NCBI RefSeq assembly: GCF_002915595.1
Contig: NZ_PQGG01000007.1
Coordinates: 124,001 to 188,000, forward strand
Source of the DNA: Zhongshania marina
GTDB taxonomy: Bacteria; Pseudomonadota; Gammaproteobacteria; Pseudomonadales; Spongiibacteraceae
DNA length: 64,000 nt
Direction of reading: 5' to 3'
Every line of letters starts with the position of its first letter. Position 1 is the stretch's first letter. The notes below the pieces were generated by a model, which was not told the origin of the DNA, did not search any database, and saw nothing but the letters and a program-made list of their open reading frames with translations. Shown here one piece after another: positions 1-64,000 of this stretch. Position numbers and translations under genes: made by a program.

Positions 1-934
1 CACTCTCTTTGGTAAACGCCGCCTGCATCAGGAGCAAACGCGCCGCTTCCATTTCTGTGTAAGCGTCGGCGAGCATCCACTGCAAACCTTGGAAATTCGA
101 AATCGCCTGGCCAAATTGCTGGCGCTCTTTGGCGTAATCGCGGGCGTAATCTAAAGCCGCTTCACCCAAACCCAGCGCCAGTGAACCAATGCCAATACGA
201 CCGCCGGCGAGCTCACCCAGCGCAACTTGATAGCCACGGTTTAAGGTGCCCATTAAGGCAGACGCAGGGACGCGGCAATCATCAAAATACACTGGATTTG
301 TGGCTGAACCTTTCTGACCCATTTTTTCTTCGGCGGGGCCAACGGTCAAACCGGCTGTGTCACGTTCAACCAAGAAACAGGAAATGCCCTTGCCACGCGG
401 CGCGTCTTTATCTGTCACCGCCCACACCACAAACACTCCGGCGTATTCGGCGCTGGTGATGTAGGCTTTGGAACCGTTCAGGACCCAGCTATCGCCATCG
501 CGCACTGCTGAGGTTTTCATGCCCGAAGGGTCTGAACCCGCACCCGACTCAGTTAAACAAAAGCCGGCCGCCAAATATTCACCTGAACAAATCTTAGGCA
601 GGTATGTACGCTTTTGATCTTCGCTCGCAACGGCCTGTATAACCTCGGCCACCATATTGGTCACCGACACCGTCACCGCAGTAGACGCACAGCCCCGCGC
701 CAAACCGGTAATAGCAAGGCTAAAGGCGATAGAACCCGCCTCGGTGCCACCTAAGTCGGCGCCGATGTTCAGGCCCATAAAACCAAGATCTGCGAGCTTT
801 TTAAGATTCGCTAAAAACTCTTCCTTACCTTTTCCTTCATCCAATTTAGCCGCGTTTGGCACCAGCTCTTTAGCCGCAAAATCCGCCGCCGTTTGCTGGA
901 TAAACTGCTGCTCTTCACTGAGATTTAAATTCAT
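1..934 (-). CDS. acyl-CoA dehydrogenase, 3' end beyond the window
   Basis: This gene reads leftward from an ATG at 934 and stays open to base 1, so about 311 of the usual ~380 residues are visible. It is an FAD flavoenzyme that makes the trans-2 double bond in an acyl-CoA, the first step of beta-oxidation. The N-terminal alpha-helical domain is followed near residue 125 by LTESGAGSD, the FAD/substrate signature of the family, and then by the middle beta-domain (GSKAYIT, MGQKGSATNPVYFDDCRVP). The C-terminal helices contain RQQFGQAISNFQGLQWMLAD. The catalytic glutamate expected near residue 365 falls outside the window. It follows the thiolase gene by 75 bases on the same strand, so it is probably the third gene of the operon. 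Chain-length preference cannot be read from the sequence. Confidence 0.93.
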   Translation of the reverse strand, partial: MNLNLSEEQQFIQQTAADFAAKELVPNAAKLDEGKGKEEFLANLKKLADLGFMGLNIGADLGGTEAGSIAFSLAITGLARGCASTAVTVSVTNMVAEVIQAVASEDQKRTYLPKICSGEYLAAGFCLTESGAGSDPSGMKTSAVRDGDSWVLNGSKAYITSAEYAGVFVVWAVTDKDAPRGKGISCFLVERDTAGLTVGPAEEKMGQKGSATNPVYFDDCRVPASALMGTLNRGYQVALGELAGGRIGIGSLALGLGEAALDYARDYAKERQQFGQAISNFQGLQWMLADAYTEMEAARLLLMQAAFTKES

Positions 935-1009
935 GCACCTAACCTTGCTATTTGAAATTTGAAGAAAAATAAAAACAGGAGATGCTCGGCACCCCCTGTT
1001 TTAAAGAGG

Positions 1010-2242
1010 CTATATACGCTCGATGATAATCGCGGGCGCCATACCACCTGCGGTACACATGGTAATTAAGCCGCGCTTTAAATTACGACGCTCTAATTCA
1101 TCTAAAACTGTTCCGATGAGGATTGAACCCGTCGCACCTATCGGGTGACCCAAGGCCATTGAGCCGCCGTTGACATTAATCTTGTCACGGTCAATATTCA
1201 GCTTGCGGATAAAGCGTTCCAGCACTACAGCAAAAGCTTCGTTGACTTCAAACAAGTCGATGTCATCTACCGTTAAGCCCGCTTTCTTAAGGACTTTTTC
1301 TGCTGCCGCAACCGGCGCATTTAGCATTAAGGTTGGGCAATCACCCATATTCGCCATTGCCACAATTTTTGCCCGCGGCTTCCAGCCTTGCTTGGTTGCG
1401 TACTCCGGCGAGGCCAATAAAATTGCCGCTGCACCATCGACCACGCCCGAAGAATTACCCGCATGGTGAACGTGGTTAATTTCAATATCAGGATACTTTT
1501 GCTGCATTAATTTGCGATAAGTTAGACCATTTTCATCCAACTCTTTATCGGCCAGCGCAGGGAAAGAGGGCTTGAGTTGCGACAAGGTCTCTAAGGTCGT
1601 ACCTGGACGTGGAAACTCTTCTTTATCCAAGGCCAAACTGCCGTCTTCGTGATAAACCGGCACAACACTTTTCTTGAAATAGCCATTCTCAATAGCATGA
1701 GCCGCACGCTGCTGACTAACCACCGCCAACTTATCTAAGGCTTCACGATCAATGCCTTCTAATGTTGCAATGGTATCTGCACACACACCTTGATGGCTTT
1801 GCGGATGACGTTCGCGCAGGCGCAAATTGCCGCTGTCCATTATTTCTGGCAAGCCATTGTCGTGGCCATAGCTAGACATCATCTCGGCACCACCGGCAAT
1901 GACAAGGTCTTCCATGCCAGACATAATCGACGCCGCTGCTATATTCACACTGGTAATACCTGAACCACAAAAGCGATCCAGTGTTACACCGCTTGAGCGA
2001 ATATCGAAACCCGCATCCAAGGCTGACATCCGCCCCATATCCCCGGCGTGACGACCGCGCTGACAACTTGTGCCCCACACGACATCATCCACTTCGGCGG
2101 TATTTATTTTATTGCGCTCAACCAACGCTTTTAGCACGCAGGCACCCAGTTGCTGCGGGTGAATCTCTGCCAGTGCGCCCTTGCCTAATTTACCTATGCC
2201 ACGGGGTGTACGGCAGGCGTCTATAATCCATGCTTCACTCAT
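1010..2242 (-). CDS. acetyl-CoA acyltransferase (thiolase family)
   Basis: A 410-residue type II thiolase that cleaves 3-ketoacyl-CoA with CoA, or in reverse condenses two acyl-CoAs. The nucleophilic cysteine is Cys92 in DRFCGSGITS. The active-site histidine is His366 in GGSMALGHPIGATG and the second catalytic cysteine is Cys396 in MCTAGGMAP. NEAFAVVLERF is the usual NEAF motif. Length is normal for the family (390-430). GAGGAA lies 7 bases before the ATG, supporting this start. It sits between an HSD10-like dehydrogenase (91 bases upstream) and an acyl-CoA dehydrogenase (75 bases downstream), which points to fatty-acid degradation and not acetoacetyl-CoA synthesis. Whether it acts on straight-chain, branched or ring-derived acyl-CoA is unknown. 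Confidence 0.95.
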   Translation of the reverse strand: MSEAWIIDACRTPRGIGKLGKGALAEIHPQQLGACVLKALVERNKINTAEVDDVVWGTSCQRGRHAGDMGRMSALDAGFDIRSSGVTLDRFCGSGITSVNIAAASIMSGMEDLVIAGGAEMMSSYGHDNGLPEIMDSGNLRLRERHPQSHQGVCADTIATLEGIDREALDKLAVVSQQRAAHAIENGYFKKSVVPVYHEDGSLALDKEEFPRPGTTLETLSQLKPSFPALADKELDENGLTYRKLMQQKYPDIEINHVHHAGNSSGVVDGAAAILLASPEYATKQGWKPRAKIVAMANMGDCPTLMLNAPVAAAEKVLKKAGLTVDDIDLFEVNEAFAVVLERFIRKLNIDRDKINVNGGSMALGHPIGATGSILIGTVLDELERRNLKRGLITMCTAGGMAPAIIIERI

Positions 2243-2333
2243 AGTTAATTCCTCAATCGTTTATAAACCAAACACGTCTTAACGAAGGCCTGCTCTGGCC
2301 GTACTTAAGGCGCTACCAGCGGTAAGCCAGTGC

Positions 2334-3104
2334 TTATTTTGGTTGCATCCGCAAACCGGCATCCATGCGGATACACTCGCCGTTGATGTAATCATTCTCA
2401 ATAATACTGGTGACCATATGCGCAATTTCAGGCGCGCGGCCAAGACGCTTAGGGAATAAGGGTGTGCTGCTCAGGGCTTGATAAACAGGCGCAGGCAGCG
2501 ACTCAAACATGGGAGTATTTATCAGCCCAGGGGCGATGGTGTTTACACGAATACCCACGGTTGATAGGTCCCGAGCAATCGGCAATGTCATGCCCACAAT
2601 ACCGCCTTTACTGGCACTGTATGCGGCCTGACCAACTTGTCCCTCAAACGCGGCAACAGAGGCGGTGTTTACAATCGCACCGCGAACACCGTCTTCGTTG
2701 TCTGGCGTGTTCTTGGCCATTTGCTCGGCACATAGCCGCAGTACATTAAAGGTCCCGGTTAAATTTACAGCCAAGGTTTTTTGCCATAAATCCAAGGGGA
2801 AGGGGCCATCTTTACCTAGGGTTTTACTGCCGGTAGCAATGCCCGCGCAATTAACACAGATATGAATAGCACCAAATGCCGCCATAGTGGCGTTCACACC
2901 GGCTTGCACAGATTCTTCACTAGTAACGTTAACGTCGGCAAACATCACCGCATCACCAAGCTCAGCAACCGCCGCTTCACCCGCCGCCGCATTCATGTCG
3001 AAAATCGCTGCTTTGGCACCAAGGCTCACCAAACGCTTCACTATTTCTAAACCCATGCCCGACGCGCCGCCGCTGACAACCGCTACCTTACCTTTAATGT
3101 CCAT
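2334..3104 (-). CDS. 3-hydroxyacyl-CoA dehydrogenase, HSD10-like short-chain dehydrogenase
   Basis: A 256-residue SDR. The cofactor loop SGGASGMG (11-18), NCAG (85-88, a variant of NNAG) and the catalytic set Ser149, Tyr162 and Lys166 (YSASK) are all present. The C-terminal stretch TPLFPKRLGRAPEIAHMV resembles the type II 3-hydroxyacyl-CoA dehydrogenase/HSD17B10 subgroup, which oxidises 3-hydroxyacyl-CoA (including 2-methyl-branched) with NAD. I place the start at 3104 because GGAGG lies 8 bases upstream; an in-frame start at 3149 lacks such a site and would add residues not seen in the family. It is first in a leftward operon with thiolase and acyl-CoA dehydrogenase and is divergent from an AraC regulator. 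The assignment to HSD10 over a generic SDR is inference from overall resemblance and context. Confidence 0.88.
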   Translation of the reverse strand: MDIKGKVAVVSGGASGMGLEIVKRLVSLGAKAAIFDMNAAAGEAAVAELGDAVMFADVNVTSEESVQAGVNATMAAFGAIHICVNCAGIATGSKTLGKDGPFPLDLWQKTLAVNLTGTFNVLRLCAEQMAKNTPDNEDGVRGAIVNTASVAAFEGQVGQAAYSASKGGIVGMTLPIARDLSTVGIRVNTIAPGLINTPMFESLPAPVYQALSSTPLFPKRLGRAPEIAHMVTSIIENDYINGECIRMDAGLRMQPK

Positions 3105-3227
3105 TATCAAGCCTCCAAAAATTGGGAATGCATCACGCAGGGGTGACAATATTTTCTAGCGGCTCATACTCCATTCAATACACAAAGAAAACAATGACGC
3201 AAAGCAAGACAAAAATAGACATTTTGT

Positions 3228-3233
3228 TATAAT
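3228..3233 (+). promoter_or_regulatory. candidate -10 box for the AraC-family regulator
   Basis: A perfect TATAAT lies 30 bases before the regulator's ATG at 3264, inside the 159-base divergent spacer with the dehydrogenase gene. No good -35 hexamer is visible 16-18 bases upstream, so the promoter may need an activator or be weak. Confidence 0.4.
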
Positions 3234-3263
3234 GGCAAACTCCTCCAAAGCGAGCGCATATCG

Positions 3264-4277
3264 ATGCGATCCCCCAGCATATCCATTTACTTTATTCAGG
3301 CTTGCCTAAAAAACCTAAGCCACAGACCCGATACGCAGCGGGAATTACTGGCTAAAAATCATATTTCTCCCGCTATTTTGCAATCGACCACCGCCCGCGT
3401 GCCGGCAGAAAATTATGCCGACCTGCTGCGCGACACCATGCAAGAAATGGATGATGAGTTAATGGGTTACGGCAGCATGCCACAAAAATTAGGCTGCTGG
3501 AGTACGATGGTAGAACTAGCGGCCAACTCAGCTAATTTGGGAGAGGGCTTAAAAAAGCTCACCCGCTTCTATCGCCTCGTTCCCTGGGGTTTAGAAACCA
3601 GATTAAGCACCGATAATAATGGCAATGCCTATGTTTCCTTAAGCCACAGCAACGACGCACACGGCCGCAGGCAATTTGATCCCTATTTATATGAATCATT
3701 TTTGTTCTACATTCACCGCACTGCGAACTGGCTTATCGGCCGCCAAATTCCGCTGCACGCCGTCGATTTTTGCTTTGCAGAAACGCAGCACCGTGCGGTG
3801 TATTGGGATATGTACTTTTGCAAAGATATTTATTTTCAGCAGCCCCTGTCGCAACTGCGGTTCTCCGCGTCGATGTTGGAGCTACCGGTGGCGAAGTCAG
3901 CTCAGGCAATTAGCGCGTTTTTAATACATGTGAATCAGGCCATGATCACGCAAATCTACGCCCAAAAAAGCTGGCACTACAAAGTCAGCACGCGACTGGA
4001 GTCACAACTCAGCGACAATCCCTCCTTTGGTGATTTTGCCAAGGGCTTTAATATTCACCCCCATACCCTGCGCAACTACCTTCGCGATGAGGGTTTTCAA
4101 TACCAAGATATAAAAGATCGTGTCCGCCGCGACAGCGCCATTTTCTATTTGAGTTCGCGGGGTAAAAGCGTAGAGGAAACCGCCGCATTAACAGGATTTT
4201 CTGAAGCCAGCGCATTTATTAGAGCCTTTAAAAAATGGACAGGAAACACCCCCATCCACTACAAACGCAAATCATAA
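3264..4277 (+). CDS. AraC-family transcriptional regulator (OruR-like, arabinose-binding-type N-domain)
   Basis: A 337-residue regulator. Residues ~20-210 resemble the AraC-type arabinose-binding domain found in OruR and related proteins (LGEGLKKLTRFYRLVPWGLETRL; then VDFCFAETQHRAVYWDMYF). Residues ~235-335 form the double helix-turn-helix, with HPHTLRNYLRDEG in the first HTH and SVEETAALTGFSEASAFIRAFKKWTGNTP in the second. It is divergent from the beta-oxidation operon starting at 3104 and ends 8 bases from the convergent GlxA-type gene. The natural inference is that it controls the neighbouring acyl-CoA genes in response to an acyl or related ligand; the ligand is not known. Length and domain order are normal for the family. 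Confidence 0.9.
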   Translation: MRSPSISIYFIQACLKNLSHRPDTQRELLAKNHISPAILQSTTARVPAENYADLLRDTMQEMDDELMGYGSMPQKLGCWSTMVELAANSANLGEGLKKLTRFYRLVPWGLETRLSTDNNGNAYVSLSHSNDAHGRRQFDPYLYESFLFYIHRTANWLIGRQIPLHAVDFCFAETQHRAVYWDMYFCKDIYFQQPLSQLRFSASMLELPVAKSAQAISAFLIHVNQAMITQIYAQKSWHYKVSTRLESQLSDNPSFGDFAKGFNIHPHTLRNYLRDEGFQYQDIKDRVRRDSAIFYLSSRGKSVEETAALTGFSEASAFIRAFKKWTGNTPIHYKRKS

Positions 4278-4285
4278 ACCCGCTC

Positions 4286-5269
4286 TTAATGGCTGAATTT
4301 TTGTCGGTATGAGCGCGGGGTCAATCCTGTTTTGCGCTGAAACAGCCGGTTAAATGAGCTTATATCGGTGTAGCCAATACGCTGCACAATTAGCTCTGTT
4401 GACAGCCCCGTACCCTCCAATAATTTCTTAGCCGCCTCAATACGCACATTTTGCAAATAGCTGTTTGGCGTGTCGCCCACCGCCTCTTTAAAACGGCGCA
4501 TTAAAGTACGGGAGCTAACGTGGAACTGGCCGGCGAGCGCGTCCAATGAAAATGGCTTACTGAGATTTTTTTCGAGACAGTCCTGTACCGACCTCACCAG
4601 CGGATCGCTGTGATCATGCTGGCGCGGTAAAATTAAATACGGCGCTTGCTGGGTTAAATTGGTATCCACCAACAGGGTTTTTGCACATAGCGACGCCACC
4701 GCCTTCCCCATAAAGCGCTCAACTAATACCAAGGCCGCAAGCATCTCGGCACCATTGGCACCGCCGGTAATGAGTCGAGATTCGTCAACCAATAATTTAC
4801 TCGCGTCTAAACGAATATCCGGATAACGCTGCCTAAACTGCTCAGCCAGCCACCAGCTCGTAGTCGCGCTGCGACCATTCAGCAAACCTGTTTCTGCTAA
4901 TACAAAGCTGCTGGTGCAATGTGCACATACAATACAGTCATTCGCATATTGGCGAGCAAGCCACTCAATTATATTGCTCATTGCCGCCAACTTTTGACTG
5001 AACATTCGTCCGCCGGGGTAATTCATTGCCGGCACCACAACAATACTGCCCGCCTCCGCTTCTAGTAGCGCGCCATCAACCGCAACCCGCAGACCAGATG
5101 CAGTTTTAACCGGCAGCCCATCTTCCGACAATACCTGCCAAGTAAACCCACCTTCCCGCCCCTGATACTGCTCACGCCAATGGGAGTTCGCGACCAAATA
5201 CAAATCCTGAGGATTCGCCAAACTCCCCGCATAACAGCCCTCATAGGCCAACACATATACTTTTGGCAT
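4286..5269 (-). CDS. GlxA-family AraC-type regulator (DJ-1/PfpI domain + HTH)
   Basis: A 327-residue regulator with an N-terminal DJ-1/PfpI-like domain (about 1-170, with the core CAHCTSSFVLAETGLLNGR) and a C-terminal AraC HTH pair (about 225-325, FHVSSRTLMRRFKEAVGDTP and ELIVQRIGYTDISSFNRLFQRKTGLTPRSYRQKF). Proteins with this build regulate catabolic genes for amines, amino acids and similar small molecules. The start at 5269 has GGAG 8 bases upstream; a GTG at 5281 preceded by AAGGAT is an alternative that adds four residues. It is transcribed away from the nitronate monooxygenase gene, with nested inverted repeats in the spacer that could be its operator. Confidence 0.9.
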   Translation of the reverse strand: MPKVYVLAYEGCYAGSLANPQDLYLVANSHWREQYQGREGGFTWQVLSEDGLPVKTASGLRVAVDGALLEAEAGSIVVVPAMNYPGGRMFSQKLAAMSNIIEWLARQYANDCIVCAHCTSSFVLAETGLLNGRSATTSWWLAEQFRQRYPDIRLDASKLLVDESRLITGGANGAEMLAALVLVERFMGKAVASLCAKTLLVDTNLTQQAPYLILPRQHDHSDPLVRSVQDCLEKNLSKPFSLDALAGQFHVSSRTLMRRFKEAVGDTPNSYLQNVRIEAAKKLLEGTGLSTELIVQRIGYTDISSFNRLFQRKTGLTPRSYRQKFSH

Positions 5270-5286
5270 CCCGCTCTCCACCTATC

Positions 5287-5359
5287 CTTAAGCGCTAGTG
5301 TCTATATCAGCATATTTAATGTCAATACAGACACTACCTCCACCGCGCTTAAGACACTA
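5287..5359. promoter_or_regulatory. nested and direct repeats in the divergent regulator/oxidoreductase spacer
   Basis: The spacer between 5269 and 5400 holds an outer inverted repeat CTTAAGCG (5287-5294) / CGCTTAAG (5346-5353) and an inner one TAGTGTCT (5296-5303) / AGACACTA (5329-5336). A further copy of AGACACTA is at 5352-5359, a direct repeat 23 bases from the previous one. The half-sites are perfect 8-mers. The position suggests operator sites for the GlxA-type regulator controlling itself and the gene at 5400. This is inference from arrangement. Confidence 0.55.
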
Positions 5360-5399
5360 AAGTAACTAACTCAAACAGGCCCTAAAAGAGTGTTTCAAT

Positions 5400-6377
5400 A
5401 TGTCCCTACCTGAGCTGCTTAAAAACAGACTGCAATTACCCGCTGTAGCCGCCCCGATGTTTCTGGCGTCTGGCCCAGATCTTGTTATCGAAACCTGTAA
5501 AGCAGGCATGGTCGGTTCATTCCCAGCCCTAAATCAACGCAGCAGCGATGGCTTTGAGGAATGGCTGAATACCATTAATGCCGAGCTGGCGAGCTTCGAA
5601 GAAAGCACCGCTACCAAACCCGCCCCCTTTGCCGTTAATTTGATTGTGCACAAAACCAATCCACGCTTAGAGGCTGATCTCGCTCTCTGTGTAAAGCACA
5701 AGGTGCCAATCATCATCACCTCTTTGGGCGCAGTAAAATCGGTTATTGACGCAGTACATAGCTACGGCGGCCTAGTTTTTCACGACGTAATTAACGCTCG
5801 CCATGCCCGTAAAGCAGCGGATGCTGGCGTCGATGGCTTAATCGCCGTATGTGCTGGAGCCGGCGGCCATGCCGGTAGCACCAATCCCTTTGCACTGGTT
5901 GCGGAAATACGGGAATTTTTCGACAAGACTTTATTACTAGCCGGCGCCATTTCAAAAGGTAGCGATATCGCTGCGGCAAAAGTGATGGGGGCTGACCTCG
6001 CCTATATGGGCACACGCTTTATCAACACCCAAGAAAGCCTGGTACAGCCGGAATATAAACAAATGATTGTTGATTCCGGCTCTAGCGATATTGTTTACAC
6101 ACCAAATATTTCCGGTGTCTTCGCTAACTTTCTTAAGCCGAGTATTGTTAATGCCGGATTGGATCCCAACAACTTAGCGCCAAAAACAGATGTCGATTTT
6201 GGCGAAGAGCTAGAAGTGGATGCCGACCATAAATCCGGTGACAAAGCCGGTGGCGCCTGGAAACAAATTTGGTCTGCGGGACAAGGCGTTGGCGCAATTA
6301 ACAACATTCCCAGCACGGCAGAATTAGTTGCCAAGCTGAAACAGGAATACCAAGAAGCGGCCTCTGCACTAAAGTAA
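5400..6377 (+). CDS. nitronate monooxygenase / 2-nitropropane dioxygenase-family flavoprotein
   Basis: A 325-residue FMN TIM-barrel protein. Family features are the N-terminal LPAVAAPMFLASGPDLV, the central FHDVINARHARKAADAGVDGLIAV, the loop AGAGGHAG carrying the conserved histidine, and the phosphate-binding AGAISKGSDIAAAKVMGADLAYMGTRF. Members oxidise nitronates such as propionate-3-nitronate, and many act as detoxifying enzymes; others in the fold are enoyl-ACP reductases or dehydrogenases. Length is normal (320-360). The gene is divergent from a GlxA-type regulator, which is the likely controller, and is followed by a clear intrinsic terminator, so it is probably monocistronic. The real substrate is not predictable from sequence. 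Confidence 0.88.
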   Translation: MSLPELLKNRLQLPAVAAPMFLASGPDLVIETCKAGMVGSFPALNQRSSDGFEEWLNTINAELASFEESTATKPAPFAVNLIVHKTNPRLEADLALCVKHKVPIIITSLGAVKSVIDAVHSYGGLVFHDVINARHARKAADAGVDGLIAVCAGAGGHAGSTNPFALVAEIREFFDKTLLLAGAISKGSDIAAAKVMGADLAYMGTRFINTQESLVQPEYKQMIVDSGSSDIVYTPNISGVFANFLKPSIVNAGLDPNNLAPKTDVDFGEELEVDADHKSGDKAGGAWKQIWSAGQGVGAINNIPSTAELVAKLKQEYQEAASALK

Positions 6378-6398
6378 AAATTAAGATTTTCTCATTAC

Positions 6399-6427
6399 AG
6401 CGCCGATTAAAATATCGGCGCTTTTTT
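6399..6427 (+). terminator. intrinsic terminator after the nitronate monooxygenase gene
   Basis: A nine-base perfect stem AGCGCCGAT / ATCGGCGCT with loop TAAAAT, followed by a run of six T. It lies 22 bases after the stop codon. Confidence 0.92.
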
Positions 6428-6869
6428 ATTTTCTTCTAACATTATTTTTCAGTAATCCTCCTCACAAAAAACGCTAAGTTTACAGTCTATACATTGCACC
6501 CATATTGAACTTTCACCGCCGCTCACACCCATAAATTTACAACTATATAACTAAATCAATAACATCAAAGTCTGAAGGCGCCCAAGGAAACCCAATATTT
6601 TATTAGCAATTAATATAAGCCAACATAACAAGGACTTATTGGTAATCTTGCGAATCAATTAAATTCACATTAATAAGGCCGCAGCCCCCGAAAAACCTGC
6701 GCATAGTGTTGATTTTTATAAGCAAGCTCACGCAAACTGTTTACTCAAAAAAGAACGCACCAAGCCCGAAGATGCCGCAACTGCGGCTGTAGTAATCGGC
6801 TAGCTCAATGACACTAGCTGAGCGCACACCCGCGCTCATAGACACATAAAACAGACGAGGAAATCGTGC
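6428..6869. other. 442-base AT-rich non-coding stretch, leader of the wax ester synthase gene
   Basis: No convincing gene is visible. Close to the downstream gene there are two hairpins: GCCGC/GCGGC with loop AACT (6774-6787) and TGAGCGC/GCGCTCA with loop ACACCC (6819-6838), the second ending 31 bases before the ATG. GAGGAA at 6856-6861 is the ribosome site for 6870. A promoter could not be assigned with confidence. Confidence 0.45.
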
Positions 6870-8396
6870 ATGAAGCAACTGTCCCAATTTGATTCCATAT
6901 TCGTCTATAACGAAACCACATCCACACCGCTACACATCAGCCCAATACTGATATACGACCCCAGCACCGCGACTGACGGACTAGTTAGATTTAAAGATAT
7001 TCTCGCTAAATTTAAAGAGCGTATTCACAAGTCGCCGGTATTTCGTAGAAAGCTCGTCCGCGTTCCATTTAATCTCGACAGCCCCTATTGGGTTGAAGAC
7101 AAAAACTTCGATTTAGAATTCCACATTCGCCATATCGCACTTCCTCAACCGGGTGACTGGCGGCAGTTTTGTATATTGCTAGCGCGTCTACACAGCCGGC
7201 CACTGGATTTAAACAGACCGCCGTGGGAGGCATATATTATTGAAGGTCTGGACAATATAAATGGCATGCCAACTGGCTGCTTTGCGATGTATCTTAAAAT
7301 TCATCACAGTGCCATTGATGGTGCAACCGGTAATCAGATCATAGAGGCACTTCACGACCTTGAACCGAACTCGGTGATCATCACTGATCCCGATAATTGG
7401 GAAGGAGAGGATGAGCCTAGCTCATACATGCTACTCAAAAACGCTTATTTGAGTATGTTCAAATCGCCCAAAAAAGTGACCCGCTTAGTTAAGCAAATAA
7501 TCAACTCACGCCGCGAAGAAAACAAAGGCTATGCTGGGAAAGCCTTTGAAAATCACGGCGTTAAGGATCGCATACGCTTCAATAATACGGTAACACCACA
7601 CCGCGTTTTTGGCGGTCTGCGCATGGAGCTACAGGATCTAAAGCAGATTAAAAATACCGTCGGAGACTGCACATTAAACGACGTATTATTGAGCATTGTT
7701 GGCGGCGCGATGCGCAATTACCTGCTAGAAAAAAATGAGCTACCCGAAAACTCACTCGTTGCTGGCGTCCCAATTAGCACCCGAACCAAGGAAAACAGCA
7801 ATGCCGATGGCGGTAACGAAGTTGCAGGCATGCGCTTGCACCTTAGGACCGATATAGAAGACCCCATAGAACGACTCAAGTTAATACACAGCGACGCTAC
7901 CACCACTAAAGCCTATGCCAACGCAGTCGGCGTTGAATTGCTATCAACCATTGTAAATTCCATCCCATCTGGGCTCGCATCACTGGGTATGCGGGTAGCG
8001 GCGAACACTGGTCTGACAAGTAAAACACCAGTCTTCCACACCATCGTTACCAACGTGCCGGGGCCCCAATTTCCAATGTATATGTGTGGCGCAAAAGCGA
8101 TGACTTGGCTAGGCGCGGGCGCACCGCTAGACGGTGCAGGTTTGTTTCATACAGTAAACAGCTATTTTGGCGGCGTTTTTCTAACATTTATCTGTTGTCG
8201 CGAAATGATCCCAGACCCCGACTTCTACCACCAGTGCATCAATAACGCCTACCGCGATTTGCTGAACGCAGCGGAGGCCTTGCGTCAGCCAGCCGCTGAC
8301 AAAACAAACTCGACATCAAAAGTTGCGCCAAAGAGAAAGCCGCCGGCTAAAAAAGCTGCGAGCAAAATAAGCGCAGCGGCAGATAGCCCAAAATAA
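6870..8396 (+). CDS. wax ester synthase / diacylglycerol acyltransferase (WS/DGAT)
   Basis: A 508-residue bifunctional acyltransferase that joins acyl-CoA to fatty alcohols or diacylglycerol, giving wax esters and triacylglycerol as storage lipid. The catalytic HHxxxDG motif is HHSAIDG at 145-151. PLDLNRPPWEAYIIEGL (about 111-127) and NVPGPQFPMYMCGAKAM in the C-half are typical family blocks. The core is normal length (~460). Odd feature: the last 36 residues (473-508) form a lysine/alanine/proline tail with eight lysines (KVAPKRKPPAKKAASK), like histone H1 or PHA-granule proteins that touch DNA. GAGGAA precedes the ATG. It is followed at 37 bases by an SDR and then an acyl-CoA ligase, making a lipid-synthesis cluster. 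Confidence 0.93.
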   Translation: MKQLSQFDSIFVYNETTSTPLHISPILIYDPSTATDGLVRFKDILAKFKERIHKSPVFRRKLVRVPFNLDSPYWVEDKNFDLEFHIRHIALPQPGDWRQFCILLARLHSRPLDLNRPPWEAYIIEGLDNINGMPTGCFAMYLKIHHSAIDGATGNQIIEALHDLEPNSVIITDPDNWEGEDEPSSYMLLKNAYLSMFKSPKKVTRLVKQIINSRREENKGYAGKAFENHGVKDRIRFNNTVTPHRVFGGLRMELQDLKQIKNTVGDCTLNDVLLSIVGGAMRNYLLEKNELPENSLVAGVPISTRTKENSNADGGNEVAGMRLHLRTDIEDPIERLKLIHSDATTTKAYANAVGVELLSTIVNSIPSGLASLGMRVAANTGLTSKTPVFHTIVTNVPGPQFPMYMCGAKAMTWLGAGAPLDGAGLFHTVNSYFGGVFLTFICCREMIPDPDFYHQCINNAYRDLLNAAEALRQPAADKTNSTSKVAPKRKPPAKKAASKISAAADSPK

Positions 8397-8433
8397 TTTT
8401 GGCCATATTTTAGACACAAGGATTATAAGCACT

Positions 8434-9204
8434 GTGAATTACTTTAATTTAAACGGAAAAGTTAGCCTGATCACCGGCGCCTCAAGCGGATTAGGCGTGC
8501 ACTTTGCCAATGTATTAGCAAATGAGGGCGCGACGGTTATTCTCGCTGCGCGCCGCACCGACAAATTGGCCACCGCCGTCGACGCAATACGCGAAGCTGG
8601 CGGCAAGGCTTTCGCCATCCCTATGGATGTTTCAAATGCTGAAAGTGTCGCGAATGCTTTCGCCACTATTCAAAGCGAACACGGCGGTGTGGATATACTC
8701 GTGAATAACGCCGGTGTCGCCGATGACCCCAAGAAATTTTTAGATACCACAGAAGAAGATTGGAACTGGGTCATGGAGACCAATCTAACCGGCGCATGGC
8801 GAGTTGCGCGGGCGGCCGCTTTGCAAATGAACAGCAACAATACCGCCGGCAGTATTATCAACATTGGCTCTATCTACGGACTGCACACCGGCGTGATGAA
8901 GGTTGCCTACAATGTCTCTAAGGTTGGTGTTGTTCAGCTTACCAAGTCTATGGCGATGGAGTTGTGCCGTAAAAATATTCGCGTCAACGCCCTCTGCCCC
9001 GGCTGGTTTGTGACCGAAATTAATGACAGCTATTTTTCATCGGAAAGCGGCCAACGCTATATTCAGGGTTTCCCCTCCAAGCGCCTTGGAAAAATGGAAG
9101 ACCTAAGCGTACCCTTGCTGTTATTAGCCAGCAATTCCGCAGGTGCGTATATGAATGGCACAACGCTGACCGTCGATGGCGGCTTAATTGAGTCCCCTAT
9201 CTAA
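8434..9204 (+). CDS. short-chain dehydrogenase/reductase (SDR)
   Basis: A 256-residue classical SDR starting at GTG. It has TGASSGLG (14-21) for NAD(P) binding, NNAG (91-94) and catalytic Ser146, Tyr159 and Lys163. RVNALCPGWFVTEIN is the usual loop after the catalytic helix. An AAGGA lies about 11 bases before the start. The enzyme lies between WS/DGAT and an acyl-CoA ligase, so a role in reducing or oxidising a lipid intermediate (for example a 3-oxoacyl or an alcohol/ketone) is likely but the substrate is not determined. It has no membrane segment and should be cytosolic. Its end overlaps the longest possible frame of the next gene, suggesting tight linkage. Confidence 0.88.
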   Translation: MNYFNLNGKVSLITGASSGLGVHFANVLANEGATVILAARRTDKLATAVDAIREAGGKAFAIPMDVSNAESVANAFATIQSEHGGVDILVNNAGVADDPKKFLDTTEEDWNWVMETNLTGAWRVARAAALQMNSNNTAGSIINIGSIYGLHTGVMKVAYNVSKVGVVQLTKSMAMELCRKNIRVNALCPGWFVTEINDSYFSSESGQRYIQGFPSKRLGKMEDLSVPLLLLASNSAGAYMNGTTLTVDGGLIESPI

Positions 9205-9232
9205 TAGCATTAAATCCATCACCCTGATCACA

Positions 9233-10813
9233 ATGAGCACTGACATGACAAACGCTAGCGCAGTACGCAGTTTTAATGAACTTATCGCTAAGCACGCCGG
9301 TGCTCAGCCAGACAGCAATGCCACAATATTTAACGGCCGGAAAACCAGCTACGGGGAACTCGACAAAATCAGTAACCGATTCGCCAACGCCTTGCGTGAT
9401 GCCAATATTCGCAAAGGCACACGGGTCGGCATACTGGCAAAAAACTCTGACACCTACCTACAACTGCTGTTCGCATGCGCCAAGGTCGGTGCTGTTACTG
9501 TGGGACTAAACTGGCGACTCGCGCCCGCCGAACTTAGCTACATTGCTAAGGACAGCGACATGGAATTACTATTTGTTGGCGCTGAGTTTTTTGATACGGC
9601 GGAGATCGTTAGCGCCGCCGCACCAAAGCTAAAGCACATCGTCAGTCTCAATAATGCATATCAACAATGGCCGGCAATAGCTGACTGGACGAGCGACGAC
9701 GACAAGCTACCCAGCATTGCTGTTTCTCCTGACGATGCCGCATTGCAACTATATACCAGCGGCACCACCGGTCACCCCAAGGGGGTAGTACTAGCCCATA
9801 AAACTTTTTTTGATCCGTGGATTTATGACGCCGACCCACTAATGGCCTGGAACGACATAAACCAAGACGAAGTGTGCTTATTGGCAATGCCCTTCTTTCA
9901 TGTCGGCGGTATCGGGCTCTGCTTTATGTCGCTGCGGGCTGGTTGCAGCGCGGTGATTGTGCCCGAATTCTCACCTATGGAATTTCTCCGCCTAGTGCCA
10001 GAGTACAAAGTGACAAGGACCTTCCTAGTTCCCGCCGCGATACGCACAGTATTACTGCTACCTGCTGCCGCCACTACCGATTGGTCGTCATTAAAACTTG
10101 TTATTTATGGTGCAGCACCCATGCCAGAGGCCTTACTCCTTGAGGCACTAAAAATACTCAAATGCGACTTCACCCAGCTATATGGCATGACCGAAGTCTG
10201 CGGCGCCGTTGTACATTTACCACCACAAGATCATATCGAAGGTAGCCCGCGCTTACGCGCCGCGGGAATTCCCATACCCTCAACCCGCATTAAAATCATC
10301 GACGGCGCTGGCCAATTAGTCAAACAAGGAGAGGTCGGCGAAATATTACTCAGCAGCCCTGCGGCAATGCATAGCTATTGGAAAAATGCGGACGCTACTG
10401 CTAAAACACTGGTTGACGGTTATATTCATACCGGCGACGCGGGCTATCAGGATGAAGACGGCTATCTTTATATCTTCGATCGTGTCAAAGACATGATTAT
10501 TAGTGGCGGCGAAAACATATACCCAATTGAAGTTGAAAACGCGCTATACCATCACGCCGATATTAGCGACGTAGCGGTAATTGGTATTCCCGACGAAAAA
10601 TGGGGTGAATTAGTGGCCGCCGTAGTCGTCGTTAATGCTGGCTGCACCCCGACTGAAAGCGAATTAATAGACTACGCCAAAGCGCAGATCGCCAGCTATA
10701 AATGCCCGAAGAAAATTATCTTCACCGAGGAGCTGCCCCGCAACGCCTCTGGAAAAATACTAAAGCGCGAGCTAAGAAAGCCATTTTGGGAATCACTAGA
10801 GCGCAAAATTTAA
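9233..10813 (+). CDS. AMP-dependent acyl-CoA synthetase/ligase
   Basis: A ~526-residue ANL-family ligase that activates a carboxylic acid with ATP and CoA. Visible motifs are the P-loop LYTSGTTGHPKGVV, the central YGMTEVCG, the hinge GYLYIFDRVKDMIISGGENIYP and the C-terminal lysine in PRNASGKILKREL. Length is normal. The frame is open back to a TTG at 9188, overlapping the SDR by 17 bases, but the ATG at 9233 gives the expected N-terminus; an ATG at 9245 is also possible. Context with WS/DGAT and an SDR suggests medium- or long-chain fatty acids feeding storage lipid, though members of this subgroup also use aryl and cyclic acids. Third gene of the cluster. Confidence 0.9.
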   Translation: MSTDMTNASAVRSFNELIAKHAGAQPDSNATIFNGRKTSYGELDKISNRFANALRDANIRKGTRVGILAKNSDTYLQLLFACAKVGAVTVGLNWRLAPAELSYIAKDSDMELLFVGAEFFDTAEIVSAAAPKLKHIVSLNNAYQQWPAIADWTSDDDKLPSIAVSPDDAALQLYTSGTTGHPKGVVLAHKTFFDPWIYDADPLMAWNDINQDEVCLLAMPFFHVGGIGLCFMSLRAGCSAVIVPEFSPMEFLRLVPEYKVTRTFLVPAAIRTVLLLPAAATTDWSSLKLVIYGAAPMPEALLLEALKILKCDFTQLYGMTEVCGAVVHLPPQDHIEGSPRLRAAGIPIPSTRIKIIDGAGQLVKQGEVGEILLSSPAAMHSYWKNADATAKTLVDGYIHTGDAGYQDEDGYLYIFDRVKDMIISGGENIYPIEVENALYHHADISDVAVIGIPDEKWGELVAAVVVVNAGCTPTESELIDYAKAQIASYKCPKKIIFTEELPRNASGKILKRELRKPFWESLERKI

Positions 10814-10858
10814 ACTCAATCATCACACCATTCCCAAGCGCGACACCTGCCCCATTTG

Positions 10859-10895
10859 ACCAATGGCAAAAAATTATCAATTTTTTGCCATTGGT
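10859..10895. repeat. 17-base perfect inverted repeat with 3-base spacer
   Basis: ACCAATGGCAAAAAATT (10859-10875) and its exact complement at 10879-10895 flank ATC. It lies 46 bases past the end of the acyl-CoA ligase and 112 before the next gene. It may serve as a transcription end, but the T-run is inside the 3' arm and not after it, so it is not a standard intrinsic terminator. It could also be an operator or the remnant of a small repeat element. Confidence 0.6.
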
Positions 10896-11007
10896 ACAGG
10901 CTATCCACAGCACATTCAGTCTATAGTATTAACTAAACATACCGCTGTGCGCATGCCTGTCACAATTCAGCAGTAGCGTTATTGATTGATAATAAGCAGA
11001 AGTGAAG

Positions 11008-12135
11008 ATGCCTGTATTCTCTAAAAACGTATTAGCCGTCGCTATTTTTAGCAGCTTGATAGCCTGTAGCAATACCGAGATTCGCGACGTTGCGACATTG
11101 GATATTCAAGCACCCAGTAGCGAACAGGTCACCGCCCTATTATTGCCAAAGCAAGGCAGTGAAGGCGTAGATGTCAGCATTTATCCAGAAGACAATATTC
11201 TGGCGATGAACGCTGAAATGCGCTATTTCGTAGAAGAAAACGTACCTGCTGCACTTTCTCCGCGAGCCCGCTTGAGCTATCTGCTCGACAGCATGGTTAG
11301 ACCCTCGCAACTGGGACTAAAATATGACCCCGGCATCACCTTAAATGCCACCGAAACCTTTCAACAAAGAACCGGAAACTGTTTGTCGCTCACATCGTTA
11401 TTTATCGCCTTAGCACGGGAGGCAAAACTTACCGTCTACTACAATGAAGTCACTATTCCGCCGAGCTGGGACATGGTCAGCGATAACAGCATGGTGTTTT
11501 ACAAGCATATTAATGCGGTAGTGGATTTTGGTGACGATGGTAAAGAAGTCGTTGACCTAAGCGTGGACAACTATGAATACCACTACCCGCAACATCGAGT
11601 CACCGAGCAGCAGGCCGCCGCCCAGCATTACAATAATCGCGGCGCGGAATACCTTAATCAGGGAAACAATGAAAAAGCAGACTTATATTTTCGTCGCGCT
11701 TTATTTTTAGACCCACAAGCAGGGCATATTTGGGGTAACTTCGGCACGTTATTACGCCGGCAAAAGCGCGTTGCTGAAGCCGAAATTGCCTACCGGCACG
11801 CTCTGACCCTAAACCCCAGCGACCAAGTCGCCATTAGCAATCTGGGGCGGCTCTACCGTGAGCAAGATAATAAGGAAGAAGCCCGCAAGCTCGAAAAAAT
11901 TGCGGAAAGTTTCCGCAGGAAAAATCCATTCTGGCATTTTAGCCGCGCTAAAGCAGAGTATGAAAAAGGCGATTTCGACGAGGCCTTAAAATTTGTTCAA
12001 CAGGCCATTCGCCTTCAAAAAGATGAATACCGCTTTTATCGATTTGCCTCTTTAATCTATTTCCGCCAAGGGAAATTGGTGCGCGCCCAACAATTTTCCG
12101 ACAAGGCCAGTAGATTAAAGCTCAGCACCAATTAA
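11008..12135 (+). CDS. TPR lipoprotein with transglutaminase-like domain
   Basis: A ~375-residue predicted lipoprotein. The signal peptide is short and ends in the lipobox LIAC (about residues 17-20), so the protein should be anchored in a membrane and face the periplasm. About residues 85-195 resemble a transglutaminase-like fold, with RTGNCLSLTSLFIALAREAKL around the possible catalytic cysteine and INAVVDFG further on. Residues ~205-370 carry TPR repeats (NRGAEYLNQGNNEKADLYFRRAL, FGTLLRRQKRVAEAEIAYRHAL, KGDFDEALKFVQQAIRL). Such proteins are usually annotated only as TPR proteins and probably scaffold or process an envelope partner. The ATG at 11008 is chosen over a GTG at 11002; neither has a strong ribosome site. 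It is flanked by the inverted repeat at 10859 and the terminator at 12155, so it seems monocistronic. Confidence 0.8.
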   Translation: MPVFSKNVLAVAIFSSLIACSNTEIRDVATLDIQAPSSEQVTALLLPKQGSEGVDVSIYPEDNILAMNAEMRYFVEENVPAALSPRARLSYLLDSMVRPSQLGLKYDPGITLNATETFQQRTGNCLSLTSLFIALAREAKLTVYYNEVTIPPSWDMVSDNSMVFYKHINAVVDFGDDGKEVVDLSVDNYEYHYPQHRVTEQQAAAQHYNNRGAEYLNQGNNEKADLYFRRALFLDPQAGHIWGNFGTLLRRQKRVAEAEIAYRHALTLNPSDQVAISNLGRLYREQDNKEEARKLEKIAESFRRKNPFWHFSRAKAEYEKGDFDEALKFVQQAIRLQKDEYRFYRFASLIYFRQGKLVRAQQFSDKASRLKLSTN

Positions 12136-12154
12136 TTGGCAGCGGCCACAAAAA

Positions 12155-12172
12155 AGGCGCCTTTCGGCGCCT
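12155..12172 (-). terminator. intrinsic terminator of the TonB receptor gene
   Basis: AGGCGCC/GGCGCCT stem of seven pairs with a four-base loop, followed on the minus strand by a run of six T. The gene at 12213 reads into it; the plus-strand TPR gene ends 20 bases away and may use the same hairpin less efficiently. Confidence 0.88.
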
Positions 12173-12212
12173 AATTCAGCAAATCCTTTGCTTATAACAT
12201 CCAAGTCACTTA

Positions 12213-14852
12213 TCAGTATTTCCAGCTCAAACTTAGACCAACACTTGTGCCTACTTCTTGCTCAAGTATTTTTACATTAGTACCCGAACTGTTCTTCTGT
12301 TCAAACTCGCGACTAGAATCCAGCAAGTTCGTCAGCTTCACTTTTAATGACAAATTTTCGGTTGGGTAGTAATTATAAATCAGATCTAAAGAACCAAATG
12401 GCTGCTCAAACGCATCATCATTACCCGAAGTACCTGCAAAGAATATGCGCTCACTAGACACGTTATACAGCAGAGAAGCACTGTGGCGCTCATCTGGCGA
12501 ATCGTAACCAAGCGATGCGTTAACAACGTATTTAGAGTGACCCGTTAGGCGACGGTCGGTATTTGTTACTTCGTTATTGCTGGTGATCGAAATTTCCGAA
12601 TCACTTAGCGTCACATTACCCGACAAGAAGAAGCCTGCTGGCAAGGTTTTTAAACCCTCAAACTCCACGCCGTAAACTTCACCGGAATCACCGTTGATAT
12701 AGCGCAATACGGTATCATCATCTGAGCCCGCGCCTTCAACCTGTTCAATTGGCAGATCTAAGTCTTTGTAGAACAGCGACACGGTAAAATTGTCACCGCC
12801 TTCATAGTAAAACTCGCCGCGCAAATCGTAGTTACGGATCTCGGTAGATTTCAGCGCCGGATTACCAAACACCCGCACACTTAGCTCTGGATCAATATAA
12901 GCGACATCTGCGAGCTCACGTAAATCTGGGCGAACAACGGTATCACTAACACTAAAGCGCACTTGAAATTCTTCTGCCCCAATCAAGCCCAAGCCTGAAT
13001 AGGTAAGCGCAAAACTCGAATAAATATCGTCATTCTGGAAAGCAAATGTTTGATCTGGATCCTGAAGCTGATTAATCAATTGCTGATTAAAGACGCCGGT
13101 ATAGTCGAGCAAGTTAACAGGCAATACCGCTTGCTGATATTCTTCCCAGCGTGCCCCTACCGTCAAACGCCACTCTTCGGTCATACGAAAATCTAGGCCG
13201 CCGTATACCGCAGAAATTTTCTGCGCAGCAACATAACTTTCGTTACCAAAACCAGATCCCATCGAGATATCAAATACATTATTCAAGTCGTTGATGCGAT
13301 CATCCGTAAATACCGTTTGCGGCGTGCCAACCGTTGCATTGGTACCAACATTGGCGGTGTAGCCATAGTACTCACGAGATTTTTCAGAATTCCACCAACC
13401 GCCGGAAACAGTGAGCTCACGGCCATCGATATCAATTGGCAATTCCGCTCGTCCACCCCAGCTTTCCACATTATCTTCTAGCGACAAAAAGGCGAACTGA
13501 CCCGCGGTAGATGATTGTGAAATAAAGGGAGTTTCTGGCGATGTTGTTCTATCGATAGAGCCAGAGAATGTTGTTGCATTTGGAATTTCTGTGGTCGCCT
13601 GCGCGTCTGAGTAAAACCAATCTAAACTCAGCATTTCAAGCGCTTCGATGGGTGAAAATTCACCCAAGCGGTGCTTGCCAGACAATTGGGTTAATTCCAA
13701 TTCGCGCTCTTCTAAGCGCGTTACGTAATCCACATCTGGACGATTCTCAGACGCTGGGTTGTTGTTACTAAACCCTGTCGTTATACGTGCTTCGTCCGCA
13801 TCGTTTTGAATGAGGTAGTGGCTAAGCTGCAGGGTATTGTCATTTGCGTATTCCGCACCTAACACAATCGCCAAGGTTGTGCGCTCCTCGTAAACAGTTC
13901 TATCTACATTCGAAAAACTGTCATTCGGACTACCGATACTGCGCTTAACTTGGTTTTTATTGCGGTATTCTTCGTCGTAAGCACCGCTTATAGAAGCGCC
14001 TAAAACAAGATCATCGCTCACATCCCATGCGTTTCCAAGATCAACTTTAATATCGCGATCGGGATCAAGACTAGATTTTTTAATACCGACATTGGGATTC
14101 AGCGAGCGAATTAAGTTGCGCTGAATTTGCTCAGCCTCGTCGCGAGAAATTCCATTTCCTGCGTCATTTTCTACATCAAGAATATTGCTTTGTGACAAAT
14201 CGCCTTTGTAGCGATCAATCGCGCCAGACAAAGCCTTGGGCATTGATCCACCGCTGCTAGCATAAGTCAGACCGTCATCGCTCTCGGTATTTAATCCAGT
14301 GCCAATACTTACTGCGGCAACCGGCCCCGTAGGAACACTGCGGGTACGGATATCAATCGCACCACCACCAAAGTTAGCTGGCAACTCTGGGCCCCAAGAT
14401 TTTTGTACCTTTAGCGATTCAACAATACTCGAGGGGAACAAATCCAGCGGAATAACACTGCGCGCCAAATCAGGTGAAGGAACCGCCGCGCCGTTAACAG
14501 TCACATTGCTGTATCGCTCGCCAAGGCCTCGAATATAAATAAATTTATTGTCTACTAGCGTCACGCCGGTAACACGGCGCAGCGCAGCGCCAATGGTACT
14601 ATCACCAGCGCGAGAGATGGCTTCAAAGCCAAGGAAGTCTGCAGAATAAGGTAATTCTAGACGTTCGTCAGTTAACGAGGCCGCTACACTTTGTAGCCTA
14701 CCGACCACAACCACTTCTTCTAGTGCGATGGGGCGAAACTGGTCACTGTCATCTGACGCGTCGCTCTGGGCAAATGCGTAGCTCATTAGCCCGCTGCTTG
14801 CCAACGCTACCGCTATTGGAAGCTGCTTTCGCGCAAATCGTTTAGTTAGCAT
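12213..14852 (-). CDS. TonB-dependent outer-membrane receptor
   Basis: An 879-residue receptor. A signal peptide covers about residues 1-28 (FARKQLPIAVALASSGLMSYAFA). The plug domain follows (about 45-180: EEVVVVGR, then ADFLGFEAISRAGDSTIGAALRRVTGVTLVDNKFIYIRGLGERYSNVTVNG), and the rest is a 22-strand-type barrel ending in a C-terminal aromatic (LSLSWKY). It imports a large or scarce solute across the outer membrane using TonB energy. The start at 14852 has AGGA 8 bases before it; the ATG at 14858 is too close to that site. It lies 113 bases after the beta-helix lipoprotein gene on the same strand, with hairpins but no clear terminator between, so both should respond to the Pho-box promoter at 16718-16773. 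The substrate is unknown; a phosphorus compound is the inference from the promoter. Confidence 0.93.
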   Translation of the reverse strand: MLTKRFARKQLPIAVALASSGLMSYAFAQSDASDDSDQFRPIALEEVVVVGRLQSVAASLTDERLELPYSADFLGFEAISRAGDSTIGAALRRVTGVTLVDNKFIYIRGLGERYSNVTVNGAAVPSPDLARSVIPLDLFPSSIVESLKVQKSWGPELPANFGGGAIDIRTRSVPTGPVAAVSIGTGLNTESDDGLTYASSGGSMPKALSGAIDRYKGDLSQSNILDVENDAGNGISRDEAEQIQRNLIRSLNPNVGIKKSSLDPDRDIKVDLGNAWDVSDDLVLGASISGAYDEEYRNKNQVKRSIGSPNDSFSNVDRTVYEERTTLAIVLGAEYANDNTLQLSHYLIQNDADEARITTGFSNNNPASENRPDVDYVTRLEERELELTQLSGKHRLGEFSPIEALEMLSLDWFYSDAQATTEIPNATTFSGSIDRTTSPETPFISQSSTAGQFAFLSLEDNVESWGGRAELPIDIDGRELTVSGGWWNSEKSREYYGYTANVGTNATVGTPQTVFTDDRINDLNNVFDISMGSGFGNESYVAAQKISAVYGGLDFRMTEEWRLTVGARWEEYQQAVLPVNLLDYTGVFNQQLINQLQDPDQTFAFQNDDIYSSFALTYSGLGLIGAEEFQVRFSVSDTVVRPDLRELADVAYIDPELSVRVFGNPALKSTEIRNYDLRGEFYYEGGDNFTVSLFYKDLDLPIEQVEGAGSDDDTVLRYINGDSGEVYGVEFEGLKTLPAGFFLSGNVTLSDSEISITSNNEVTNTDRRLTGHSKYVVNASLGYDSPDERHSASLLYNVSSERIFFAGTSGNDDAFEQPFGSLDLIYNYYPTENLSLKVKLTNLLDSSREFEQKNSSGTNVKILEQEVGTSVGLSLSWKY

Positions 14853-14880
14853 AATCATAATCCTAAGTGCTCAGGAAAAT

Positions 14881-14934
14881 GCTCTCACGAGCGGAGAGCG
14901 TTCTAGCGCTGTTACTGACGGGCCGAAGCCCGTC
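14881..14934 (-). promoter_or_regulatory. two intercistronic hairpins between lipoprotein and TonB receptor genes
   Basis: GACGGGC/GCCCGTC with loop CGAA on the plus strand (14917-14934) and GCTCTC/GAGAGC with a seven-base loop (14881-14899). On the transcribed minus strand neither is followed by a T-run, so they look more like mRNA-stability or processing elements than terminators. They could set different expression of the two proteins. Confidence 0.5.
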
Positions 14935-14965
14935 TTTCCTGTTTTACAGGGTATTGCCGTATAAC

Positions 14966-16660
14966 TTAGGGATTAAGTGGAGCGCTTAAACCTACAGTCC
15001 AACCAGCCAACCAGTCATCGCTTGCGCTGGCGCCGCCCAGGTAGCTAGGCTTTTTGAAGTATGAGTTCACTGCAGATACGTCGGTTAGATCGGCAGCTTG
15101 ATTAAACGCTGGCGTTCCATCTGCCTTGGTAATAGTTGCCGCTGTCTTATATCCGCGAGTACCAACACCACCGACGATCAGGCTTTGAGCTGGAATATCT
15201 GTACCAGTAAGCACTACGTTCTTGACGTTATCATTCGCAGGAGTATCCGCATTGACACCACCGCCGTTTAACCAGTTTGCTAGATCAAACGAGCCCTTTG
15301 TCGCGTCGCCGCTCACTTTCAATGGTTCGCTACATGCAATCAAGTTACTGCTCGCCTTACTCACTTTAGCTTGTGCAGCGTCGATAGTTTGTGGACCTTC
15401 TGTATCGTCCAACTCAACACACTCGTTACTCGCCATATCTACAGCGTTAGAAGTGACGATTGAGTTATACATTTGGAAGAAGGCACCTTCGCGGAACAAT
15501 GGCCCTTCCGAGTCACCTTTAGACGTTGCGTTAATACCGCCGTTTTGATCAATATTCGAGGTGATACAAGTCATGTTCGAGATGATCAGATTAGTTGTTG
15601 GCGTAATACCATCGCCGCGGCCTTCACCGGTGTTATCGCCTTCGATACAGCGGTTAGAACCTGAGGTGTGAACAACCACAGCATATTGGATCATGCCGTT
15701 GTAGCCTTCAGAGTAATCGATTGAGTCGTCACCCACGTTCACAGCCACTAAGTGATCTGCATTTGCCGCGCCACCAAAGAATTCAAAACCGTCATCTTTA
15801 GATGTGTACGCTTGAAGATAACTTAGGGTCGTGCCGCTACCAACGCCATTAAATGTGAAGGCATTCAGCTCATTGCCGTCAACAACTTCGAAACCTGCGT
15901 GTTTCACAACTACATATTTCATTACACCAGAACTCTCAGCGTTGTTGTTACCGCCGTAAGTAGCTGGCTGACCTTCCGCTTCTTGGTGACAGTTGTGCGG
16001 ATTATTTGAGGTTGCAGAGAAATCACTCACTGAACCAGTACCTGAACCAGTTGCAGTACCGTCATGACACTTGTTGGTCATGCCATTACCGTTAATTTGC
16101 AAACCGCCCCACAAACCACGATCGTCTTCAGTTGCAAAGCCATCAATGTCTTCATCGGCAGTGAAGATGATTGGCGCCGTCGCAGTACCATTTGCGAAAA
16201 TTTGTGAGCCGCGAGTTATACGCACATAGCTATTTTCGTTTTTAAATACCATCGTTACACCAGCTTCAATATTCAGCTTGGTGCCTTGGCCTTCCTGTAA
16301 AACTGGCGTTCCTGACGCGGCAGCTTGGCCGTCTACGTCTTCGCCTATAAACAAACTGCCATCAAACTCATGCACACCAGGAATAGCAGCAAATGTTACT
16401 TGATCAGCAGTAATAGGATTATTCGCACTCACAAATGAGCTGCTGTATGAGCAGTCACCAGATGAATACGTACCTTGTACCGTAGAGCCATTTTTAACGT
16501 ATGACGCGCAGGGGTTATTAGTGCCGCCACCATTGTTACCACCGTTAGAACCACCGGTGCTGTTATCGACAGTTGTAGGGTTTAGATTAATATCGCCACC
16601 ACCACATGCCGCCAGTAACAAGGCAGATGACATTGCTGTCAGTGCAAAAAGCTTTTTCAT
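14966..16660 (-). CDS. beta-helix-type surface or periplasmic lipoprotein, partner of the TonB receptor
   Basis: A 564-residue lipoprotein: MKKLFALTAMSSALLLAAC carries the lipobox LAAC followed by a GGGD and Asn/Gly/Thr linker. The body shows repeated short strands typical of a right-handed parallel beta-helix (GTKLNIEAGVTMVFKNENSYVRITRGS, GLWGGLQINGNG, KDDGFEFFGGAANADHLVAVNVGDDSIDYSEG). It has several cysteine pairs (for example near NKCHDG and HNCHQ) and many Asp residues that could bind Ca2+. No catalytic signature was recognised. The start at 16660 has GGAG 9-12 bases upstream; a longer frame to 16681 lacks one. It is the first gene after tandem Pho boxes and is followed by a TonB receptor, so it is probably a substrate-binding or processing partner for phosphate-stress nutrient uptake. 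That role is inference. Confidence 0.8.
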   Translation of the reverse strand: MKKLFALTAMSSALLLAACGGGDINLNPTTVDNSTGGSNGGNNGGGTNNPCASYVKNGSTVQGTYSSGDCSYSSSFVSANNPITADQVTFAAIPGVHEFDGSLFIGEDVDGQAAASGTPVLQEGQGTKLNIEAGVTMVFKNENSYVRITRGSQIFANGTATAPIIFTADEDIDGFATEDDRGLWGGLQINGNGMTNKCHDGTATGSGTGSVSDFSATSNNPHNCHQEAEGQPATYGGNNNAESSGVMKYVVVKHAGFEVVDGNELNAFTFNGVGSGTTLSYLQAYTSKDDGFEFFGGAANADHLVAVNVGDDSIDYSEGYNGMIQYAVVVHTSGSNRCIEGDNTGEGRGDGITPTTNLIISNMTCITSNIDQNGGINATSKGDSEGPLFREGAFFQMYNSIVTSNAVDMASNECVELDDTEGPQTIDAAQAKVSKASSNLIACSEPLKVSGDATKGSFDLANWLNGGGVNADTPANDNVKNVVLTGTDIPAQSLIVGGVGTRGYKTAATITKADGTPAFNQAADLTDVSAVNSYFKKPSYLGGASASDDWLAGWTVGLSAPLNP

Positions 16661-16717
16661 ATTTACTATCTCCGAAACCAACTCTAAGGATTTTCTAGGA
16701 TTGAATTTATGTAGCGT

Positions 16718-16773
16718 ATGGTAGGGAGACTTGGTGACAGATATGTGAATAGTATGTTTCAGTTATGTGACAA
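16718..16773 (-). promoter_or_regulatory. tandem Pho boxes and -10 box upstream of the lipoprotein/TonB operon
   Basis: Read on the minus strand from 16773, four 7-mers stand at exact 11-base spacing: TTGTCAC, CTGAAAC, TATTCAC, CTGTCAC, separated by the AT-rich spacers ATAA, ATAC and ATAT. This is the layout of two consecutive PhoB sites (two CTGTCAT-like repeats with four bases between). The 7-mers match CTGTCAT at 5, 4, 3 and 6 of 7 positions. Ten bases after the last repeat is TACCAT (16723-16718), a fair -10 box at the distance seen in E. coli Pho promoters, with no separate -35. The ATG is at 16660. PhoB activation under phosphate limitation is predicted. Confidence 0.8.
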
Positions 16774-16877
16774 CTTCAGAAAATTGAAACCAATTATTCT
16801 TCATATTCACAGAAAAGCTAGACATGACTCACAGTACAATAATCGGCGTTGAGAGTCGTAGGGCGGAAACAGAAACA

Positions 16878-16905
16878 AAAATGCCGCTGAAAGCAGCGGC
16901 ATTTT
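16878..16905 (-). terminator. intrinsic terminator of purA
   Basis: An 11-base perfect stem AAAATGCCGCT/AGCGGCATTTT with loop GAAAGC on the plus strand. On the minus strand it ends in TTTTTG, 18 bases beyond the purA stop. Confidence 0.92.
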
Positions 16906-16922
16906 ATATGAGCTAAATGAAA

Positions 16923-18236
<1,314 letters not shown>

Positions 18237-18268
18237 TTAATACACTGACTCGCAAGCTCCGAGCCTAA

Positions 18269-19438
18269 TTAATTCAGCGATTCAACGCACCACTGTTCTT
18301 TCTCTTTACGAATTATCCGGTCGCATGCTGCATCGGCATCCTGCCCCGGTAAACCGCAAATCACCTTCTCACCAGACTCGCGCAAAGACTGAACAAACTG
18401 CCATTGCGCAAGACTTGGATCATAAGGAGCAAATATTGCCGCAGCCTCTGACACCGGCGACAGCAAACCCAAAAGGGCTTTTAAATCTATACTGAATCCC
18501 GTCGCTGGACGGGCTCGGCCAAAGACTTCGCCAATATCGTCGTAGCGACCACCCGAGGCGAGCGCTTGACCGTGCTCCCGTACCAATGCTGAAAACACAA
18601 CACCGGTGTGATAGTGATAACCACGCAGCTCTGCAAGATCAAAGTAGAACTGCAAATCTGGAATCCGCTGGGCCAGCGCTTCGGTCAACTGCTCTAAACT
18701 GGCAATCGCCTCAATCGCTTCTGGAATCGCAGCAAACACCTGCCGACCCTTGGCCAGAACATCTTTGCCGCCGTGTAATTCATTTAGCGCCAAAAGCTGC
18801 TCGGCAACCCTGTCGCTGGCATCAAGCGCCGCTACAAATTCACGCAGTTCGGTCTTGGCTTTGCGCTGCAAAATATCGAAATAACTGGCTTCTTGTTCGG
18901 CATTCAGCGCCGCAGCCTTAATCACCGCACGGTAAATACCCACATGGCCGGTGTCCAAGGTAATGCCATCGAGACCAGCGACCCGCAAGGTCTCCAACAT
19001 CAGGCAAATAATTTCTAAATCACTGGCTGGGCTATTGTCGCCGTATAATTCCGCACCCAATTGAATGGGGGAGCGGGATGCCAATGGCTTTTTCGGTTTG
19101 CTATGCAGCACACTGCCTGCGTAGCACAATCTAACTGGGCCTTCGCGCCCTAAGCTGTGCGCATCTATGCGAGCGGCCTGCGGCGTAATGTCGGCGCGCA
19201 AGCCCATCATTCTGCCGGTAAGTTGGTCCGTGACTCGGAAAGTCAGCAAATCAATATCACTGCCCAAGCCCACCAGCAATGACTCGGTATATTCCAGCAT
19301 AGGTGGAATCACCAACTCATAACCCCAGCGTTTATAAAGGTCGAGAAGTTGCCGACGCAATGCTTCAACCTGTGCCGCTTGTGCGGGCAACAGTTCTTCA
19401 ACACCGTCCGGAAGTAGCCAACGATCTACCGAAGTCAT
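18269..19438 (-). CDS. hisZ: ATP phosphoribosyltransferase regulatory subunit
   Basis: A 389-residue HisRS-like protein. It begins with DRWLLPDGVEELLPAQA and has the class II synthetase-like motifs FRVTDQLTGRMMGLRADITPQAARI and a late SGGRYDDIGEVFGRARPATGFSIDLKAL. It lacks the anticodon-binding domain of a true histidyl-tRNA synthetase, which marks HisZ: it binds the short HisG to form the first enzyme of histidine synthesis and to give histidine feedback. The presence of hisZ implies a short-form hisG elsewhere in the genome. It lies between the DUF2065 gene (35 bases) and purA. Length is normal (about 390). Confidence 0.95.
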   Translation of the reverse strand: MTSVDRWLLPDGVEELLPAQAAQVEALRRQLLDLYKRWGYELVIPPMLEYTESLLVGLGSDIDLLTFRVTDQLTGRMMGLRADITPQAARIDAHSLGREGPVRLCYAGSVLHSKPKKPLASRSPIQLGAELYGDNSPASDLEIICLMLETLRVAGLDGITLDTGHVGIYRAVIKAAALNAEQEASYFDILQRKAKTELREFVAALDASDRVAEQLLALNELHGGKDVLAKGRQVFAAIPEAIEAIASLEQLTEALAQRIPDLQFYFDLAELRGYHYHTGVVFSALVREHGQALASGGRYDDIGEVFGRARPATGFSIDLKALLGLLSPVSEAAAIFAPYDPSLAQWQFVQSLRESGEKVICGLPGQDADAACDRIIRKEKEQWCVESLN

Positions 19439-19473
19439 ACGCGATTTTTGCTCTCTTGATCGGCTTTCAGACT

Positions 19474-19659
19474 TTATCGCAGCAAACTCAATAATATGAG
19501 GCCCGATAACATACTTATTAAACCGGCAATGCGGACAGTTCGACTATCCATATCTGCCATTCGGTATGCAAACAACCGCCAGCGTTCTGGACTCAAAAAC
19601 GGCAGCACACCCTCTATAATAAGTACCAGACTGAGAGCCACTGACAGTTCCTGCCACAT
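19474..19659 (-). CDS. DUF2065 (YjeT-like) small inner-membrane protein
   Basis: A 61-residue protein with two membrane spans (about residues 3-20 and 42-60) around the loop FLSPERWRLFAYRMADMDSRTVRIAG, which is the DUF2065 pattern. E. coli yjeT lies in the same place between hflC and purA. Function is not known. The start at 19659 gives the family length; a longer frame to 19701 would add a non-conserved N-terminus. Confidence 0.82.
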   Translation of the reverse strand: MWQELSVALSLVLIIEGVLPFLSPERWRLFAYRMADMDSRTVRIAGLISMLSGLILLSLLR

Positions 19660-19743
19660 GCGCTTTGCCTGCCACAAACATAAAAAATCCGCGCTGCCCA
19701 AAGACGTTTCGGTCTCGGATCAGCCCGGATCTGTAAATGATAC

Positions 19744-19771
19744 CATACTCCCCGCCGTAGCGAGGAGTATA
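19744..19771 (-). other. hairpin between hflC and the DUF2065 gene
   Basis: ATACTCC and GGAGTAT form an imperfect stem with inner CG/CG pairs just past the hflC stop. There is no T-run on the minus strand, so partial termination or RNA processing is more likely than a full stop. Confidence 0.4.
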
Positions 19772-19778
19772 AGGATAA

Positions 19779-20654
19779 TTATCGCTTATCCGCGCCCTGC
19801 TTCAGGTAACGGAAAAACTCGCTTTCGCTGTCGACAACCAAGAGGTCGCCTTTATTGCTAAAGGATGCTCGGTAAGCCTCTAAGCTGCGCACAAAAGCAT
19901 AGAACTCTGGATCAGCACTATAGGCCGCGGCGTAAGTACGCGCCGCCAGTGCATCACCCTCACCACGTAAAACCTGCGCATCGCGGTAGGCATTTGCACC
20001 AATAACGGTGCGCTGGCGATCGGCGGTAGCGCGGATTTTCTCTGCCAATTCGCGACCAGTCGAACGATGCTCACGGGCTTCCCGCTCACGCTCAGACTTC
20101 ATCCGGTCGAACACAGATTGACTAACCTGCGAAGGCAAATCGATACGCTTAACCCGGACATCGACTAGCTGAATACCAAATTCTGTCGTGGTGATCTCGT
20201 TTAGGTCACGGGTTAAATCTGTCATTAACAGATCCCGCTCGCCAGACACCACTTCGTGGAAAGTCCGCTCACCAAATTTATTCCGCAAGCCAGTATTAAT
20301 ACGCTGAGCCAATAAACCTTCAGCCCGCACTTCTTCGCCGTTGGTGGCGGTATAGTATTTCTGGGTATCGATGACACGCCACTTGGCGTAAAAATCCACA
20401 TCGAGTGGTTTTTTCTCAATGGTCAGAAAACGCTGAGTAGGCGCATCCAAGGTCAGAATACGACGCTCAAATTTACGTACCATGTGTACAAACGGCGTCT
20501 TAACATGCAGACCTACCGCAATATCAGGATCGACGATCTCACCAAATTTGAGCAACACCGCACGCTCAGTTTCGCGCACGATATATAGAGAGTTAAACGC
20601 CAGTACCAGTGCGCCCAATAATAAAATTACGACGGTAAAAGAACGATTTCCCAT
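19779..20654 (-). CDS. hflC: HflC, FtsH protease modulator
   Basis: A 291-residue SPFH/prohibitin-family protein. One N-terminal membrane anchor (about 5-23, FTVVILLLGALVLAFNSLYIV) is followed by the periplasmic SPFH domain (ETERAVLLKFGEI...GLHVKTPFVHMVRKFERRIL) and a helical, charged segment (MKSEREREAREHRSTGRELAEKIRATADRQ). With HflK it forms a large ring around FtsH and limits its proteolysis of membrane proteins. The start at 20654 follows GGAGG by about 9 bases and is one base after the hflK stop codon, so the two are translationally coupled. A longer frame up to 20705 would overlap hflK and is not expected. Length fits E. coli HflC (334) less a C-terminal part. Confidence 0.95.
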   Translation of the reverse strand: MGNRSFTVVILLLGALVLAFNSLYIVRETERAVLLKFGEIVDPDIAVGLHVKTPFVHMVRKFERRILTLDAPTQRFLTIEKKPLDVDFYAKWRVIDTQKYYTATNGEEVRAEGLLAQRINTGLRNKFGERTFHEVVSGERDLLMTDLTRDLNEITTTEFGIQLVDVRVKRIDLPSQVSQSVFDRMKSEREREAREHRSTGRELAEKIRATADRQRTVIGANAYRDAQVLRGEGDALAARTYAAAYSADPEFYAFVRSLEAYRASFSNKGDLLVVDSESEFFRYLKQGADKR

Positions 20655-20655
20655 C

Positions 20656-21795
20656 TTAACGGCCCTCCCTGCGGGTGGTCTGCGTGTCGCGACGCAACTG
20701 CTCAACCACTTTGTCGGTTAAGGTGCGAATATCAATTTCTTCTTGAGAACCCTTGCGCGTCGTCGCGGACTTTTCTATCAATTTATCCAGCGGCAGGTAC
20801 ATCATATTATTGCCGCCATCGACGTCTACCATCACCTTGGTTGCATCGGTGTACAGGGTTTCCAGAGCATCAATATACAAACGCTCACGGGTCACCTTTG
20901 GTGCCTTGCGATATTCGGTATACAGGTTTGCAAAGCGTTGCGCTTCACCATCTGCCCTGGCCACAACCTGCTCTTTATATGCCTGCGCCTCTTCTAATTG
21001 ACGCTGAGCAGCACCGCGAGCTTCTGGAATAATGCCGTTTGCATAGGCTTCAGCTTCGTTCTTTAAACGCTCGCGATCTTCCTTAGCGCGGGTCACATCA
21101 TCAAAAGCGTCCTGCACCTGAGACGGCGCCTGGGCATCTTCAATATTGACCTTGGCGACCAAAATACCGCTTTGATAGGTATCCAAATAGGCCTGCAAAC
21201 GCTGCTGGGTATCGACCGCGATTTGCTCACGACCTTCAGTAATCACCTGATCCATTTTTGAGCTACCAACAACGTGGCGCAGCGCACTTTCTAAGGCGTG
21301 CTCTAAGCTCAACTCGGGGCTTTTTACCTTGAGTAAGAAATTGGCAGGATCAGCAACGGTGTACTGAACAGACAAGGCAACATCAACAATGTTTTCGTCT
21401 TCGGTTAACATCTGCCCGCGACTAGCAACACCGCGTACTTTAGTGACGTTAATTTTATTAACCTCATCAACCAGCGGCGGATTCCAACGCAAACCCGGCA
21501 TGACGGTTTCGTGGTATACACCAAGCCGCAATACTACTGCGCGCTCCTGTTGATCAACCTGATAGAAACCAAATAAGCCCCACACCACAACGGCTAACAC
21601 ACCAATAATCGCCAGTGTGCTTGCGCCGAGTTTCACCTCGCCGCCATTACCGCCGCTAGGACCTTTACCACCACCGAAAATGCTGTTTAGCTTTTCCTGC
21701 AGTTTCTTAAGCGCCTCATCTAAATCCGGCGGCCCTTGGTTTTTTCCACCCCAAGGATCATTATCTTTGCCACCACCCGGCTCATTCCAAGCCAT
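20656..21795 (-). CDS. hflK: HflK, FtsH protease modulator
   Basis: A 379-residue partner of HflC. The cytoplasmic N-terminus is Gly/Pro-rich and charged (MAWNEPGGGKDNDPWGGKNQGPPDLDEALKK in part), as in other HflK. A single membrane span is near residues 58-76 (TLAIIGVLAVVVWGLFGFY), followed by the SPFH domain (VDQQERAVVLRLGVYHETVMPGLRWNPP) and a long helical arm (DDVTRAKEDRERLKNEAEAYANGIIPEARGAAQRQ). The complex sits in the inner membrane with FtsH. The gene is 105 bases after hflX and 1 base before hflC. Length is normal (E. coli 419). Confidence 0.95.
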   Translation of the reverse strand: MAWNEPGGGKDNDPWGGKNQGPPDLDEALKKLQEKLNSIFGGGKGPSGGNGGEVKLGASTLAIIGVLAVVVWGLFGFYQVDQQERAVVLRLGVYHETVMPGLRWNPPLVDEVNKINVTKVRGVASRGQMLTEDENIVDVALSVQYTVADPANFLLKVKSPELSLEHALESALRHVVGSSKMDQVITEGREQIAVDTQQRLQAYLDTYQSGILVAKVNIEDAQAPSQVQDAFDDVTRAKEDRERLKNEAEAYANGIIPEARGAAQRQLEEAQAYKEQVVARADGEAQRFANLYTEYRKAPKVTRERLYIDALETLYTDATKVMVDVDGGNNMMYLPLDKLIEKSATTRKGSQEEIDIRTLTDKVVEQLRRDTQTTRREGR

Positions 21796-21900
21796 AGCCC
21801 TCTCCTGTTTTATCGTATTGTTTCGCTATGTCATCATCACGGCCATATTGGCCATCGCATAAGAAGCAGCGATCCAACGACTTAATGTCCGGCGGGCAGT

Positions 21901-23217
21901 CTAGCAGAATTCTTCCTGCGTGCTAACCGGACGCGTTGAGTGTAAAGATGCCTCATTTATTGACTCGTTTGACAAAAATCGCTGCCAATCGGCCTCAAGT
22001 AAACGCAAGTTCAAATTTTGCGAGCCATCGTCATTTAACTGCTCATCCATCACCGCTCCTAAGCCATACAGCAGCGCCCGCAGGCGACCCTGTCCAGCGG
22101 TCAAGGTAATGGTGGTTTCACAAATTTCGTTGCCCAGTATCTCGCTCAAGGCTTGATAAAAAAGCGGCAAGCCCCGCGAATCGCGAGCAGACAGCCACAC
22201 TCTAATCGGCCGACCTTCTTCATTCCGCTCAATGCGCGGCTCAACATCAATCAAATCAGTTTTGTTGTAAACCTCTAGCAGAGGAATATCGCCGGCACCA
22301 ATTTCAGCCAGCACCTTTAAAACCTGCTTGATATTGTCTTGCCGCTCGGGATCGGCGCAATCCACCACGTGAATAAGCAAATCGGCAATGGCGGCCTCTT
22401 CGAGCGTCGCCCGAAAAGCCTCTACTAACTTATGGGGGAGGTGGCGGATAAATCCAACCGTGTCAGCCAAAATAACGGGGCCAACATCACCAACCGGAAT
22501 ACGCCGAACCGTGGGATCGAGGGTCGCAAACAATTGATCAGCGGCATACACATCGGAGGTTGTGAGAACATTAAACAGCGTCGACTTGCCCGCATTGGTA
22601 TAACCAACCAAAGACAGGGCGGGAATTTCCGCACGTCGCCGCGCGCGCCGCGCCTGCTCACGCTGCTTACGCACTTTTTGTAAGCGCGCCTGAATACTTG
22701 TTATGCGAGCCCGCAAAAGCCGGCGGTCGGTTTCGAGCTGACTTTCGCCAGGCCCGCGCAAACCAATACCACCCTTCTGGCGCTCAAGATGCGTCCAGCC
22801 CCGTACTAGGCGCGTGGACATATGCTGCAACTGAGCAAGCTCAACCTGCAATTTACCCTCATGGGTATTTGCACGCTGAGCAAAAATATCGAGAATCAAA
22901 CCGGTACGGTCAAGCACGCGACACTGTAGTTCGCGTTCAATATTGCGTTCCTGACTAGGAGAAAGGGCGTGATTAAACAGCACAATCTCGCCTTCGTTGG
23001 CGATCAGCGCTTCACGAATTTCTTCGAGCTTTCCAGTACCGACGAATAAACGGGCATCTGGCCGCTTTCGCGTACCAGTAATGAAGGCAACCGGATCGCC
23101 TCCTGCGGAGGTCACCAGTTGCACAAATTCATTGGAATCTTCGCGCTCGTCTTCACTGTGAAAATCCAGATGGACGAGAATTGCACGCTCACCGGAATTA
23201 GGTCTTTCAAATAGCAA
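21901..23217 (-). CDS. hflX: GTPase HflX, ribosome-associated
   Basis: A 438-residue GTPase that binds the 50S subunit and splits or rescues stalled ribosomes, notably after heat stress. The N-terminal HflX domain includes GTGKLEEIREAL and LFNHALSPSQERNIEREL. The coiled linker contains RGWTHLERQKGGIGLRGPGESQLETDRR, a highly conserved block. The G domain has G1 GYTNAGKSTLFN, G3 DTVGFIRHLP and G4 NKTD. It is 33 bases after hfq on the same strand, the standard hfq-hflX-hflK-hflC order, so it is probably in the miaA-hfq superoperon. Length fits E. coli HflX (426). Confidence 0.97.
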   Translation of the reverse strand: MLFERPNSGERAILVHLDFHSEDEREDSNEFVQLVTSAGGDPVAFITGTRKRPDARLFVGTGKLEEIREALIANEGEIVLFNHALSPSQERNIERELQCRVLDRTGLILDIFAQRANTHEGKLQVELAQLQHMSTRLVRGWTHLERQKGGIGLRGPGESQLETDRRLLRARITSIQARLQKVRKQREQARRARRRAEIPALSLVGYTNAGKSTLFNVLTTSDVYAADQLFATLDPTVRRIPVGDVGPVILADTVGFIRHLPHKLVEAFRATLEEAAIADLLIHVVDCADPERQDNIKQVLKVLAEIGAGDIPLLEVYNKTDLIDVEPRIERNEEGRPIRVWLSARDSRGLPLFYQALSEILGNEICETTITLTAGQGRLRALLYGLGAVMDEQLNDDGSQNLNLRLLEADWQRFLSNESINEASLHSTRPVSTQEEFC

Positions 23218-23250
23218 GGACGAACCTCAATTCAAAGAATTGCCGTTTTA

Positions 23251-23508
23251 TTAAGCGTCTTCTTGATCTTCGTCGTCTTCTGGCGGATGCGCCATCGGCA
23301 AACGAACAACACGAGACGGTACAACGGTAGAGATAGCGTGCTTATACACCATCTGACTAACCGTATTTTTTAGAAGCACCACGAACTGGTCGAATGATTC
23401 GATTTGGCCCTGCAATTTAATGCCGTTGACCAAGTAAATAGATACCGGAATACGCTCCTTGCGAAGAATATTCAGATAAGGGTCTTGTAAGCTATGCCCT
23501 TTTGACAT
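23251..23508 (-). CDS. hfq: RNA chaperone Hfq
   Basis: An 85-residue Sm-like protein that forms hexamers and pairs small RNAs with mRNAs. The Sm1 motif is seen in [27 protein letters not shown] and Sm2 in [12 protein letters not shown]. The proximal-face Gln is in SLQDPYLN at the N-terminus. The C-terminal tail is short and acidic (EDDEDQEDA), not the long basic/His tail of enterobacteria. The start at 23508 has GGAGG about 8 bases upstream; an in-frame extension to 23556 is not conserved. It lies between miaA and hflX. Confidence 0.98.
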
Positions 23509-23632
23509 GGTGTAGCCTCCTGTATGCCCAAATCGGGCGTTGATAAAACCTATCAATAAAAAGCAGCAATATGGATCGCGAACCTGCGAATAAGTTCGCC
23601 ATCAGACTGGGTAATTTGCAGTATACCGTAAG

Positions 23633-24607
23633 TTAAGGCAGTTCGGCAGCGCCAGAATACATCAACACCTTATTTAGCTGAGAATTTGTACTTTCGCCAG
23701 AGTCCAGCCAAATTAAATCCTGCCACCCCCGCAACCACGTCAACTGTCGCTTGGCCAATTGCCGCGTCGCCACCAAGGCGCGTTCAAAGGCGGTATCGAC
23801 ATCGTAATCGCCCCGAAGATGCTCCCACACCTGCCGATAACCCACCGCCCGAATAGAAGGTAAATCAGGGTGTAAGTCACCACGAGCCATCAGTGCCGCG
23901 ACCTCTTCAATAAAGCCGCTGGCAAACATCTGCCGCAGACGCTGCTCTATACGGGCATGCAATACGGCGCGCTCTGGCGGCGCAATGGCAAACTGGTGAA
24001 CTGTATAGGGCAGGGTCTGGGCCGACTGCCGCGCCTGCCACTCCGTCATTGTGAGCCCACTAATACGATAAACCTCTAGGGCCCTCGACAAGCGCTGAGA
24101 ATGATTGGGGTGGATTCGCGCTGCGGATTCAGGATCAACCGCCGCCAAAGCCGCATGCACTGCGGGCCACCCCTGCTCCTCGGCTAGACGATTAATGTCG
24201 GCGCGCACCTGCTGGTCGGCACTTGGCATATCGGCCAAACCTTCCATTAATGCCTTGAAATACAACATGGTGCCACCGACCAAGAGCGGTATTCGGCCCG
24301 CTTCGGCACTTTTTGCCATCGCCGCTAGGGCATCTTGCCGAAACTGCGCAGCGGAATAGGGTTCTGAGGGATCGCAAATATCAATTAACTGGTGAGGATA
24401 ACGAGCCAAGGTTTCCGCATCGGGTTTGGCGCTGCCTATATTTAAACCGCGATACACTAGCGCCGAATCCACACTGATCAAGTCGCAGGGTAAATGTTCG
24501 CTCAATGCCAGCGCCAAATCGGTTTTACCCGCCGCCGTTGGCCCCATCAGAAAAATGGCGGGAGGCAGAGGCTTAGCGTGCGAATCTGAGCTCGTGCTAG
24601 CGGCCAC
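23633..24607 (-). CDS. miaA: tRNA dimethylallyltransferase
   Basis: A 324-residue enzyme that puts a dimethylallyl group on A37 of tRNAs reading U-starting codons. The P-loop is [11 protein letters not shown] at about 22-32; [16 protein letters not shown] and [18 protein letters not shown] follow, then the substrate loop [15 protein letters not shown] and [14 protein letters not shown]. Length is normal (E. coli 316). Its start overlaps the 3' end of mutL by 11 bases, showing co-translation, and hfq follows after 124 bases. A hairpin GCGAAC/GTTCGC (23578-23599) lies in that spacer. Confidence 0.97.
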
Positions 24608-26456
24608 GTAAAAACCATTTATCTAGCTCAGCCATACCCACTTGCACCCAAGTTGGCCGCCCGTGATTGCACTGCCCACTGCGCTCGGTCGCTTCCATAT
24701 CACGCAGCAGACTGTTCATTTCTGGCAAGCTTAAACGCCGGTTTGCCCGCACCGAACCGTGGCAGGCCATCGTCGATAAAATTTCATTGATATGAGCACG
24801 AATCCGGTCGCTGCTGCCAAATTCCAATAAGTCTGACAAAACATCCCGCACCAATTGCTCAACAGAAGTATCCGCCAAAATAGTGGGCAGCTCACGGACA
24901 ATGACCGACTCCGCCGCCGCTCGCTCAATGCGCATACCTAGCTCAGCGAAGACGTCGCCGTGTTGTTCCGCGCAATCTGCCTCGCGCTCACTCACAGCCA
25001 AATTCATCGGCACCAATAAAGGCTGGCTGCGAATCCCCTCACCGTCGCGGGCATTTTTCATCCGCTCATAGGTGATTCGCTCATGCGCGGCGTGCATATC
25101 GACCAAGACCAAACCCTGCTGATTTTCCGCCAGAATATAAACACCTTTTAGCTGCGCCAAGGCATAACCCAAGGGCGGCGCGAGTCCATCTTCTGCTGCG
25201 CCATTATTCTGGGGCGCTGCCTGTAAACGCTGGTAGGCTGCCTGTTGATCGGCAACACTCGACGGCTGAAACGAAGATGGCTGCGGACGATATTGAGACT
25301 GGTAAGCTCCTGCCGAATTCATTGGTGAAACAAGCTCAGGGCTAGACTCCGCAGTATTATCTGCCAGCGCCATCGCCGACTGGGTTTCAGGCATCGCCAA
25401 CATCGGCTCACCTGACACCTGTGGTAGCGAGGCGTTTTGCGGCACCGTATCTGGGCGCACATCGGCCAGTACCTTGTGCAAGGTACGGAAGATAAAATCG
25501 TGTACCGTGCGGCCATCACGGAAACGCACCTCGTGCTTGGTGGGATGAACATTGACGTCCACCGACGCCGGCGCCAACTCCAAATACAGCACAAACGCCG
25601 GATGACGGCCGTGGAATAATACGTCTCGGTATGCCTGCCGCACTGCATGCACAACAAGGCGGTCACGCACATAGCGGCCGTTTACATAAAAGTGCTGCAA
25701 ATCTGCTTGGCTACGGGAAAAACTCGGCAGCGCCACCCAGCCCCATAAACGCAACCCCATTGCCTCGCGGTCAATGTATAGCGCCTGCTCCATAAAAGCC
25801 GGCCCGCAGACCGCCGCCAAACGTCGCTCTTGCTCAAGCTGATTGTCGGCGGGCTTTAAACTGTGAACAGCGCGGCCGTTGTGACGCAGCGAAAAGCCCA
25901 CATCGTAACGGCTCAAGGCCTGACGCTTCACTACGTCTTCCAAATGACTGAATTCGGTTTTTTCAGTGCGTAAAAATTTGCGGCGGGCAGGGGTATTAAA
26001 AAATAAATCCCGCACCTCAACGGTCGTGCCGCGCGGATGAGCGATAGGCGCCAATACCGCCTCCATATCGCGCCCTTCACTACGCGCCGACCAACCCGAA
26101 TCGCTGCCTTCGCGGGCGGTACTCAAACTCAGTCGCGACACCGAGCTAATACTCGCCAAGGCCTCGCCACGAAAACCTAAACTGGCGACCGACTCTAGAT
26201 CTTCAAGTGCCGAAATTTTACTGGTGGCGTGGCGGCTGAGCGCTAAAGGCAAATCCTCTTGGGCAATGCCTTCACCATCATCGCGCACGCGAATAAGTTT
26301 CACGCCGCCATCTTCTATCTCTAGTTCTATTCGACGCGCGCCGGCATCAAGACTATTTTCAAGCAGTTCTTTAACAACCGAAGCTGGCCGCTCAACCACC
26401 TCCCCCGCCGCTATTTGGTTGGCTAAGCGGGGATCTAGTAAACGAATTTTTGTCAT
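24597..26456 (-). CDS. mutL: DNA mismatch repair protein MutL
   Basis: A 619-residue mismatch-repair ATPase. The GHKL ATPase occupies about residues 1-330 ([44 protein letters not shown]). A Pro/Gln/Ser-rich linker follows, and the dimerisation domain starts near 425. It carries D453-M-H-A-A-H-E459-R-I-T-Y-E464, which fits the DMHA(X)2E(X)4E form of the MutL endonuclease motif reported for Pseudomonas aeruginosa. This suggests a nicking MutL of a MutH-less organism. Its ATG overlaps the amiB stop codon in TAATG, and miaA overlaps its end. Confidence 0.97.
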
Positions 26457-27823
26457 TAGGATGCGGGAATCTGTATTTTTTGACCGACGCGGATATCACT
26501 ACCCGACAATTGATTATGACGCTGTAAATCACGCAGCGGCACATTGTAGCGATGAGCAATACCAGACAAGGTATCGCCATTTGCAATAATGTACTCGCGC
26601 GCTCCGCCAGTTGGTGTTGAGCCGCGCGCGGGGGAAATATCACCGCGCTTCACCGCTGCAAAATAGGTATCTGGTGGCGGGCTCTCGCGGAAATAGCGAT
26701 CAATACCTTCGTATATGGCCTGCGCCATTTGCGCTTGGTAGCTTGCTGTTTTTAACTTACTGGATTCATGCGGATTAGAAATAAAGCCCGTTTCAACCAA
26801 TAACGACGGAATATCCGGCGACTTCAGCACCGCAAAACCCGCTTGCTCAACCCGCTTGCTGTGCAGCCGCGAAATTTTCCCCATTTCGCCCAATAGCTGG
26901 CTGCCCACGCTTAAGCTCGCATCCAAGGTCGCCGTCATAGATAAATCTGTCAGCACACCTGCAAGCACTTGATCCTTATCCGATAGACTCACGCCGCCGA
27001 CTAAGTCAGCCTCATTTTCGCGCTGAGCCAATATCCGCGCGGAGGCGCTGGTAGCACCGCGTTTTGACAGCGCATACACCGAGCTGCCATTCGCACTTGG
27101 GTTAGTGAAAGCATCGGCGTGAATAGATACAAAGAAATCCGCTTGGGCTTTTCTCGCCAAGTCGCGCCGTTTCGCCAAACCGACGTAGTAATCACCGTCG
27201 CGAATCATCACCACGCGGTAGCCCTTTTTACGTTCAAAGCGCTCCTTCAGGCGCAGGGCAATTTTATAGACCACATCTTTTTCTCTAACGCGGCCTGGGC
27301 CAATCGCGCCGGGATCTTCGCCGCCGTGACCGGCATCAATGGCGATTACCACGTCGCGGTGAGAGCTGTTTTCGAGACTCTTAACAACCTTGGGCGCGCT
27401 CTTACTTGGGCTGGCGCTAGCCCCAGTGCTTTCGCCCTTGTCTAAAAAATCGACTACTAATCGGTCGTGCAAATCACCGCTGGCGGCTAATAAAAAGCTT
27501 CTCACCTGCACGGCGTTACTTAAATCAAAAACAAGACGCAGCGCACCATTGGGCTTCTCAGCATGGCGCAAACGCGTAATAGGGCTATTGGTGAATTCTA
27601 GTTTGCTGGTGTCGGAACCTAAGGTGCTTGCCTGTATATCGATAACAAGTCTGTCAGGGCTATCTAGCGTAATGAGTTCGTGCTCAACCGGCCCGCTGAG
27701 GTCAAAGACAACACGGCTGTGATCTGGCGCTCGCCAAAATCGAACGTCGCGCACCTCTGCCGCCTGCGCTGTGGCTGCCAACAATAGTAAACCGCACAAG
27801 ACTGCACTGCTAATCCGCTTCAT
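26456..27823 (-). CDS. amiB: N-acetylmuramoyl-L-alanine amidase with AMIN and LysM domains
   Basis: A 455-residue exported amidase that cleaves the peptide from MurNAc during septum splitting. The signal peptide is about 1-21 ([15 protein letters not shown]). The AMIN domain (about 22-130, [17 protein letters not shown]) directs it to the septum. Amidase_3 (about 155-380) has the zinc sites: [14 protein letters not shown] with His, then SIHADAF, and the late VETGFISNP with the catalytic Glu. A LysM repeat (about 408-452, [29 protein letters not shown]) binds peptidoglycan. The gene starts inside the 3' end of tsaE (14-base overlap) and its stop overlaps the mutL start. Confidence 0.96.
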
Positions 27824-28304
27824 ATTCGCTCAACTGCGCCAGAATTTGTTGCCCGCGTAACGTCATGCCTCGCGCGGCAAGAAGGCGACCCGTTCCCTGC
27901 GACTCAATGCTAACCATAATGTCTGCAGATGGCAAAAAACCGCTTCCGCGCTGGGGCCACTCTATTAAACATATCGCGTGATCATCAAAATAATCGCGGA
28001 TACCCATATATTCTAATTCTTCGGGATCGCCTAGACGATAAAGGTCGAAGTGATACACACTGACCGTTGTAGCCTGTGCCGGTTCCGTCTCATACACCAA
28101 GTCTTCATAAGCCTCAACCAAGGTGTAGGTTGGACTTTTGACTGGCCCGCCATACCCAAATGCACGCAATACGCCGCGACAGAAAGTAGTTTTACCGGCA
28201 CCGAGTTGACCGTCGAGATAAACCACTGCACCACTGCGCATGGCGCTACCAAACAATTCACCCGCCGCAACAGTGTCGGCTTCACCGTCAAGATACCGCT
28301 GCAT
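27810..28304 (-). CDS. tsaE: tRNA threonylcarbamoyladenosine biosynthesis ATPase TsaE
   Basis: A 164-residue P-loop protein that works with TsaB and TsaD to make t6A37 in tRNA. The Walker A is LDGQLGAGKTTFCRG near 31-45; KSPTYTLVEAYE and VYHFDLYRLGDPEELEYMGIRDYF are the usual family blocks, and CLIEWPQRG carries the conserved Trp. Length is normal (E. coli 153). It overlaps nnr by 17 bases upstream and amiB by 14 bases downstream. Confidence 0.96.
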   Translation of the reverse strand: MQRYLDGEADTVAAGELFGSAMRSGAVVYLDGQLGAGKTTFCRGVLRAFGYGGPVKSPTYTLVEAYEDLVYETEPAQATTVSVYHFDLYRLGDPEELEYMGIRDYFDDHAICLIEWPQRGSGFLPSADIMVSIESQGTGRLLAARGMTLRGQQILAQLSEYEAD

Positions 28305-29841
28305 ATCCGTTGATCACACCTCGTAAATTATCAATCACATCGCTGGCCAACATGCCGCGCTCACCATGCTGCGCGGCGCGATCCGCCGCAGCGCTATGCA
28401 CCGCCGCCGCCAAACAGGTCGCGACCGTGGGCTCATGCCCCTGTGCAACAAAGGCAGCGGTAATGCCAGCAAGCACATCACCCATACCGCCGGTAGCCAT
28501 ACCAGGATTACCACCGCTATTGAGATATATTGGCGATGCGCCATCTGCGCTCGCAATCAACGTCCCTGCGCCTTTCAATAGTACCGTTGCGTGATATTTA
28601 TCCCGCAGCATTATCACACTGGAAAAACGATCTGCCTGTATGTCTGCAGTGCTGCAATGTAGTAAGCGTGCGGCCTCGCCGGGATGGGGTGTGAGTATAC
28701 GCGGCCCGCGATGAGAATTCAGGATCTCTGGCGCAAGCGCCACCATATTCAAGGCATCGGCATCAATAATTAAAGGTAAATCTGTACTCAGTACCGCGCT
28801 TAACAAGGCGCGCCCCCAGCCGCCCTGCCCCAAACCTGGACCAATGACCACAACTGACGCTTTGCTGATCAAGCCCATCGCCGCGCCATCAATTGCTATG
28901 TGCTCTTCACTCAAGCCGTGCACCATGAGCTCGGGTCTCGCGGCAACAAACATACTGCTGTGCTCTGGGCGGGTAATACAAGACACCAAACCCGCACCAC
29001 TACGCGCCGCCGCCGTGGCCGCTAGTAAGCAGGCCCCCGCCATACCAACATCACCGCCTATTACCAATACATGGCCGAAAGATCCTTTGTGGGCATTGCG
29101 CGGGCGCACGCCCCAGCGCGCCAACATTGCAGCGCAGTCTAGCTGTCGAGTTTTGTCGAAAACATTGGCATCTAGTTGCCGATAGACTTCCCGAGGCACC
29201 GCGAGATCATCAAATAATTTTTCTCCCGCGCAATCTATACCCTCTAAAGTATACAAGCCTCGTTTTCTGCCTATAAAACTAATGGTTGCGCTGGCCTTAA
29301 TCGCTGCGCCGAGCTTGCGACCAGAATCGCTGCACAGACCTGACGGCACATCCAAGGCCAACACCGGCACGCCGCTAGCGTTGATGGCCGAAATTGCCTG
29401 GGCGTATTTTTCCCGAACGCTGCCCTTCAAACCCGTTCCAAGCAAAGCATCGACAACAAGCCCCGCCTTATTTGGCGCTTCTCCACGCCATTGCTGAATT
29501 GCAACACCGGCTTCAACAGCCCACTCCATCGCCAAGGCCGCATCACCGCTTAGTGAAGTTGGATCTGCTAGCGCCCAAACCTTTACTGGCAAGCTCGCCT
29601 CTGCCGCTAGTGCCGCGACAATATAACCATCGCCACCGTTATTCCCACCGCCGCAAAAAACCTTAATAGGCGATCGATCTGGCCAACGCTGTTGCAGACT
29701 AGCAAACGCGGCCTGCCCAGCTCGGCGCATTAACTCAAACCCAGCAATGCCGCCGGCAATCGCCAAGCGATCTAATTCACGAACTTGGGCTGCGGTATAT
29801 AACACCAGCCCGAGTTCAAGATCCTCGCGTCGCAACGACAT
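28288..29841 (-). CDS. nnr: bifunctional NAD(P)H-hydrate epimerase / ADP-dependent dehydratase
   Basis: A 517-residue fusion that repairs damaged NAD(P)H hydrates. The N-terminal YjeF_N domain (about 1-220) holds VFCGGGNNGGDGYIVAAL and is the epimerase. The C-terminal ribokinase-like domain (about 235-510) is the dehydratase, seen in HKGSFGHVLVIGGDVGMAGA, IGPGLGQGGWG, LTPHPGEAARLL and NPGMATGGMGDVLAG. Length matches E. coli NnrDE (515). It is the first gene of the leftward run nnr-tsaE-amiB-mutL-miaA-hfq, and tsaE starts inside its 3' end. Confidence 0.96.
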   Translation of the reverse strand: MSLRREDLELGLVLYTAAQVRELDRLAIAGGIAGFELMRRAGQAAFASLQQRWPDRSPIKVFCGGGNNGGDGYIVAALAAEASLPVKVWALADPTSLSGDAALAMEWAVEAGVAIQQWRGEAPNKAGLVVDALLGTGLKGSVREKYAQAISAINASGVPVLALDVPSGLCSDSGRKLGAAIKASATISFIGRKRGLYTLEGIDCAGEKLFDDLAVPREVYRQLDANVFDKTRQLDCAAMLARWGVRPRNAHKGSFGHVLVIGGDVGMAGACLLAATAAARSGAGLVSCITRPEHSSMFVAARPELMVHGLSEEHIAIDGAAMGLISKASVVVIGPGLGQGGWGRALLSAVLSTDLPLIIDADALNMVALAPEILNSHRGPRILTPHPGEAARLLHCSTADIQADRFSSVIMLRDKYHATVLLKGAGTLIASADGASPIYLNSGGNPGMATGGMGDVLAGITAAFVAQGHEPTVATCLAAAVHSAAADRAAQHGERGMLASDVIDNLRGVINGYAAVS

Positions 29842-29957
29842 ATGATGAGTCCTCTTGGTAATTTTCCGATATTTAAATTACCTGTATATCATAGCCCGCA
29901 TATAGGCACAGACAATCAGCACCCACAGCCATATATTCGTCAAACTAGACGCTTACA

Positions 29958-30704
29958 TTACAGCGGGACGATATTAACCATATCATCAAGTGACTCGCGA
30001 ACGGCCAACTCCTTGGCGGCGACTTTTTTAAATAATCCGCCAACCGCCTGCTTAACCACATATTCCCCCAAGGCATCTGGAGACACAGACTCCACCACGG
30101 CCTGCTCATTCGAATTAGCGACAGCATTTTCGGCTGCATCTATATTTGAGTAAACCTGCATTAAGTCGCTGTAAATTTTAATGGCGCCATTTTCCGTCAA
30201 GCTCTGTGTCACCAAGGGCAACAAGGCCTGCTGGACCTCTTCGCCACCCTCGGCAATCAACACGTCGGTGGCCGCGCTGCGAGGCGAATTCACCAGTGTT
30301 TGCAAGGTGTCGGCATTCATATTGGCAAGTACGGTTTTCAAAATTGGCCCTGCCACCGGAATCGCATTTTCAGCAGCGCGGTTCATAAGTGTTTCTAACA
30401 AGGCCGCCTGCGGGTTGTCGTTAAAATCCCGCGCGACATCTATCACCAAGCCCACTGGCGGCGGCAACAAAATCCGCACCAGCGGATCGTCTAAAAAGCC
30501 GCCCTCAACCGTCAGCTGCTCGACCACAAGATCAATACCTGCCGCCAGCTTCTGGGCAAATTTATTTGCCAGTATCTGTTGAAACTTGGCCTGAGCAGCC
30601 AAGGACATATCATTAACCATCGACGCACAGCCGGACGACAACAAAGTCGCCAGCACAAGGGCAATTGCACGCAATCTATTACATACCTGATAATGAAAAC
30701 ACAA
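29958..30704 (-). CDS. hypothetical lipoprotein
   Basis: A ~238-248 residue protein of unknown function. The N-terminus has RAIALVLATLLSSGC, a clear lipoprotein signal with lipobox SSGC. The rest is alanine- and valine-rich and mostly helical, without a recognised motif (QKLAAGIDLVVEQLTVEGGF, MNRAAENAIPVAGPILKTVLANMN). Only TTG starts are available: 30704, or 30674 which gives a shorter and more typical signal; neither has a good ribosome site, so the start is uncertain. It stands alone between nnr (116 bases) and the divergent queG (about 200 bases). The periplasmic or outer-membrane location is predicted from the lipobox. Confidence 0.75.
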   Translation of the reverse strand: MCFHYQVCNRLRAIALVLATLLSSGCASMVNDMSLAAQAKFQQILANKFAQKLAAGIDLVVEQLTVEGGFLDDPLVRILLPPPVGLVIDVARDFNDNPQAALLETLMNRAAENAIPVAGPILKTVLANMNADTLQTLVNSPRSAATDVLIAEGGEEVQQALLPLVTQSLTENGAIKIYSDLMQVYSNIDAAENAVANSNEQAVVESVSPDALGEYVVKQAVGGLFKKVAAKELAVRESLDDMVNIVPL

Positions 30705-30907
30705 AGGGAAGTGCCGAATCGGCGGCGCATTCTAGCACGGCGCTCAGCGTAAACAATTAGCTCTACAGCGATATATTTTCAGCCCCGTATACAGGCAATT
30801 TACCCCACCAGCGAAGCCTGACGTAGCGATGACATACAGCGACTTTGCAAATGTGTAAAATGGCCGTTTAGCGAGACACGACCTAAACACAGGCAAGAAT
30901 CAATCTG

Positions 30908-31969
30908 ATGGCTCCGACCTCCACCGACCTCCAAGCCTTGGCGCAACAGATTAAAGACTGGGGCAGTGAGTTAGGTTTCGCCCATATCGGCATCAGCCCA
31001 GCCAGCAACGACGCCCACGCCCAGCGCCTCAGCGAATGGCTACAGAAGGACTACCACGGCGAAATGGCCTATATGGCCGAGCGCGAAAAGCTGCGCGCTT
31101 CGCCGACTGAATTGCACGCCGGCACCATCCGCGTCATCAGCGCCCGCATGGATTACCTACCCAACGCAGAAGATATTGAGTCGATACTGGGCAATCCAGA
31201 CAAGGCCTACATCTCTCGTTACGCCCTAGGCCGCGACTACCACAAATTAATTCGCAAGCGCCTTAGTCAGTTGGCCGAAAAAATCAGCGCCGTGGCCGGC
31301 GGCAGCCACCGCGCCTTTGTCGACAGCGCGCCGGTTTTGGAGCGCGGCTTTGCAGAACAGGCCGGGCTGGGCTGGATAGGCAAAAACAGCATGCTGATCA
31401 ACAGCAAAGCGGGGTCGTGGTTTTTCTTGGGGGAAATTTATACCGACATACCACTTCCAACAGACCCGCCTCAAGAAACAGGGCACTGCGGTAGCTGCCG
31501 CGCCTGCCTAGATGACTGCCCAACCGGCGCGATTGTTGCGCCGTATCAAGTTGATGCGCGGCGCTGTATTTCTTATCTAACCATTGAGTTAAAAGACAGC
31601 ATCCCCGAAGACCTGCGCTCCCTAATGGGCAACCGTGTTTTTGGTTGCGACGACTGCCAGCTGGTGTGCCCGTGGAATAAGTTTGCACAAACCACCACAG
31701 AGCCCGACTTTTCTCCCCGCCACCAGCTCGATAACAGCGAGCTAATCAGTTTATTTTTATGGACGGAAGATGAGTTTTTAGACAATACCGCCGGCTCGGC
31801 TATTCGTCGCATTGGCTATCAGCGTTGGCTGCGAAATTTAGCCGTCGGCATTGGCAACGCACCACCTAGCAGTGCCGCCATTCACGCCTTAAAATCACAA
31901 TACCCCGTCGCCGACGAAATGGCTCGCGAACACATTGACTGGGCCCTCGCTAGGCAACAAGATCAATAA
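30908..31969 (+). CDS. queG: epoxyqueuosine reductase
   Basis: A 353-residue cobalamin and Fe-S enzyme that makes queuosine in tRNA from epoxyqueuosine. The N-terminal cobalamin-binding part has YALGRDYHKLIRKRL and FVDSAPVLERGFAEQAGLGWIGKNSML. Two [4Fe-4S] motifs follow: CGSCRACLDDCPTGAI (about 196-211) and CDDCQLVCPWN with the preceding CISYLTIE. Length is normal (about 350-380). Transcribed alone to the right, with about 200 bases of upstream spacer and a terminator after the stop. Confidence 0.97.
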   Translation: MAPTSTDLQALAQQIKDWGSELGFAHIGISPASNDAHAQRLSEWLQKDYHGEMAYMAEREKLRASPTELHAGTIRVISARMDYLPNAEDIESILGNPDKAYISRYALGRDYHKLIRKRLSQLAEKISAVAGGSHRAFVDSAPVLERGFAEQAGLGWIGKNSMLINSKAGSWFFLGEIYTDIPLPTDPPQETGHCGSCRACLDDCPTGAIVAPYQVDARRCISYLTIELKDSIPEDLRSLMGNRVFGCDDCQLVCPWNKFAQTTTEPDFSPRHQLDNSELISLFLWTEDEFLDNTAGSAIRRIGYQRWLRNLAVGIGNAPPSSAAIHALKSQYPVADEMAREHIDWALARQQDQ

Positions 31970-31996
31970 GCCAAGACCTCAAAATGCGCCTACAAA

Positions 31997-32018
31997 AAAG
32001 CCCCAATCAAGGGGCTTT
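31997..32018 (-). terminator. terminator shared by queG and the autotransporter gene
   Basis: AAAGCCCC/GGGGCTTT perfect stem of eight pairs, loop AATCAA. On the minus strand it ends in a run of six T (for the gene at 32041); on the plus strand the T-run is shorter. Probably bidirectional. Confidence 0.9.
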
Positions 32019-32040
32019 GTCTACACGACTATACGAGCAA

Positions 32041-33888
32041 TTAAAAAGGTAGAGAATAATTTAACATCACGCTCTCGCGCCCTTCGCCCTCGTCGCTATA
32101 ATTAATATTTAGCGCCAAACGCGCGCTACCTATCGCCGCTGAAGCGCCAACACTGAGATCAACAAAGGTATCGCCATCCGCGCGATAGCTAGGCAGGCGA
32201 TAGCTGGAATAAGCCAAATTGGTATTTCTCACCTCAATGGTCTCATCTGCATCCTCAAGCTCCGAAACCGAAAACACCTCAGCATATACATTCACGCCGT
32301 CGCTTACCGCTAAATTTGCAAGTACACCGGCACGCAATTGACGGCTCTGCAGACTTTGCTCACCCCACTGATAATTTGAAACAGCGCCACCAGACTCGGT
32401 ATAACCATCAACGTTTGCACTCAAAAACCGCGCGCCTACTGCAGGGGCAATGCTGAATGTTTTTGATGCCGACAACTCATAAGCCAACTGACCATCAAAG
32501 TGCCAACCGTAACCCTCAGTACCCCCTGTGGCCGTCAAACTCTGCTCACCTAAATTAAAGTGACGATCAACATCGCTGTAATCAACAACACTCAAACCCA
32601 CGCTACCTTCAGCGATCCAGCGATTTTCTCGGTAACTTAGCAAACCGCTATAACCAATACTGGTGGCGGAGATTTCAGCGCCGTCGGTATCGGTTTCATG
32701 CTTAGCCATGCTAATAGCTGCACCTAAACTCATCGACGGCGATACCGCGTGGCTATAACCCAATGTCAGATGACTACTCTCGTGATCACCGCCGCTTGGC
32801 GTATCTTCATTCGCGCCGCTGGCGCTAATAAAGCCTCGACTGGCATTTTCAAACCAGCGATTTTCTCGCAGAGTTTGCGCAAGGCCGTCGCGCTGACTGC
32901 GGGCAATGCCGATACCAATGCCAGAAAGCTGACCCACAATCTGCGGGGCAACTACAACATCAATTAAATAATCACCGGTAATTTCGCCCACCTTCCCAGT
33001 GGGGTGTACGCCGTCATTAAACAGCAATTTATCTGGGTCTGGATTAGTGCCGTCTATGCCGTAAATTGGATGCTCCACACAGTCGCCGCCGCTATCGTCA
33101 AAACACATATAGCGTTGATCAAAGCTCGCCAAGGGGCCAAGGGCAACATTAGCGCCATTGGCAAAACCATAAGCCTCGGCATTGTCGGACACGTACTCAA
33201 TAACCCCCGCCAAATCCACGGGAATAATATTAGCGCCGCTAAAATTGGCGTAGGTCTGCAATGCTTGGTTGTAACCAGCCGCGCCAGCAGACACGGTTGC
33301 CGCGTAGCCGGGCAGCGTTAAGTTTTGTGCCTGTGCCGCAGGGGTTTTCCCTAAATCTGGCAAATTACTCAGCATAATAAAGCGGCCACCCGCCGCATCG
33401 ATGGCCGACACACCGGCAATCAGAGTTTGCGCGGAGGCAACGATCGTTGCCTGATCAACCGCCGTGCCATTGAGAAAGTCATTGCCGCCGCCATCAATTA
33501 AAAACAGCGCATTTCGATCAACGCTATGATCCGTTAAATATGCAGGGCGCGCCTCAGCACCACCCGCCGGCAGCGCCAAACCAGTGCCATTAATGGAGTT
33601 TAAAATATCTGCCGTTTCATAACCGCCAACGGCATAGTTTGTACCGCCAGCAACCGCTGGATCGGTTGATAATCCCAGCGCCATTCCCAAATATTGCGGC
33701 GCAATATTGGCATAGGGGCCAAGAGTGTAATCACTGCTGCCATCACCTAGCTTATTGGTAAAGCGCCGACCAAAGTTGCCGCTATCCAGTAGGCTGTCGC
33801 CAAAAATAACAAGCTCACTAAAATAGCTTTGCGCAGATAAGGGAGCACAGAATAAAGACGCCACACACAGCGCAGTTAGCTTTCTCAT
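32041..33888 (-). CDS. GDSL esterase autotransporter (EstA-like)
   Basis: A 615-residue autotransporter lipase/esterase. Signal peptide about 1-19. The GDSL passenger (about 20-330) has the nucleophile Ser32 in VIFGDSLLDSGN, GGGNDF (block III) and the catalytic DGVHPTGKVG (Asp and His). The C-terminal ~270 residues are an autotransporter beta-barrel ending in LNYSLPF. Homologues such as P. aeruginosa EstA hydrolyse acyl esters at the cell surface and influence rhamnolipids and motility. AGGTGG precedes the ATG. Upstream at 33932-33971 lies an 8-base inverted repeat. It fits the lipid-use theme of the window. Confidence 0.93.
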   Translation of the reverse strand: MRKLTALCVASLFCAPLSAQSYFSELVIFGDSLLDSGNFGRRFTNKLGDGSSDYTLGPYANIAPQYLGMALGLSTDPAVAGGTNYAVGGYETADILNSINGTGLALPAGGAEARPAYLTDHSVDRNALFLIDGGGNDFLNGTAVDQATIVASAQTLIAGVSAIDAAGGRFIMLSNLPDLGKTPAAQAQNLTLPGYAATVSAGAAGYNQALQTYANFSGANIIPVDLAGVIEYVSDNAEAYGFANGANVALGPLASFDQRYMCFDDSGGDCVEHPIYGIDGTNPDPDKLLFNDGVHPTGKVGEITGDYLIDVVVAPQIVGQLSGIGIGIARSQRDGLAQTLRENRWFENASRGFISASGANEDTPSGGDHESSHLTLGYSHAVSPSMSLGAAISMAKHETDTDGAEISATSIGYSGLLSYRENRWIAEGSVGLSVVDYSDVDRHFNLGEQSLTATGGTEGYGWHFDGQLAYELSASKTFSIAPAVGARFLSANVDGYTESGGAVSNYQWGEQSLQSRQLRAGVLANLAVSDGVNVYAEVFSVSELEDADETIEVRNTNLAYSSYRLPSYRADGDTFVDLSVGASAAIGSARLALNINYSDEGEGRESVMLNYSLPF

Positions 33889-33931
33889 AAGATTCCACCT
33901 ACTTATTGTTATCTATCTCATCGCCGAACTG

Positions 33932-33971
33932 ATATTAGCCGCACAATCACGGTAATTAACGCCGCTAATAT
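33932..33971. repeat. spaced inverted repeat upstream of the autotransporter gene
   Basis: ATATTAGC (33932-33939) and GCTAATAT (33964-33971) are exact complements 24 bases apart, 44-83 bases upstream of the esterase start. Centre-to-centre spacing of 32 bases is about three helix turns, which would suit a regulator. No regulator is identified. Confidence 0.35.
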
Positions 33972-34115
33972 GCGAAGTTTTCATCGACAACATGAATTGC
34001 TACAAGACCCGTTTTTGCGTTTGATCACAATAGGGGTAAATACAGATAGCCACTAAACCATAGAAGACGCCAGGCGTTTGTGCAAAGGCAATACAATGAA
34101 AGCTATAAAGAAACT

Positions 34116-34139
34116 CGCGCCGCCATGACTAGCGGCGCG
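34116..34139 (-). terminator. hairpin terminator of orn
   Basis: CGCGCCGC/GCGGCGCG perfect stem of eight pairs with an eight-base loop, 16 bases after the orn stop. The following minus-strand sequence is T-rich (AGTTTCTTT) but not a clean T-run. Confidence 0.6.
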
Positions 34140-34154
34140 GTAAATCACGGAAGG

Positions 34155-34700
34155 CTAGGAAAGACGAAGGAAATGCTCACGGTAATAACTCAGCTCAGCA
34201 ATTGAGTCGTAAATATCGTCTAAGGCCAAATGCGTTGCCGATTTCTTCAAACCCGCACTCAAGTCTGGCCGCCAGCGGCGCGCCAACTCCTTCACACTGC
34301 TGACATCCAAATTGCGGTAATGGAAATACGCTTCCAACGCAGGCATTTCGCGGGCCATAAAGCGGCGATCTTGGCAGATGCTATTGCCGCACATGGGCGA
34401 CGCCCCCTTCTCTACATGCTTGTCTAAAAACTCCAAGGTTAATCGCTCTGCTTCCTCGGCGGTAATGCAGGTGTCTTGTACCCGCTTCGTCAAACCTGAC
34501 TGCCCATGCTGGCGCGTATTCCACTCATCCATCGCCGCCAAGACCTCATCGGGCTGATGTATTGCCAAGACCGGACCTTCGGCAAGCACATTTAGATTGG
34601 CGTCGGTTACCACAGTCGCAATTTCAATAATGTGATCGTTGATGGTATCTAAACCTGTCATTTCCAGATCGATCCAAATCAAGTTCTGTGCTTTATCCAT
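34155..34700 (-). CDS. orn: oligoribonuclease
   Basis: A 181-residue DEDDh 3'-5' exonuclease that degrades the shortest RNAs, including pGpG from c-di-GMP breakdown. The first motif is [11 protein letters not shown] near residues 6-16; the second Asp lies in [14 protein letters not shown] and the last His/Asp in [16 protein letters not shown]. The start at 34700 has AGGTGA upstream and gives the family length; a frame extension to 34778 is not conserved. It is divergent from rsgA, as in many gammaproteobacteria. The link to the FimX-type c-di-GMP receptor nearby is only thematic. Confidence 0.97.
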
Positions 34701-34852
34701 CGCTTCACCTATAGGGTAAAAGTAATCAATGCTGGTATGGCACAGCGTATGAGGTAAATAGCAATACGCTGAGGTCACGCTTTCAACTGCGCAAAGTGTC
34801 GATTGTATCAGTACATAGGGTAAGATGGCGTCTCTTAAGCGAATGATCCTTC

Positions 34853-35863
34853 ATGACAAAACGTAAACTCAGCCGCCAGCAACGCTGGCGCATCGAAAAA
34901 GTACAAGCCGAACGCAATGAGCGCGCAAGTAAACGCGACTCCCAGCTAGACCAAGCGCTAAATGAAGGCGAGCTAGGTCCAGAGCAAAGTGGGCTAATTG
35001 TGAGCCATTTTGGCCAGCAGGTTGAGGTAGAAGCCGAGAGCGGGTTTCGGCAGCGCTGCCACGTTCGCGCCCACATCGAGGGGCTGGTAACCGGCGACAG
35101 CGTCACCTGGCGGGAGGGCAAGCCCACCGGCGTAGTCGTTGCCTGCAACACCCGCAGATCATTATTGTCTCGCCCAGATAATCACGGCAAATTAAAACCG
35201 GTTGCCGCCAATATTGATCACATTGTGATCGTAATTGCCCCCGAGCCTCGCGCCCACGCCAACCTCATCGATCGCTACTTGGTTGCTTCAGAAGCGATTA
35301 GCATTCGACCAATTCTCCTTTTGAACAAATCTGACCTAATCAACGACGATAATCGCGAATATCTCGACACCATGCTGGCTCGCTACCAAGACATTGGCTA
35401 TCAAGTCACCCGCGCGTCTACCGCAGCAGAGCACGGCCTAAACGAATTAAAACAAACACTTAGCGGCCACATCAGTGTATTTGTTGGTCAGTCTGGCGTG
35501 GGGAAATCATCGCTGGTAAATAGCCTGCTGCCAGGCACCGACACCCGCGTAGGCGCCCTATCTGAAAGCACCGCCAAGGGTAAACACACCACGACCACGG
35601 CTCGCCTCTACCATTTTCCCGACGGCGGTAGTTTGATCGACTCCCCAGGTATCCGTGAGTTTGCATTGTGGAATATGGACAGGGAAAAAGTTTTAGACGG
35701 ATTTATTGAGTTTCGGCCATTTCTGGGTCTCTGCAGATTTCGAGACTGCAAACACGAACATGAGCCGCGCTGCGCGCTGCTAGACGCCGAGGCGGAACAC
35801 AAAATCAGCCCCGAGCGCATGAGCAGCTATCGACAAATAATTGAAAGCCTAAATAATGAATAA
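34853..35863 (+). CDS. rsgA: ribosome small-subunit-dependent GTPase RsgA
   Basis: A 336-residue circularly permuted GTPase that helps 30S maturation. N-terminal basic extension ([19 protein letters not shown]), an OB-fold (about 40-105), then G4 LLLNKSDL ahead of G1 [12 protein letters not shown] and G3 DSPGIREF, the permuted order typical of RsgA. The C-terminal zinc site is formed by [14 protein letters not shown]. Length is normal (E. coli 350). Divergent from orn across about 150 bases. Confidence 0.97.
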
Positions 35864-36051
35864 AATATTAGTCATATCCACTCACTACAATAATATGGTG
35901 TCTCAACACTCTGAATTTAAAATAGAGTGAGAAAAGCCCGAAATTTACTGTCCCAACAAGAAGAGGCTGCAGAGCAACACCATAGCAACGTCGCCTGAGA
36001 GCTGCTCCTACTGCTACAATTCATCCACATACTTAGCACAAGAAGTCGATC

Positions 36052-36897
36052 ATGAAAGACTGGCCATTATTAATTGAAACCACGCAATTAGCGGAAGCGC
36101 TGCACGACCCTAAATTATTAATTTTAGATACCAGCAGCGCCGCCAATTACGCCGAGCACCACATACCGGGTGCTGTCCATATCGCGCCATCGGAACTGCA
36201 ATGTGGCGTCAAGCCAGCGGTTGGCAAGCTGCCAAGTGTTGACACCCTAAACGCTCTTTTTTCTAAGGTAGGGCTCAGTCCTGACAAGCACGTAATAGCC
36301 TATGATGACGAAGGCGGCGGCTGGGCTGGCCGATTAATTTGGACCCTCGATGCCATTGGCCATCGCAATTACTCCTATCTTGACGGCGGCCTACACGCTT
36401 GGCTGCAAGGCGGCCACCCAACCGAAAAAGTTGCCAACCACCCCGCCCCCACCGAGCAAAACATCACGATTGATAGTCTGCCAATAGCTGAAATTGAAGA
36501 CTTCATCAGCATGCTGGACAACAGCCAACTGGCGATCTGGGACGCGCGCTCACCGGAAGAATACCGTGGCGAAAAAGTACTGGCCCAGCGCGGCGGCCAT
36601 ATTCCTGGCGCCATCAACCTAGACTGGCTGGAATTGATAGATCGCGACCGGCAGATGCGCTTAAAAGATTTAAGTGGCTTGCAGGCACGCCTAAACGAAT
36701 TGGGCATCACCGCCGACAAAACGGTAATCACCCACTGCCAAACCCACCACCGTTCAGGCCTGAGTTATTTGCTGATGAAAATCCTCGGTTACCCACATAT
36801 AAAGGGCTACCACGGTTCTTGGGGTGAATGGGGGAATAGCGAGACTACCCCCATCGAAACCGGCAGCAATGCAAAAAGCAGCGCGCAAAAGCCCTAG
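36052..36897 (+). CDS. rhdA: sulfurtransferase (rhodanese), RhdA-like
   Basis: A 281-residue tandem rhodanese that moves sulfane sulfur from thiosulfate to thiophilic acceptors. The N-terminal inactive domain has [21 protein letters not shown]; the C-terminal domain has [28 protein letters not shown]. The active-site loop is HCQTHHRSG with Cys229, the same CQTHHR loop known from Azotobacter vinelandii RhdA and unlike the CRKGVT loop of animal rhodanese. It is followed by psd at 44 bases, as in Pseudomonas. Confidence 0.93.
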
Positions 36898-36941
36898 CGC
36901 TGCTGGCAACAAAATACTCATTATTTACCGAAGGATACCCT

Positions 36942-37799
36942 GTGAAAATTGCGTTTATTATTTTGCAGTACTTGGTGCCTCAGCATCTATTATCGCGATT
37001 GGTTGGCAAGCTGGCGGAAACAGACATTCCCTGGCTAAAGGACCTGCTAATCAGCCGCTTCATCAAGCAGTACAGAGTCAATATGGATGAGGCGAAAGAT
37101 CCTGATCCGCGTCATTACGCAAACTTTAATGCCTTTTTTACCAGAGCATTAAAAAGCGATGCCAGACCAATATGCGAAGACGCCGACGCCATCGCCTGCC
37201 CAGCAGACGGCGCGATTAGTCAGATCGGCAAAATCACCGGCGGTCGCATTTTTCAAGCCAAGGGTCAGGACTACAGCCTATTGGCATTGCTGGGTGGCGA
37301 CCGCGAAGCCGCCGCGCTGTTTGAGAACGGCAGCTTTGCCACGGTGTACCTCTCACCCCGCGACTACCACCGCGTACACATGCCGCTTAGCGGCACATTG
37401 CGCAGCATGAGCTATATTCCCGGAGCACTATTTTCGGTGAACACTACCACCGCTGAAAACGTACAAGGCCTGTTCGCCCGCAACGAACGAGCGGTGTGCC
37501 TGTTCGACACCGAGGCCGGCCCAATGGCGCTTATTTTAGTTGGTGCGATGATTGTCGCCGGTATTGAAACAGTGTGGGACGGTCAAATTGCACCTCCGCC
37601 AAAGGGCATAAAAACAACGGATTACAGTCAAGGCGCTCGTGAAATCCACCTGCAAAAAGGTGAGGAAATGGGGCGTTTCAAACTCGGATCAACAGCCATT
37701 GTGTTATTTGCCAAAGACAAGGCCGATTGGCATGAGCGCTTTCAAGCCACCACGCCAACACGCCTAGGCGAAATTTTGGGACGTATTAAAACAGGTTGA
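36942..37799 (+). CDS. psd: phosphatidylserine decarboxylase proenzyme
   Basis: A 285-residue inner-membrane enzyme that forms phosphatidylethanolamine. The self-cleavage site is LGST at 248-251, where Ser250 becomes the pyruvoyl group. [23 protein letters not shown] and [16 protein letters not shown] are family blocks, the latter with the catalytic His. The start is a GTG with GAAGGA 6 bases upstream. Length is normal (E. coli 322; pseudomonads about 289). Probably co-transcribed with rhdA. Confidence 0.96.
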
Positions 37800-37820
37800 T
37801 ACATTTATTGGCGCGGGCCT

Positions 37821-38774
37821 TCACGCCCGCTCCAATGGAAACGCAATCACTTCATCAATTCGCGCTACATCACAGGCCAACATCGCTAAACGGTCGAAGC
37901 CCATCGCCACACCAACACACTCCGGCAGCGCCGCCATTGCCTTTAATAAATGCCGATCAATGGGAGGCAATATCTGACCGTTATCGGCGCGGCGACGGTG
38001 ATCGTCGCGAATTCGCCTAACCAATTCGTTGGCATCCCGCAACTCGTCATAGCCATTCGCCAATTCCATACCGGCGTAAAACGCTTCAAATCGAGAGGCC
38101 AGCTGAATGCCGTCGGCGTTGCTACGGGTATTCGCCAAAGCCGCCTGCGAGGCGGGAAAGTCGTACACAAAACTAAGAGAGTTGGGATCCAGCGAGGGCT
38201 CAAGCACCGACGACATCAACAGCTGTAGCCACACATCGCGATCATCAGTATCAAAATTCAAATCCAAATGTGCACGGGCGCAGGCTTTTAACTCGGCCAA
38301 AGATGCGAGGTGGGGATTCAAACCACAGTGCTGCTCAAACACCTGCTGATAACTATAATAATGTGATTCTATTGGCCCTACCGCCAGTGCCACTATCGCC
38401 CCCACCTCATCCATCAAATCCTGCAAACTCAGGCCTGTGCGGTACCACTCCAACATTGTGAACTCGGGGTTGTGCCGACGCCCCCGCTCACCTCGCCGAA
38501 AGGCCTTACATATTTGATAAATAGAGCCGCTACCCGCTGCCAGCAAGCGTTTCATGGCAAATTCTGGCGAGGTCTGCAAATACATCAATGCGTCACCGTC
38601 AGGCGCGACGGTGGTAATAGCTTCGATATTGGGATCGGTAACGGGCGACGTCGCCAGCAACGGCGTGTCTACTTCTAAAACACCGCGCTCAGCAAACCAA
38701 GCGCGCACCGCAGCAAGTAATTGTGCGCGGCGGCCTAAAGCCGAAAAATCAGCCGTGGGCCGCCAATCAGCCAT
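37821..38774 (-). CDS. epmA: EF-P--(R)-beta-lysine ligase
   Basis: A 317-residue LysRS-like enzyme (also called GenX/PoxA/YjeA) that attaches (R)-beta-lysine to EF-P. Class II synthetase motifs are visible: motif 2 in YQICKAFRRGERGRRHNPEFTMLEWYR and motif 3 in GVAMGFDRLAMLACD; LQTSPEFAMKRLLAAG is characteristic. It lacks the tRNA anticodon domain. Its ATG abuts the efp stop codon (TAAATG), so it is co-translated with its substrate EF-P. Length matches E. coli EpmA (325). Confidence 0.96.
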   Translation of the reverse strand: MADWRPTADFSALGRRAQLLAAVRAWFAERGVLEVDTPLLATSPVTDPNIEAITTVAPDGDALMYLQTSPEFAMKRLLAAGSGSIYQICKAFRRGERGRRHNPEFTMLEWYRTGLSLQDLMDEVGAIVALAVGPIESHYYSYQQVFEQHCGLNPHLASLAELKACARAHLDLNFDTDDRDVWLQLLMSSVLEPSLDPNSLSFVYDFPASQAALANTRSNADGIQLASRFEAFYAGMELANGYDELRDANELVRRIRDDHRRRADNGQILPPIDRHLLKAMAALPECVGVAMGFDRLAMLACDVARIDEVIAFPLERA

Positions 38775-39344
38775 TTAGTTTTTAACTCGGTTCTGATATT
38801 CACCAGTACGGGTATCAACCTTAATGACTTCACCCACACTCAAAAACAACGGCACTTTCACAACCGCGCCGGTGCTCAAATAAGCCGGTTTGGTGCCGCC
38901 TTGCGCGGTATCACCCTTAACACCTGGATCTGTTTCAACAATCTCTAGCTCAACAAAGTTTGGCGGGGTAACTGACAGCGGTGCGCCGTTGTACAAAGTA
39001 ACCGTGCAAATATCCTGCTCTTTTAACCAGTTAGATGCATCACCTACCGCTTTAAGATCTGCCTGAAACTGCTCGAACGATTCGGGATCCATAAAGTGGT
39101 AGAATTCGCCGTCGTTGTACAAGTACTCCATGCTTTGATCGATGACATCTGCGCCTTCGAGCGACTCGCCGGATTTGAAAGTACGCTCCCAAACCCGACC
39201 TGAGTTAAGATTGCGCAGGCGAACACGGTTAAAGGCTTGCCCCTTACCCGGCTTAACAAATTCATTATCTAAAATAGAACAAGGCTCGCCGTCGAGCATC
39301 ACCTTTAGTCCGTTGCGAAATTCATTGGTAGAGTAATTAGCCAT
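38775..39344 (-). CDS. efp: elongation factor P
   Basis: A 189-residue factor that helps ribosomes through polyproline stretches. Domain I holds VKPGKGQAF, with Lys34 as the site of beta-lysylation; domains II and III are seen in [17 protein letters not shown] and [21 protein letters not shown], ending [34 protein letters not shown]. Lys34 with epmA and epmB adjacent shows the lysine, not arginine-rhamnose, type. The start at 39344 follows GAGGAAA; the longer frame to 39452 is not conserved. Confidence 0.98.
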
Positions 39345-39390
39345 GATTTTCCTCAGCGACGGTGTAAAACCGTAGTTTAAAAAGGCAGCA

Positions 39391-39420
39391 ATGATACCCC
39401 TAAAAGACACGTTTTGGCAG
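39391..39420 (-). promoter_or_regulatory. candidate efp promoter overlapping the epmB start
   Basis: On the minus strand CTGCCA (39420-39415) and TATCAT (39396-39391) are spaced by 18 bases, a fair sigma70 promoter that would start RNA near 39384, about 40 bases before the efp ATG. The -10 box covers the epmB start codon on the other strand. Confidence 0.45.
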
Positions 39421-40404
39421 ACCGAAAGCTGGCAGCAACAAATGAGCGGCATGATCCGCGAGCCGGCGCGGCTATTTCAGCGTCTGCAATTAGACCCAAA
39501 CGAACGCCCAAACATCGCCGCAGCGCTGCAGCAATTCCCGCTGCGAGTGCCCGAGGCATTTGTTTCTAAAATGGCGATTGGCGACTGGAATGACCCCCTA
39601 CTTTTGCAAGTGTTGCCGTCGGAAAAAGAGACGCAACAGCACATCGGCTATCTTAACGACCCGCTGGAAGAAGCCAACGCCAACCCCACACCCGGTCTAA
39701 TCCACAAATACCACGGACGGGTATTACTCATTACCAGCCCAGCCTGCGCTGTTCACTGCCGCTACTGTTTTCGCCGCAACTTCCCCTATGACGCCAATAA
39801 TCCCAGTCAACGAGACTGGCAGAAGTCACTGGACTATATTGCAGATCGCGGCGAAATTAGCGAGGTCATACTCAGCGGTGGCGATCCGCTCTCCGCCCCC
39901 GACGAATACCTGCACAAACTCATCCTAAAAATTGCCGCAATTCCGCATGTCGACACCCTGCGCATTCATACTCGTCTACCGCTAGTTCTGCCCGCCAGAA
40001 TAACGCCTGAACTCATTAAAATATTCACAGAGAATCGACTGCGCCTCGTGATGGTCATTCACTGCAATCACGCTAATGAAATTGATAAGCACAGCGAAGT
40101 CGCGCTGGCTAATTTGCGCGAGGCTGGGTTTACTCTTTTAAACCAAAGCGTTTTACTTAAAGGAATCAATGACAATGTCGATACCTTAGTAGAATTAAGT
40201 CGGCGGCTATTCGAGGTGGACGTCATGCCCTACTACCTACATTTGCTAGACAAAGTGAACGGCGCCGCACATTTTGACGTAAATGAAGTACAGGCGCGCT
40301 TACTGATGCACGGTATACTCGCTAAACTACCTGGCTATTTGGTGCCGCGACTGGTTGTCGAGGAACCGAATGCAAGTAGCAAACGACCGCTTGCACTATT
40401 TTGA
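39391..40404 (+). CDS. epmB: EF-P beta-lysylation protein (lysine 2,3-aminomutase-like)
   Basis: A 337-residue radical SAM/PLP enzyme that turns lysine into (R)-beta-lysine for EpmA. The radical SAM cluster motif is [15 protein letters not shown] (CxxxCxxC); [15 protein letters not shown] and [18 protein letters not shown] follow, and the PLP lysine is expected in the C-half near [13 protein letters not shown]. Shorter than clostridial aminomutases, as normal for EpmB (E. coli 342). Divergent from efp over only 46 bases, within which ACGGT/ACCGT forms a short inverted repeat. Confidence 0.96.
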
Positions 40405-40479
40405 TTTAACGCGTAAAAACATAGACTTAAAACACAAAGCGAATGCGACATTAGATGAAACGCTCACGCTCGGGACACT

Positions 40480-42267
40480 ATGAATAATAATTCAAGCCTT
40501 GCCATTGCAACGCCTGACATAAGCAGCAACTCACATAGCCAGTTCGCACTAAACGCAATGGCAGTCAGCACGTGGGTAAATAATCTGCCCCTAGCTAATC
40601 TGGGCGAAGCCACACGCCTGTTATATCAAGCATTATCGGAACTTAGCCACACAGCATGCAAACCAAAGGATCGCTACGAAATCCTTGAAAAAATCCGGCC
40701 TCAGGTTCATCGCACTGTAAAAGCACTCTCGCAACACTACCTCAATAAGCCGGTGGTACTACCGGAAAAAACCCAAAAAATAGTCCTGCTCGCAAACACC
40801 TTAAACTCACAGCTTGCAACCGGCTACTGCCAAGCATTTAAAGGTCTTGAGGGCGAGAACCGCTTGCTCCGCTCTAAAGACGCGCTTGCAAGCTGCCTGC
40901 ATAGAGCGCTGACCGAGCACAGCAGAATTTTACTGCGAACCTATCAGCTATACCGCTCTAGTCATCCAGAGTTTTGGCTAAACGCACATAAGATTTACCA
41001 GTGTGCCCACGCGCAAAGACTGCGCAAATCCAAAGTCATTGATGGTGTCTACGGCGATGGCACAGTGCAACAAGCCTATCTCCGCCTGTTAATGCTGAGC
41101 TGCAGTAAAACTCACCAACTGCCCCAGCGTTATATCGACGACATTTTTAATGAATTAAACGGCTGGTCAGCCTCAATTGAACTGCGCACTGACCGACTGG
41201 AAAGCTGCGTATTTTTATTTAACCCGGCCGAAGATTCACCGCCCGCTTACCGTGAACTAATACAGCGTGCACCCTCCCCAGGTTGGCTCGGCATCGACAC
41301 CAAACCGCTGCTAACACAAAGTGGCGGACTCGCTGGCAGCAATACCGCGCGCAGAGTCAGCCACGGCACAAAATTAAGCAGCTCCGTACTCGACCACTTA
41401 ACAATCTCTTGGAGTTCTGCCACGTCACGTGCTGCGGAACGCATACCCTGTAACGACCCAGTCCTTATTACCGTGGGCATGAATACCACGCACTACTACG
41501 TCGCCAATCAGTTGGATTTTAGTCAGTTCCAAATAGAGCCAGACCACGACAACAGCTCCCCCCTCTTTCAAGAACGACGCGCAGATCAAGACGATGTTTG
41601 GAGTCGAAGCGGTGGGGCAGATACTCGCGGTCGCGATCCCGACCAAAAATCGTCAATCGATTACCGCGCGGGCGATGTCGAGACCATCAGCTATAGCTTG
41701 CCGCAAGATAATCCAGCACCAGTTAGCGCTGACAATAAATATGAATATTTGCGTTCACGCATTCTAGATACCAGCAGCTCCGGCTGCCGAATCGAATGGC
41801 CTAGCACCACGCAACTTCGTATTCGCACTGGCGAGCTAGTCGGCCTGAAAACCGACGATTACGACAGCTGGCGCGTTGGTGTTGTTCGCTGGCTGCGCAG
41901 TGATGGCAGCCACCAAGTTGGCATAGAGGCACTGGCATCTACAGCGACGCCGTACAGCGCCCGCCTTATTCAATCCGGCCTGCCGGTGAACGAGTATCAA
42001 CGAGCAATGCTGCTACCCGGCGGGCATATTGCAAAAGGCCCCATGCTATTGCTATCTGGGGTCGTTGGAATAGCGGAAGGGCACACCGTAGAACTCTTGC
42101 GCCCCGGCCATTCCATGCGTATAAAATTAGGTAAAATCGTAGAGCAATCCAATGCCTTCAAATTATTCCGCTTTGAAGATATTGCCCGCAACACCATTAA
42201 GATGGATGTAGCAGATGCCGACGAAGTCAATAAAAACGACTTTAATCAGCTCTGGGATATTCTTTGA
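40480..42267 (+). CDS. PilZ-like domain protein upstream of fimX
   Basis: A 595-residue protein without a clear overall family. Residues ~30-340 are largely helical (EATRLLYQALSELSHTACKPKDRYEILEKIRPQVHRTVKAL, with later SKTHQLPQRYIDDIFNELNGW). Residues ~415-500 look like a PilZ barrel: D430-T-S-S-S-G435 fits the DxSxxG c-di-GMP motif, followed by VGLKTDDYDSWRVGVVRWLRSDGSHQVGIEAL. I do not see the RxxxR half of the motif just upstream, so nucleotide binding is doubtful. It occupies the position of P. aeruginosa PA4958, directly before fimX (56 bases), and is probably co-transcribed with it, suggesting a type IV pilus or c-di-GMP role. Confidence 0.65.
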   Translation: MNNNSSLAIATPDISSNSHSQFALNAMAVSTWVNNLPLANLGEATRLLYQALSELSHTACKPKDRYEILEKIRPQVHRTVKALSQHYLNKPVVLPEKTQKIVLLANTLNSQLATGYCQAFKGLEGENRLLRSKDALASCLHRALTEHSRILLRTYQLYRSSHPEFWLNAHKIYQCAHAQRLRKSKVIDGVYGDGTVQQAYLRLLMLSCSKTHQLPQRYIDDIFNELNGWSASIELRTDRLESCVFLFNPAEDSPPAYRELIQRAPSPGWLGIDTKPLLTQSGGLAGSNTARRVSHGTKLSSSVLDHLTISWSSATSRAAERIPCNDPVLITVGMNTTHYYVANQLDFSQFQIEPDHDNSSPLFQERRADQDDVWSRSGGADTRGRDPDQKSSIDYRAGDVETISYSLPQDNPAPVSADNKYEYLRSRILDTSSSGCRIEWPSTTQLRIRTGELVGLKTDDYDSWRVGVVRWLRSDGSHQVGIEALASTATPYSARLIQSGLPVNEYQRAMLLPGGHIAKGPMLLLSGVVGIAEGHTVELLRPGHSMRIKLGKIVEQSNAFKLFRFEDIARNTIKMDVADADEVNKNDFNQLWDIL

Positions 42268-42323
42268 GCAAACGTATCAACACATCATTTAGAAGATAAA
42301 ACTGCCACAACTATCGAGCTACT

Positions 42324-44333
42324 ATGAGCAGCAACACTGCGATCAATATTCTTCTGTTTTGTCTCGCGGATAGTGACGCCGAACAATTGGCGACTCATTG
42401 CCGCCGAGGAGGGCGTATAGCCCACACTCTCAATATTGATACCGGCGAAAAATTAACGACCGCAATTACAGACAACGATGATTGGGACGTACTCGTCTTT
42501 GACGCAGAGCAATCCCAGCTCGATATAGAGCGCTGCTGTCACATCCTACGTAAATACCAAAAAGAAATCCCCGTTATTTATTTGGGGGAAGGAGACACGC
42601 TGCGCCCACCGGATCCCGCTGTTGTAGACGTAATAAATAAATACAATATTGCGCAGCTAGTAAATGCCGCGTTTAAGGCACAGACATCGTCGCAACTCCA
42701 CCGCCAACTCGCAGCAGCTAAACTTGCCCTAGCCGAAGCTGAGGAGCGAAACCAATTACTGCTGGTTGATCACCAAGACCCCATCGCCTATATCACTGAT
42801 GGAATGGTAATTTATGCAAACACGCCATTTTGTGAGCACATGGGCTACGACGATCTAGACGGCTTCCCCATTGTCGATTTGATCGCCAACAAAGATAAAG
42901 ACCGCTTTAAAAACGTCCTTAAAAAACAGCAACAACACAGTGAACACCAGCAATTAGAAATCAGTTTTTTCCTTGCTAACCGCACCGAGCTTAAAACACA
43001 TATCCATTGTGACAGCGCCCATTACGAAGGCGAAGATTGCATACAGCTCACTATTCACAAAGCCAACGACGACGCGGCACTGAACGGTGTAGATAACACC
43101 ACGCGAATGAGCAGCAAACATCAATTTCTAAACTTGCTACAGGATTTTATTGAAAACGAGCGCAATAGTAATTCATCGCTCATCCTAATCTCTGTTGATC
43201 ACTTCAGTAAACTGCGTCACAGCACCAGCCTCCTTGATGTGGAGCAGCTCATAGAAGCCCTCAGCAATCATGTGCGCGCAGGCATGCCAGCCCAGCACTA
43301 TGGCCGTGTCGCGGACGATATGATTGCCGCTATTGCCCATCATGTCTCCAGTGACACAGCCCTTGAAATGGCGCTTGAATTAACAAGAACCATAGAGACG
43401 GAAATATTTGAGGTACGCAAACAATCTCTGCAATGCACGGTGAGTATTGCCATTTTGGCAATCAACCATCTCACTCCACCAAAAGCGTCGCTGTTACTAG
43501 ATACCGCCTTTGACGGCGTTGAAAACATCTACCACTCCGGTGGTAACAATGCGGAAATATGCAGCCGCAAACGCCAGCAACTCAATCGCAAAGATTCTGC
43601 AAACGACACCATTGCGGAAGCATTGGCAGACGCCCGTTTAAGCCTATTATTCCAGCCACTAGTCAATCTTGGCGCCGCCAGCGGTGACCATTACGAGGCG
43701 ACATTAAGTATTAAAGACTGGGTTGAAGGTGAGCTTACGGCGGGGGAAATGCTGCGGGCAATTGAGCGCGAACCGGAAAACTGCGAGCTTGATCACTGGA
43801 TAGTCGTCGAGGCAACCAAGCAGCTGGCCAAAGAGCGCTTAGCCGGCCAAGACCTTAAACTTATTATCAATCTCAGCGGCAATGTCTTCCACGACCCTGA
43901 GTTTTGCGCGTGGTTAAGCGTTGCATTCAAAGCCGCTGGAATACCGCCATCATCGGTTATTTTACAATTTGGTGAAGAAAGCATCGCCAACGCCTTAAAG
44001 CCCGCCCTAAATTTTGCAAATCAATTACAGAAATTAGGCGCCTCCTTGGCGGTACGAAACTTTGGCCGGACCCAGAAAGGCAATAAATTCTTAAACCACA
44101 TTCGCCCGAGCTTAGTAAAACCGGGCTACCGCGCCACCGATACACCAAGCGACCAAGAAATTCGCGATATAGTGCAACAAGCCCGCTCGCTGAACAGCCA
44201 AATCATGATTCCCAATGTTGGCAGCGCCGCAACGCTGGCCATGCTTTGGCAACTAGGCCCAGATTTTATTCAAGGTAGTTATGTCAGCGAACCCATGCCC
44301 AATATGAACTATGAATTCGCCGCATTTGGATGA
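42324..44333 (+). CDS. fimX: FimX-like c-di-GMP effector (REC-PAS-GGDEF-EAL, degenerate)
   Basis: A 669-residue protein. Residues ~5-125 are a receiver-like domain (DWDVLVFDAEQS), ~145-245 a PAS domain (DPIAYITDGMVIYANTPFCEHMGYDDLDGF), ~270-415 a GGDEF-like domain and ~425-665 an EAL-like domain. The GGDEF site is G327-R-V-A-D-D-M (no GGDEF), the EAL site is E458-A-T, and the later DDFG metal site is RNFG, so both activities should be lost. This matches FimX of Pseudomonas, a high-affinity c-di-GMP receptor that drives type IV pilus assembly and twitching. It lies next to convergent serB, as in Pseudomonas. Confidence 0.88.
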   Translation: MSSNTAINILLFCLADSDAEQLATHCRRGGRIAHTLNIDTGEKLTTAITDNDDWDVLVFDAEQSQLDIERCCHILRKYQKEIPVIYLGEGDTLRPPDPAVVDVINKYNIAQLVNAAFKAQTSSQLHRQLAAAKLALAEAEERNQLLLVDHQDPIAYITDGMVIYANTPFCEHMGYDDLDGFPIVDLIANKDKDRFKNVLKKQQQHSEHQQLEISFFLANRTELKTHIHCDSAHYEGEDCIQLTIHKANDDAALNGVDNTTRMSSKHQFLNLLQDFIENERNSNSSLILISVDHFSKLRHSTSLLDVEQLIEALSNHVRAGMPAQHYGRVADDMIAAIAHHVSSDTALEMALELTRTIETEIFEVRKQSLQCTVSIAILAINHLTPPKASLLLDTAFDGVENIYHSGGNNAEICSRKRQQLNRKDSANDTIAEALADARLSLLFQPLVNLGAASGDHYEATLSIKDWVEGELTAGEMLRAIEREPENCELDHWIVVEATKQLAKERLAGQDLKLIINLSGNVFHDPEFCAWLSVAFKAAGIPPSSVILQFGEESIANALKPALNFANQLQKLGASLAVRNFGRTQKGNKFLNHIRPSLVKPGYRATDTPSDQEIRDIVQQARSLNSQIMIPNVGSAATLAMLWQLGPDFIQGSYVSEPMPNMNYEFAAFG

Positions 44334-44357
44334 CGCGTTAATAGCTGTTTGAGAAAA

Positions 44358-45572
44358 CTACTTTCCCGTTAAACGGTCGCTGATCCCTAGCAAATAAAGG
44401 ATGCCATCAAGCCCCAAGGTAGAAATTGACTGCTTGGCATTCTCTCGCACTATTGGTTTGGCTCTGAAAGCGATACCCAAACCGGCAATACTCAGCATAG
44501 GCAAATCATTTGCACCATCACCCACCGCGATAACCTGCTCCATGTCTAAACCTTCGCGCTCGGCAATTTCGCGCAACAACTCAGCCTTGCGCTTACCGTC
44601 TACTACAATGCCCTCAACCTCGCCGGTCACCCGCCCGTCGCGAATAACAAGCTCGTTGGCGTGCACGTAATCAATACCAAGCTTACGTTGTAGATAATGC
44701 CCAAAATACGTAAAGCCGCCTGATAAAATAGCGGTTTTATAACCAAGCTGCTTAAGGGTGGAAACTAAATTTTCCGCGCCTTCGGTTATCCGCAAGCTCT
44801 CGGCAATACCCTCGAGCACAGACTCATCTAAGCCTTTGAGCAAAGCAACCCGCGCTTTAAAGCTTTCGGTAAAATCGATTTCGCCGCGCATAGCCCGCTC
44901 GGTAATTTCAGCAACCTGCTCACCAACACCTGCGGCGATGGCGAGTTCGTCAATTACTTCTGCCTCAATGAGCGTAGAGTCCATATCAAAAGCAACCAAG
45001 CGCCGAGTGCGCCGGAACATATTGTCTTCTTGATAGGCGATATCAATATCCATCTCGCTGGCTAAATGCAAAAGCTCACGGCGAAAATCCGTGGCATCCG
45101 GCAAATTACCGCGTACCGACAATTCAACTGACGCCTTAGACTGCTGCTCAACACCCTCTAGCGGCACACGCCCAGACAAGCGGTCGATACGATCAATATT
45201 TAATGCATAACGGGAAACAATATCTGTGACGCCCGCAATATGCTTTGCGGTAATCTTGCGTGCCAGCAAGGTCACAATATGACGCTGCTTGCCTTGACCA
45301 GACACCCACTGGTTATAGCTCTCAGGGCTAACAGGCAAAAAGCGAACCTGCATACCCATTTCATGGGTACGAAATAAAATATCTTTTAAAATACTAGCCG
45401 CCTCAGCGCCGGCGGGCACCTCTACCAGCAGCCCCAAGGACAAATTGTCATGTATCACCGCTTGGCCAATATCCAAGATATTCACCTGATGGTCCGACAA
45501 AATACTGGTGATTGTACTTGTCACGCCAGGCCGATCATCGCCCGCTATATTGATCAATATAATTTCGTTCAC
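44358..45572 (-). CDS. serB: phosphoserine phosphatase
   Basis: A 404-residue HAD-family enzyme that makes serine from phosphoserine. Two N-terminal ACT-like domains (about 1-185, IILINIAGDDRPGVTSTITSILSDHQVNILDIGQAV) precede the HAD core: the nucleophile Asp is in VAFDMDSTLIEAEVIDELA, then AILSGGFTYFG and AVGDGANDLPML. The start is a GTG at 45572 after GGGGGTGG, giving the 404 residues of the pseudomonad enzyme; the longer frame to 45632 is unlikely. Convergent with fimX (24 bases, no terminator seen) and divergent from the YtjB-family gene, as is E. coli serB from smp/ytjB. Confidence 0.95.
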   Translation of the reverse strand: MNEIILINIAGDDRPGVTSTITSILSDHQVNILDIGQAVIHDNLSLGLLVEVPAGAEAASILKDILFRTHEMGMQVRFLPVSPESYNQWVSGQGKQRHIVTLLARKITAKHIAGVTDIVSRYALNIDRIDRLSGRVPLEGVEQQSKASVELSVRGNLPDATDFRRELLHLASEMDIDIAYQEDNMFRRTRRLVAFDMDSTLIEAEVIDELAIAAGVGEQVAEITERAMRGEIDFTESFKARVALLKGLDESVLEGIAESLRITEGAENLVSTLKQLGYKTAILSGGFTYFGHYLQRKLGIDYVHANELVIRDGRVTGEVEGIVVDGKRKAELLREIAEREGLDMEQVIAVGDGANDLPMLSIAGLGIAFRAKPIVRENAKQSISTLGLDGILYLLGISDRLTGK

Positions 45573-45689
45573 ACCACCCCCTACAGCAATCGGCGTATTG
45601 TAGCGGTAGACGTAACTCCACCCAAGCACCACAACCTTGATATACTCTCAAAATAATAGAAGCCTCGCCTTCCAGATGGAAAGTACAAC

Positions 45690-46907
45690 ATGCTCAAGCA
45701 GCTACTTAAATTACCCCTGTCAGCGAAATGCGGCCTGATTACTGCGCTAATTTGCGCTGTAGCAGGAATGACTCTGCTACTCACTAGCATGACAGCCAGC
45801 AAACAAATTCTTCTTGAAACCACCCATTTGATTGGCCAGCAATGGACAAATCAATTGGCGTCCCAAAGCCAACAAGCGCTGCTTCGCAATGACAAAGTCA
45901 GTCTTCAAGCCATTTTACAGGACTACATCAACAGTCCGCTCATTGTTTATGGCAGCATCGCCAATGCCCGCGACGAAACCGTGGCAGAAACCGGACACTG
46001 GCGTGCAGAAAATTTAAATTACGAGGCCCCCGTAGCCGCTGACGGTAGACTCGGTCTAGTAAAGCTATCGTTAAGTCGCGAATTAATTGGCGACGAAATA
46101 CGCGACCTAGGTAAAACCCTGCTTATTCTGACCGGACTGCTAGCCTGTCTTAGCTACGCCATTATTGCGGTTCCCATGCAGCGCATAGAAGCATTTTTAG
46201 AACTTGCTCGCGCCCGCCTCGCCCAGCCTCTGCGCAATGACAAAAGCGACTACCCCGCCTCAGATAGCCTTGGAAAACTATTAGAAGAAATACACGATCC
46301 GCAGATTCGCTTGAGTAAACTCGGTAAAAATCGCTTCAAAGATTATTATATTCTTCACTGTCATTGGCAGTCTTATAGCGCCTTACACGCGCAGATGGCA
46401 CCAGAAAGTTTTCGCGAACATCTGCGCACCAGCTACGCCCGTGGAGAAGCCATCGCCAAACTCTATCACGCCGATATAGTCGTTCATCGCCACAATGCAA
46501 TCAGTCTGCGCTTCTTTGAGGTTGCCGGCACAGACCACCCTTTATTCCGCGCCCTGTGCTGCGCCGAGCTATTCCAAAGCCTCGATAAAGTACTGCGCAG
46601 CCGAGCCGGTATTGCGCACATTCACGGCGAAGGCGATCACTGGGAGTGTGCCGCCAAGGAATGTGCTGCTGTCGACCAATTACACACTGCAACGGCCGAG
46701 GGTAAGGGTACCTGGCTTGATGATAGCTGCCGCAGCAATGAGCGAATTGACGCCTGGGTGGATATTAGAGGCAATCACACCAGCCCCATGAAAGCCCCCT
46801 ATGGGGACCTGCTTGAACGGCAGCAAACGCAATTGAAAAAATTAACGCTAGACTCATTCCGACAAGAATCAAACAAGCCCCAATCTGACAGTAATCCAGT
46901 AGCATAA
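45690..46907 (+). CDS. AhpA/YtjB (Smp)-family membrane protein
   Basis: A 405-residue protein. Two membrane spans (about 17-36, LITALICAVAGMTLLLTSM, and 143-160, TLLILTGLLACLSYAIIAV) enclose a periplasmic sensor-like loop (QSQQALLRNDKVSLQAILQDYINSPLIVYGSIAN). The N-terminal ~170 residues and the position next to serB match E. coli Smp/YtjB (214 residues). The extra ~230-residue C-terminal part (KNRFKDYYILHCHWQSYSALHAQM...) is cytoplasmic and faintly like a nucleotide-cyclase fold, but no catalytic motif is seen. It equals P. aeruginosa PA4961 in position. Function unknown; a signalling role is possible. Confidence 0.72.
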   Translation: MLKQLLKLPLSAKCGLITALICAVAGMTLLLTSMTASKQILLETTHLIGQQWTNQLASQSQQALLRNDKVSLQAILQDYINSPLIVYGSIANARDETVAETGHWRAENLNYEAPVAADGRLGLVKLSLSRELIGDEIRDLGKTLLILTGLLACLSYAIIAVPMQRIEAFLELARARLAQPLRNDKSDYPASDSLGKLLEEIHDPQIRLSKLGKNRFKDYYILHCHWQSYSALHAQMAPESFREHLRTSYARGEAIAKLYHADIVVHRHNAISLRFFEVAGTDHPLFRALCCAELFQSLDKVLRSRAGIAHIHGEGDHWECAAKECAAVDQLHTATAEGKGTWLDDSCRSNERIDAWVDIRGNHTSPMKAPYGDLLERQQTQLKKLTLDSFRQESNKPQSDSNPVA

Positions 46908-46912
46908 AAATC

Positions 46913-46947
46913 AAAAAGGCGTGCCATTATGTATGGTCCGCCTTTTT
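46913..46947. terminator. bidirectional terminator between the YtjB-family gene and parC
   Basis: AAAAAGGCG (46913-46921) pairs with CGCCTTTTT (46939-46947), with an inner CCAT/ATGG stem. It gives T5 on both strands and serves the two convergent genes. Confidence 0.85.
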
Positions 46948-46990
46948 GCTTAGCCGTTCAGGGCAGGTTTGTTGCCAAACGCAACACCGA

Positions 46991-49249
46991 CTAGCCCGCA
47001 GTCACGGTTTGCAAAGCATCAACCTTTTGGAAACCCCGTGGCAATTTGTGACCACGACGACCACGCTCACCCAAATAATGTTCCAGCTCAGCAAACTTTA
47101 ACGACAAATGACGTTTACCTGAAATCACTTTTAAGGTGTCGCGCTCAGAGAATATCGTCACCGCAGTCACATATTCTTCTCTACTTGCCGCCCGCGCAGA
47201 CGGGATGCCAATCATTTTGTTTCCCTTGCCTCGTGGCATTAAGGGCAAATCACCAACGGGGAATATCAACATGCGCCCCTCGGTGGTTACCGCCACCACA
47301 TGACTAGATTCCATATCACCAACCGCCACAGGTGGTAATACCAACGCACCTTTTGGCAGTGTTAAGGCGGCTTTACCGGCCTTATTTTTACTCTGCAAAT
47401 CGGATAGTTTCGCAATAAATCCATAACCTGCGTCAGAGGCCAGCAAATAATGCCCCTCGTCACTTCCCATCATCATACCGGTGAAATTCACCCCTGATGG
47501 TGGATTGATACGCCCGGTCAGCGGCTCGCCCTGACCGCGGGCAGACGGCAGACCATGGGCGGCTACCGTATAGGTCCTACCGGTACTATCAAGAATAACA
47601 ACGGGCTGATTACTCTTACCCTTGGCCGATAATTTAAAGCGATCACCGGATTTATAACTCAAACTTAGCGGGTCAATATCGTGACCTTTGCCCGAGCGAA
47701 TCCAGCCCATCTCCGACAAAATAACGGTTACCGGCTCGGCGGAAACAATTTCTTCCTCCGAAAACGCCCGCGCTTCAGCACGAGCGACCAAAGGTGAGCG
47801 ACGCTCGTCGCCAAACTCCTCAGCCGCAGCCAACAATTCTTTGCGAACGAGACTCTTCATTCTACGCGCCGAACCTAAAGTCAGCTCTAAGCTATCGCGC
47901 TCCTGGGCAAGCTCATCCTGCTCGCCGCGAATTTTCATTTCTTCAAGCTTGGCTAAATGACGTAACTTTAATTCCAACACCGCTTCTGCTTGCGTATCGG
48001 TAAGCCCAAACCGAGCCATTAATACCGGCTTAGGCTGATCTTCTTCGCGGATAATGGCAATGACTTCGTCAATATTTAAAAATGCGATGAGCAAGGCATC
48101 TAAAATATGCAAACGCTTGAGCACTTTATCCAAGCGGTACTCTAAGCGGCGCCGGGTTGTCGCGGTGCGAATCTCTAACCACTCACCCAGTATTTTATCT
48201 AGGCCTTTTACCTGAGGGCGGCCGTCCAAGCCGATCACATTCATATTGACGCGGTAACTGCGCTCTAAATCAGTAGTCGCAAACAAGTGATTCATCACCG
48301 CCTGCTTATCAACGCGATTCGAGCGGGGAATCACCACCAAGCGAGTAGGGTTTTCGTGATCAGACTCGTCGCGCAAATCCACAATCATCGGCAGCTTTTT
48401 AGCCTGCATTTGCTGCGCAATCTGCTCTAAGACTTTTGAACCAGAGGTTTGATGCGGCAAGGCGGTAATAACGATATCCTCGCCCTCGTCCTGCCAGAGT
48501 GCACGCATACGCAATGAACCACGCCCGCTTTCATACATTTTCCGCAGATCTTCTGGCGAGGTAATAATCTCCGCATCGGTGGGAAAATCTGGGCCCTTTA
48601 CGTGCTCACACAACTCCGCAACACTGGCATTGGGGGCGTCGAGCAAATGAATACAGGCGCTGACAACTTCACGTAAATTATGTGGTGGAATATCGGTCGC
48701 CATACCTACCGCAATACCGGTGGTGCCATTCAATAAAATATTCGGCACCCGCGCCGGCAACGTCGCTGGCTCCTCCATTTGACCGTCAAAATTAGGCACC
48801 CAATCGACCGTGCCTTGCCCCAATTCGCTTAACAAGACCTCAGCATATTTGGTTAATTTAGACTCGGTGTAACGCATGGCCGCAAAGGACTTTGGATCGT
48901 CGGGCGACCCCCAGTTCCCCTGCCCGTCAATCAGTGGGTAGCGGTAGGAGAAGTTCTGCGACATTAACACCATTGCTTCGTAAACTGCGCTGTCGCCGTG
49001 GGGATGGAATTTACCAATAACATCCCCCACTGTGCGCGCAGACTTCTTATGCTTGGCGTTTGATTTAAGCCCCAGCTCGCTCATGGCGTAAACAATACGG
49101 CGCTGCACCGGCTTTAAGCCGTCTGCGATATTCGGCAGCGCACGATCGAGAATAACGTACATGGAATAGTCCAAATACGCCTTTTCGGTGTAATTCTTGA
49201 GTGGCATTTGCTCGACGCCGTCGGCGCCAATCACAATAGATTCTGACAT
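46991..49249 (-). CDS. parC: DNA topoisomerase IV subunit A
   Basis: A 752-residue subunit that breaks and rejoins DNA to separate daughter chromosomes. The catalytic tyrosine is Tyr127 in [10 protein letters not shown]. The quinolone-determining region [14 protein letters not shown] keeps Ser87 and Glu91, the sensitive-type residues. The C-terminal beta-pinwheel begins near 490 ([23 protein letters not shown]; later [14 protein letters not shown]), a five-blade ParC type. Length matches E. coli ParC (752). parE is not adjacent in the window. Confidence 0.97.
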
Positions 49250-49401
49250 ATTCTGTTATTCAATCCTTATTCAATGATCTCTCACCTGCACTGCTACGTA
49301 GAAGCCACTACGGAACACTTAGCTCTCTACGGGTAATTACGAAGATTCACACGCCTCGCGCCGACCTATACTGGCTCCACGTTGATCAAAGGAGATCCGA
49401 C

Positions 49402-49656
49402 ATGACTGCGCAAAAAGTAGTAAGCCTATCAGAATATCGCCAAGATACGCAGCAAATGCATATTGATGACGTTAGCGCACAGGCCTTCTTGTTTCTACAA
49501 GAACAAGCCCAAGAACTCGATCTTCCAATGCGAAAACTGCTAAAAGAACATTTATTGGGTATCGCCTGTGTCGTCAAAGCTGTTGAGGGCCTAGACGAGG
49601 CGCAAAACTGGCTCGCGCTTATCAGTGACGAAATCAACACTGGCGAACACCACTAA
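49402..49656 (+). CDS. small hypothetical protein
   Basis: An 84-residue acidic, probably helical protein (VVSLSEYRQDTQQMHIDD, FLFLQEQAQELDLPMRKLLKEHLLGIACVVKAVEGLD) with no recognised domain, membrane span or signal peptide. A strong AAAGGAGA 7 bases before the ATG and a TATACT at 49367-49372 support a real gene. It is divergent from parC and convergent, 4 bases away, with the small zinc-site protein at 49661. Confidence 0.7.
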   Translation: MTAQKVVSLSEYRQDTQQMHIDDVSAQAFLFLQEQAQELDLPMRKLLKEHLLGIACVVKAVEGLDEAQNWLALISDEINTGEHH

Positions 49657-49660
49657 ATGT

Positions 49661-49843
49661 CTAATGCGCGGTGATTTTCTTATCACCGCAACGCTCACAC
49701 ACGTAGACCGTAATTAATTTCCCCAGCTTCACATCAAACTTTTTTGCCTTGTCGACACGCCACTTGTGAAAGCCTTCACGACACAAAGTACTTGCAGTTT
49801 TACCCTGTGGCGGTTTTCGCTTAAAGGGCAATACATCGCCCAT
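49661..49843 (-). CDS. 60-residue protein with a likely zinc site
   Basis: A basic 60-residue protein. Cys21, His26, Cys49 and Cys52 (CREGFH and CERCG) could form a zinc ribbon. Start at 49843 follows CAGGAGAG; a longer frame to 49942 has no such site. No function is known to me; small basic zinc-ribbon proteins often bind nucleic acid. It lies between two plus-strand genes. Confidence 0.68.
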   Translation of the reverse strand: MGDVLPFKRKPPQGKTASTLCREGFHKWRVDKAKKFDVKLGKLITVYVCERCGDKKITAH

Positions 49844-49954
49844 AGCAACTCTCCTGTCAGATTTACTACAACGCCCTACCACTGCGTGGAATTCGCGATT
49901 ACTATACGCGCCTTGAGATAGCTGCGCGATATCAGAACGCAACGAGGGAGCATC

Positions 49955-50437
49955 ATGGAAATCAGCCGCAATAAAGTCGTGTCATTCCACTACCAACTCA
50001 GTAATAGTGACGGCGCCGTGCTAGAAGACAATTTTAACGATACGCCAAGCCTCTATATGCATGGCGCCGAAAATATTATCAGCGGCTTAGAAAAAGCGAT
50101 GGCCGGCCACACCGTTGGCGACGAGTTTGAAGTAACTCTGCCCCCTCAAGACGCTTACGGCCACATTGAACCAAATAAAACCGAGCGCATCCCCGCCAAA
50201 TACTTAAAACACGAAGGTAAAATGAAAGTCGGTCAAGCCGTGCGCTTTAATACCGACAAGGGCATGCGCAATGCAACCGTCATAAAAGTCGGCAAGTTTT
50301 CAGTCGATGTAGACCTAAACCACCCACTTGCTGGACAAACCCTCAGCTTTAAAATTCTTATCAAAGATATTCGCGACGCCACCGACGAAGAAATTCGCCA
50401 CCGTCACGCTCATGGCGAAGGCGGACATCAGCACTAA
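49955..50437 (+). CDS. slyD: FKBP-type peptidyl-prolyl isomerase, SlyD-like
   Basis: A 160-residue cytosolic prolyl isomerase and chaperone. The FKBP core has VVSFHYQLSNSDGAVLEDNF and MHGAENIISGLEKAMAGHTVGDEFEVTLPPQDAYG; the inserted flap domain runs about 70-125; the end is His-rich (EIRHRHAHGEGGHQH) and may bind Ni2+. The His tail is shorter than in E. coli SlyD. The symbol is used in the broad sense. Confidence 0.9.
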   Translation: MEISRNKVVSFHYQLSNSDGAVLEDNFNDTPSLYMHGAENIISGLEKAMAGHTVGDEFEVTLPPQDAYGHIEPNKTERIPAKYLKHEGKMKVGQAVRFNTDKGMRNATVIKVGKFSVDVDLNHPLAGQTLSFKILIKDIRDATDEEIRHRHAHGEGGHQH

Positions 50438-50453
50438 GCACCTTAGAGCTGCT

Positions 50454-51347
50454 CTACATTCGCGATGCGCGCCATGCCTCACTCGCATCGCGAATAAACG
50501 CCAACACCACTTTACGATTTTCGGCCATTGCAAAGGTATCAATATGCCCACCGTCGTAACTGACTAAACGTTTGGGCTCCCTTGCTGCGGCCAGCAACCG
50601 TCCTGCATGCGCATAGGGAACAATCGCATCCCGTTCGCCATGTATTAGCAACAGCGGTAAAGGTGCAAGGTTAGCAATCTCATCCACCAAATCGTCGCCA
50701 TCAGGCATCGCCCAATACGCCGGGTATTGAAATAACCATGTCAGCCAACTCTCTGCAGCGACTTTTTTGGCAATATCAGCGTAGCCTGTAAACCCAGCAT
50801 CAAGCACTACCCCAGCCAAACAGCTAAACTCACTCTTTACCCTCGCAACCGCAACACCCGCAAGACTAGCCCCAATACTTTGCCCGAGCACAATGACCGG
50901 CGCCTCGCCTTCTAGAGGCTTAAGTTCGCTTAACCAACGCAAGCCTGCAACAATATCATCTTGAGCCCCAGCAATACTGGGTACGCCACTAGACTGACCG
51001 TAGCCACGGTAATCAATTAGCAATACATTCACATTTTGTGCGGGTAACCAATATACGCTCGCCAAATGGGTACTAATATTTTCCGCATTACCGTGTGCAA
51101 ACAACACCGTCGCCTCTGCCTTACCGATCGCGGGGAGCCACCAAGCATGTATCTGTGCACCATCGCTGCTAGGAATAACAACATCTTGGTATCGCAATCC
51201 CACATCTGCTGGCGTGCGAAGCATCTGCTGCTGCGGAAAAAATAGCAGACCTTCACAGCCGCTCAGTGTCAGTAGCGGCAATAGCAATAACAGTCTTAAT
51301 ATCAACAATCGATGGATCTTCCTAGATTTTAAAAATAGTGACGCCAT
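50454..51347 (-). CDS. alpha/beta hydrolase with lipoprotein-type signal
   Basis: A 297-residue BEM46/YfhR-like hydrolase. The N-terminus (LLILRLLLLLPLLTLSGC) is a membrane-targeting signal with lipobox LSGC near residue 31. The nucleophile Ser is in VILGQSIGASLAG (GxSxG), HGNAEN is the oxyanion region, LLLIHGERDAIVPYAHA carries the acid and SYDGGHIDTF the His. Substrate unknown; an ester or lipid is likely. Its start overlaps the DUF4105 gene by 19 bases, so the two are translationally coupled. Confidence 0.85.
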   Translation of the reverse strand: MASLFLKSRKIHRLLILRLLLLLPLLTLSGCEGLLFFPQQQMLRTPADVGLRYQDVVIPSSDGAQIHAWWLPAIGKAEATVLFAHGNAENISTHLASVYWLPAQNVNVLLIDYRGYGQSSGVPSIAGAQDDIVAGLRWLSELKPLEGEAPVIVLGQSIGASLAGVAVARVKSEFSCLAGVVLDAGFTGYADIAKKVAAESWLTWLFQYPAYWAMPDGDDLVDEIANLAPLPLLLIHGERDAIVPYAHAGRLLAAAREPKRLVSYDGGHIDTFAMAENRKVVLAFIRDASEAWRASRM

Positions 51348-53179
51348 GCCAATTCCGCAGCCGTCGATTCCAAACCAAATTCCTTGCGATACTCCAAGCT
51401 TAAACGCATAGCTTGATTAGCGGAAAGGACCCGATTAATACCTAAATAGGCACTTTGCCGCACGCCTCGACCAATATCATCACCGCCACCAAAATCGATA
51501 TAACTAGCTCGCAATTCTGTCGCCCACACATTGCCTTGCCATAGCTGACCAACATTAATCTGCGCCGCAATTCGCCACGGGTCCTCAGCATCGTCATTGT
51601 GTTCCAAGCGCAAACCGGGAAGCCCATAAGCAACTCCCTTTAAGAAATTAACGCTAGCGCCAGCACCACCGCTCACCCGTGCGACCATGCTTTCCTCAAT
51701 ATTCTCTAAGCGCTCTAAACCCGCGTTAACCTGCCAACTAATGGGTTTAAAAAATGCATCTCTAGGTGCCAAGGATCGAATCGCTATTGGATCAAAGCCT
51801 TGCAATTGCAAAGTGTCCCCATCTCGCCAACGCAGCTTAAGCCGGCCCATCATCAAGGTCGCGCCCTCGGGATAACCTGCGACAGAATCCAGCGCATCGT
51901 GGTAGCTAATGCGCCATTCCATATCCGCATATTGTCGATCTTCGCTGCTACCTCCGCTTAGACTCAGCATTGAGGTTGGGTGACCTTGATCTGGCCGCCC
52001 CGGCATTTCAATCTGGCGAACAGCTCTGGGACCATAGGACTGCATCTCTCGCAATAAGGCCAGACTCCTATTTGCCTGCGCGGGACTACGTTCTTCACGA
52101 TTGCTGATATACCGTAAATAGCGGTATGCCGCCGTTGCTAACAACTGGCGCTGATCAGCACTATATGCCAGATAATCGGGATGTTTTAGCTGGCTTTCAG
52201 CCGTCGCCAAACGAATTACCATCGCCTTTTGAGCGGCGTCTAATTCTGCCAATACCGCTTCGAGCTCTATACGTTTTGACGCACGATACCTTGGTTGCTC
52301 AGCTATTCCACTTTCTACTACTTCACGTACCGTATCCACTGGCATTGCCGCATGAGCAAATGGTGAGGTTAAATCTAAATCTGGAAATGCAACTTCCAAT
52401 AATTCTAATAAACGGAACGAGCAGTTTTCATCAAAGAAATAATAATCAAAATTAATATCCCGCAACTCCCAAGTATGAGCTAACAGCATGTCGATTTGTG
52501 CTGCATTCATACTCAAAGGGTATTCCCATATATCGCGATTCTCTAAACGACTGTATTCCTGAATTTTTTCATAGTAAGGCTGCATACTAAACAGGCCGGG
52601 ATAACCCCCAAGAATCCCACGGTATGCATATAGCATCCCATTTTCACCTGGCGGAATACTGGCTGCAAAATTTAAAGCGTAGGACAAGAACGCGCTTTCG
52701 CCCCTTTCTCCTGCGGGGTCTAAGCGCAAAAAAGTATGACCATACATTGATGATGGGCTATTCAAGTAGCTAGCAGCCAGAACCAAGACCACCCGCTCAA
52801 CGTCAATTTTTTCACGCCACTCCATATACTCCGCGCACTCAGATAGTAATCCCGCTGGCAGAATATTTTGCGATTGCAACCAAAGATAACGTGCAGGAAA
52901 GCGACAAGCAGTACTTATGGGATTTAACTGGAAAGCTTCCAGCGTGGCACTTAACTCGCCCTCGCGACTGAATATTTCATTTCTGTCGATAAAGAAGCGC
53001 GGATCATCGACATAGCTGGCTGGCTCATTAATTGAAAAGGAAGTGCTTCTAGGAATATGTAACAGTGCTCGCCACATCGGTGTGGCAGCTAATTGCCCTA
53101 TATCAACAGAGTTTTGTGCATAGCTTGGCAACGATGCGCTTAACAACAGAGTTAGCACAGTCATACGTAGTACAAACAT
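51329..53179 (-). CDS. DUF4105 (Lnb N-terminal periplasmic domain) protein
   Basis: A 616-residue exported protein; signal peptide about 1-21 (TVLTLLLSASLPSYA). The central block SSMYGHTFLRLDPAGERGESAFLSYALNFAA followed by NFDYYFFDENCSFRLLELLEVAFPDLDL is the DUF4105/Lnb N-terminal domain, a papain-like fold with His and Cys. The C-terminal ~220 residues look like beta-strands of a barrel or sandwich and end in WRHYF, as in an outer-membrane protein. Function is not established. It overlaps the downstream hydrolase gene and is preceded by the terminator at 53198. Confidence 0.82.
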   Translation of the reverse strand: MFVLRMTVLTLLLSASLPSYAQNSVDIGQLAATPMWRALLHIPRSTSFSINEPASYVDDPRFFIDRNEIFSREGELSATLEAFQLNPISTACRFPARYLWLQSQNILPAGLLSECAEYMEWREKIDVERVVLVLAASYLNSPSSMYGHTFLRLDPAGERGESAFLSYALNFAASIPPGENGMLYAYRGILGGYPGLFSMQPYYEKIQEYSRLENRDIWEYPLSMNAAQIDMLLAHTWELRDINFDYYFFDENCSFRLLELLEVAFPDLDLTSPFAHAAMPVDTVREVVESGIAEQPRYRASKRIELEAVLAELDAAQKAMVIRLATAESQLKHPDYLAYSADQRQLLATAAYRYLRYISNREERSPAQANRSLALLREMQSYGPRAVRQIEMPGRPDQGHPTSMLSLSGGSSEDRQYADMEWRISYHDALDSVAGYPEGATLMMGRLKLRWRDGDTLQLQGFDPIAIRSLAPRDAFFKPISWQVNAGLERLENIEESMVARVSGGAGASVNFLKGVAYGLPGLRLEHNDDAEDPWRIAAQINVGQLWQGNVWATELRASYIDFGGGDDIGRGVRQSAYLGINRVLSANQAMRLSLEYRKEFGLESTAAELAWRHYF

Positions 53180-53197
53180 TTTTTATCTCTGCAACAA

Positions 53198-53217
53198 AAC
53201 GGCCCCGAAGGGCCGTT
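53198..53217 (-). terminator. intrinsic terminator after the DUF3015 gene
   Basis: AACGGCCC/GGGCCGTT, eight pairs with a TTCG loop on the minus strand, then TTTTG. Twenty-six bases past the stop of the gene at 53244. Confidence 0.85.
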
Positions 53218-53243
53218 AAGAACGCTAGTAAATCAACAGCAAT

Positions 53244-53726
53244 TTACGAAACGTATTTAGCTAGGCGCTGGTCTTGCTTCATAATGGCCACGATAGACGC
53301 CATAACTGAGTCAGCCTGTACATCTGCCGAAGGGAATAATAAATCGAAATTGTTGTGAAGGCTTTCTTTAAATGCTGGACGATCTTCTGCGCTAACACCT
53401 AAAGACACCGCTACAGCAGTAAGCGCTTCGCCATCACCACGAGCCACATCTTCAGAAAACTCATCCATGATAGCGCCAACGTTTACCATTTTCTTGCCGC
53501 CGTAGGTCAATGTGCCATCAGCAGAACAGCCATTAGTGCCAGACGTCATACCAAATGTATTGTTACCAGATGTGCCATTGGTAATCGACGCGACAAGATG
53601 CGAAGGTAGGCCTGATTGACCTGCAAATAACATATTACCCCAGCCACAGTTTGGTCCACCCGGCGCAACTGCAAAAGATGCACTTGAACAAGCCAGGACA
53701 GCAGACGCAATAAACAGTTTTTTCAT
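53244..53726 (-). CDS. DUF3015 family exported protein
   Basis: A 160-residue protein with a signal peptide (about 1-20, KKLFIASAVLACSSASFA) and GPNCGWGNMLFAGQSGLPSHLVASITNGTSGNNTFGMTSGTNGC, the DUF3015 pattern with paired Cys. The remainder is helical. Function unknown; periplasmic. The ATG at 53726 is 8 bases from GAGGG and is preferred over 53732. It has its own terminator, so it is likely monocistronic. Confidence 0.85.
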   Translation of the reverse strand: MKKLFIASAVLACSSASFAVAPGGPNCGWGNMLFAGQSGLPSHLVASITNGTSGNNTFGMTSGTNGCSADGTLTYGGKKMVNVGAIMDEFSEDVARGDGEALTAVAVSLGVSAEDRPAFKESLHNNFDLLFPSADVQADSVMASIVAIMKQDQRLAKYVS

Positions 53727-53845
53727 TGTCATTCCCTCGTAAATTTATAATATTAAACAGCATCCAAAGATTAGCACAGTTCAATATGCTGTCTACGACA
53801 TATTTCAAATCAGATCGTATTTAGTTGCCTATTCCGTGCAAAAAA

Positions 53846-53866
53846 AACCCCGCACTAGGCGGGGTT
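53846..53866 (-). terminator. intrinsic terminator of pnp
   Basis: AACCCCGC/GCGGGGTT, eight pairs, five-base loop, then a run of T on the minus strand. Twenty-four bases after the pnp stop. Confidence 0.93.
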
Positions 53867-53890
53867 CATTAGATCTACGCTCAAAACACC

Positions 53891-56023
53891 TTATTCGGCA
53901 TCTTGCTCGCTTGGCGCTTCTACAACTTCAGCGTTATCAGCTATCGCTTCTTTAATAGACAGCTTGATACGGCCACGAGCGTCAACATCCAGTACTTTAA
54001 CCTGAACATCTTGGCCTTCAGTCAGGTAGTCGCTAACGTTCTCTACACGCTCATCAGAAATCTGAGAGATGTGAACAAGGCCGTCTTTACCTGGCAGGAT
54101 TGTGACGAAGGCGCCGAAATCTACGATACGAGCAACCTTACCGGTATACACCGCGCCCACTTCCGCTTCGGCGGTGATCGCCAAAATGCGATTTACCGCA
54201 TCGTCGCGAGAGGCTGCATCAGAGCCGTAAACGCGAACTGTACCGTCGTCTTCGATATCGATTTGCGCACCAGTTTCTTCGCACATGCTGCGAATAGTAG
54301 CGCCGCCTTTACCGATGATGTCGCGGATTTTATCGGAATCAACTTTCATCACATGCATGCTTGGCGCGTTATCAGAAACACCGCTACGCGAGGTAGCGAG
54401 AACCTGATTCATTTGGCCAAGGATATGCAGACGAGCTTGCTGTGCCTGCTCAAGTGCGACTTCCATGATCTTCTGGGTGATACCCTCGATCTTGATATCC
54501 ATCTGCAGCGCGGTAACACCATCAGCAGTACCAGCAACTTTAAAGTCCATATCACCCAAGTGATCTTCATCACCAAGGATGTCGGTTAAAACAGCAAAAC
54601 GCTCGCCTTCTTTAACCAGACCCATTGCAATACCAGCAACCGGCGCCTTTAGTGGAACACCCGCATCCATCAGCGACAAGCTGCCAACACATACCGATGC
54701 CATTGAGCTTGAACCGTTTGATTCAGTAATTTCTGATACTACACGGATGGTATACGGAAATTCTTCAGCGCTTGGCAACACTGCCTCTAAACTGCGACGC
54801 GCCAAACGGCCATGACCGATTTCGCGACGACCAGTACTGCCCATACGACCACACTCACCTACTGAGTAGGGAGGGAAGTTATAGTGCAGCATGAAGTTAT
54901 CTTTAAACTCACCCGCCAAAGCATCAATAAATTGCGCATCGCGAGTTGTACCTAAAGTAGCAACACCAATCGCCTGAGTTTCACCACGGGTAAATAGCGC
55001 TGAACCATGAGCCTTACCCAATACGCCAACTTCAACATTAATAGGACGTACAGTGCGACCATCGCGGCCATCGATACGCGGTTCGCCGTTCAAAATACGC
55101 TGACGAACAATTTGCTTTTCTAACTTAGCGAATACACCGCGAACATCGTCAGCGCTGTATTGAGCGTCTTCGCCCGTTGCCAATTCTTCGATAGCTTGGT
55201 TACGCAATTCACCAACTTTGGCATAGCGCTCCATTTTATCAGTAACGCGGTAAGCATCACCCAAACCGGCTTTGTAACCAGCTGCAACTGCACCAAGCAA
55301 TGCGGTATTTTCTTCCTGTGGCTGCCAATCCCATGTTGGCTTGCCCACTTCGCTTGCTAGCTCTTTGATTGCCTGTACAGCAGCTTGCATTTCTTGATGG
55401 GCGTACAATACCGCGCCCAACATTTGATCTTCTGTTAACTGCTGAGCTTCAGACTCAACCATCAATACCGCGTCCTGCGTGCCAGCAACAACCATATCTA
55501 AAAGGCTGCTTTCTAGCTGTGCAAAACTTGGGTTAAGGATATAGCCGTCTTCAGCAGTAAAGCCAACGCGAGCAGCGCCGACTGGACCAGCAAAAGGTAC
55601 ACCTGAAATAGCCAATGCCGCCGACGTACCAATTAACGCTGCAATATCTGGATCGTTTTCTTTGTCTGCAGACATAACAGTACAGATAACCTGTACTTCG
55701 TTCTGGAAGCCATTAGGAAACAATGGACGAATCGGGCGATCGATCAAGCGCGAGGTTAAGGTCTCTTTCTCTGAAGGGCGGGCTTCGCGCTTAAAGAATC
55801 CACCTGGGATTTTACCAACAGCGTATGTACGCTCTTGGTAGTGCACCGACAGTGGGAAAAAGTCTTGACCAGGCTTAGCTGCTTTTGCCGCAACTACAGT
55901 ACACAGCACTTGCGTATTATCGATAGTAACCAATACTGCACCAGTCGCCTGACGCGCGATACGGCCAGTCTCCAAGGTGACAGTCTGACTGCCCCACTGG
56001 AATGTTTTAGTAACGGGATTCAC
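53891..56023 (-). CDS. pnp: polynucleotide phosphorylase
   Basis: A 710-residue 3'-5' phosphorolytic exonuclease, part of the RNA degradosome. Two RNase PH domains (about 10-220 and 310-540; [30 protein letters not shown], then [35 protein letters not shown] and [19 protein letters not shown]) flank a helical domain. KH ([22 protein letters not shown]) and S1 ([33 protein letters not shown]) follow. Last gene of the operon, 74 bases after rpsO, with a hairpin in between. Length matches E. coli (711). Confidence 0.98.
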
Positions 56024-56062
56024 GGAGTAATTCCTCCCAAATAAGGGTTATATAAAGTAATA

Positions 56063-56083
56063 AGGGGGCCACTAAGGCCCCCT
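56063..56083 (-). other. rpsO-pnp intercistronic hairpin
   Basis: AGGGGGCC/GGCCCCCT, eight perfect pairs with loop ACTAA. No T-run on the minus strand, so it is more like a leaky terminator or RNase III processing site, as known between E. coli rpsO and pnp. Confidence 0.65.
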
Positions 56084-56097
56084 CACTTATTCTTGTT

Positions 56098-56367
56098 TTA
56101 GCGACGCAGACCTAGACGTTTGATCAATTTGCTGTAACGCTCTTGGTCTTTGCGTTTCAAGTAATCCAACAGTTTACGACGTTGGTTTACCATCCGAATC
56201 AAACCACGACGTGAGTGGTGATCCTTTTTGTGGCCTTCAAAGTGGCCTTGTAGTTTATTGATGTTAACAGTTAACAATGCAACCTGTACTTCTGGAGAAC
56301 CAGTGTCACCTTCAGCAGTCTGGTAGTCCTTAACAACATCAGCTTTCTCAATAGCAGATAATGCCAT
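56098..56367 (-). CDS. rpsO: 30S ribosomal protein S15
   Basis: An 89-residue primary 16S rRNA-binding protein. Family blocks: [19 protein letters not shown] in the variant [50 protein letters not shown] and [12 protein letters not shown] at the end. Length equals E. coli S15. The upstream spacer carries hairpins that may hold an S15 autoregulatory site. Confidence 0.98.
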
Positions 56368-56404
56368 CTTCTTTCTTCCTCATTACGAATATGCGTTTAT
56401 AAAT

Positions 56405-56466
56405 CGAGCCTGACCGTGCATATTTACAGTCGGGTTCGGAAGGAATGGCACTTTGCCACGACCTTC
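56405..56466 (-). promoter_or_regulatory. two hairpins in the truB-rpsO spacer
   Basis: One hairpin pairs 56405-56416 with 56427-56438 (nine Watson-Crick pairs and one wobble of twelve). A second pairs GAAGG 56439-56443 and TGGCA 56446-56450 with TGCCA 56454-56458 and CCTTC 56462-56466. They lie 38-99 bases before the rpsO start and could be a processing or S15-binding leader. Confidence 0.45.
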
Positions 56467-56508
56467 TTTTTCCTTTTACCGAGATACCGGCACAAATTCA
56501 GCCGCGCA

Positions 56509-57438
56509 TTATCCCACAGTTGAGAGCAAACGACGAGGTGTAACACGCCCATCGTCTAAAATTTCACCAATTCCGAGGAATTTTCTATCCTCGGCAAGCA
56601 AAACCACCGTGCCAGAGGTCGGCGCACCGGATACCTGCACCGCCTGCCCCTGCAATAAGTAGTAAGCGGCGGTCTCACCCAAGCTAAGCTGGGGGATATG
56701 AGCAAGCGCGTCGGTTATTGGTAACAATAAGCTATCTAATGCTTCGAAATCTTCTGCATCACGAAGGGCCTGTAACGTCTCGGTCGATACCGACTGTGCT
56801 TCCACAAAAGGTCCCGCCTGCAAGCGTCGCAGACTAGCAACATGCGCACCACAGCCTATTGCTGCCCCTAAATCCTCTGCAAGAGAACGGATATAAGTTC
56901 CCTTACTGCAGCGCACCCGCACCACAGCAACCGCTAAAGCACCCGGCGTAAATGACTCTAATTCAAACTCGTGAATGCTCACCGGCCGCGCCGCGCGCTC
57001 AACCGTTATGCCTTTGCGGGCCAATTCATATAAAGGTTTGCCGTCGCGCTTAAGTGCCGAATACATGGGCGGCACCTGCAATATGTCACCGCGCAGTTTT
57101 GAAATATGGGACTCAAGCTCAGCGGATGTGAGGCTAGACGCATCAAGCTCTGCCAACACCGAACCTTCAGCATCACCCGTATCGGTTTGCTGGCCAAAAA
57201 CAAAGTGGCTGCGATATTCTTTATCAGCATCCAACAAAAACTGAGAGAATTTGGTCGCCTCGCCAAAGCAAATTGGTAGCACACCGGTGGCCAACGGATC
57301 TAGGGCGCCGGTATGCCCAGCTTTACTGGCATTAAAAATTGCCCGAGTGGTGACCATCGCACCATTAGAGGAGCGGCCTTGAGGCTTATCCAAGACCAAA
57401 ATGCCGTCAACTGACCGGCCTTTACGACGTCTTGCCAA
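56509..57438 (-). CDS. truB: tRNA pseudouridine(55) synthase
   Basis: A 309-residue enzyme making psi55 in the T-loop of tRNAs. The catalytic Asp is in KAGHTGALDPLATGVLPIC; GILVLDKPQGRSSNG is the N-terminal motif and KGTYIRSLAEDLGAAIGCGAHVASLRRLQAGPF the RNA-binding block. A small PUA-like C-terminal domain follows. Five bases after rbfA on the same strand. Length normal (E. coli 314). Confidence 0.97.
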   Translation of the reverse strand: MARRRKGRSVDGILVLDKPQGRSSNGAMVTTRAIFNASKAGHTGALDPLATGVLPICFGEATKFSQFLLDADKEYRSHFVFGQQTDTGDAEGSVLAELDASSLTSAELESHISKLRGDILQVPPMYSALKRDGKPLYELARKGITVERAARPVSIHEFELESFTPGALAVAVVRVRCSKGTYIRSLAEDLGAAIGCGAHVASLRRLQAGPFVEAQSVSTETLQALRDAEDFEALDSLLLPITDALAHIPQLSLGETAAYYLLQGQAVQVSGAPTSGTVVLLAEDRKFLGIGEILDDGRVTPRRLLSTVG

Positions 57439-57443
57439 AACAA

Positions 57444-57830
57444 TTATTCCCCGTCGTCATCCGCGTGACGGCTGCGATCAGCTTCAACCGCATCTTGAAT
57501 AAGTTTACTGATATGTTGACCGCGATTAACACTGGTATCGTAATAAAAACGAAGCTGCGGAGTAGTACGAGCATTGTTAATTTTAGCGACTTGGCTGCGC
57601 AAAAAACCCGAAGCCTTATTTAACACAGCTAACGATTCTTTGGCCTCTTCCGCCGTATTTTTACCCATAACCGTGACGTAAATCTTGGCATGGCTTAAGT
57701 CACGACTGACCTGCGCATCGATAACACTGACCATGCCAAGACGCGGATCCCGCAGCTCCTTCTGGATAAAACTACCCAGCTCTCGCTTTAAAAAATCCGC
57801 TATCCGCGCTGTACGGCTAAACTCTTTCAA
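57444..57830 (-). CDS. rbfA: ribosome-binding factor A
   Basis: A 128-residue KH-fold factor for late 30S maturation and cold adaptation. Typical blocks are RIADFLKRELGSFIQKELRDPRLGMVSV and ARTTPQLRFYYDTSVNRGQHISKLI, with a variable acidic C-terminus. Between infB (28 bases) and truB (5 bases). Confidence 0.97.
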   Translation of the reverse strand: MKEFSRTARIADFLKRELGSFIQKELRDPRLGMVSVIDAQVSRDLSHAKIYVTVMGKNTAEEAKESLAVLNKASGFLRSQVAKINNARTTPQLRFYYDTSVNRGQHISKLIQDAVEADRSRHADDDGE

Positions 57831-57858
57831 TTGACTCGCTACTCCGCAACGTCAGCCC

Positions 57859-60663
57859 TTACAGGCTGCGTGCAATTTCCTTCACTTCGTACACTTCGAT
57901 CTTGTCACCGGGGCGTACATCTTTGTAGTTCTTAACGCCGATACCGCACTCAAGGCCATTCTTAACCTCATTAGCATCATCTTTAAAGCGGCGCAGAGAT
58001 TCCAGCTCGCCTTCATAGATCACGACATCTTGGCGCAGAACACGGATTCGCTTGCTACGATAAACCGTACCCTCAATAACCATACAACCGGCAATGTCAC
58101 CAAACTTAGGCGAACGGAATACGTCACGCACTTCGGCAACACCCACAATGTCTTCGCGCATTTCAGGACTTAACATACCCGTTAGTGCCGCAGTGACATC
58201 GTCGATAACATCGTAAATAACGCTGTAGTAACGAAGATCAACACCTTCGTTTTCAGCCAATCTGCGCGAACTTGCGTCCGCCCGCACATTAAAACCAAAC
58301 ATTACCGCACCAGAGGTCAATGCTAGGTTTACATCGGTTTCTGTAATACCACCAACACCGGCAGATACGATATTAACGCTAACTTCGTCGTTACCAATAT
58401 CCATCAACGACGCTTGCAGAGCTTCTAAAGAACCGCGCACATCCGTCTTAAGTACCACGTTCAAAATACGGCGCTCAGCAGATTCCATGCTTTCAAACAT
58501 GCGATCCAACTTGGCCGCTTGCTGACGCTTGATACGCTGTTCACGGTCACGCACTTGGCGGAAATCGGCAACTTCACGAGCGCGCTTGTCGTTTTCAACC
58601 ACAACAAAGCTATCACCGGCATCTGGCGTACCATCAAGACCCAATATTTCAACAGGAATTGAGGGACCAGCCTCTTTAACTGGCTTGCCATTTTCGTCAA
58701 GCATGGCACGTACACGACCAGAACACTGGCCCGCCAATACAATATCGCCCTGACGTAAAGTACCGCTTTGGATCAGTAGCGAAGCGACAGCACCGCGGCC
58801 CTTGTCTAGGCGAGATTCAATAACCAAACCTTGCGCTGGCAAATCTGCCGCAGCTTTCAATTCGAGCAATTCCGCTTGTAGCAGAACTGCGTCTAGCAAC
58901 TTATCGATGCCTTCGCCAGTGTGCGCAGATACATGCACAAACTGAGTATCACCGCCCCACTCTTCAGAAATAACGTCTTTCGCAGACAGCTCATTCTTAA
59001 CGCGATCAGGATCAGCGCCTTCTTTATCCATCTTGTTTACCGCAACAACCAGAGGCACACCCGCCGCTTTCGCGTGAGCTACTGCCTCTTCGGTTTGCGG
59101 CATCACGCCATCATCTGCCGCGACAACCAAAATAACGATGTCGGTACTTTTGGCACCGCGCGCACGCATGGCAGTAAATGCAGCGTGACCTGGGGTATCC
59201 AAGAAGGTGATCATGCCGTGACCGGTTTCAACGTGGTAAGCACCAATATGCTGGGTAATACCACCCGCCTCACCGCTGGCAACCTTAGTCTTACGAATAT
59301 AATCAAGCAACGATGTTTTACCGTGGTCTACATGACCCATAACGGTAACAACTGGAGCGCGAGTCATCATGGTACCTTCGCCACGCGCACCCAAGGTTTC
59401 CTCAAGCGCCTCTTCAACTGCGTCTTCAGAAACCAACTTAACTGTGTGGCCCATTTCTTCAACGACTAACTGCGCTGTTTCTTGGTCTATAGGCTGATTA
59501 ATGGTAACCATCATGCCCATCTTGATCATTTCTTTTATAACTTCCGCCGCCTTAACTTTCATCTGCTGCGCAAGCTCTGCCGCGGTGGTGGTTTCACCAA
59601 TATTAACGGCATAAACAATCTTATCTGTCGGCGCTTGGAATGCATGACGCTGCGCATCATCAGGCAGCTTCAGGGTCTTCTTCTTGCGGCGACCACCAAA
59701 TGAACCTGAACCATCCATATCGTCGCGCTTATTGCCGCGAGACTTTCCACCTTTACGACGTGGACGGTCATCATCTGCTCCAGCATCACTTGGCGCTGCG
59801 CGACGGTGATGACGAGGGGCAGGCTTTTCTGCACCATCATTGCCAGAATCTTTCGCGGCAGGTGCTGCTGCGGCCGGTGCTTTCACCTTCGCCTTAGCAT
59901 TACGGCGCTCTTCATCACGCTTCTTGTCGGCTAGCGCTTCAGCGCGGCGCTCTTGAACGCGCTTCTCTTCTTCCTTGCGGCGCAGAATAGCGCGCTGACG
60001 AAGCACTTCAGGGTCGACGTCTAAAACGTCCTCAACAATTTCTTTGTACTCATCTGTTTTATTCGCTGGCGCGGCGGTAGGCACCTCAACAACAGGCTCT
60101 TTTTCAGCCAACTCTGGCGCTTTTTCTTCAACGACTGGCGCAGGTTCAGGCTCGGGCTCAGGTTCTTTCTCAAGCTTAGGCTCTGGCGCTTTTTCTTCAA
60201 CAACCACCTCGGCCGGCTCTTCTTTTGCAACTTCAGCAACAGGCTCGGGAGCAGCTTCTACGGCAGCATCAAGCTTGACCTCAGCGGCGCTAACCGCTTC
60301 TTCGCTTTGCTCTACATCAGCGCGAGCACGCTCTTCCGCCGCAGCTTCTGCGGCCATTTCCGCTGGATCACGTTTGATATAGGTTCGCTTTTTACGAACC
60401 TCAATATTAACTGTCTTCTTCCCCGCACCAGACCCTGTTTTCAGTGTGCTTAGCGTCTTGCGCTTAAGGGTAATTCTCTGCGGGGCCTCGGCTGATTCTC
60501 CGTGGCTCCGCTTTAGGAAAGTCAGCAAAGTTTGCTTGTCTTCATCAGACACAACTTGCCCAGCAGCACTGTGAGACAGCCCCGCTTCTTTCATTTGTCG
60601 CAATAATCGTTCTACAGGCGCGCCAACGACTTCGGCAAGCTGGCTCACGGTAACTTCAGCCAT
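57859..60663 (-). CDS. infB: translation initiation factor IF-2
   Basis: A 934-residue GTPase that places fMet-tRNA on the ribosome. N-terminal IF2_N ([25 protein letters not shown], 1-50), a long Glu/Pro/Ala/Lys-rich linker (about 100-330), a second IF2_N ([31 protein letters not shown]), then the G domain: G1 [13 protein letters not shown]3 DTPGH, G4 NKMD. The C-terminal domains end with [26 protein letters not shown] precedes the ATG. Slightly longer than E. coli (890) because of the linker. Confidence 0.98.
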
Positions 60664-60693
60664 TCATCATTCTCCCTAAACGGTACGACTCGC

Positions 60694-62196
60694 TTATTTT
60701 GCAGATTCGTCTTCGTCTGCAAACCACGGAGCACGGGCAGTCATAATTAACTCACCAGCCCGTTCTTCAGTCATGTCTTCAATGTCGAGAAGATCTTCAA
60801 CAGCCTGCTCGGCCAGATCCTCCATCGTTACAACGCCACGGCTAGCAAGGATAAAAGCAAGATGCCTCTCCATACCTTCCATTGTTAACAGGTCTTCAGC
60901 CGGTTCGGCGCTATCTAATTTTTCTTCACTGGCTATCGCTTGAGTCAATAAAGCATCTTTAGCGCGAGCGCGCAGTTCTTGCGCGAGCTCTTCGTCAAAG
61001 CCTTCGATAGACATCATTTCTTCAAGCGGTACGTAGGCAACCTCTTCCAAGGTTGTGAAGCCTTCTTCCACCAACACTTCAGCTATGTCTTCACCAACAT
61101 CTAGGGCATCAACAAAATAGCTAATAACTTGTCCAGATTCCTGCTCGTGCTTGGCGCCCATTTCTTCAATGCTCATCACATTGATAGTCCAGCCAGTTAA
61201 CTGACCGGCAAGACGAACGTTTTGACCTGCGCGACCAATTGCTTGGGCAAGATTGTCATCCGCCACACCAACATCCATCGTGTGGGTGTCTTCATCGACA
61301 ACAATAGACTCAACTTCAGCGGGCGCCATTGCATTAATAACTAGCTGGGCTGGATTGTCGTCCCACAAAATAATATCAACACGCTCATTACCCAGCTCGC
61401 CCGACACCGCCTGCACACGCGAACCACGCATACCAACACAAGCGCCAACAGGATCAATACGGCCGTCATTGGTTTTTACAGCAATTTTTGCCCGTGAACC
61501 TGGATCGCGGGCAGCGGCACGAATTTCAATAACGTCTTCAGAAACTTCGGGCACTTCAATTTTAAACAGCTCTATGAGCATTTCTGGACAAGCGCGACTC
61601 AAAAACAATTGTGGGCCGCGAGCCTCCGGGCGAACGTCTGCCAAAATGGCGCGAACCCGATCATTGATCCGAAACACTTCGCGACCAACCAATTCTTCGC
61701 GCGGCAATAGCGCTTCTGCGTTATTACCTAAATCGACGATAATACTGTCACGCGTCACTTTCTTAACGGTGCCATTAATCAGCTCACCGACACGCTCGCG
61801 ATATTCATCAACAATTTGTGCGCGCTCTGCTTCACGTACTTTTTGCACGATAACTTGCTTAGCGGTTTGCGCTGCAATACGACCAAAACCAACGTTTTCA
61901 ACGATCTCTTCGTAGGTGTCGCCCGCTTTTAAATCAGCGCTGTATTCATGCGCCTCTTCAATGGTGAGCTGAGTACCTAGCAGCGCCATCTCGTCATCAG
62001 GCATAACTAACCAACTGCGAAAGGTCTGATAATCTCCAGTATGGCGATCAATCACCACACGAATCTCAGAGTCTTCGTCATAACGCTTTTTGGCGGCTGT
62101 TGCCAATGCCTGTTCAATCGCTTCGAAAATAATGCTTTTAGAAACACCTTTTTCGTTCGATACGGCCTCAACTACCAGCAATATTTCTTTACTCAT
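60694..62196 (-). CDS. nusA: transcription termination/antitermination factor NusA
   Basis: A 500-residue RNA polymerase-binding protein. The N-terminal domain (1-125, [31 protein letters not shown]), S1 (about 135-200, [27 protein letters not shown]), KH1/KH2 (about 230-345, [47 protein letters not shown]) and two acidic repeat AR domains at the C-terminus ([48 protein letters not shown]) are all present, as in E. coli NusA (495). Between rimP (46 bases) and infB (30 bases). Confidence 0.98.
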
Positions 62197-62242
62197 TATC
62201 CGCCTCTTTCCGCAGCCGGCTATTTGAAATCATTAACCCCGA

Positions 62243-62704
62243 TTAAAACCGAGGCACGACATTCGCTTTATCAATCTGATCGAAGGGAAGCAAATATTCA
62301 TGCTCCTCAACCATCACCACTACATCACCATCCTCAATCCCCATCAGGCGACCAAGAAATTTACGCCGTCCGTCAAACGAGGTGCGTAAACGAACACTTA
62401 CATCACTACCTATATACTTCTCAAACTGCGCCAGAGTAAACAACGGTCTGTCCATTCCTGGCGACGACACCTCAAGGTTGTACTCGCCCGCAATAGGGTC
62501 TTCAACATCCATGACACCACTAATCTGATGACTTGCCTTTGCACAGTCATCAACACCAATGCCATTTTCGCTATCAATATACACACGCAGCATGGTGTGA
62601 CGGCCATGAGACTGGTAATCCAAGCCCCATAGCTCATAGCCGAGAGCTTCCACCCCCGGCCGCAATAATTCTTCTAACTTGACGGTCTTGTTGGACAAGT
62701 TCAC
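62243..62704 (-). CDS. rimP: ribosome maturation factor RimP
   Basis: A ~153-residue 30S assembly factor. Blocks: LRPGVEALGYELWGLDYQ, VDDCAKASHQISGVMDVEDPIAGEYNLEVSSPGMDRPLF and FEKYIGSDVSVRLRT. The start is taken as GTG at 62704 (GGTGGG upstream); TTG at 62698 is also possible. The frame is open to 62758, but that extension would read through a terminator hairpin at 62722-62736 and is not family-like. First gene of the rimP-nusA-infB-rbfA-truB-rpsO-pnp operon. Confidence 0.93.
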   Translation of the reverse strand: MNLSNKTVKLEELLRPGVEALGYELWGLDYQSHGRHTMLRVYIDSENGIGVDDCAKASHQISGVMDVEDPIAGEYNLEVSSPGMDRPLFTLAQFEKYIGSDVSVRLRTSFDGRRKFLGRLMGIEDGDVVVMVEEHEYLLPFDQIDKANVVPRF

Positions 62705-62721
62705 TACCCACCAATAAAAAA

Positions 62722-62736
62722 TGGGCCCAAGGCCCA
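62722..62736 (-). terminator. second leader terminator directly before rimP
   Basis: TGGGCC/GGCCCA, six pairs with a three-base loop, followed on the minus strand by six T. It ends 18 bases before the rimP start, the place of an attenuator. Confidence 0.75.
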
Positions 62737-62777
62737 CCATCGAAATTCTTTGACGCACGCCCTTTAGCGATACGAAA

Positions 62778-62798
62778 AAGCCCCTATGGAAGGGGCTT
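62778..62798 (-). terminator. first leader terminator upstream of rimP
   Basis: AAGCCCCT/AGGGGCTT, eight perfect pairs with a five-base loop, then TTT completing a T5 run on the minus strand. It is about 85-105 bases after the predicted transcription start at ~62882. Confidence 0.88.
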
Positions 62799-62844
62799 CT
62801 AAAAACTTCTGATCAATATAAAGCGAAGTCACCCTACGCTCAGA

Positions 62845-62854
62845 GGAAGCCCTT
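62845..62854 (-). promoter_or_regulatory. possible antiterminator segment in the rimP leader
   Basis: On the minus strand AAGGGCTTCC can pair by its GGGCTTC with GAAGCCC in the 5' arm of the first terminator (7 contiguous pairs). Such pairing would prevent that terminator. Inference only. Confidence 0.4.
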
Positions 62855-62888
62855 AAAACCGTTGCTGCCACCCCATATCAGGAGGCGC

Positions 62889-62917
62889 ATTATATTCGCC
62901 AAGCGCGCGCAGGTCAA
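62889..62917 (-). promoter_or_regulatory. strong sigma70-type promoter of the rimP-nusA-infB operon
   Basis: TTGACC (62917-62912), a 17-base spacer and a perfect TATAAT (62894-62889) on the minus strand. Transcription should start near 62882, giving a leader of about 180 bases to rimP. Confidence 0.82.
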
Positions 62918-62947
62918 GGTAAGTCCTCGCCCTCGAGCGCCGCCCGC

Positions 62948-64000
62948 CTATATATTTAGAACAACACCTAAGCGCTCCGCGATAATCTCAAAGTCAAAAG
63001 CCAGCTGATCCTCCCACAAGCTCACCAACCTTGGCAGCTGAGCCAAACCATCCTGCCCTGCGGGCAGCGCATACCTGCGCTGCGCCTCATCGGCCACCAC
63101 CAGCTCCTCCAACTCCAAATATACCGTTAGCTCCGGATAGCGCTTACATATGCGAATCAAACCAACTAAACACTGCTTCTTTTGCAGAGCCAGATCACGC
63201 TCCAAGCGCTCAAGTGCGAGACCGCGCTTTTCCGCTCGGTTAAACGTATTCTCCAATAAGCGCCCCAGCCCACCAGAAGGCGCCAACAGCTCCTCCTGTA
63301 TTTGCTGCCGTTTTTGCACGAGCTGACGAGCCTTCGGCACAAATGCTTTCACCAAGGCCCTAAACTCTTGCAATGGCAATTTAGCATCATCTAATGCCGA
63401 CGGGTCTTCTCGCAAACCAAGGGAGAAAACCTTATCTCGCCGCTTTTCTAGCAAACGCAGATAACTCAGTATACGTAACTCCAACTCCTCTACTGAATCA
63501 CTCAATAGCAAGGAGGATCGACTACTAAAATCGCGAATGTCCGCCGCCAGCTGGAGAAAATAGCTGCGCAAATTAAAAAACAAATAGTCGTGGTCGTCGT
63601 TTGTTCTCGCAAAAACACGCAGGGCCTGTGGCAATTTGACCAAGACATTATTGACCAGCAGCTCCTCAAACACCTTTAGCTTACCAGCAACCGCCATACC
63701 ATAGCCGGCGCCGTCAGCAGCGATATCTTCCGCCAGCAAGGGAAGCAACAGCTCAGCGCGCATCTTGTGCGCCGCATCCATAATCGCCATAACTCCAGCA
63801 CTTACCTGACGCTCCACCGTAACAACGCGACTGAGAGACCACGACAAGTGCTTTAAAATTTCGGGCTTATCCAGGGAGACAAACGGAATCGCCATGCCGT
63901 TAAAAAAAACAGCAGTACCATTCAACAACACATCCTCATGCAAAAATCGGCGCGCTGAATAAGGGTTAAGGGAAAAACTTTTTACCGGCCCAATTAAAAA
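62948..64000 (-). CDS. unrecognised protein, 5' end beyond the window
   Basis: The frame is open from the right edge to a stop at 62948, showing 350 residues; no start codon with a ribosome site is seen near 63943 (only a TTG), and the reading frame upstream of it (SFSLNPYSARRF) looks like protein, so the gene most likely begins outside. The visible part is helical and charged, with possible coiled coil around residues 170-270 (VEELELRILSYLRLLEKRRDKVFSLGL; VPKARQLVQKRQQIQEELLA) and no known motif. It ends 31 bases before the rimP promoter. I cannot name a family. Confidence 0.7.
   Translation of the reverse strand, partial: FLIGPVKSFSLNPYSARRFLHEDVLLNGTAVFFNGMAIPFVSLDKPEILKHLSWSLSRVVTVERQVSAGVMAIMDAAHKMRAELLLPLLAEDIAADGAGYGMAVAGKLKVFEELLVNNVLVKLPQALRVFARTNDDHDYLFFNLRSYFLQLAADIRDFSSRSSLLLSDSVEELELRILSYLRLLEKRRDKVFSLGLREDPSALDDAKLPLQEFRALVKAFVPKARQLVQKRQQIQEELLAPSGGLGRLLENTFNRAEKRGLALERLERDLALQKKQCLVGLIRICKRYPELTVYLELEELVVADEAQRRYALPAGQDGLAQLPRLVSLWEDQLAFDFEIIAERLGVVLNI

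Follow-up and report, generated by a model that had tools for sequence, protein, structure and literature searches.

A predicted PhoB-type promoter upstream of an ElpS-type lipoprotein and TonB-dependent receptor gene pair in Zhongshania marina

In Caulobacter crescentus, the lipoprotein ElpS (CC0170) is induced by low phosphate and is encoded beside a TonB receptor, CC0171, in the gene order cc0170-cc0171-gspC (PMC2996285). According to the available part of that report, overproduction of ElpS raised phosphatase activity, ElpS itself had none, deletion of elpS left alkaline phosphatase activity unchanged, and cc0171 was described (data not shown) as constitutively expressed, apart from elpS. 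Also in this organism, the T2SS and a number of TonB receptors were reported to be under PhoB control (PMC11208175, available part). In Flavobacterium johnsoniae, low phosphate strongly induces the lipoproteins FI, FII and FIII, of which FI and FII adjoin TonB receptors (PUSIII and PUSIV); FII lies in the phoBR cluster with OprP (PMC8115612). In the available text of the same paper, the Flavobacterium lipoproteins are said to share 31-36% identity, over 50-54%, with their Caulobacter counterpart, and were modelled on polygalacturonase, a β-helix enzyme. The accessible parts of two further papers (PMC2536512, PMC1790865) yielded nothing on the lipoprotein/receptor pair considered here.

We analysed a stretch of 64,000 nt from Zhongshania marina, hereafter the window (GCF_002915595.1, contig NZ_PQGG01000007.1, positions 124,001-188,000, forward strand), in which an initial annotation had noted tandem Pho boxes before a lipoprotein gene. 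The features of this locus are as follows.

16734..16773, minus strand: tandem Pho (PhoB) boxes, four 7-mers; from the sequence, a pst-derived matrix and an array kept in family homologs
16773-16767, minus strand: unit 1, TTGTCAC, followed by spacer ATAA
16762-16756, minus strand: unit 2, CTGAAAC, followed by spacer ATAC
16751-16745, minus strand: unit 3, TATTCAC, followed by spacer ATAT
16740-16734, minus strand: unit 4, CTGTCAC, followed by CAAGTCTCCC and then the −10 box
16718..16723, minus strand: −10 box, TACCAT, 10 bases past the last unit; TAnnnT at +10 in homologs
16667..16670, minus strand: GGAG, likely ribosome-binding site of the ATG at 16657; from the sequence, with a GGAG-containing stretch before the start in the family alignment
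14966..16657, minus strand: lipoprotein, 563 aa, lipobox Cys18, ElpS-type, predicted right-handed parallel β-helix (signal peptide; AlphaFold2; no Pfam family)
14859..14965, minus strand: intergenic region, 107 bases, containing two hairpins rich in GC, of which that at 14899-14881 (the second) is scored as terminator-like on the coding strand
12213..14858, minus strand: TonB-dependent receptor, 881 aa (PF00593, 3.5e-23; PF07715, 1.8e-8)
12155..12172, minus strand: terminator-like hairpin 3' of the receptor gene, from a terminator scan
16878..16905, minus strand: terminator-like hairpin of 12 pairs, 3' of purA, between purA and the Pho promoter, from the same scan

PhoB-activated promoters are recognized by tandem CTGTCAT-like 7-mers at 11-base steps and by a −10 box about 10 bases past the last unit, with no need for a σ70 −35/−10 pair. 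Both features were found at the window site. On the minus strand, the 11-base register of the four units and the 10-base gap to TACCAT are exact, and the three 4-base spacers between the units are AT-rich, in agreement with the layout originally described. A scan of the region for σ70 −35/−10 pairs gave no match at the Pho site. The four 7-mers differ in quality: units 1 and 4 scored strongly against the pst matrix described below (10.3 bits each), unit 2 was middling (5.1 bits) and unit 3 was a poor match (−0.5 bits).

To score the site, we used a PhoB matrix trained only on pstS and pstC promoters of the same genome and its relatives (24 sites, 61 units). The training sites were hand-picked by eye; identical or near-identical sites were excluded, as were L083 and the pstC upstream regions of L070, L073, L074, L075 and L079, in which no clear three-unit array was seen. 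The background comprised the window and 20 sampled 20-kb stretches, totalling 464 kb on both strands or ∼11% of the genome, with the pst/phoB cluster lying outside the sample. Within these 464 kb, the four-unit score was 33.1 bits at the window site versus 4.85 bits at the next independent site, which places the former far above background in the matrix check that had been proposed for it. The pair score of the window site (19.3 bits) was also the highest in the sample. The runner-up (17.5 bits), at C44:17811-17890, lies beside a PhoD gene and is an unplanned check of the matrix. The genome's own phoB promoter, outside the training set, had a best pair of 26.7 bits, its pstC promoter, within the training set, scored 37.0 bits for three units, and its pstS promoter shares the motif with the window site. 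Across the whole genome, a looser two-unit pattern allowing two mismatches gave 350 + 321 matches versus 368 + 362 in a reversed control, indicating that the signal resides in the array as a periodic whole and not in any one pair. A genome-wide search for the exact double CTGTCAC pattern gave no match.

In a survey of the family, 20 of 21 genomes carried a homolog of the lipoprotein gene in a complete frame of 556-583 aa; in the remaining genome (84% complete, 7% contaminated), only a signal-less paralog was found. By identity to the window protein, the homologs fall into one type at 66-98% (the window's own and 11 others) and a second at 38-48% (seven); the promoter is present in both types. 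The upstream DNA of these homologs has diverged, yet the repeats and the −10 box are largely retained in the alignment. More specifically, TAnnnT occurs exactly 10 bases past the last unit in all 20 homologs, the last unit having been picked by its score in the 11-base register and not by the −10 box. Forms resembling the weak inner units occur in many close relatives. The family loci differ in placement, with purA upstream in L022, as in the window, and a porin gene in L016. The latter gene (L016:3169-4416), divergent from the lipoprotein gene in this one relative, encodes a phosphate-selective porin O/P (Porin_O_P, PF07396, 3.8e-63).

We further examined a more distant set, consisting of the best 80 of at least 572 relatives from a contig scan (hereafter, the best 80), mostly Gamma- and Alphaproteobacteria. 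The closest named match among them was Spongiibacter thalassae (68%). As these loci are related and ranked by similarity, the figures that follow are not independent trials. Compared with random stretches of the same locus, a pst-matrix site at a local p of 0.05 or better was present in 69 of the 78 loci with upstream DNA (L179 and L183 omitted); nine upstream regions lay above this limit. In a second test of 75 upstream regions, which omitted L159, L166, L168, L179 and L183 for want of a clear lipoprotein start or of upstream DNA, the median score was 15.9 bits on the forward strand versus 3.7 bits on the opposite strand, with 19 regions under 12 bits. Scores of 12 bits were likewise attained on the opposite strand in 18 of the 75 regions, perhaps owing to divergent Pho genes; this is a higher share than for other ORFs of at least 250 aa in the same loci (20 of 320). 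For 36 representatives at 60% identity, the medians were 14.4 bits forward and 0.4 bits reverse (Wilcoxon 3e-8, kinship ignored). With the real matrix, 17 of these representatives reached 15 bits, versus none or one with column-permuted matrices. When the spacer was varied from 0 to 11, the median was 14.7 bits at spacer 4 versus 1.6-5.3 bits at spacers 0-3 and 5-11, and spacer 4 alone gave a signal (24 of 36 representatives at 13 bits or more, versus zero to three at the other spacers). Finally, TAnnnT was found at offset 10 in 24 of the 56 distant loci with a pair of at least 12 bits, versus ∼0.9 expected per offset; the next commonest offset, 21, is one repeat further and occurred in five loci. 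Overall, the 11-base repeats, whose conservation had been put forward as a check, are preserved in the family and upstream of distant homologs.

These data bear on whether the repeats are a product of chance or a site of another regulator with a similar motif. The negative score of unit 3 and the control-level frequency of the two-unit pattern could be read in this way. Such an origin is nevertheless very improbable given the distance in score between the window site and its nearest competitor, the preservation of unit spacing and −10 offset in distant relatives, and the occurrence of the same motif in the genome's own phoB and pst promoters. The array, its matrix score and its conservation support the assignment of a PhoB-type promoter, and Pho control of the lipoprotein/receptor pair is, at the level of sequence, very likely and well supported.

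Sequence and domain matches support the proposed gene order behind the Pho site, with the lipoprotein first and the TonB receptor second. The pair is flanked by purA and a gene for a TPR protein. According to a terminator scan, the region contains 10 terminator-like sites versus 5.1 ± 2.6 in shuffled sequences. Because such hairpins follow purA on the upstream side and the receptor gene on the downstream side, the pair has the appearance of a self-contained unit, and gene order together with these outer terminators suggests that the two genes are probably co-transcribed. A GC-rich intergenic hairpin was recognized by eye in 19 of the 20 family homologs, the sequences differing; the remaining intergenic region (L014) is shortened to 37 nt by start choice. 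Folding z-scores were −2 or lower in 11 of the 20 regions and −0.7 to −2 in the other nine. It is plausible that the hairpin acts as a stabilizer or partial terminator that would favour the lipoprotein. Were it a full terminator, the receptor would depend on another promoter.

A receptor homolog lies downstream of the lipoprotein gene in 75 of the best 80 loci. It is missing from L151, L174 and L185, which end inside the lipoprotein gene, from L168, in which ∼750 bases are left, and from L175, which has full flanks. The receptor of L146 and the lipoprotein of L159 are each split over several frames. A PhoR match, or PstB with PhoU, occurs within flanks of up to 5 kb in 16 of the best 80 loci, or 14 when two PhoR matches at only 35% identity are set aside. 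In an Aliiglaciecola locus (L152), the order is phoB-phoR-pstS-2OG oxygenase-lipoprotein-receptor, and in a Kordiimonas locus (L169) an ABC-ATPase/phoU pair lies upstream of the lipoprotein/receptor pair, the domains having been checked in both. The Aliiglaciecola gene between pstS and the lipoprotein gene (L152:3884-4717) encodes a 2OG-Fe(II) oxygenase. The porin of L016 was searched for in the best 80 distant loci, and no match was found.

The window lipoprotein possesses a lipoprotein signal and lipobox. Cys18 is invariant among the aligned homologs, and a lipobox-like motif occurs within the first 100 residues in 75 of the best 80. The protein matched no Pfam family. When 25 diverse members were compared with Pfam up to an E-value of 1, only three families appeared, each in one member and at E 0.04-0.09. 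No SusD family was among these matches, nor was GH28 or pectate lyase, and membership in each was rejected. A sequence search of solved structures gave one match (E 0.86), taken as chance, and a search with the lipoprotein profile found none. Neither gene contains a phosphatase domain in Pfam or NCBIfam, in line with the initial annotation. No carbohydrate-active enzyme domain was matched in the lipoprotein or the receptor using Pfam, and no catalytic family was matched for the lipoprotein.

AlphaFold2 modelled the lipoprotein as a right-handed parallel β-helix (pLDDT 82.3, pTM 0.86). Foldseek by itself returned no hit at E 0.001; VIA-align, run over the Foldseek candidates, gave Z-scores of 17-22 to β-helix proteins, namely alginate epimerases and lyases, polygalacturonases, tailspikes, NosD and autotransporters. 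For the predicted model, this result points to the β-helix (pectin-lyase) fold and to no particular family, and a shared β-helix fold shows no function. In one long-form homolog, a match to PF13229 (Beta_helix) falls short of the cut-off for that family. The earlier designation as a β-helix lipoprotein is supported at the level of structure prediction. Acidic residues that are invariant across the 25 diverse members include E228, D288, D289, E292, D310, D311, D314 and E339. The pairs D288-D289 and D310-D311, 22 residues apart, could be stacked on neighbouring turns of the helix.

The best 80 homologs differ in domain number: 41 are shorter than 800 aa and were counted as having one copy by length alone, 34 have two copies and five have three. 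The long lipoproteins (at least 800 aa), in 39 of loci L136-L187, contain their two or three β-helix domain copies in tandem. Of 398 genomes sampled from the phylum, 55 matched the lipoprotein profile, a count that may include signal-less paralogs; 51 of these matches had E <1e-50 and four were only weak. Paralogs of ∼550-590 aa with the same β-helix region and no evident signal peptide occur in the Z. marina genome (C23:1024-2676, L002) and in relatives, and are perhaps cytoplasmic given the lack of an evident signal. In L002, L023 and L024, they are divergent from an argH-like gene (named by eye). A literature search, at the level of its listings, found no account of Pho control in Spongiibacter or Zhongshania, and no report of the breadth of a Gammaproteobacterial Pho promoter before this pair, of intergenic hairpins in such pairs or of one to three β-helix copies per lipoprotein.

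The receptor has the plug and barrel domains of a TonB-dependent receptor, both over their cut-offs. Its best NCBIfam match is TIGR01782 (TonB-Xanth-Caul), at 184 bits and below the cut-off of 310; two homologous receptors scored 205 and 213 bits against the same cut-off. The AlphaFold2 model (pLDDT 83.1) has a generic TonB-receptor fold, with generic structural neighbours (siderophore, heme and copper receptors, and TbpA among the matches), and did not narrow the ligand. A search of solved structures by sequence found none for the receptor. No close paralog is present in its own genome, the next match having an E-value of 9e-6. Elsewhere in the genome, at C12:70540-70557 (L097:10540-10557), CTGTCAACGAACTGTCAC is followed by ten bases and then TAACGT, just upstream of a TonB-receptor-like gene. 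The product of this gene, 737 aa, is only distantly similar to the window receptor and is perhaps another Pho-controlled receptor.

The pair might be Pho-controlled and have no part in phosphorus uptake, serving instead in uptake or binding of a non-phosphorus polysaccharide, in attachment or in envelope change during phosphate starvation. Polysaccharide lyases, epimerases, hydrolases and tailspikes make up most of the β-helix neighbours, the best family match of the receptor is TIGR01782, which we take to include carbohydrate receptors, and Pho regulons contain more than uptake genes. A role of this kind is distinctly unlikely in view of the Pho genes beside the pair in 16 of the best 80 loci, the Porin_O_P neighbour in L016 and the lack of a matched carbohydrate-active enzyme domain in either protein.

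The genome contains two PhoD matches and two tandem PhoA matches; a search for PhoX found none. Three proteins have a GspD N0 domain. At C44:13952-18351 (L105), one strand carries a PhoD gene and a gene for a metallophosphatase-like lipoprotein, and the opposite strand a small lipoprotein-like gene; between the PhoD-side genes and the small gene, both strands contain Pho-like repeats. The two tandem PhoA genes are at C39:20283-23673, where a near-Pho pair (one mismatch) occurs ∼330 bases before the first domain match. An exact tandem TGTCAT-TGTCAC pair is present at C14:41043-41059 (L032), with no ORF of at least 120 aa on its strand within the next 850 bases.

The phosphatase genes could be taken to indicate an accessory role, as proposed for ElpS, in which the lipoprotein boosts secreted alkaline phosphatases and the receptor acts separately, with no joint import of phosphorus. 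In this explanation, the surface or released lipoprotein would be an activator, scaffold or polymer opener. The two tandem PhoA and two PhoD matches, the Pho-like repeats beside one phoD and the three proteins with a GspD N0 domain are consistent with such a role. Against it, the receptor is the constant partner among the best 80 loci, whereas GspD was matched in 11 of them and a PhoD homolog in none (a search that covered PhoD and not PhoA). Moreover, elpS deletion was without a phosphatase phenotype in the available part of PMC2996285. An accessory role is the main rival to capture and import, possible but unlikely.

The explanation that we favour, with a probability of roughly 0.55, is that the pair is a PhoB-activated, ElpS-type two-gene unit whose surface lipoprotein captures, and whose receptor imports, a phosphorus compound. 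When phosphate is short, phosphorylated PhoB would bind the four 11-base repeats, which stand in for a −35 box, and transcription would start from the −10 box ten bases downstream, a step with strong sequence support. The first gene would yield an outer-membrane lipoprotein with a parallel β-helix and the second its dedicated TonB-dependent receptor; the intergenic terminator-like hairpin may thin receptor transcripts, such that the lipoprotein outnumbers the receptor. On the cell surface, the lipoprotein would bind, and possibly trim, a phosphorus-bearing polymer or organophosphate along its helix. The receptor would import the captured piece, from which PhoA- and PhoD-family phosphatases would then free phosphate for Pst.

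Capture and import are favoured by the promoter, its conservation in the family and in distant loci, the pairing with a receptor, the Pho genes near homologous pairs and the Porin_O_P gene of L016. They are also favoured by a fold shared with many polysaccharide-binding or -cutting proteins, the literature on ElpS, FI and FII, and the PhoA and PhoD matches in the genome. The same explanation is weakened by the generic structural neighbours of the receptor, the lack of a catalytic family match, the terminator-like hairpin between the genes, the weak upstream regions in both distant tests, the opposite-strand scores and the absence of the L016 porin from the distant loci. Over much of the ocean, growth is limited by phosphorus, a large part of which is tied up in organic matter. 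Tentatively, ElpS-type lipoproteins and their receptors might be a proteobacterial uptake machine for polymer-bound phosphorus, in which a surface β-helix, made up of one to three modules, draws in a polymer that carries phosphate and passes it on to a TonB receptor of its own; such a machine would be SusCD-like, with an unrelated lipoprotein, and under PhoB across Gamma- and Alphaproteobacteria. The lipoprotein profile matches part of the sampled genomes, and in the loci examined a partner receptor and strict Pho promoter accompany the lipoprotein, which nevertheless lacks a Pfam family.

Among known systems, the TbpA-TbpB transferrin receptor also combines a receptor with a surface capture lipoprotein, and TbpA is among the structural matches of the window receptor. 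TbpB has a different fold, and the ligand of TbpA-TbpB is a host protein. The SusCD/PusCD systems of Bacteroidota would resemble the window pair in how they work, with a TonB receptor and a surface lipoprotein in one locus (PMC8115612, available part). By contrast, the window lipoprotein is a predicted β-helix with no Pfam match, not SusD, and the receptor has only plug and barrel. FI and FII are likewise comparable, being low-phosphate lipoproteins modelled on a β-helix enzyme and encoded beside a TonB receptor; they differ in belonging to Bacteroidota and to larger gene clusters, a comparison made from the available description.

The window pair is like ElpS-CC0171 in the order of lipoprotein gene then TonB-receptor gene and in the link to phosphate starvation. 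A Phenylobacterium homolog (L186) in the elpS position is 31% identical to the window lipoprotein (5e-50), and a secretin-domain protein is encoded downstream of its receptor. Counting this one, eight alphaproteobacterial loci have their counterpart of the window pair placed before a GspD homolog, five of them with a GspC match as well, which is the arrangement described for cc0170-cc0171-gspC. By way of the Phenylobacterium homolog, the window lipoprotein is likely akin to ElpS. The window locus differs in its neighbours, which include no adjacent T2SS genes, a trait that we do not take as defining, and in that a single Pho promoter apparently serves both genes; cc0171, by contrast, was reported to be regulated apart from elpS in the available text. 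With its conserved promoter and compact two-gene layout, the pair opens the question posed by ElpS in 2010 to tests in marine bacteria that are easy to grow. The proposal of an undescribed uptake route thus gives way: from the available accounts of ElpS/CC0171 (PMC2996285) and FI/FII (PMC8115612), and from the GspD order in the eight alphaproteobacterial loci, the window pair belongs to a kind of low-phosphate system already described in Caulobacter and Flavobacterium.
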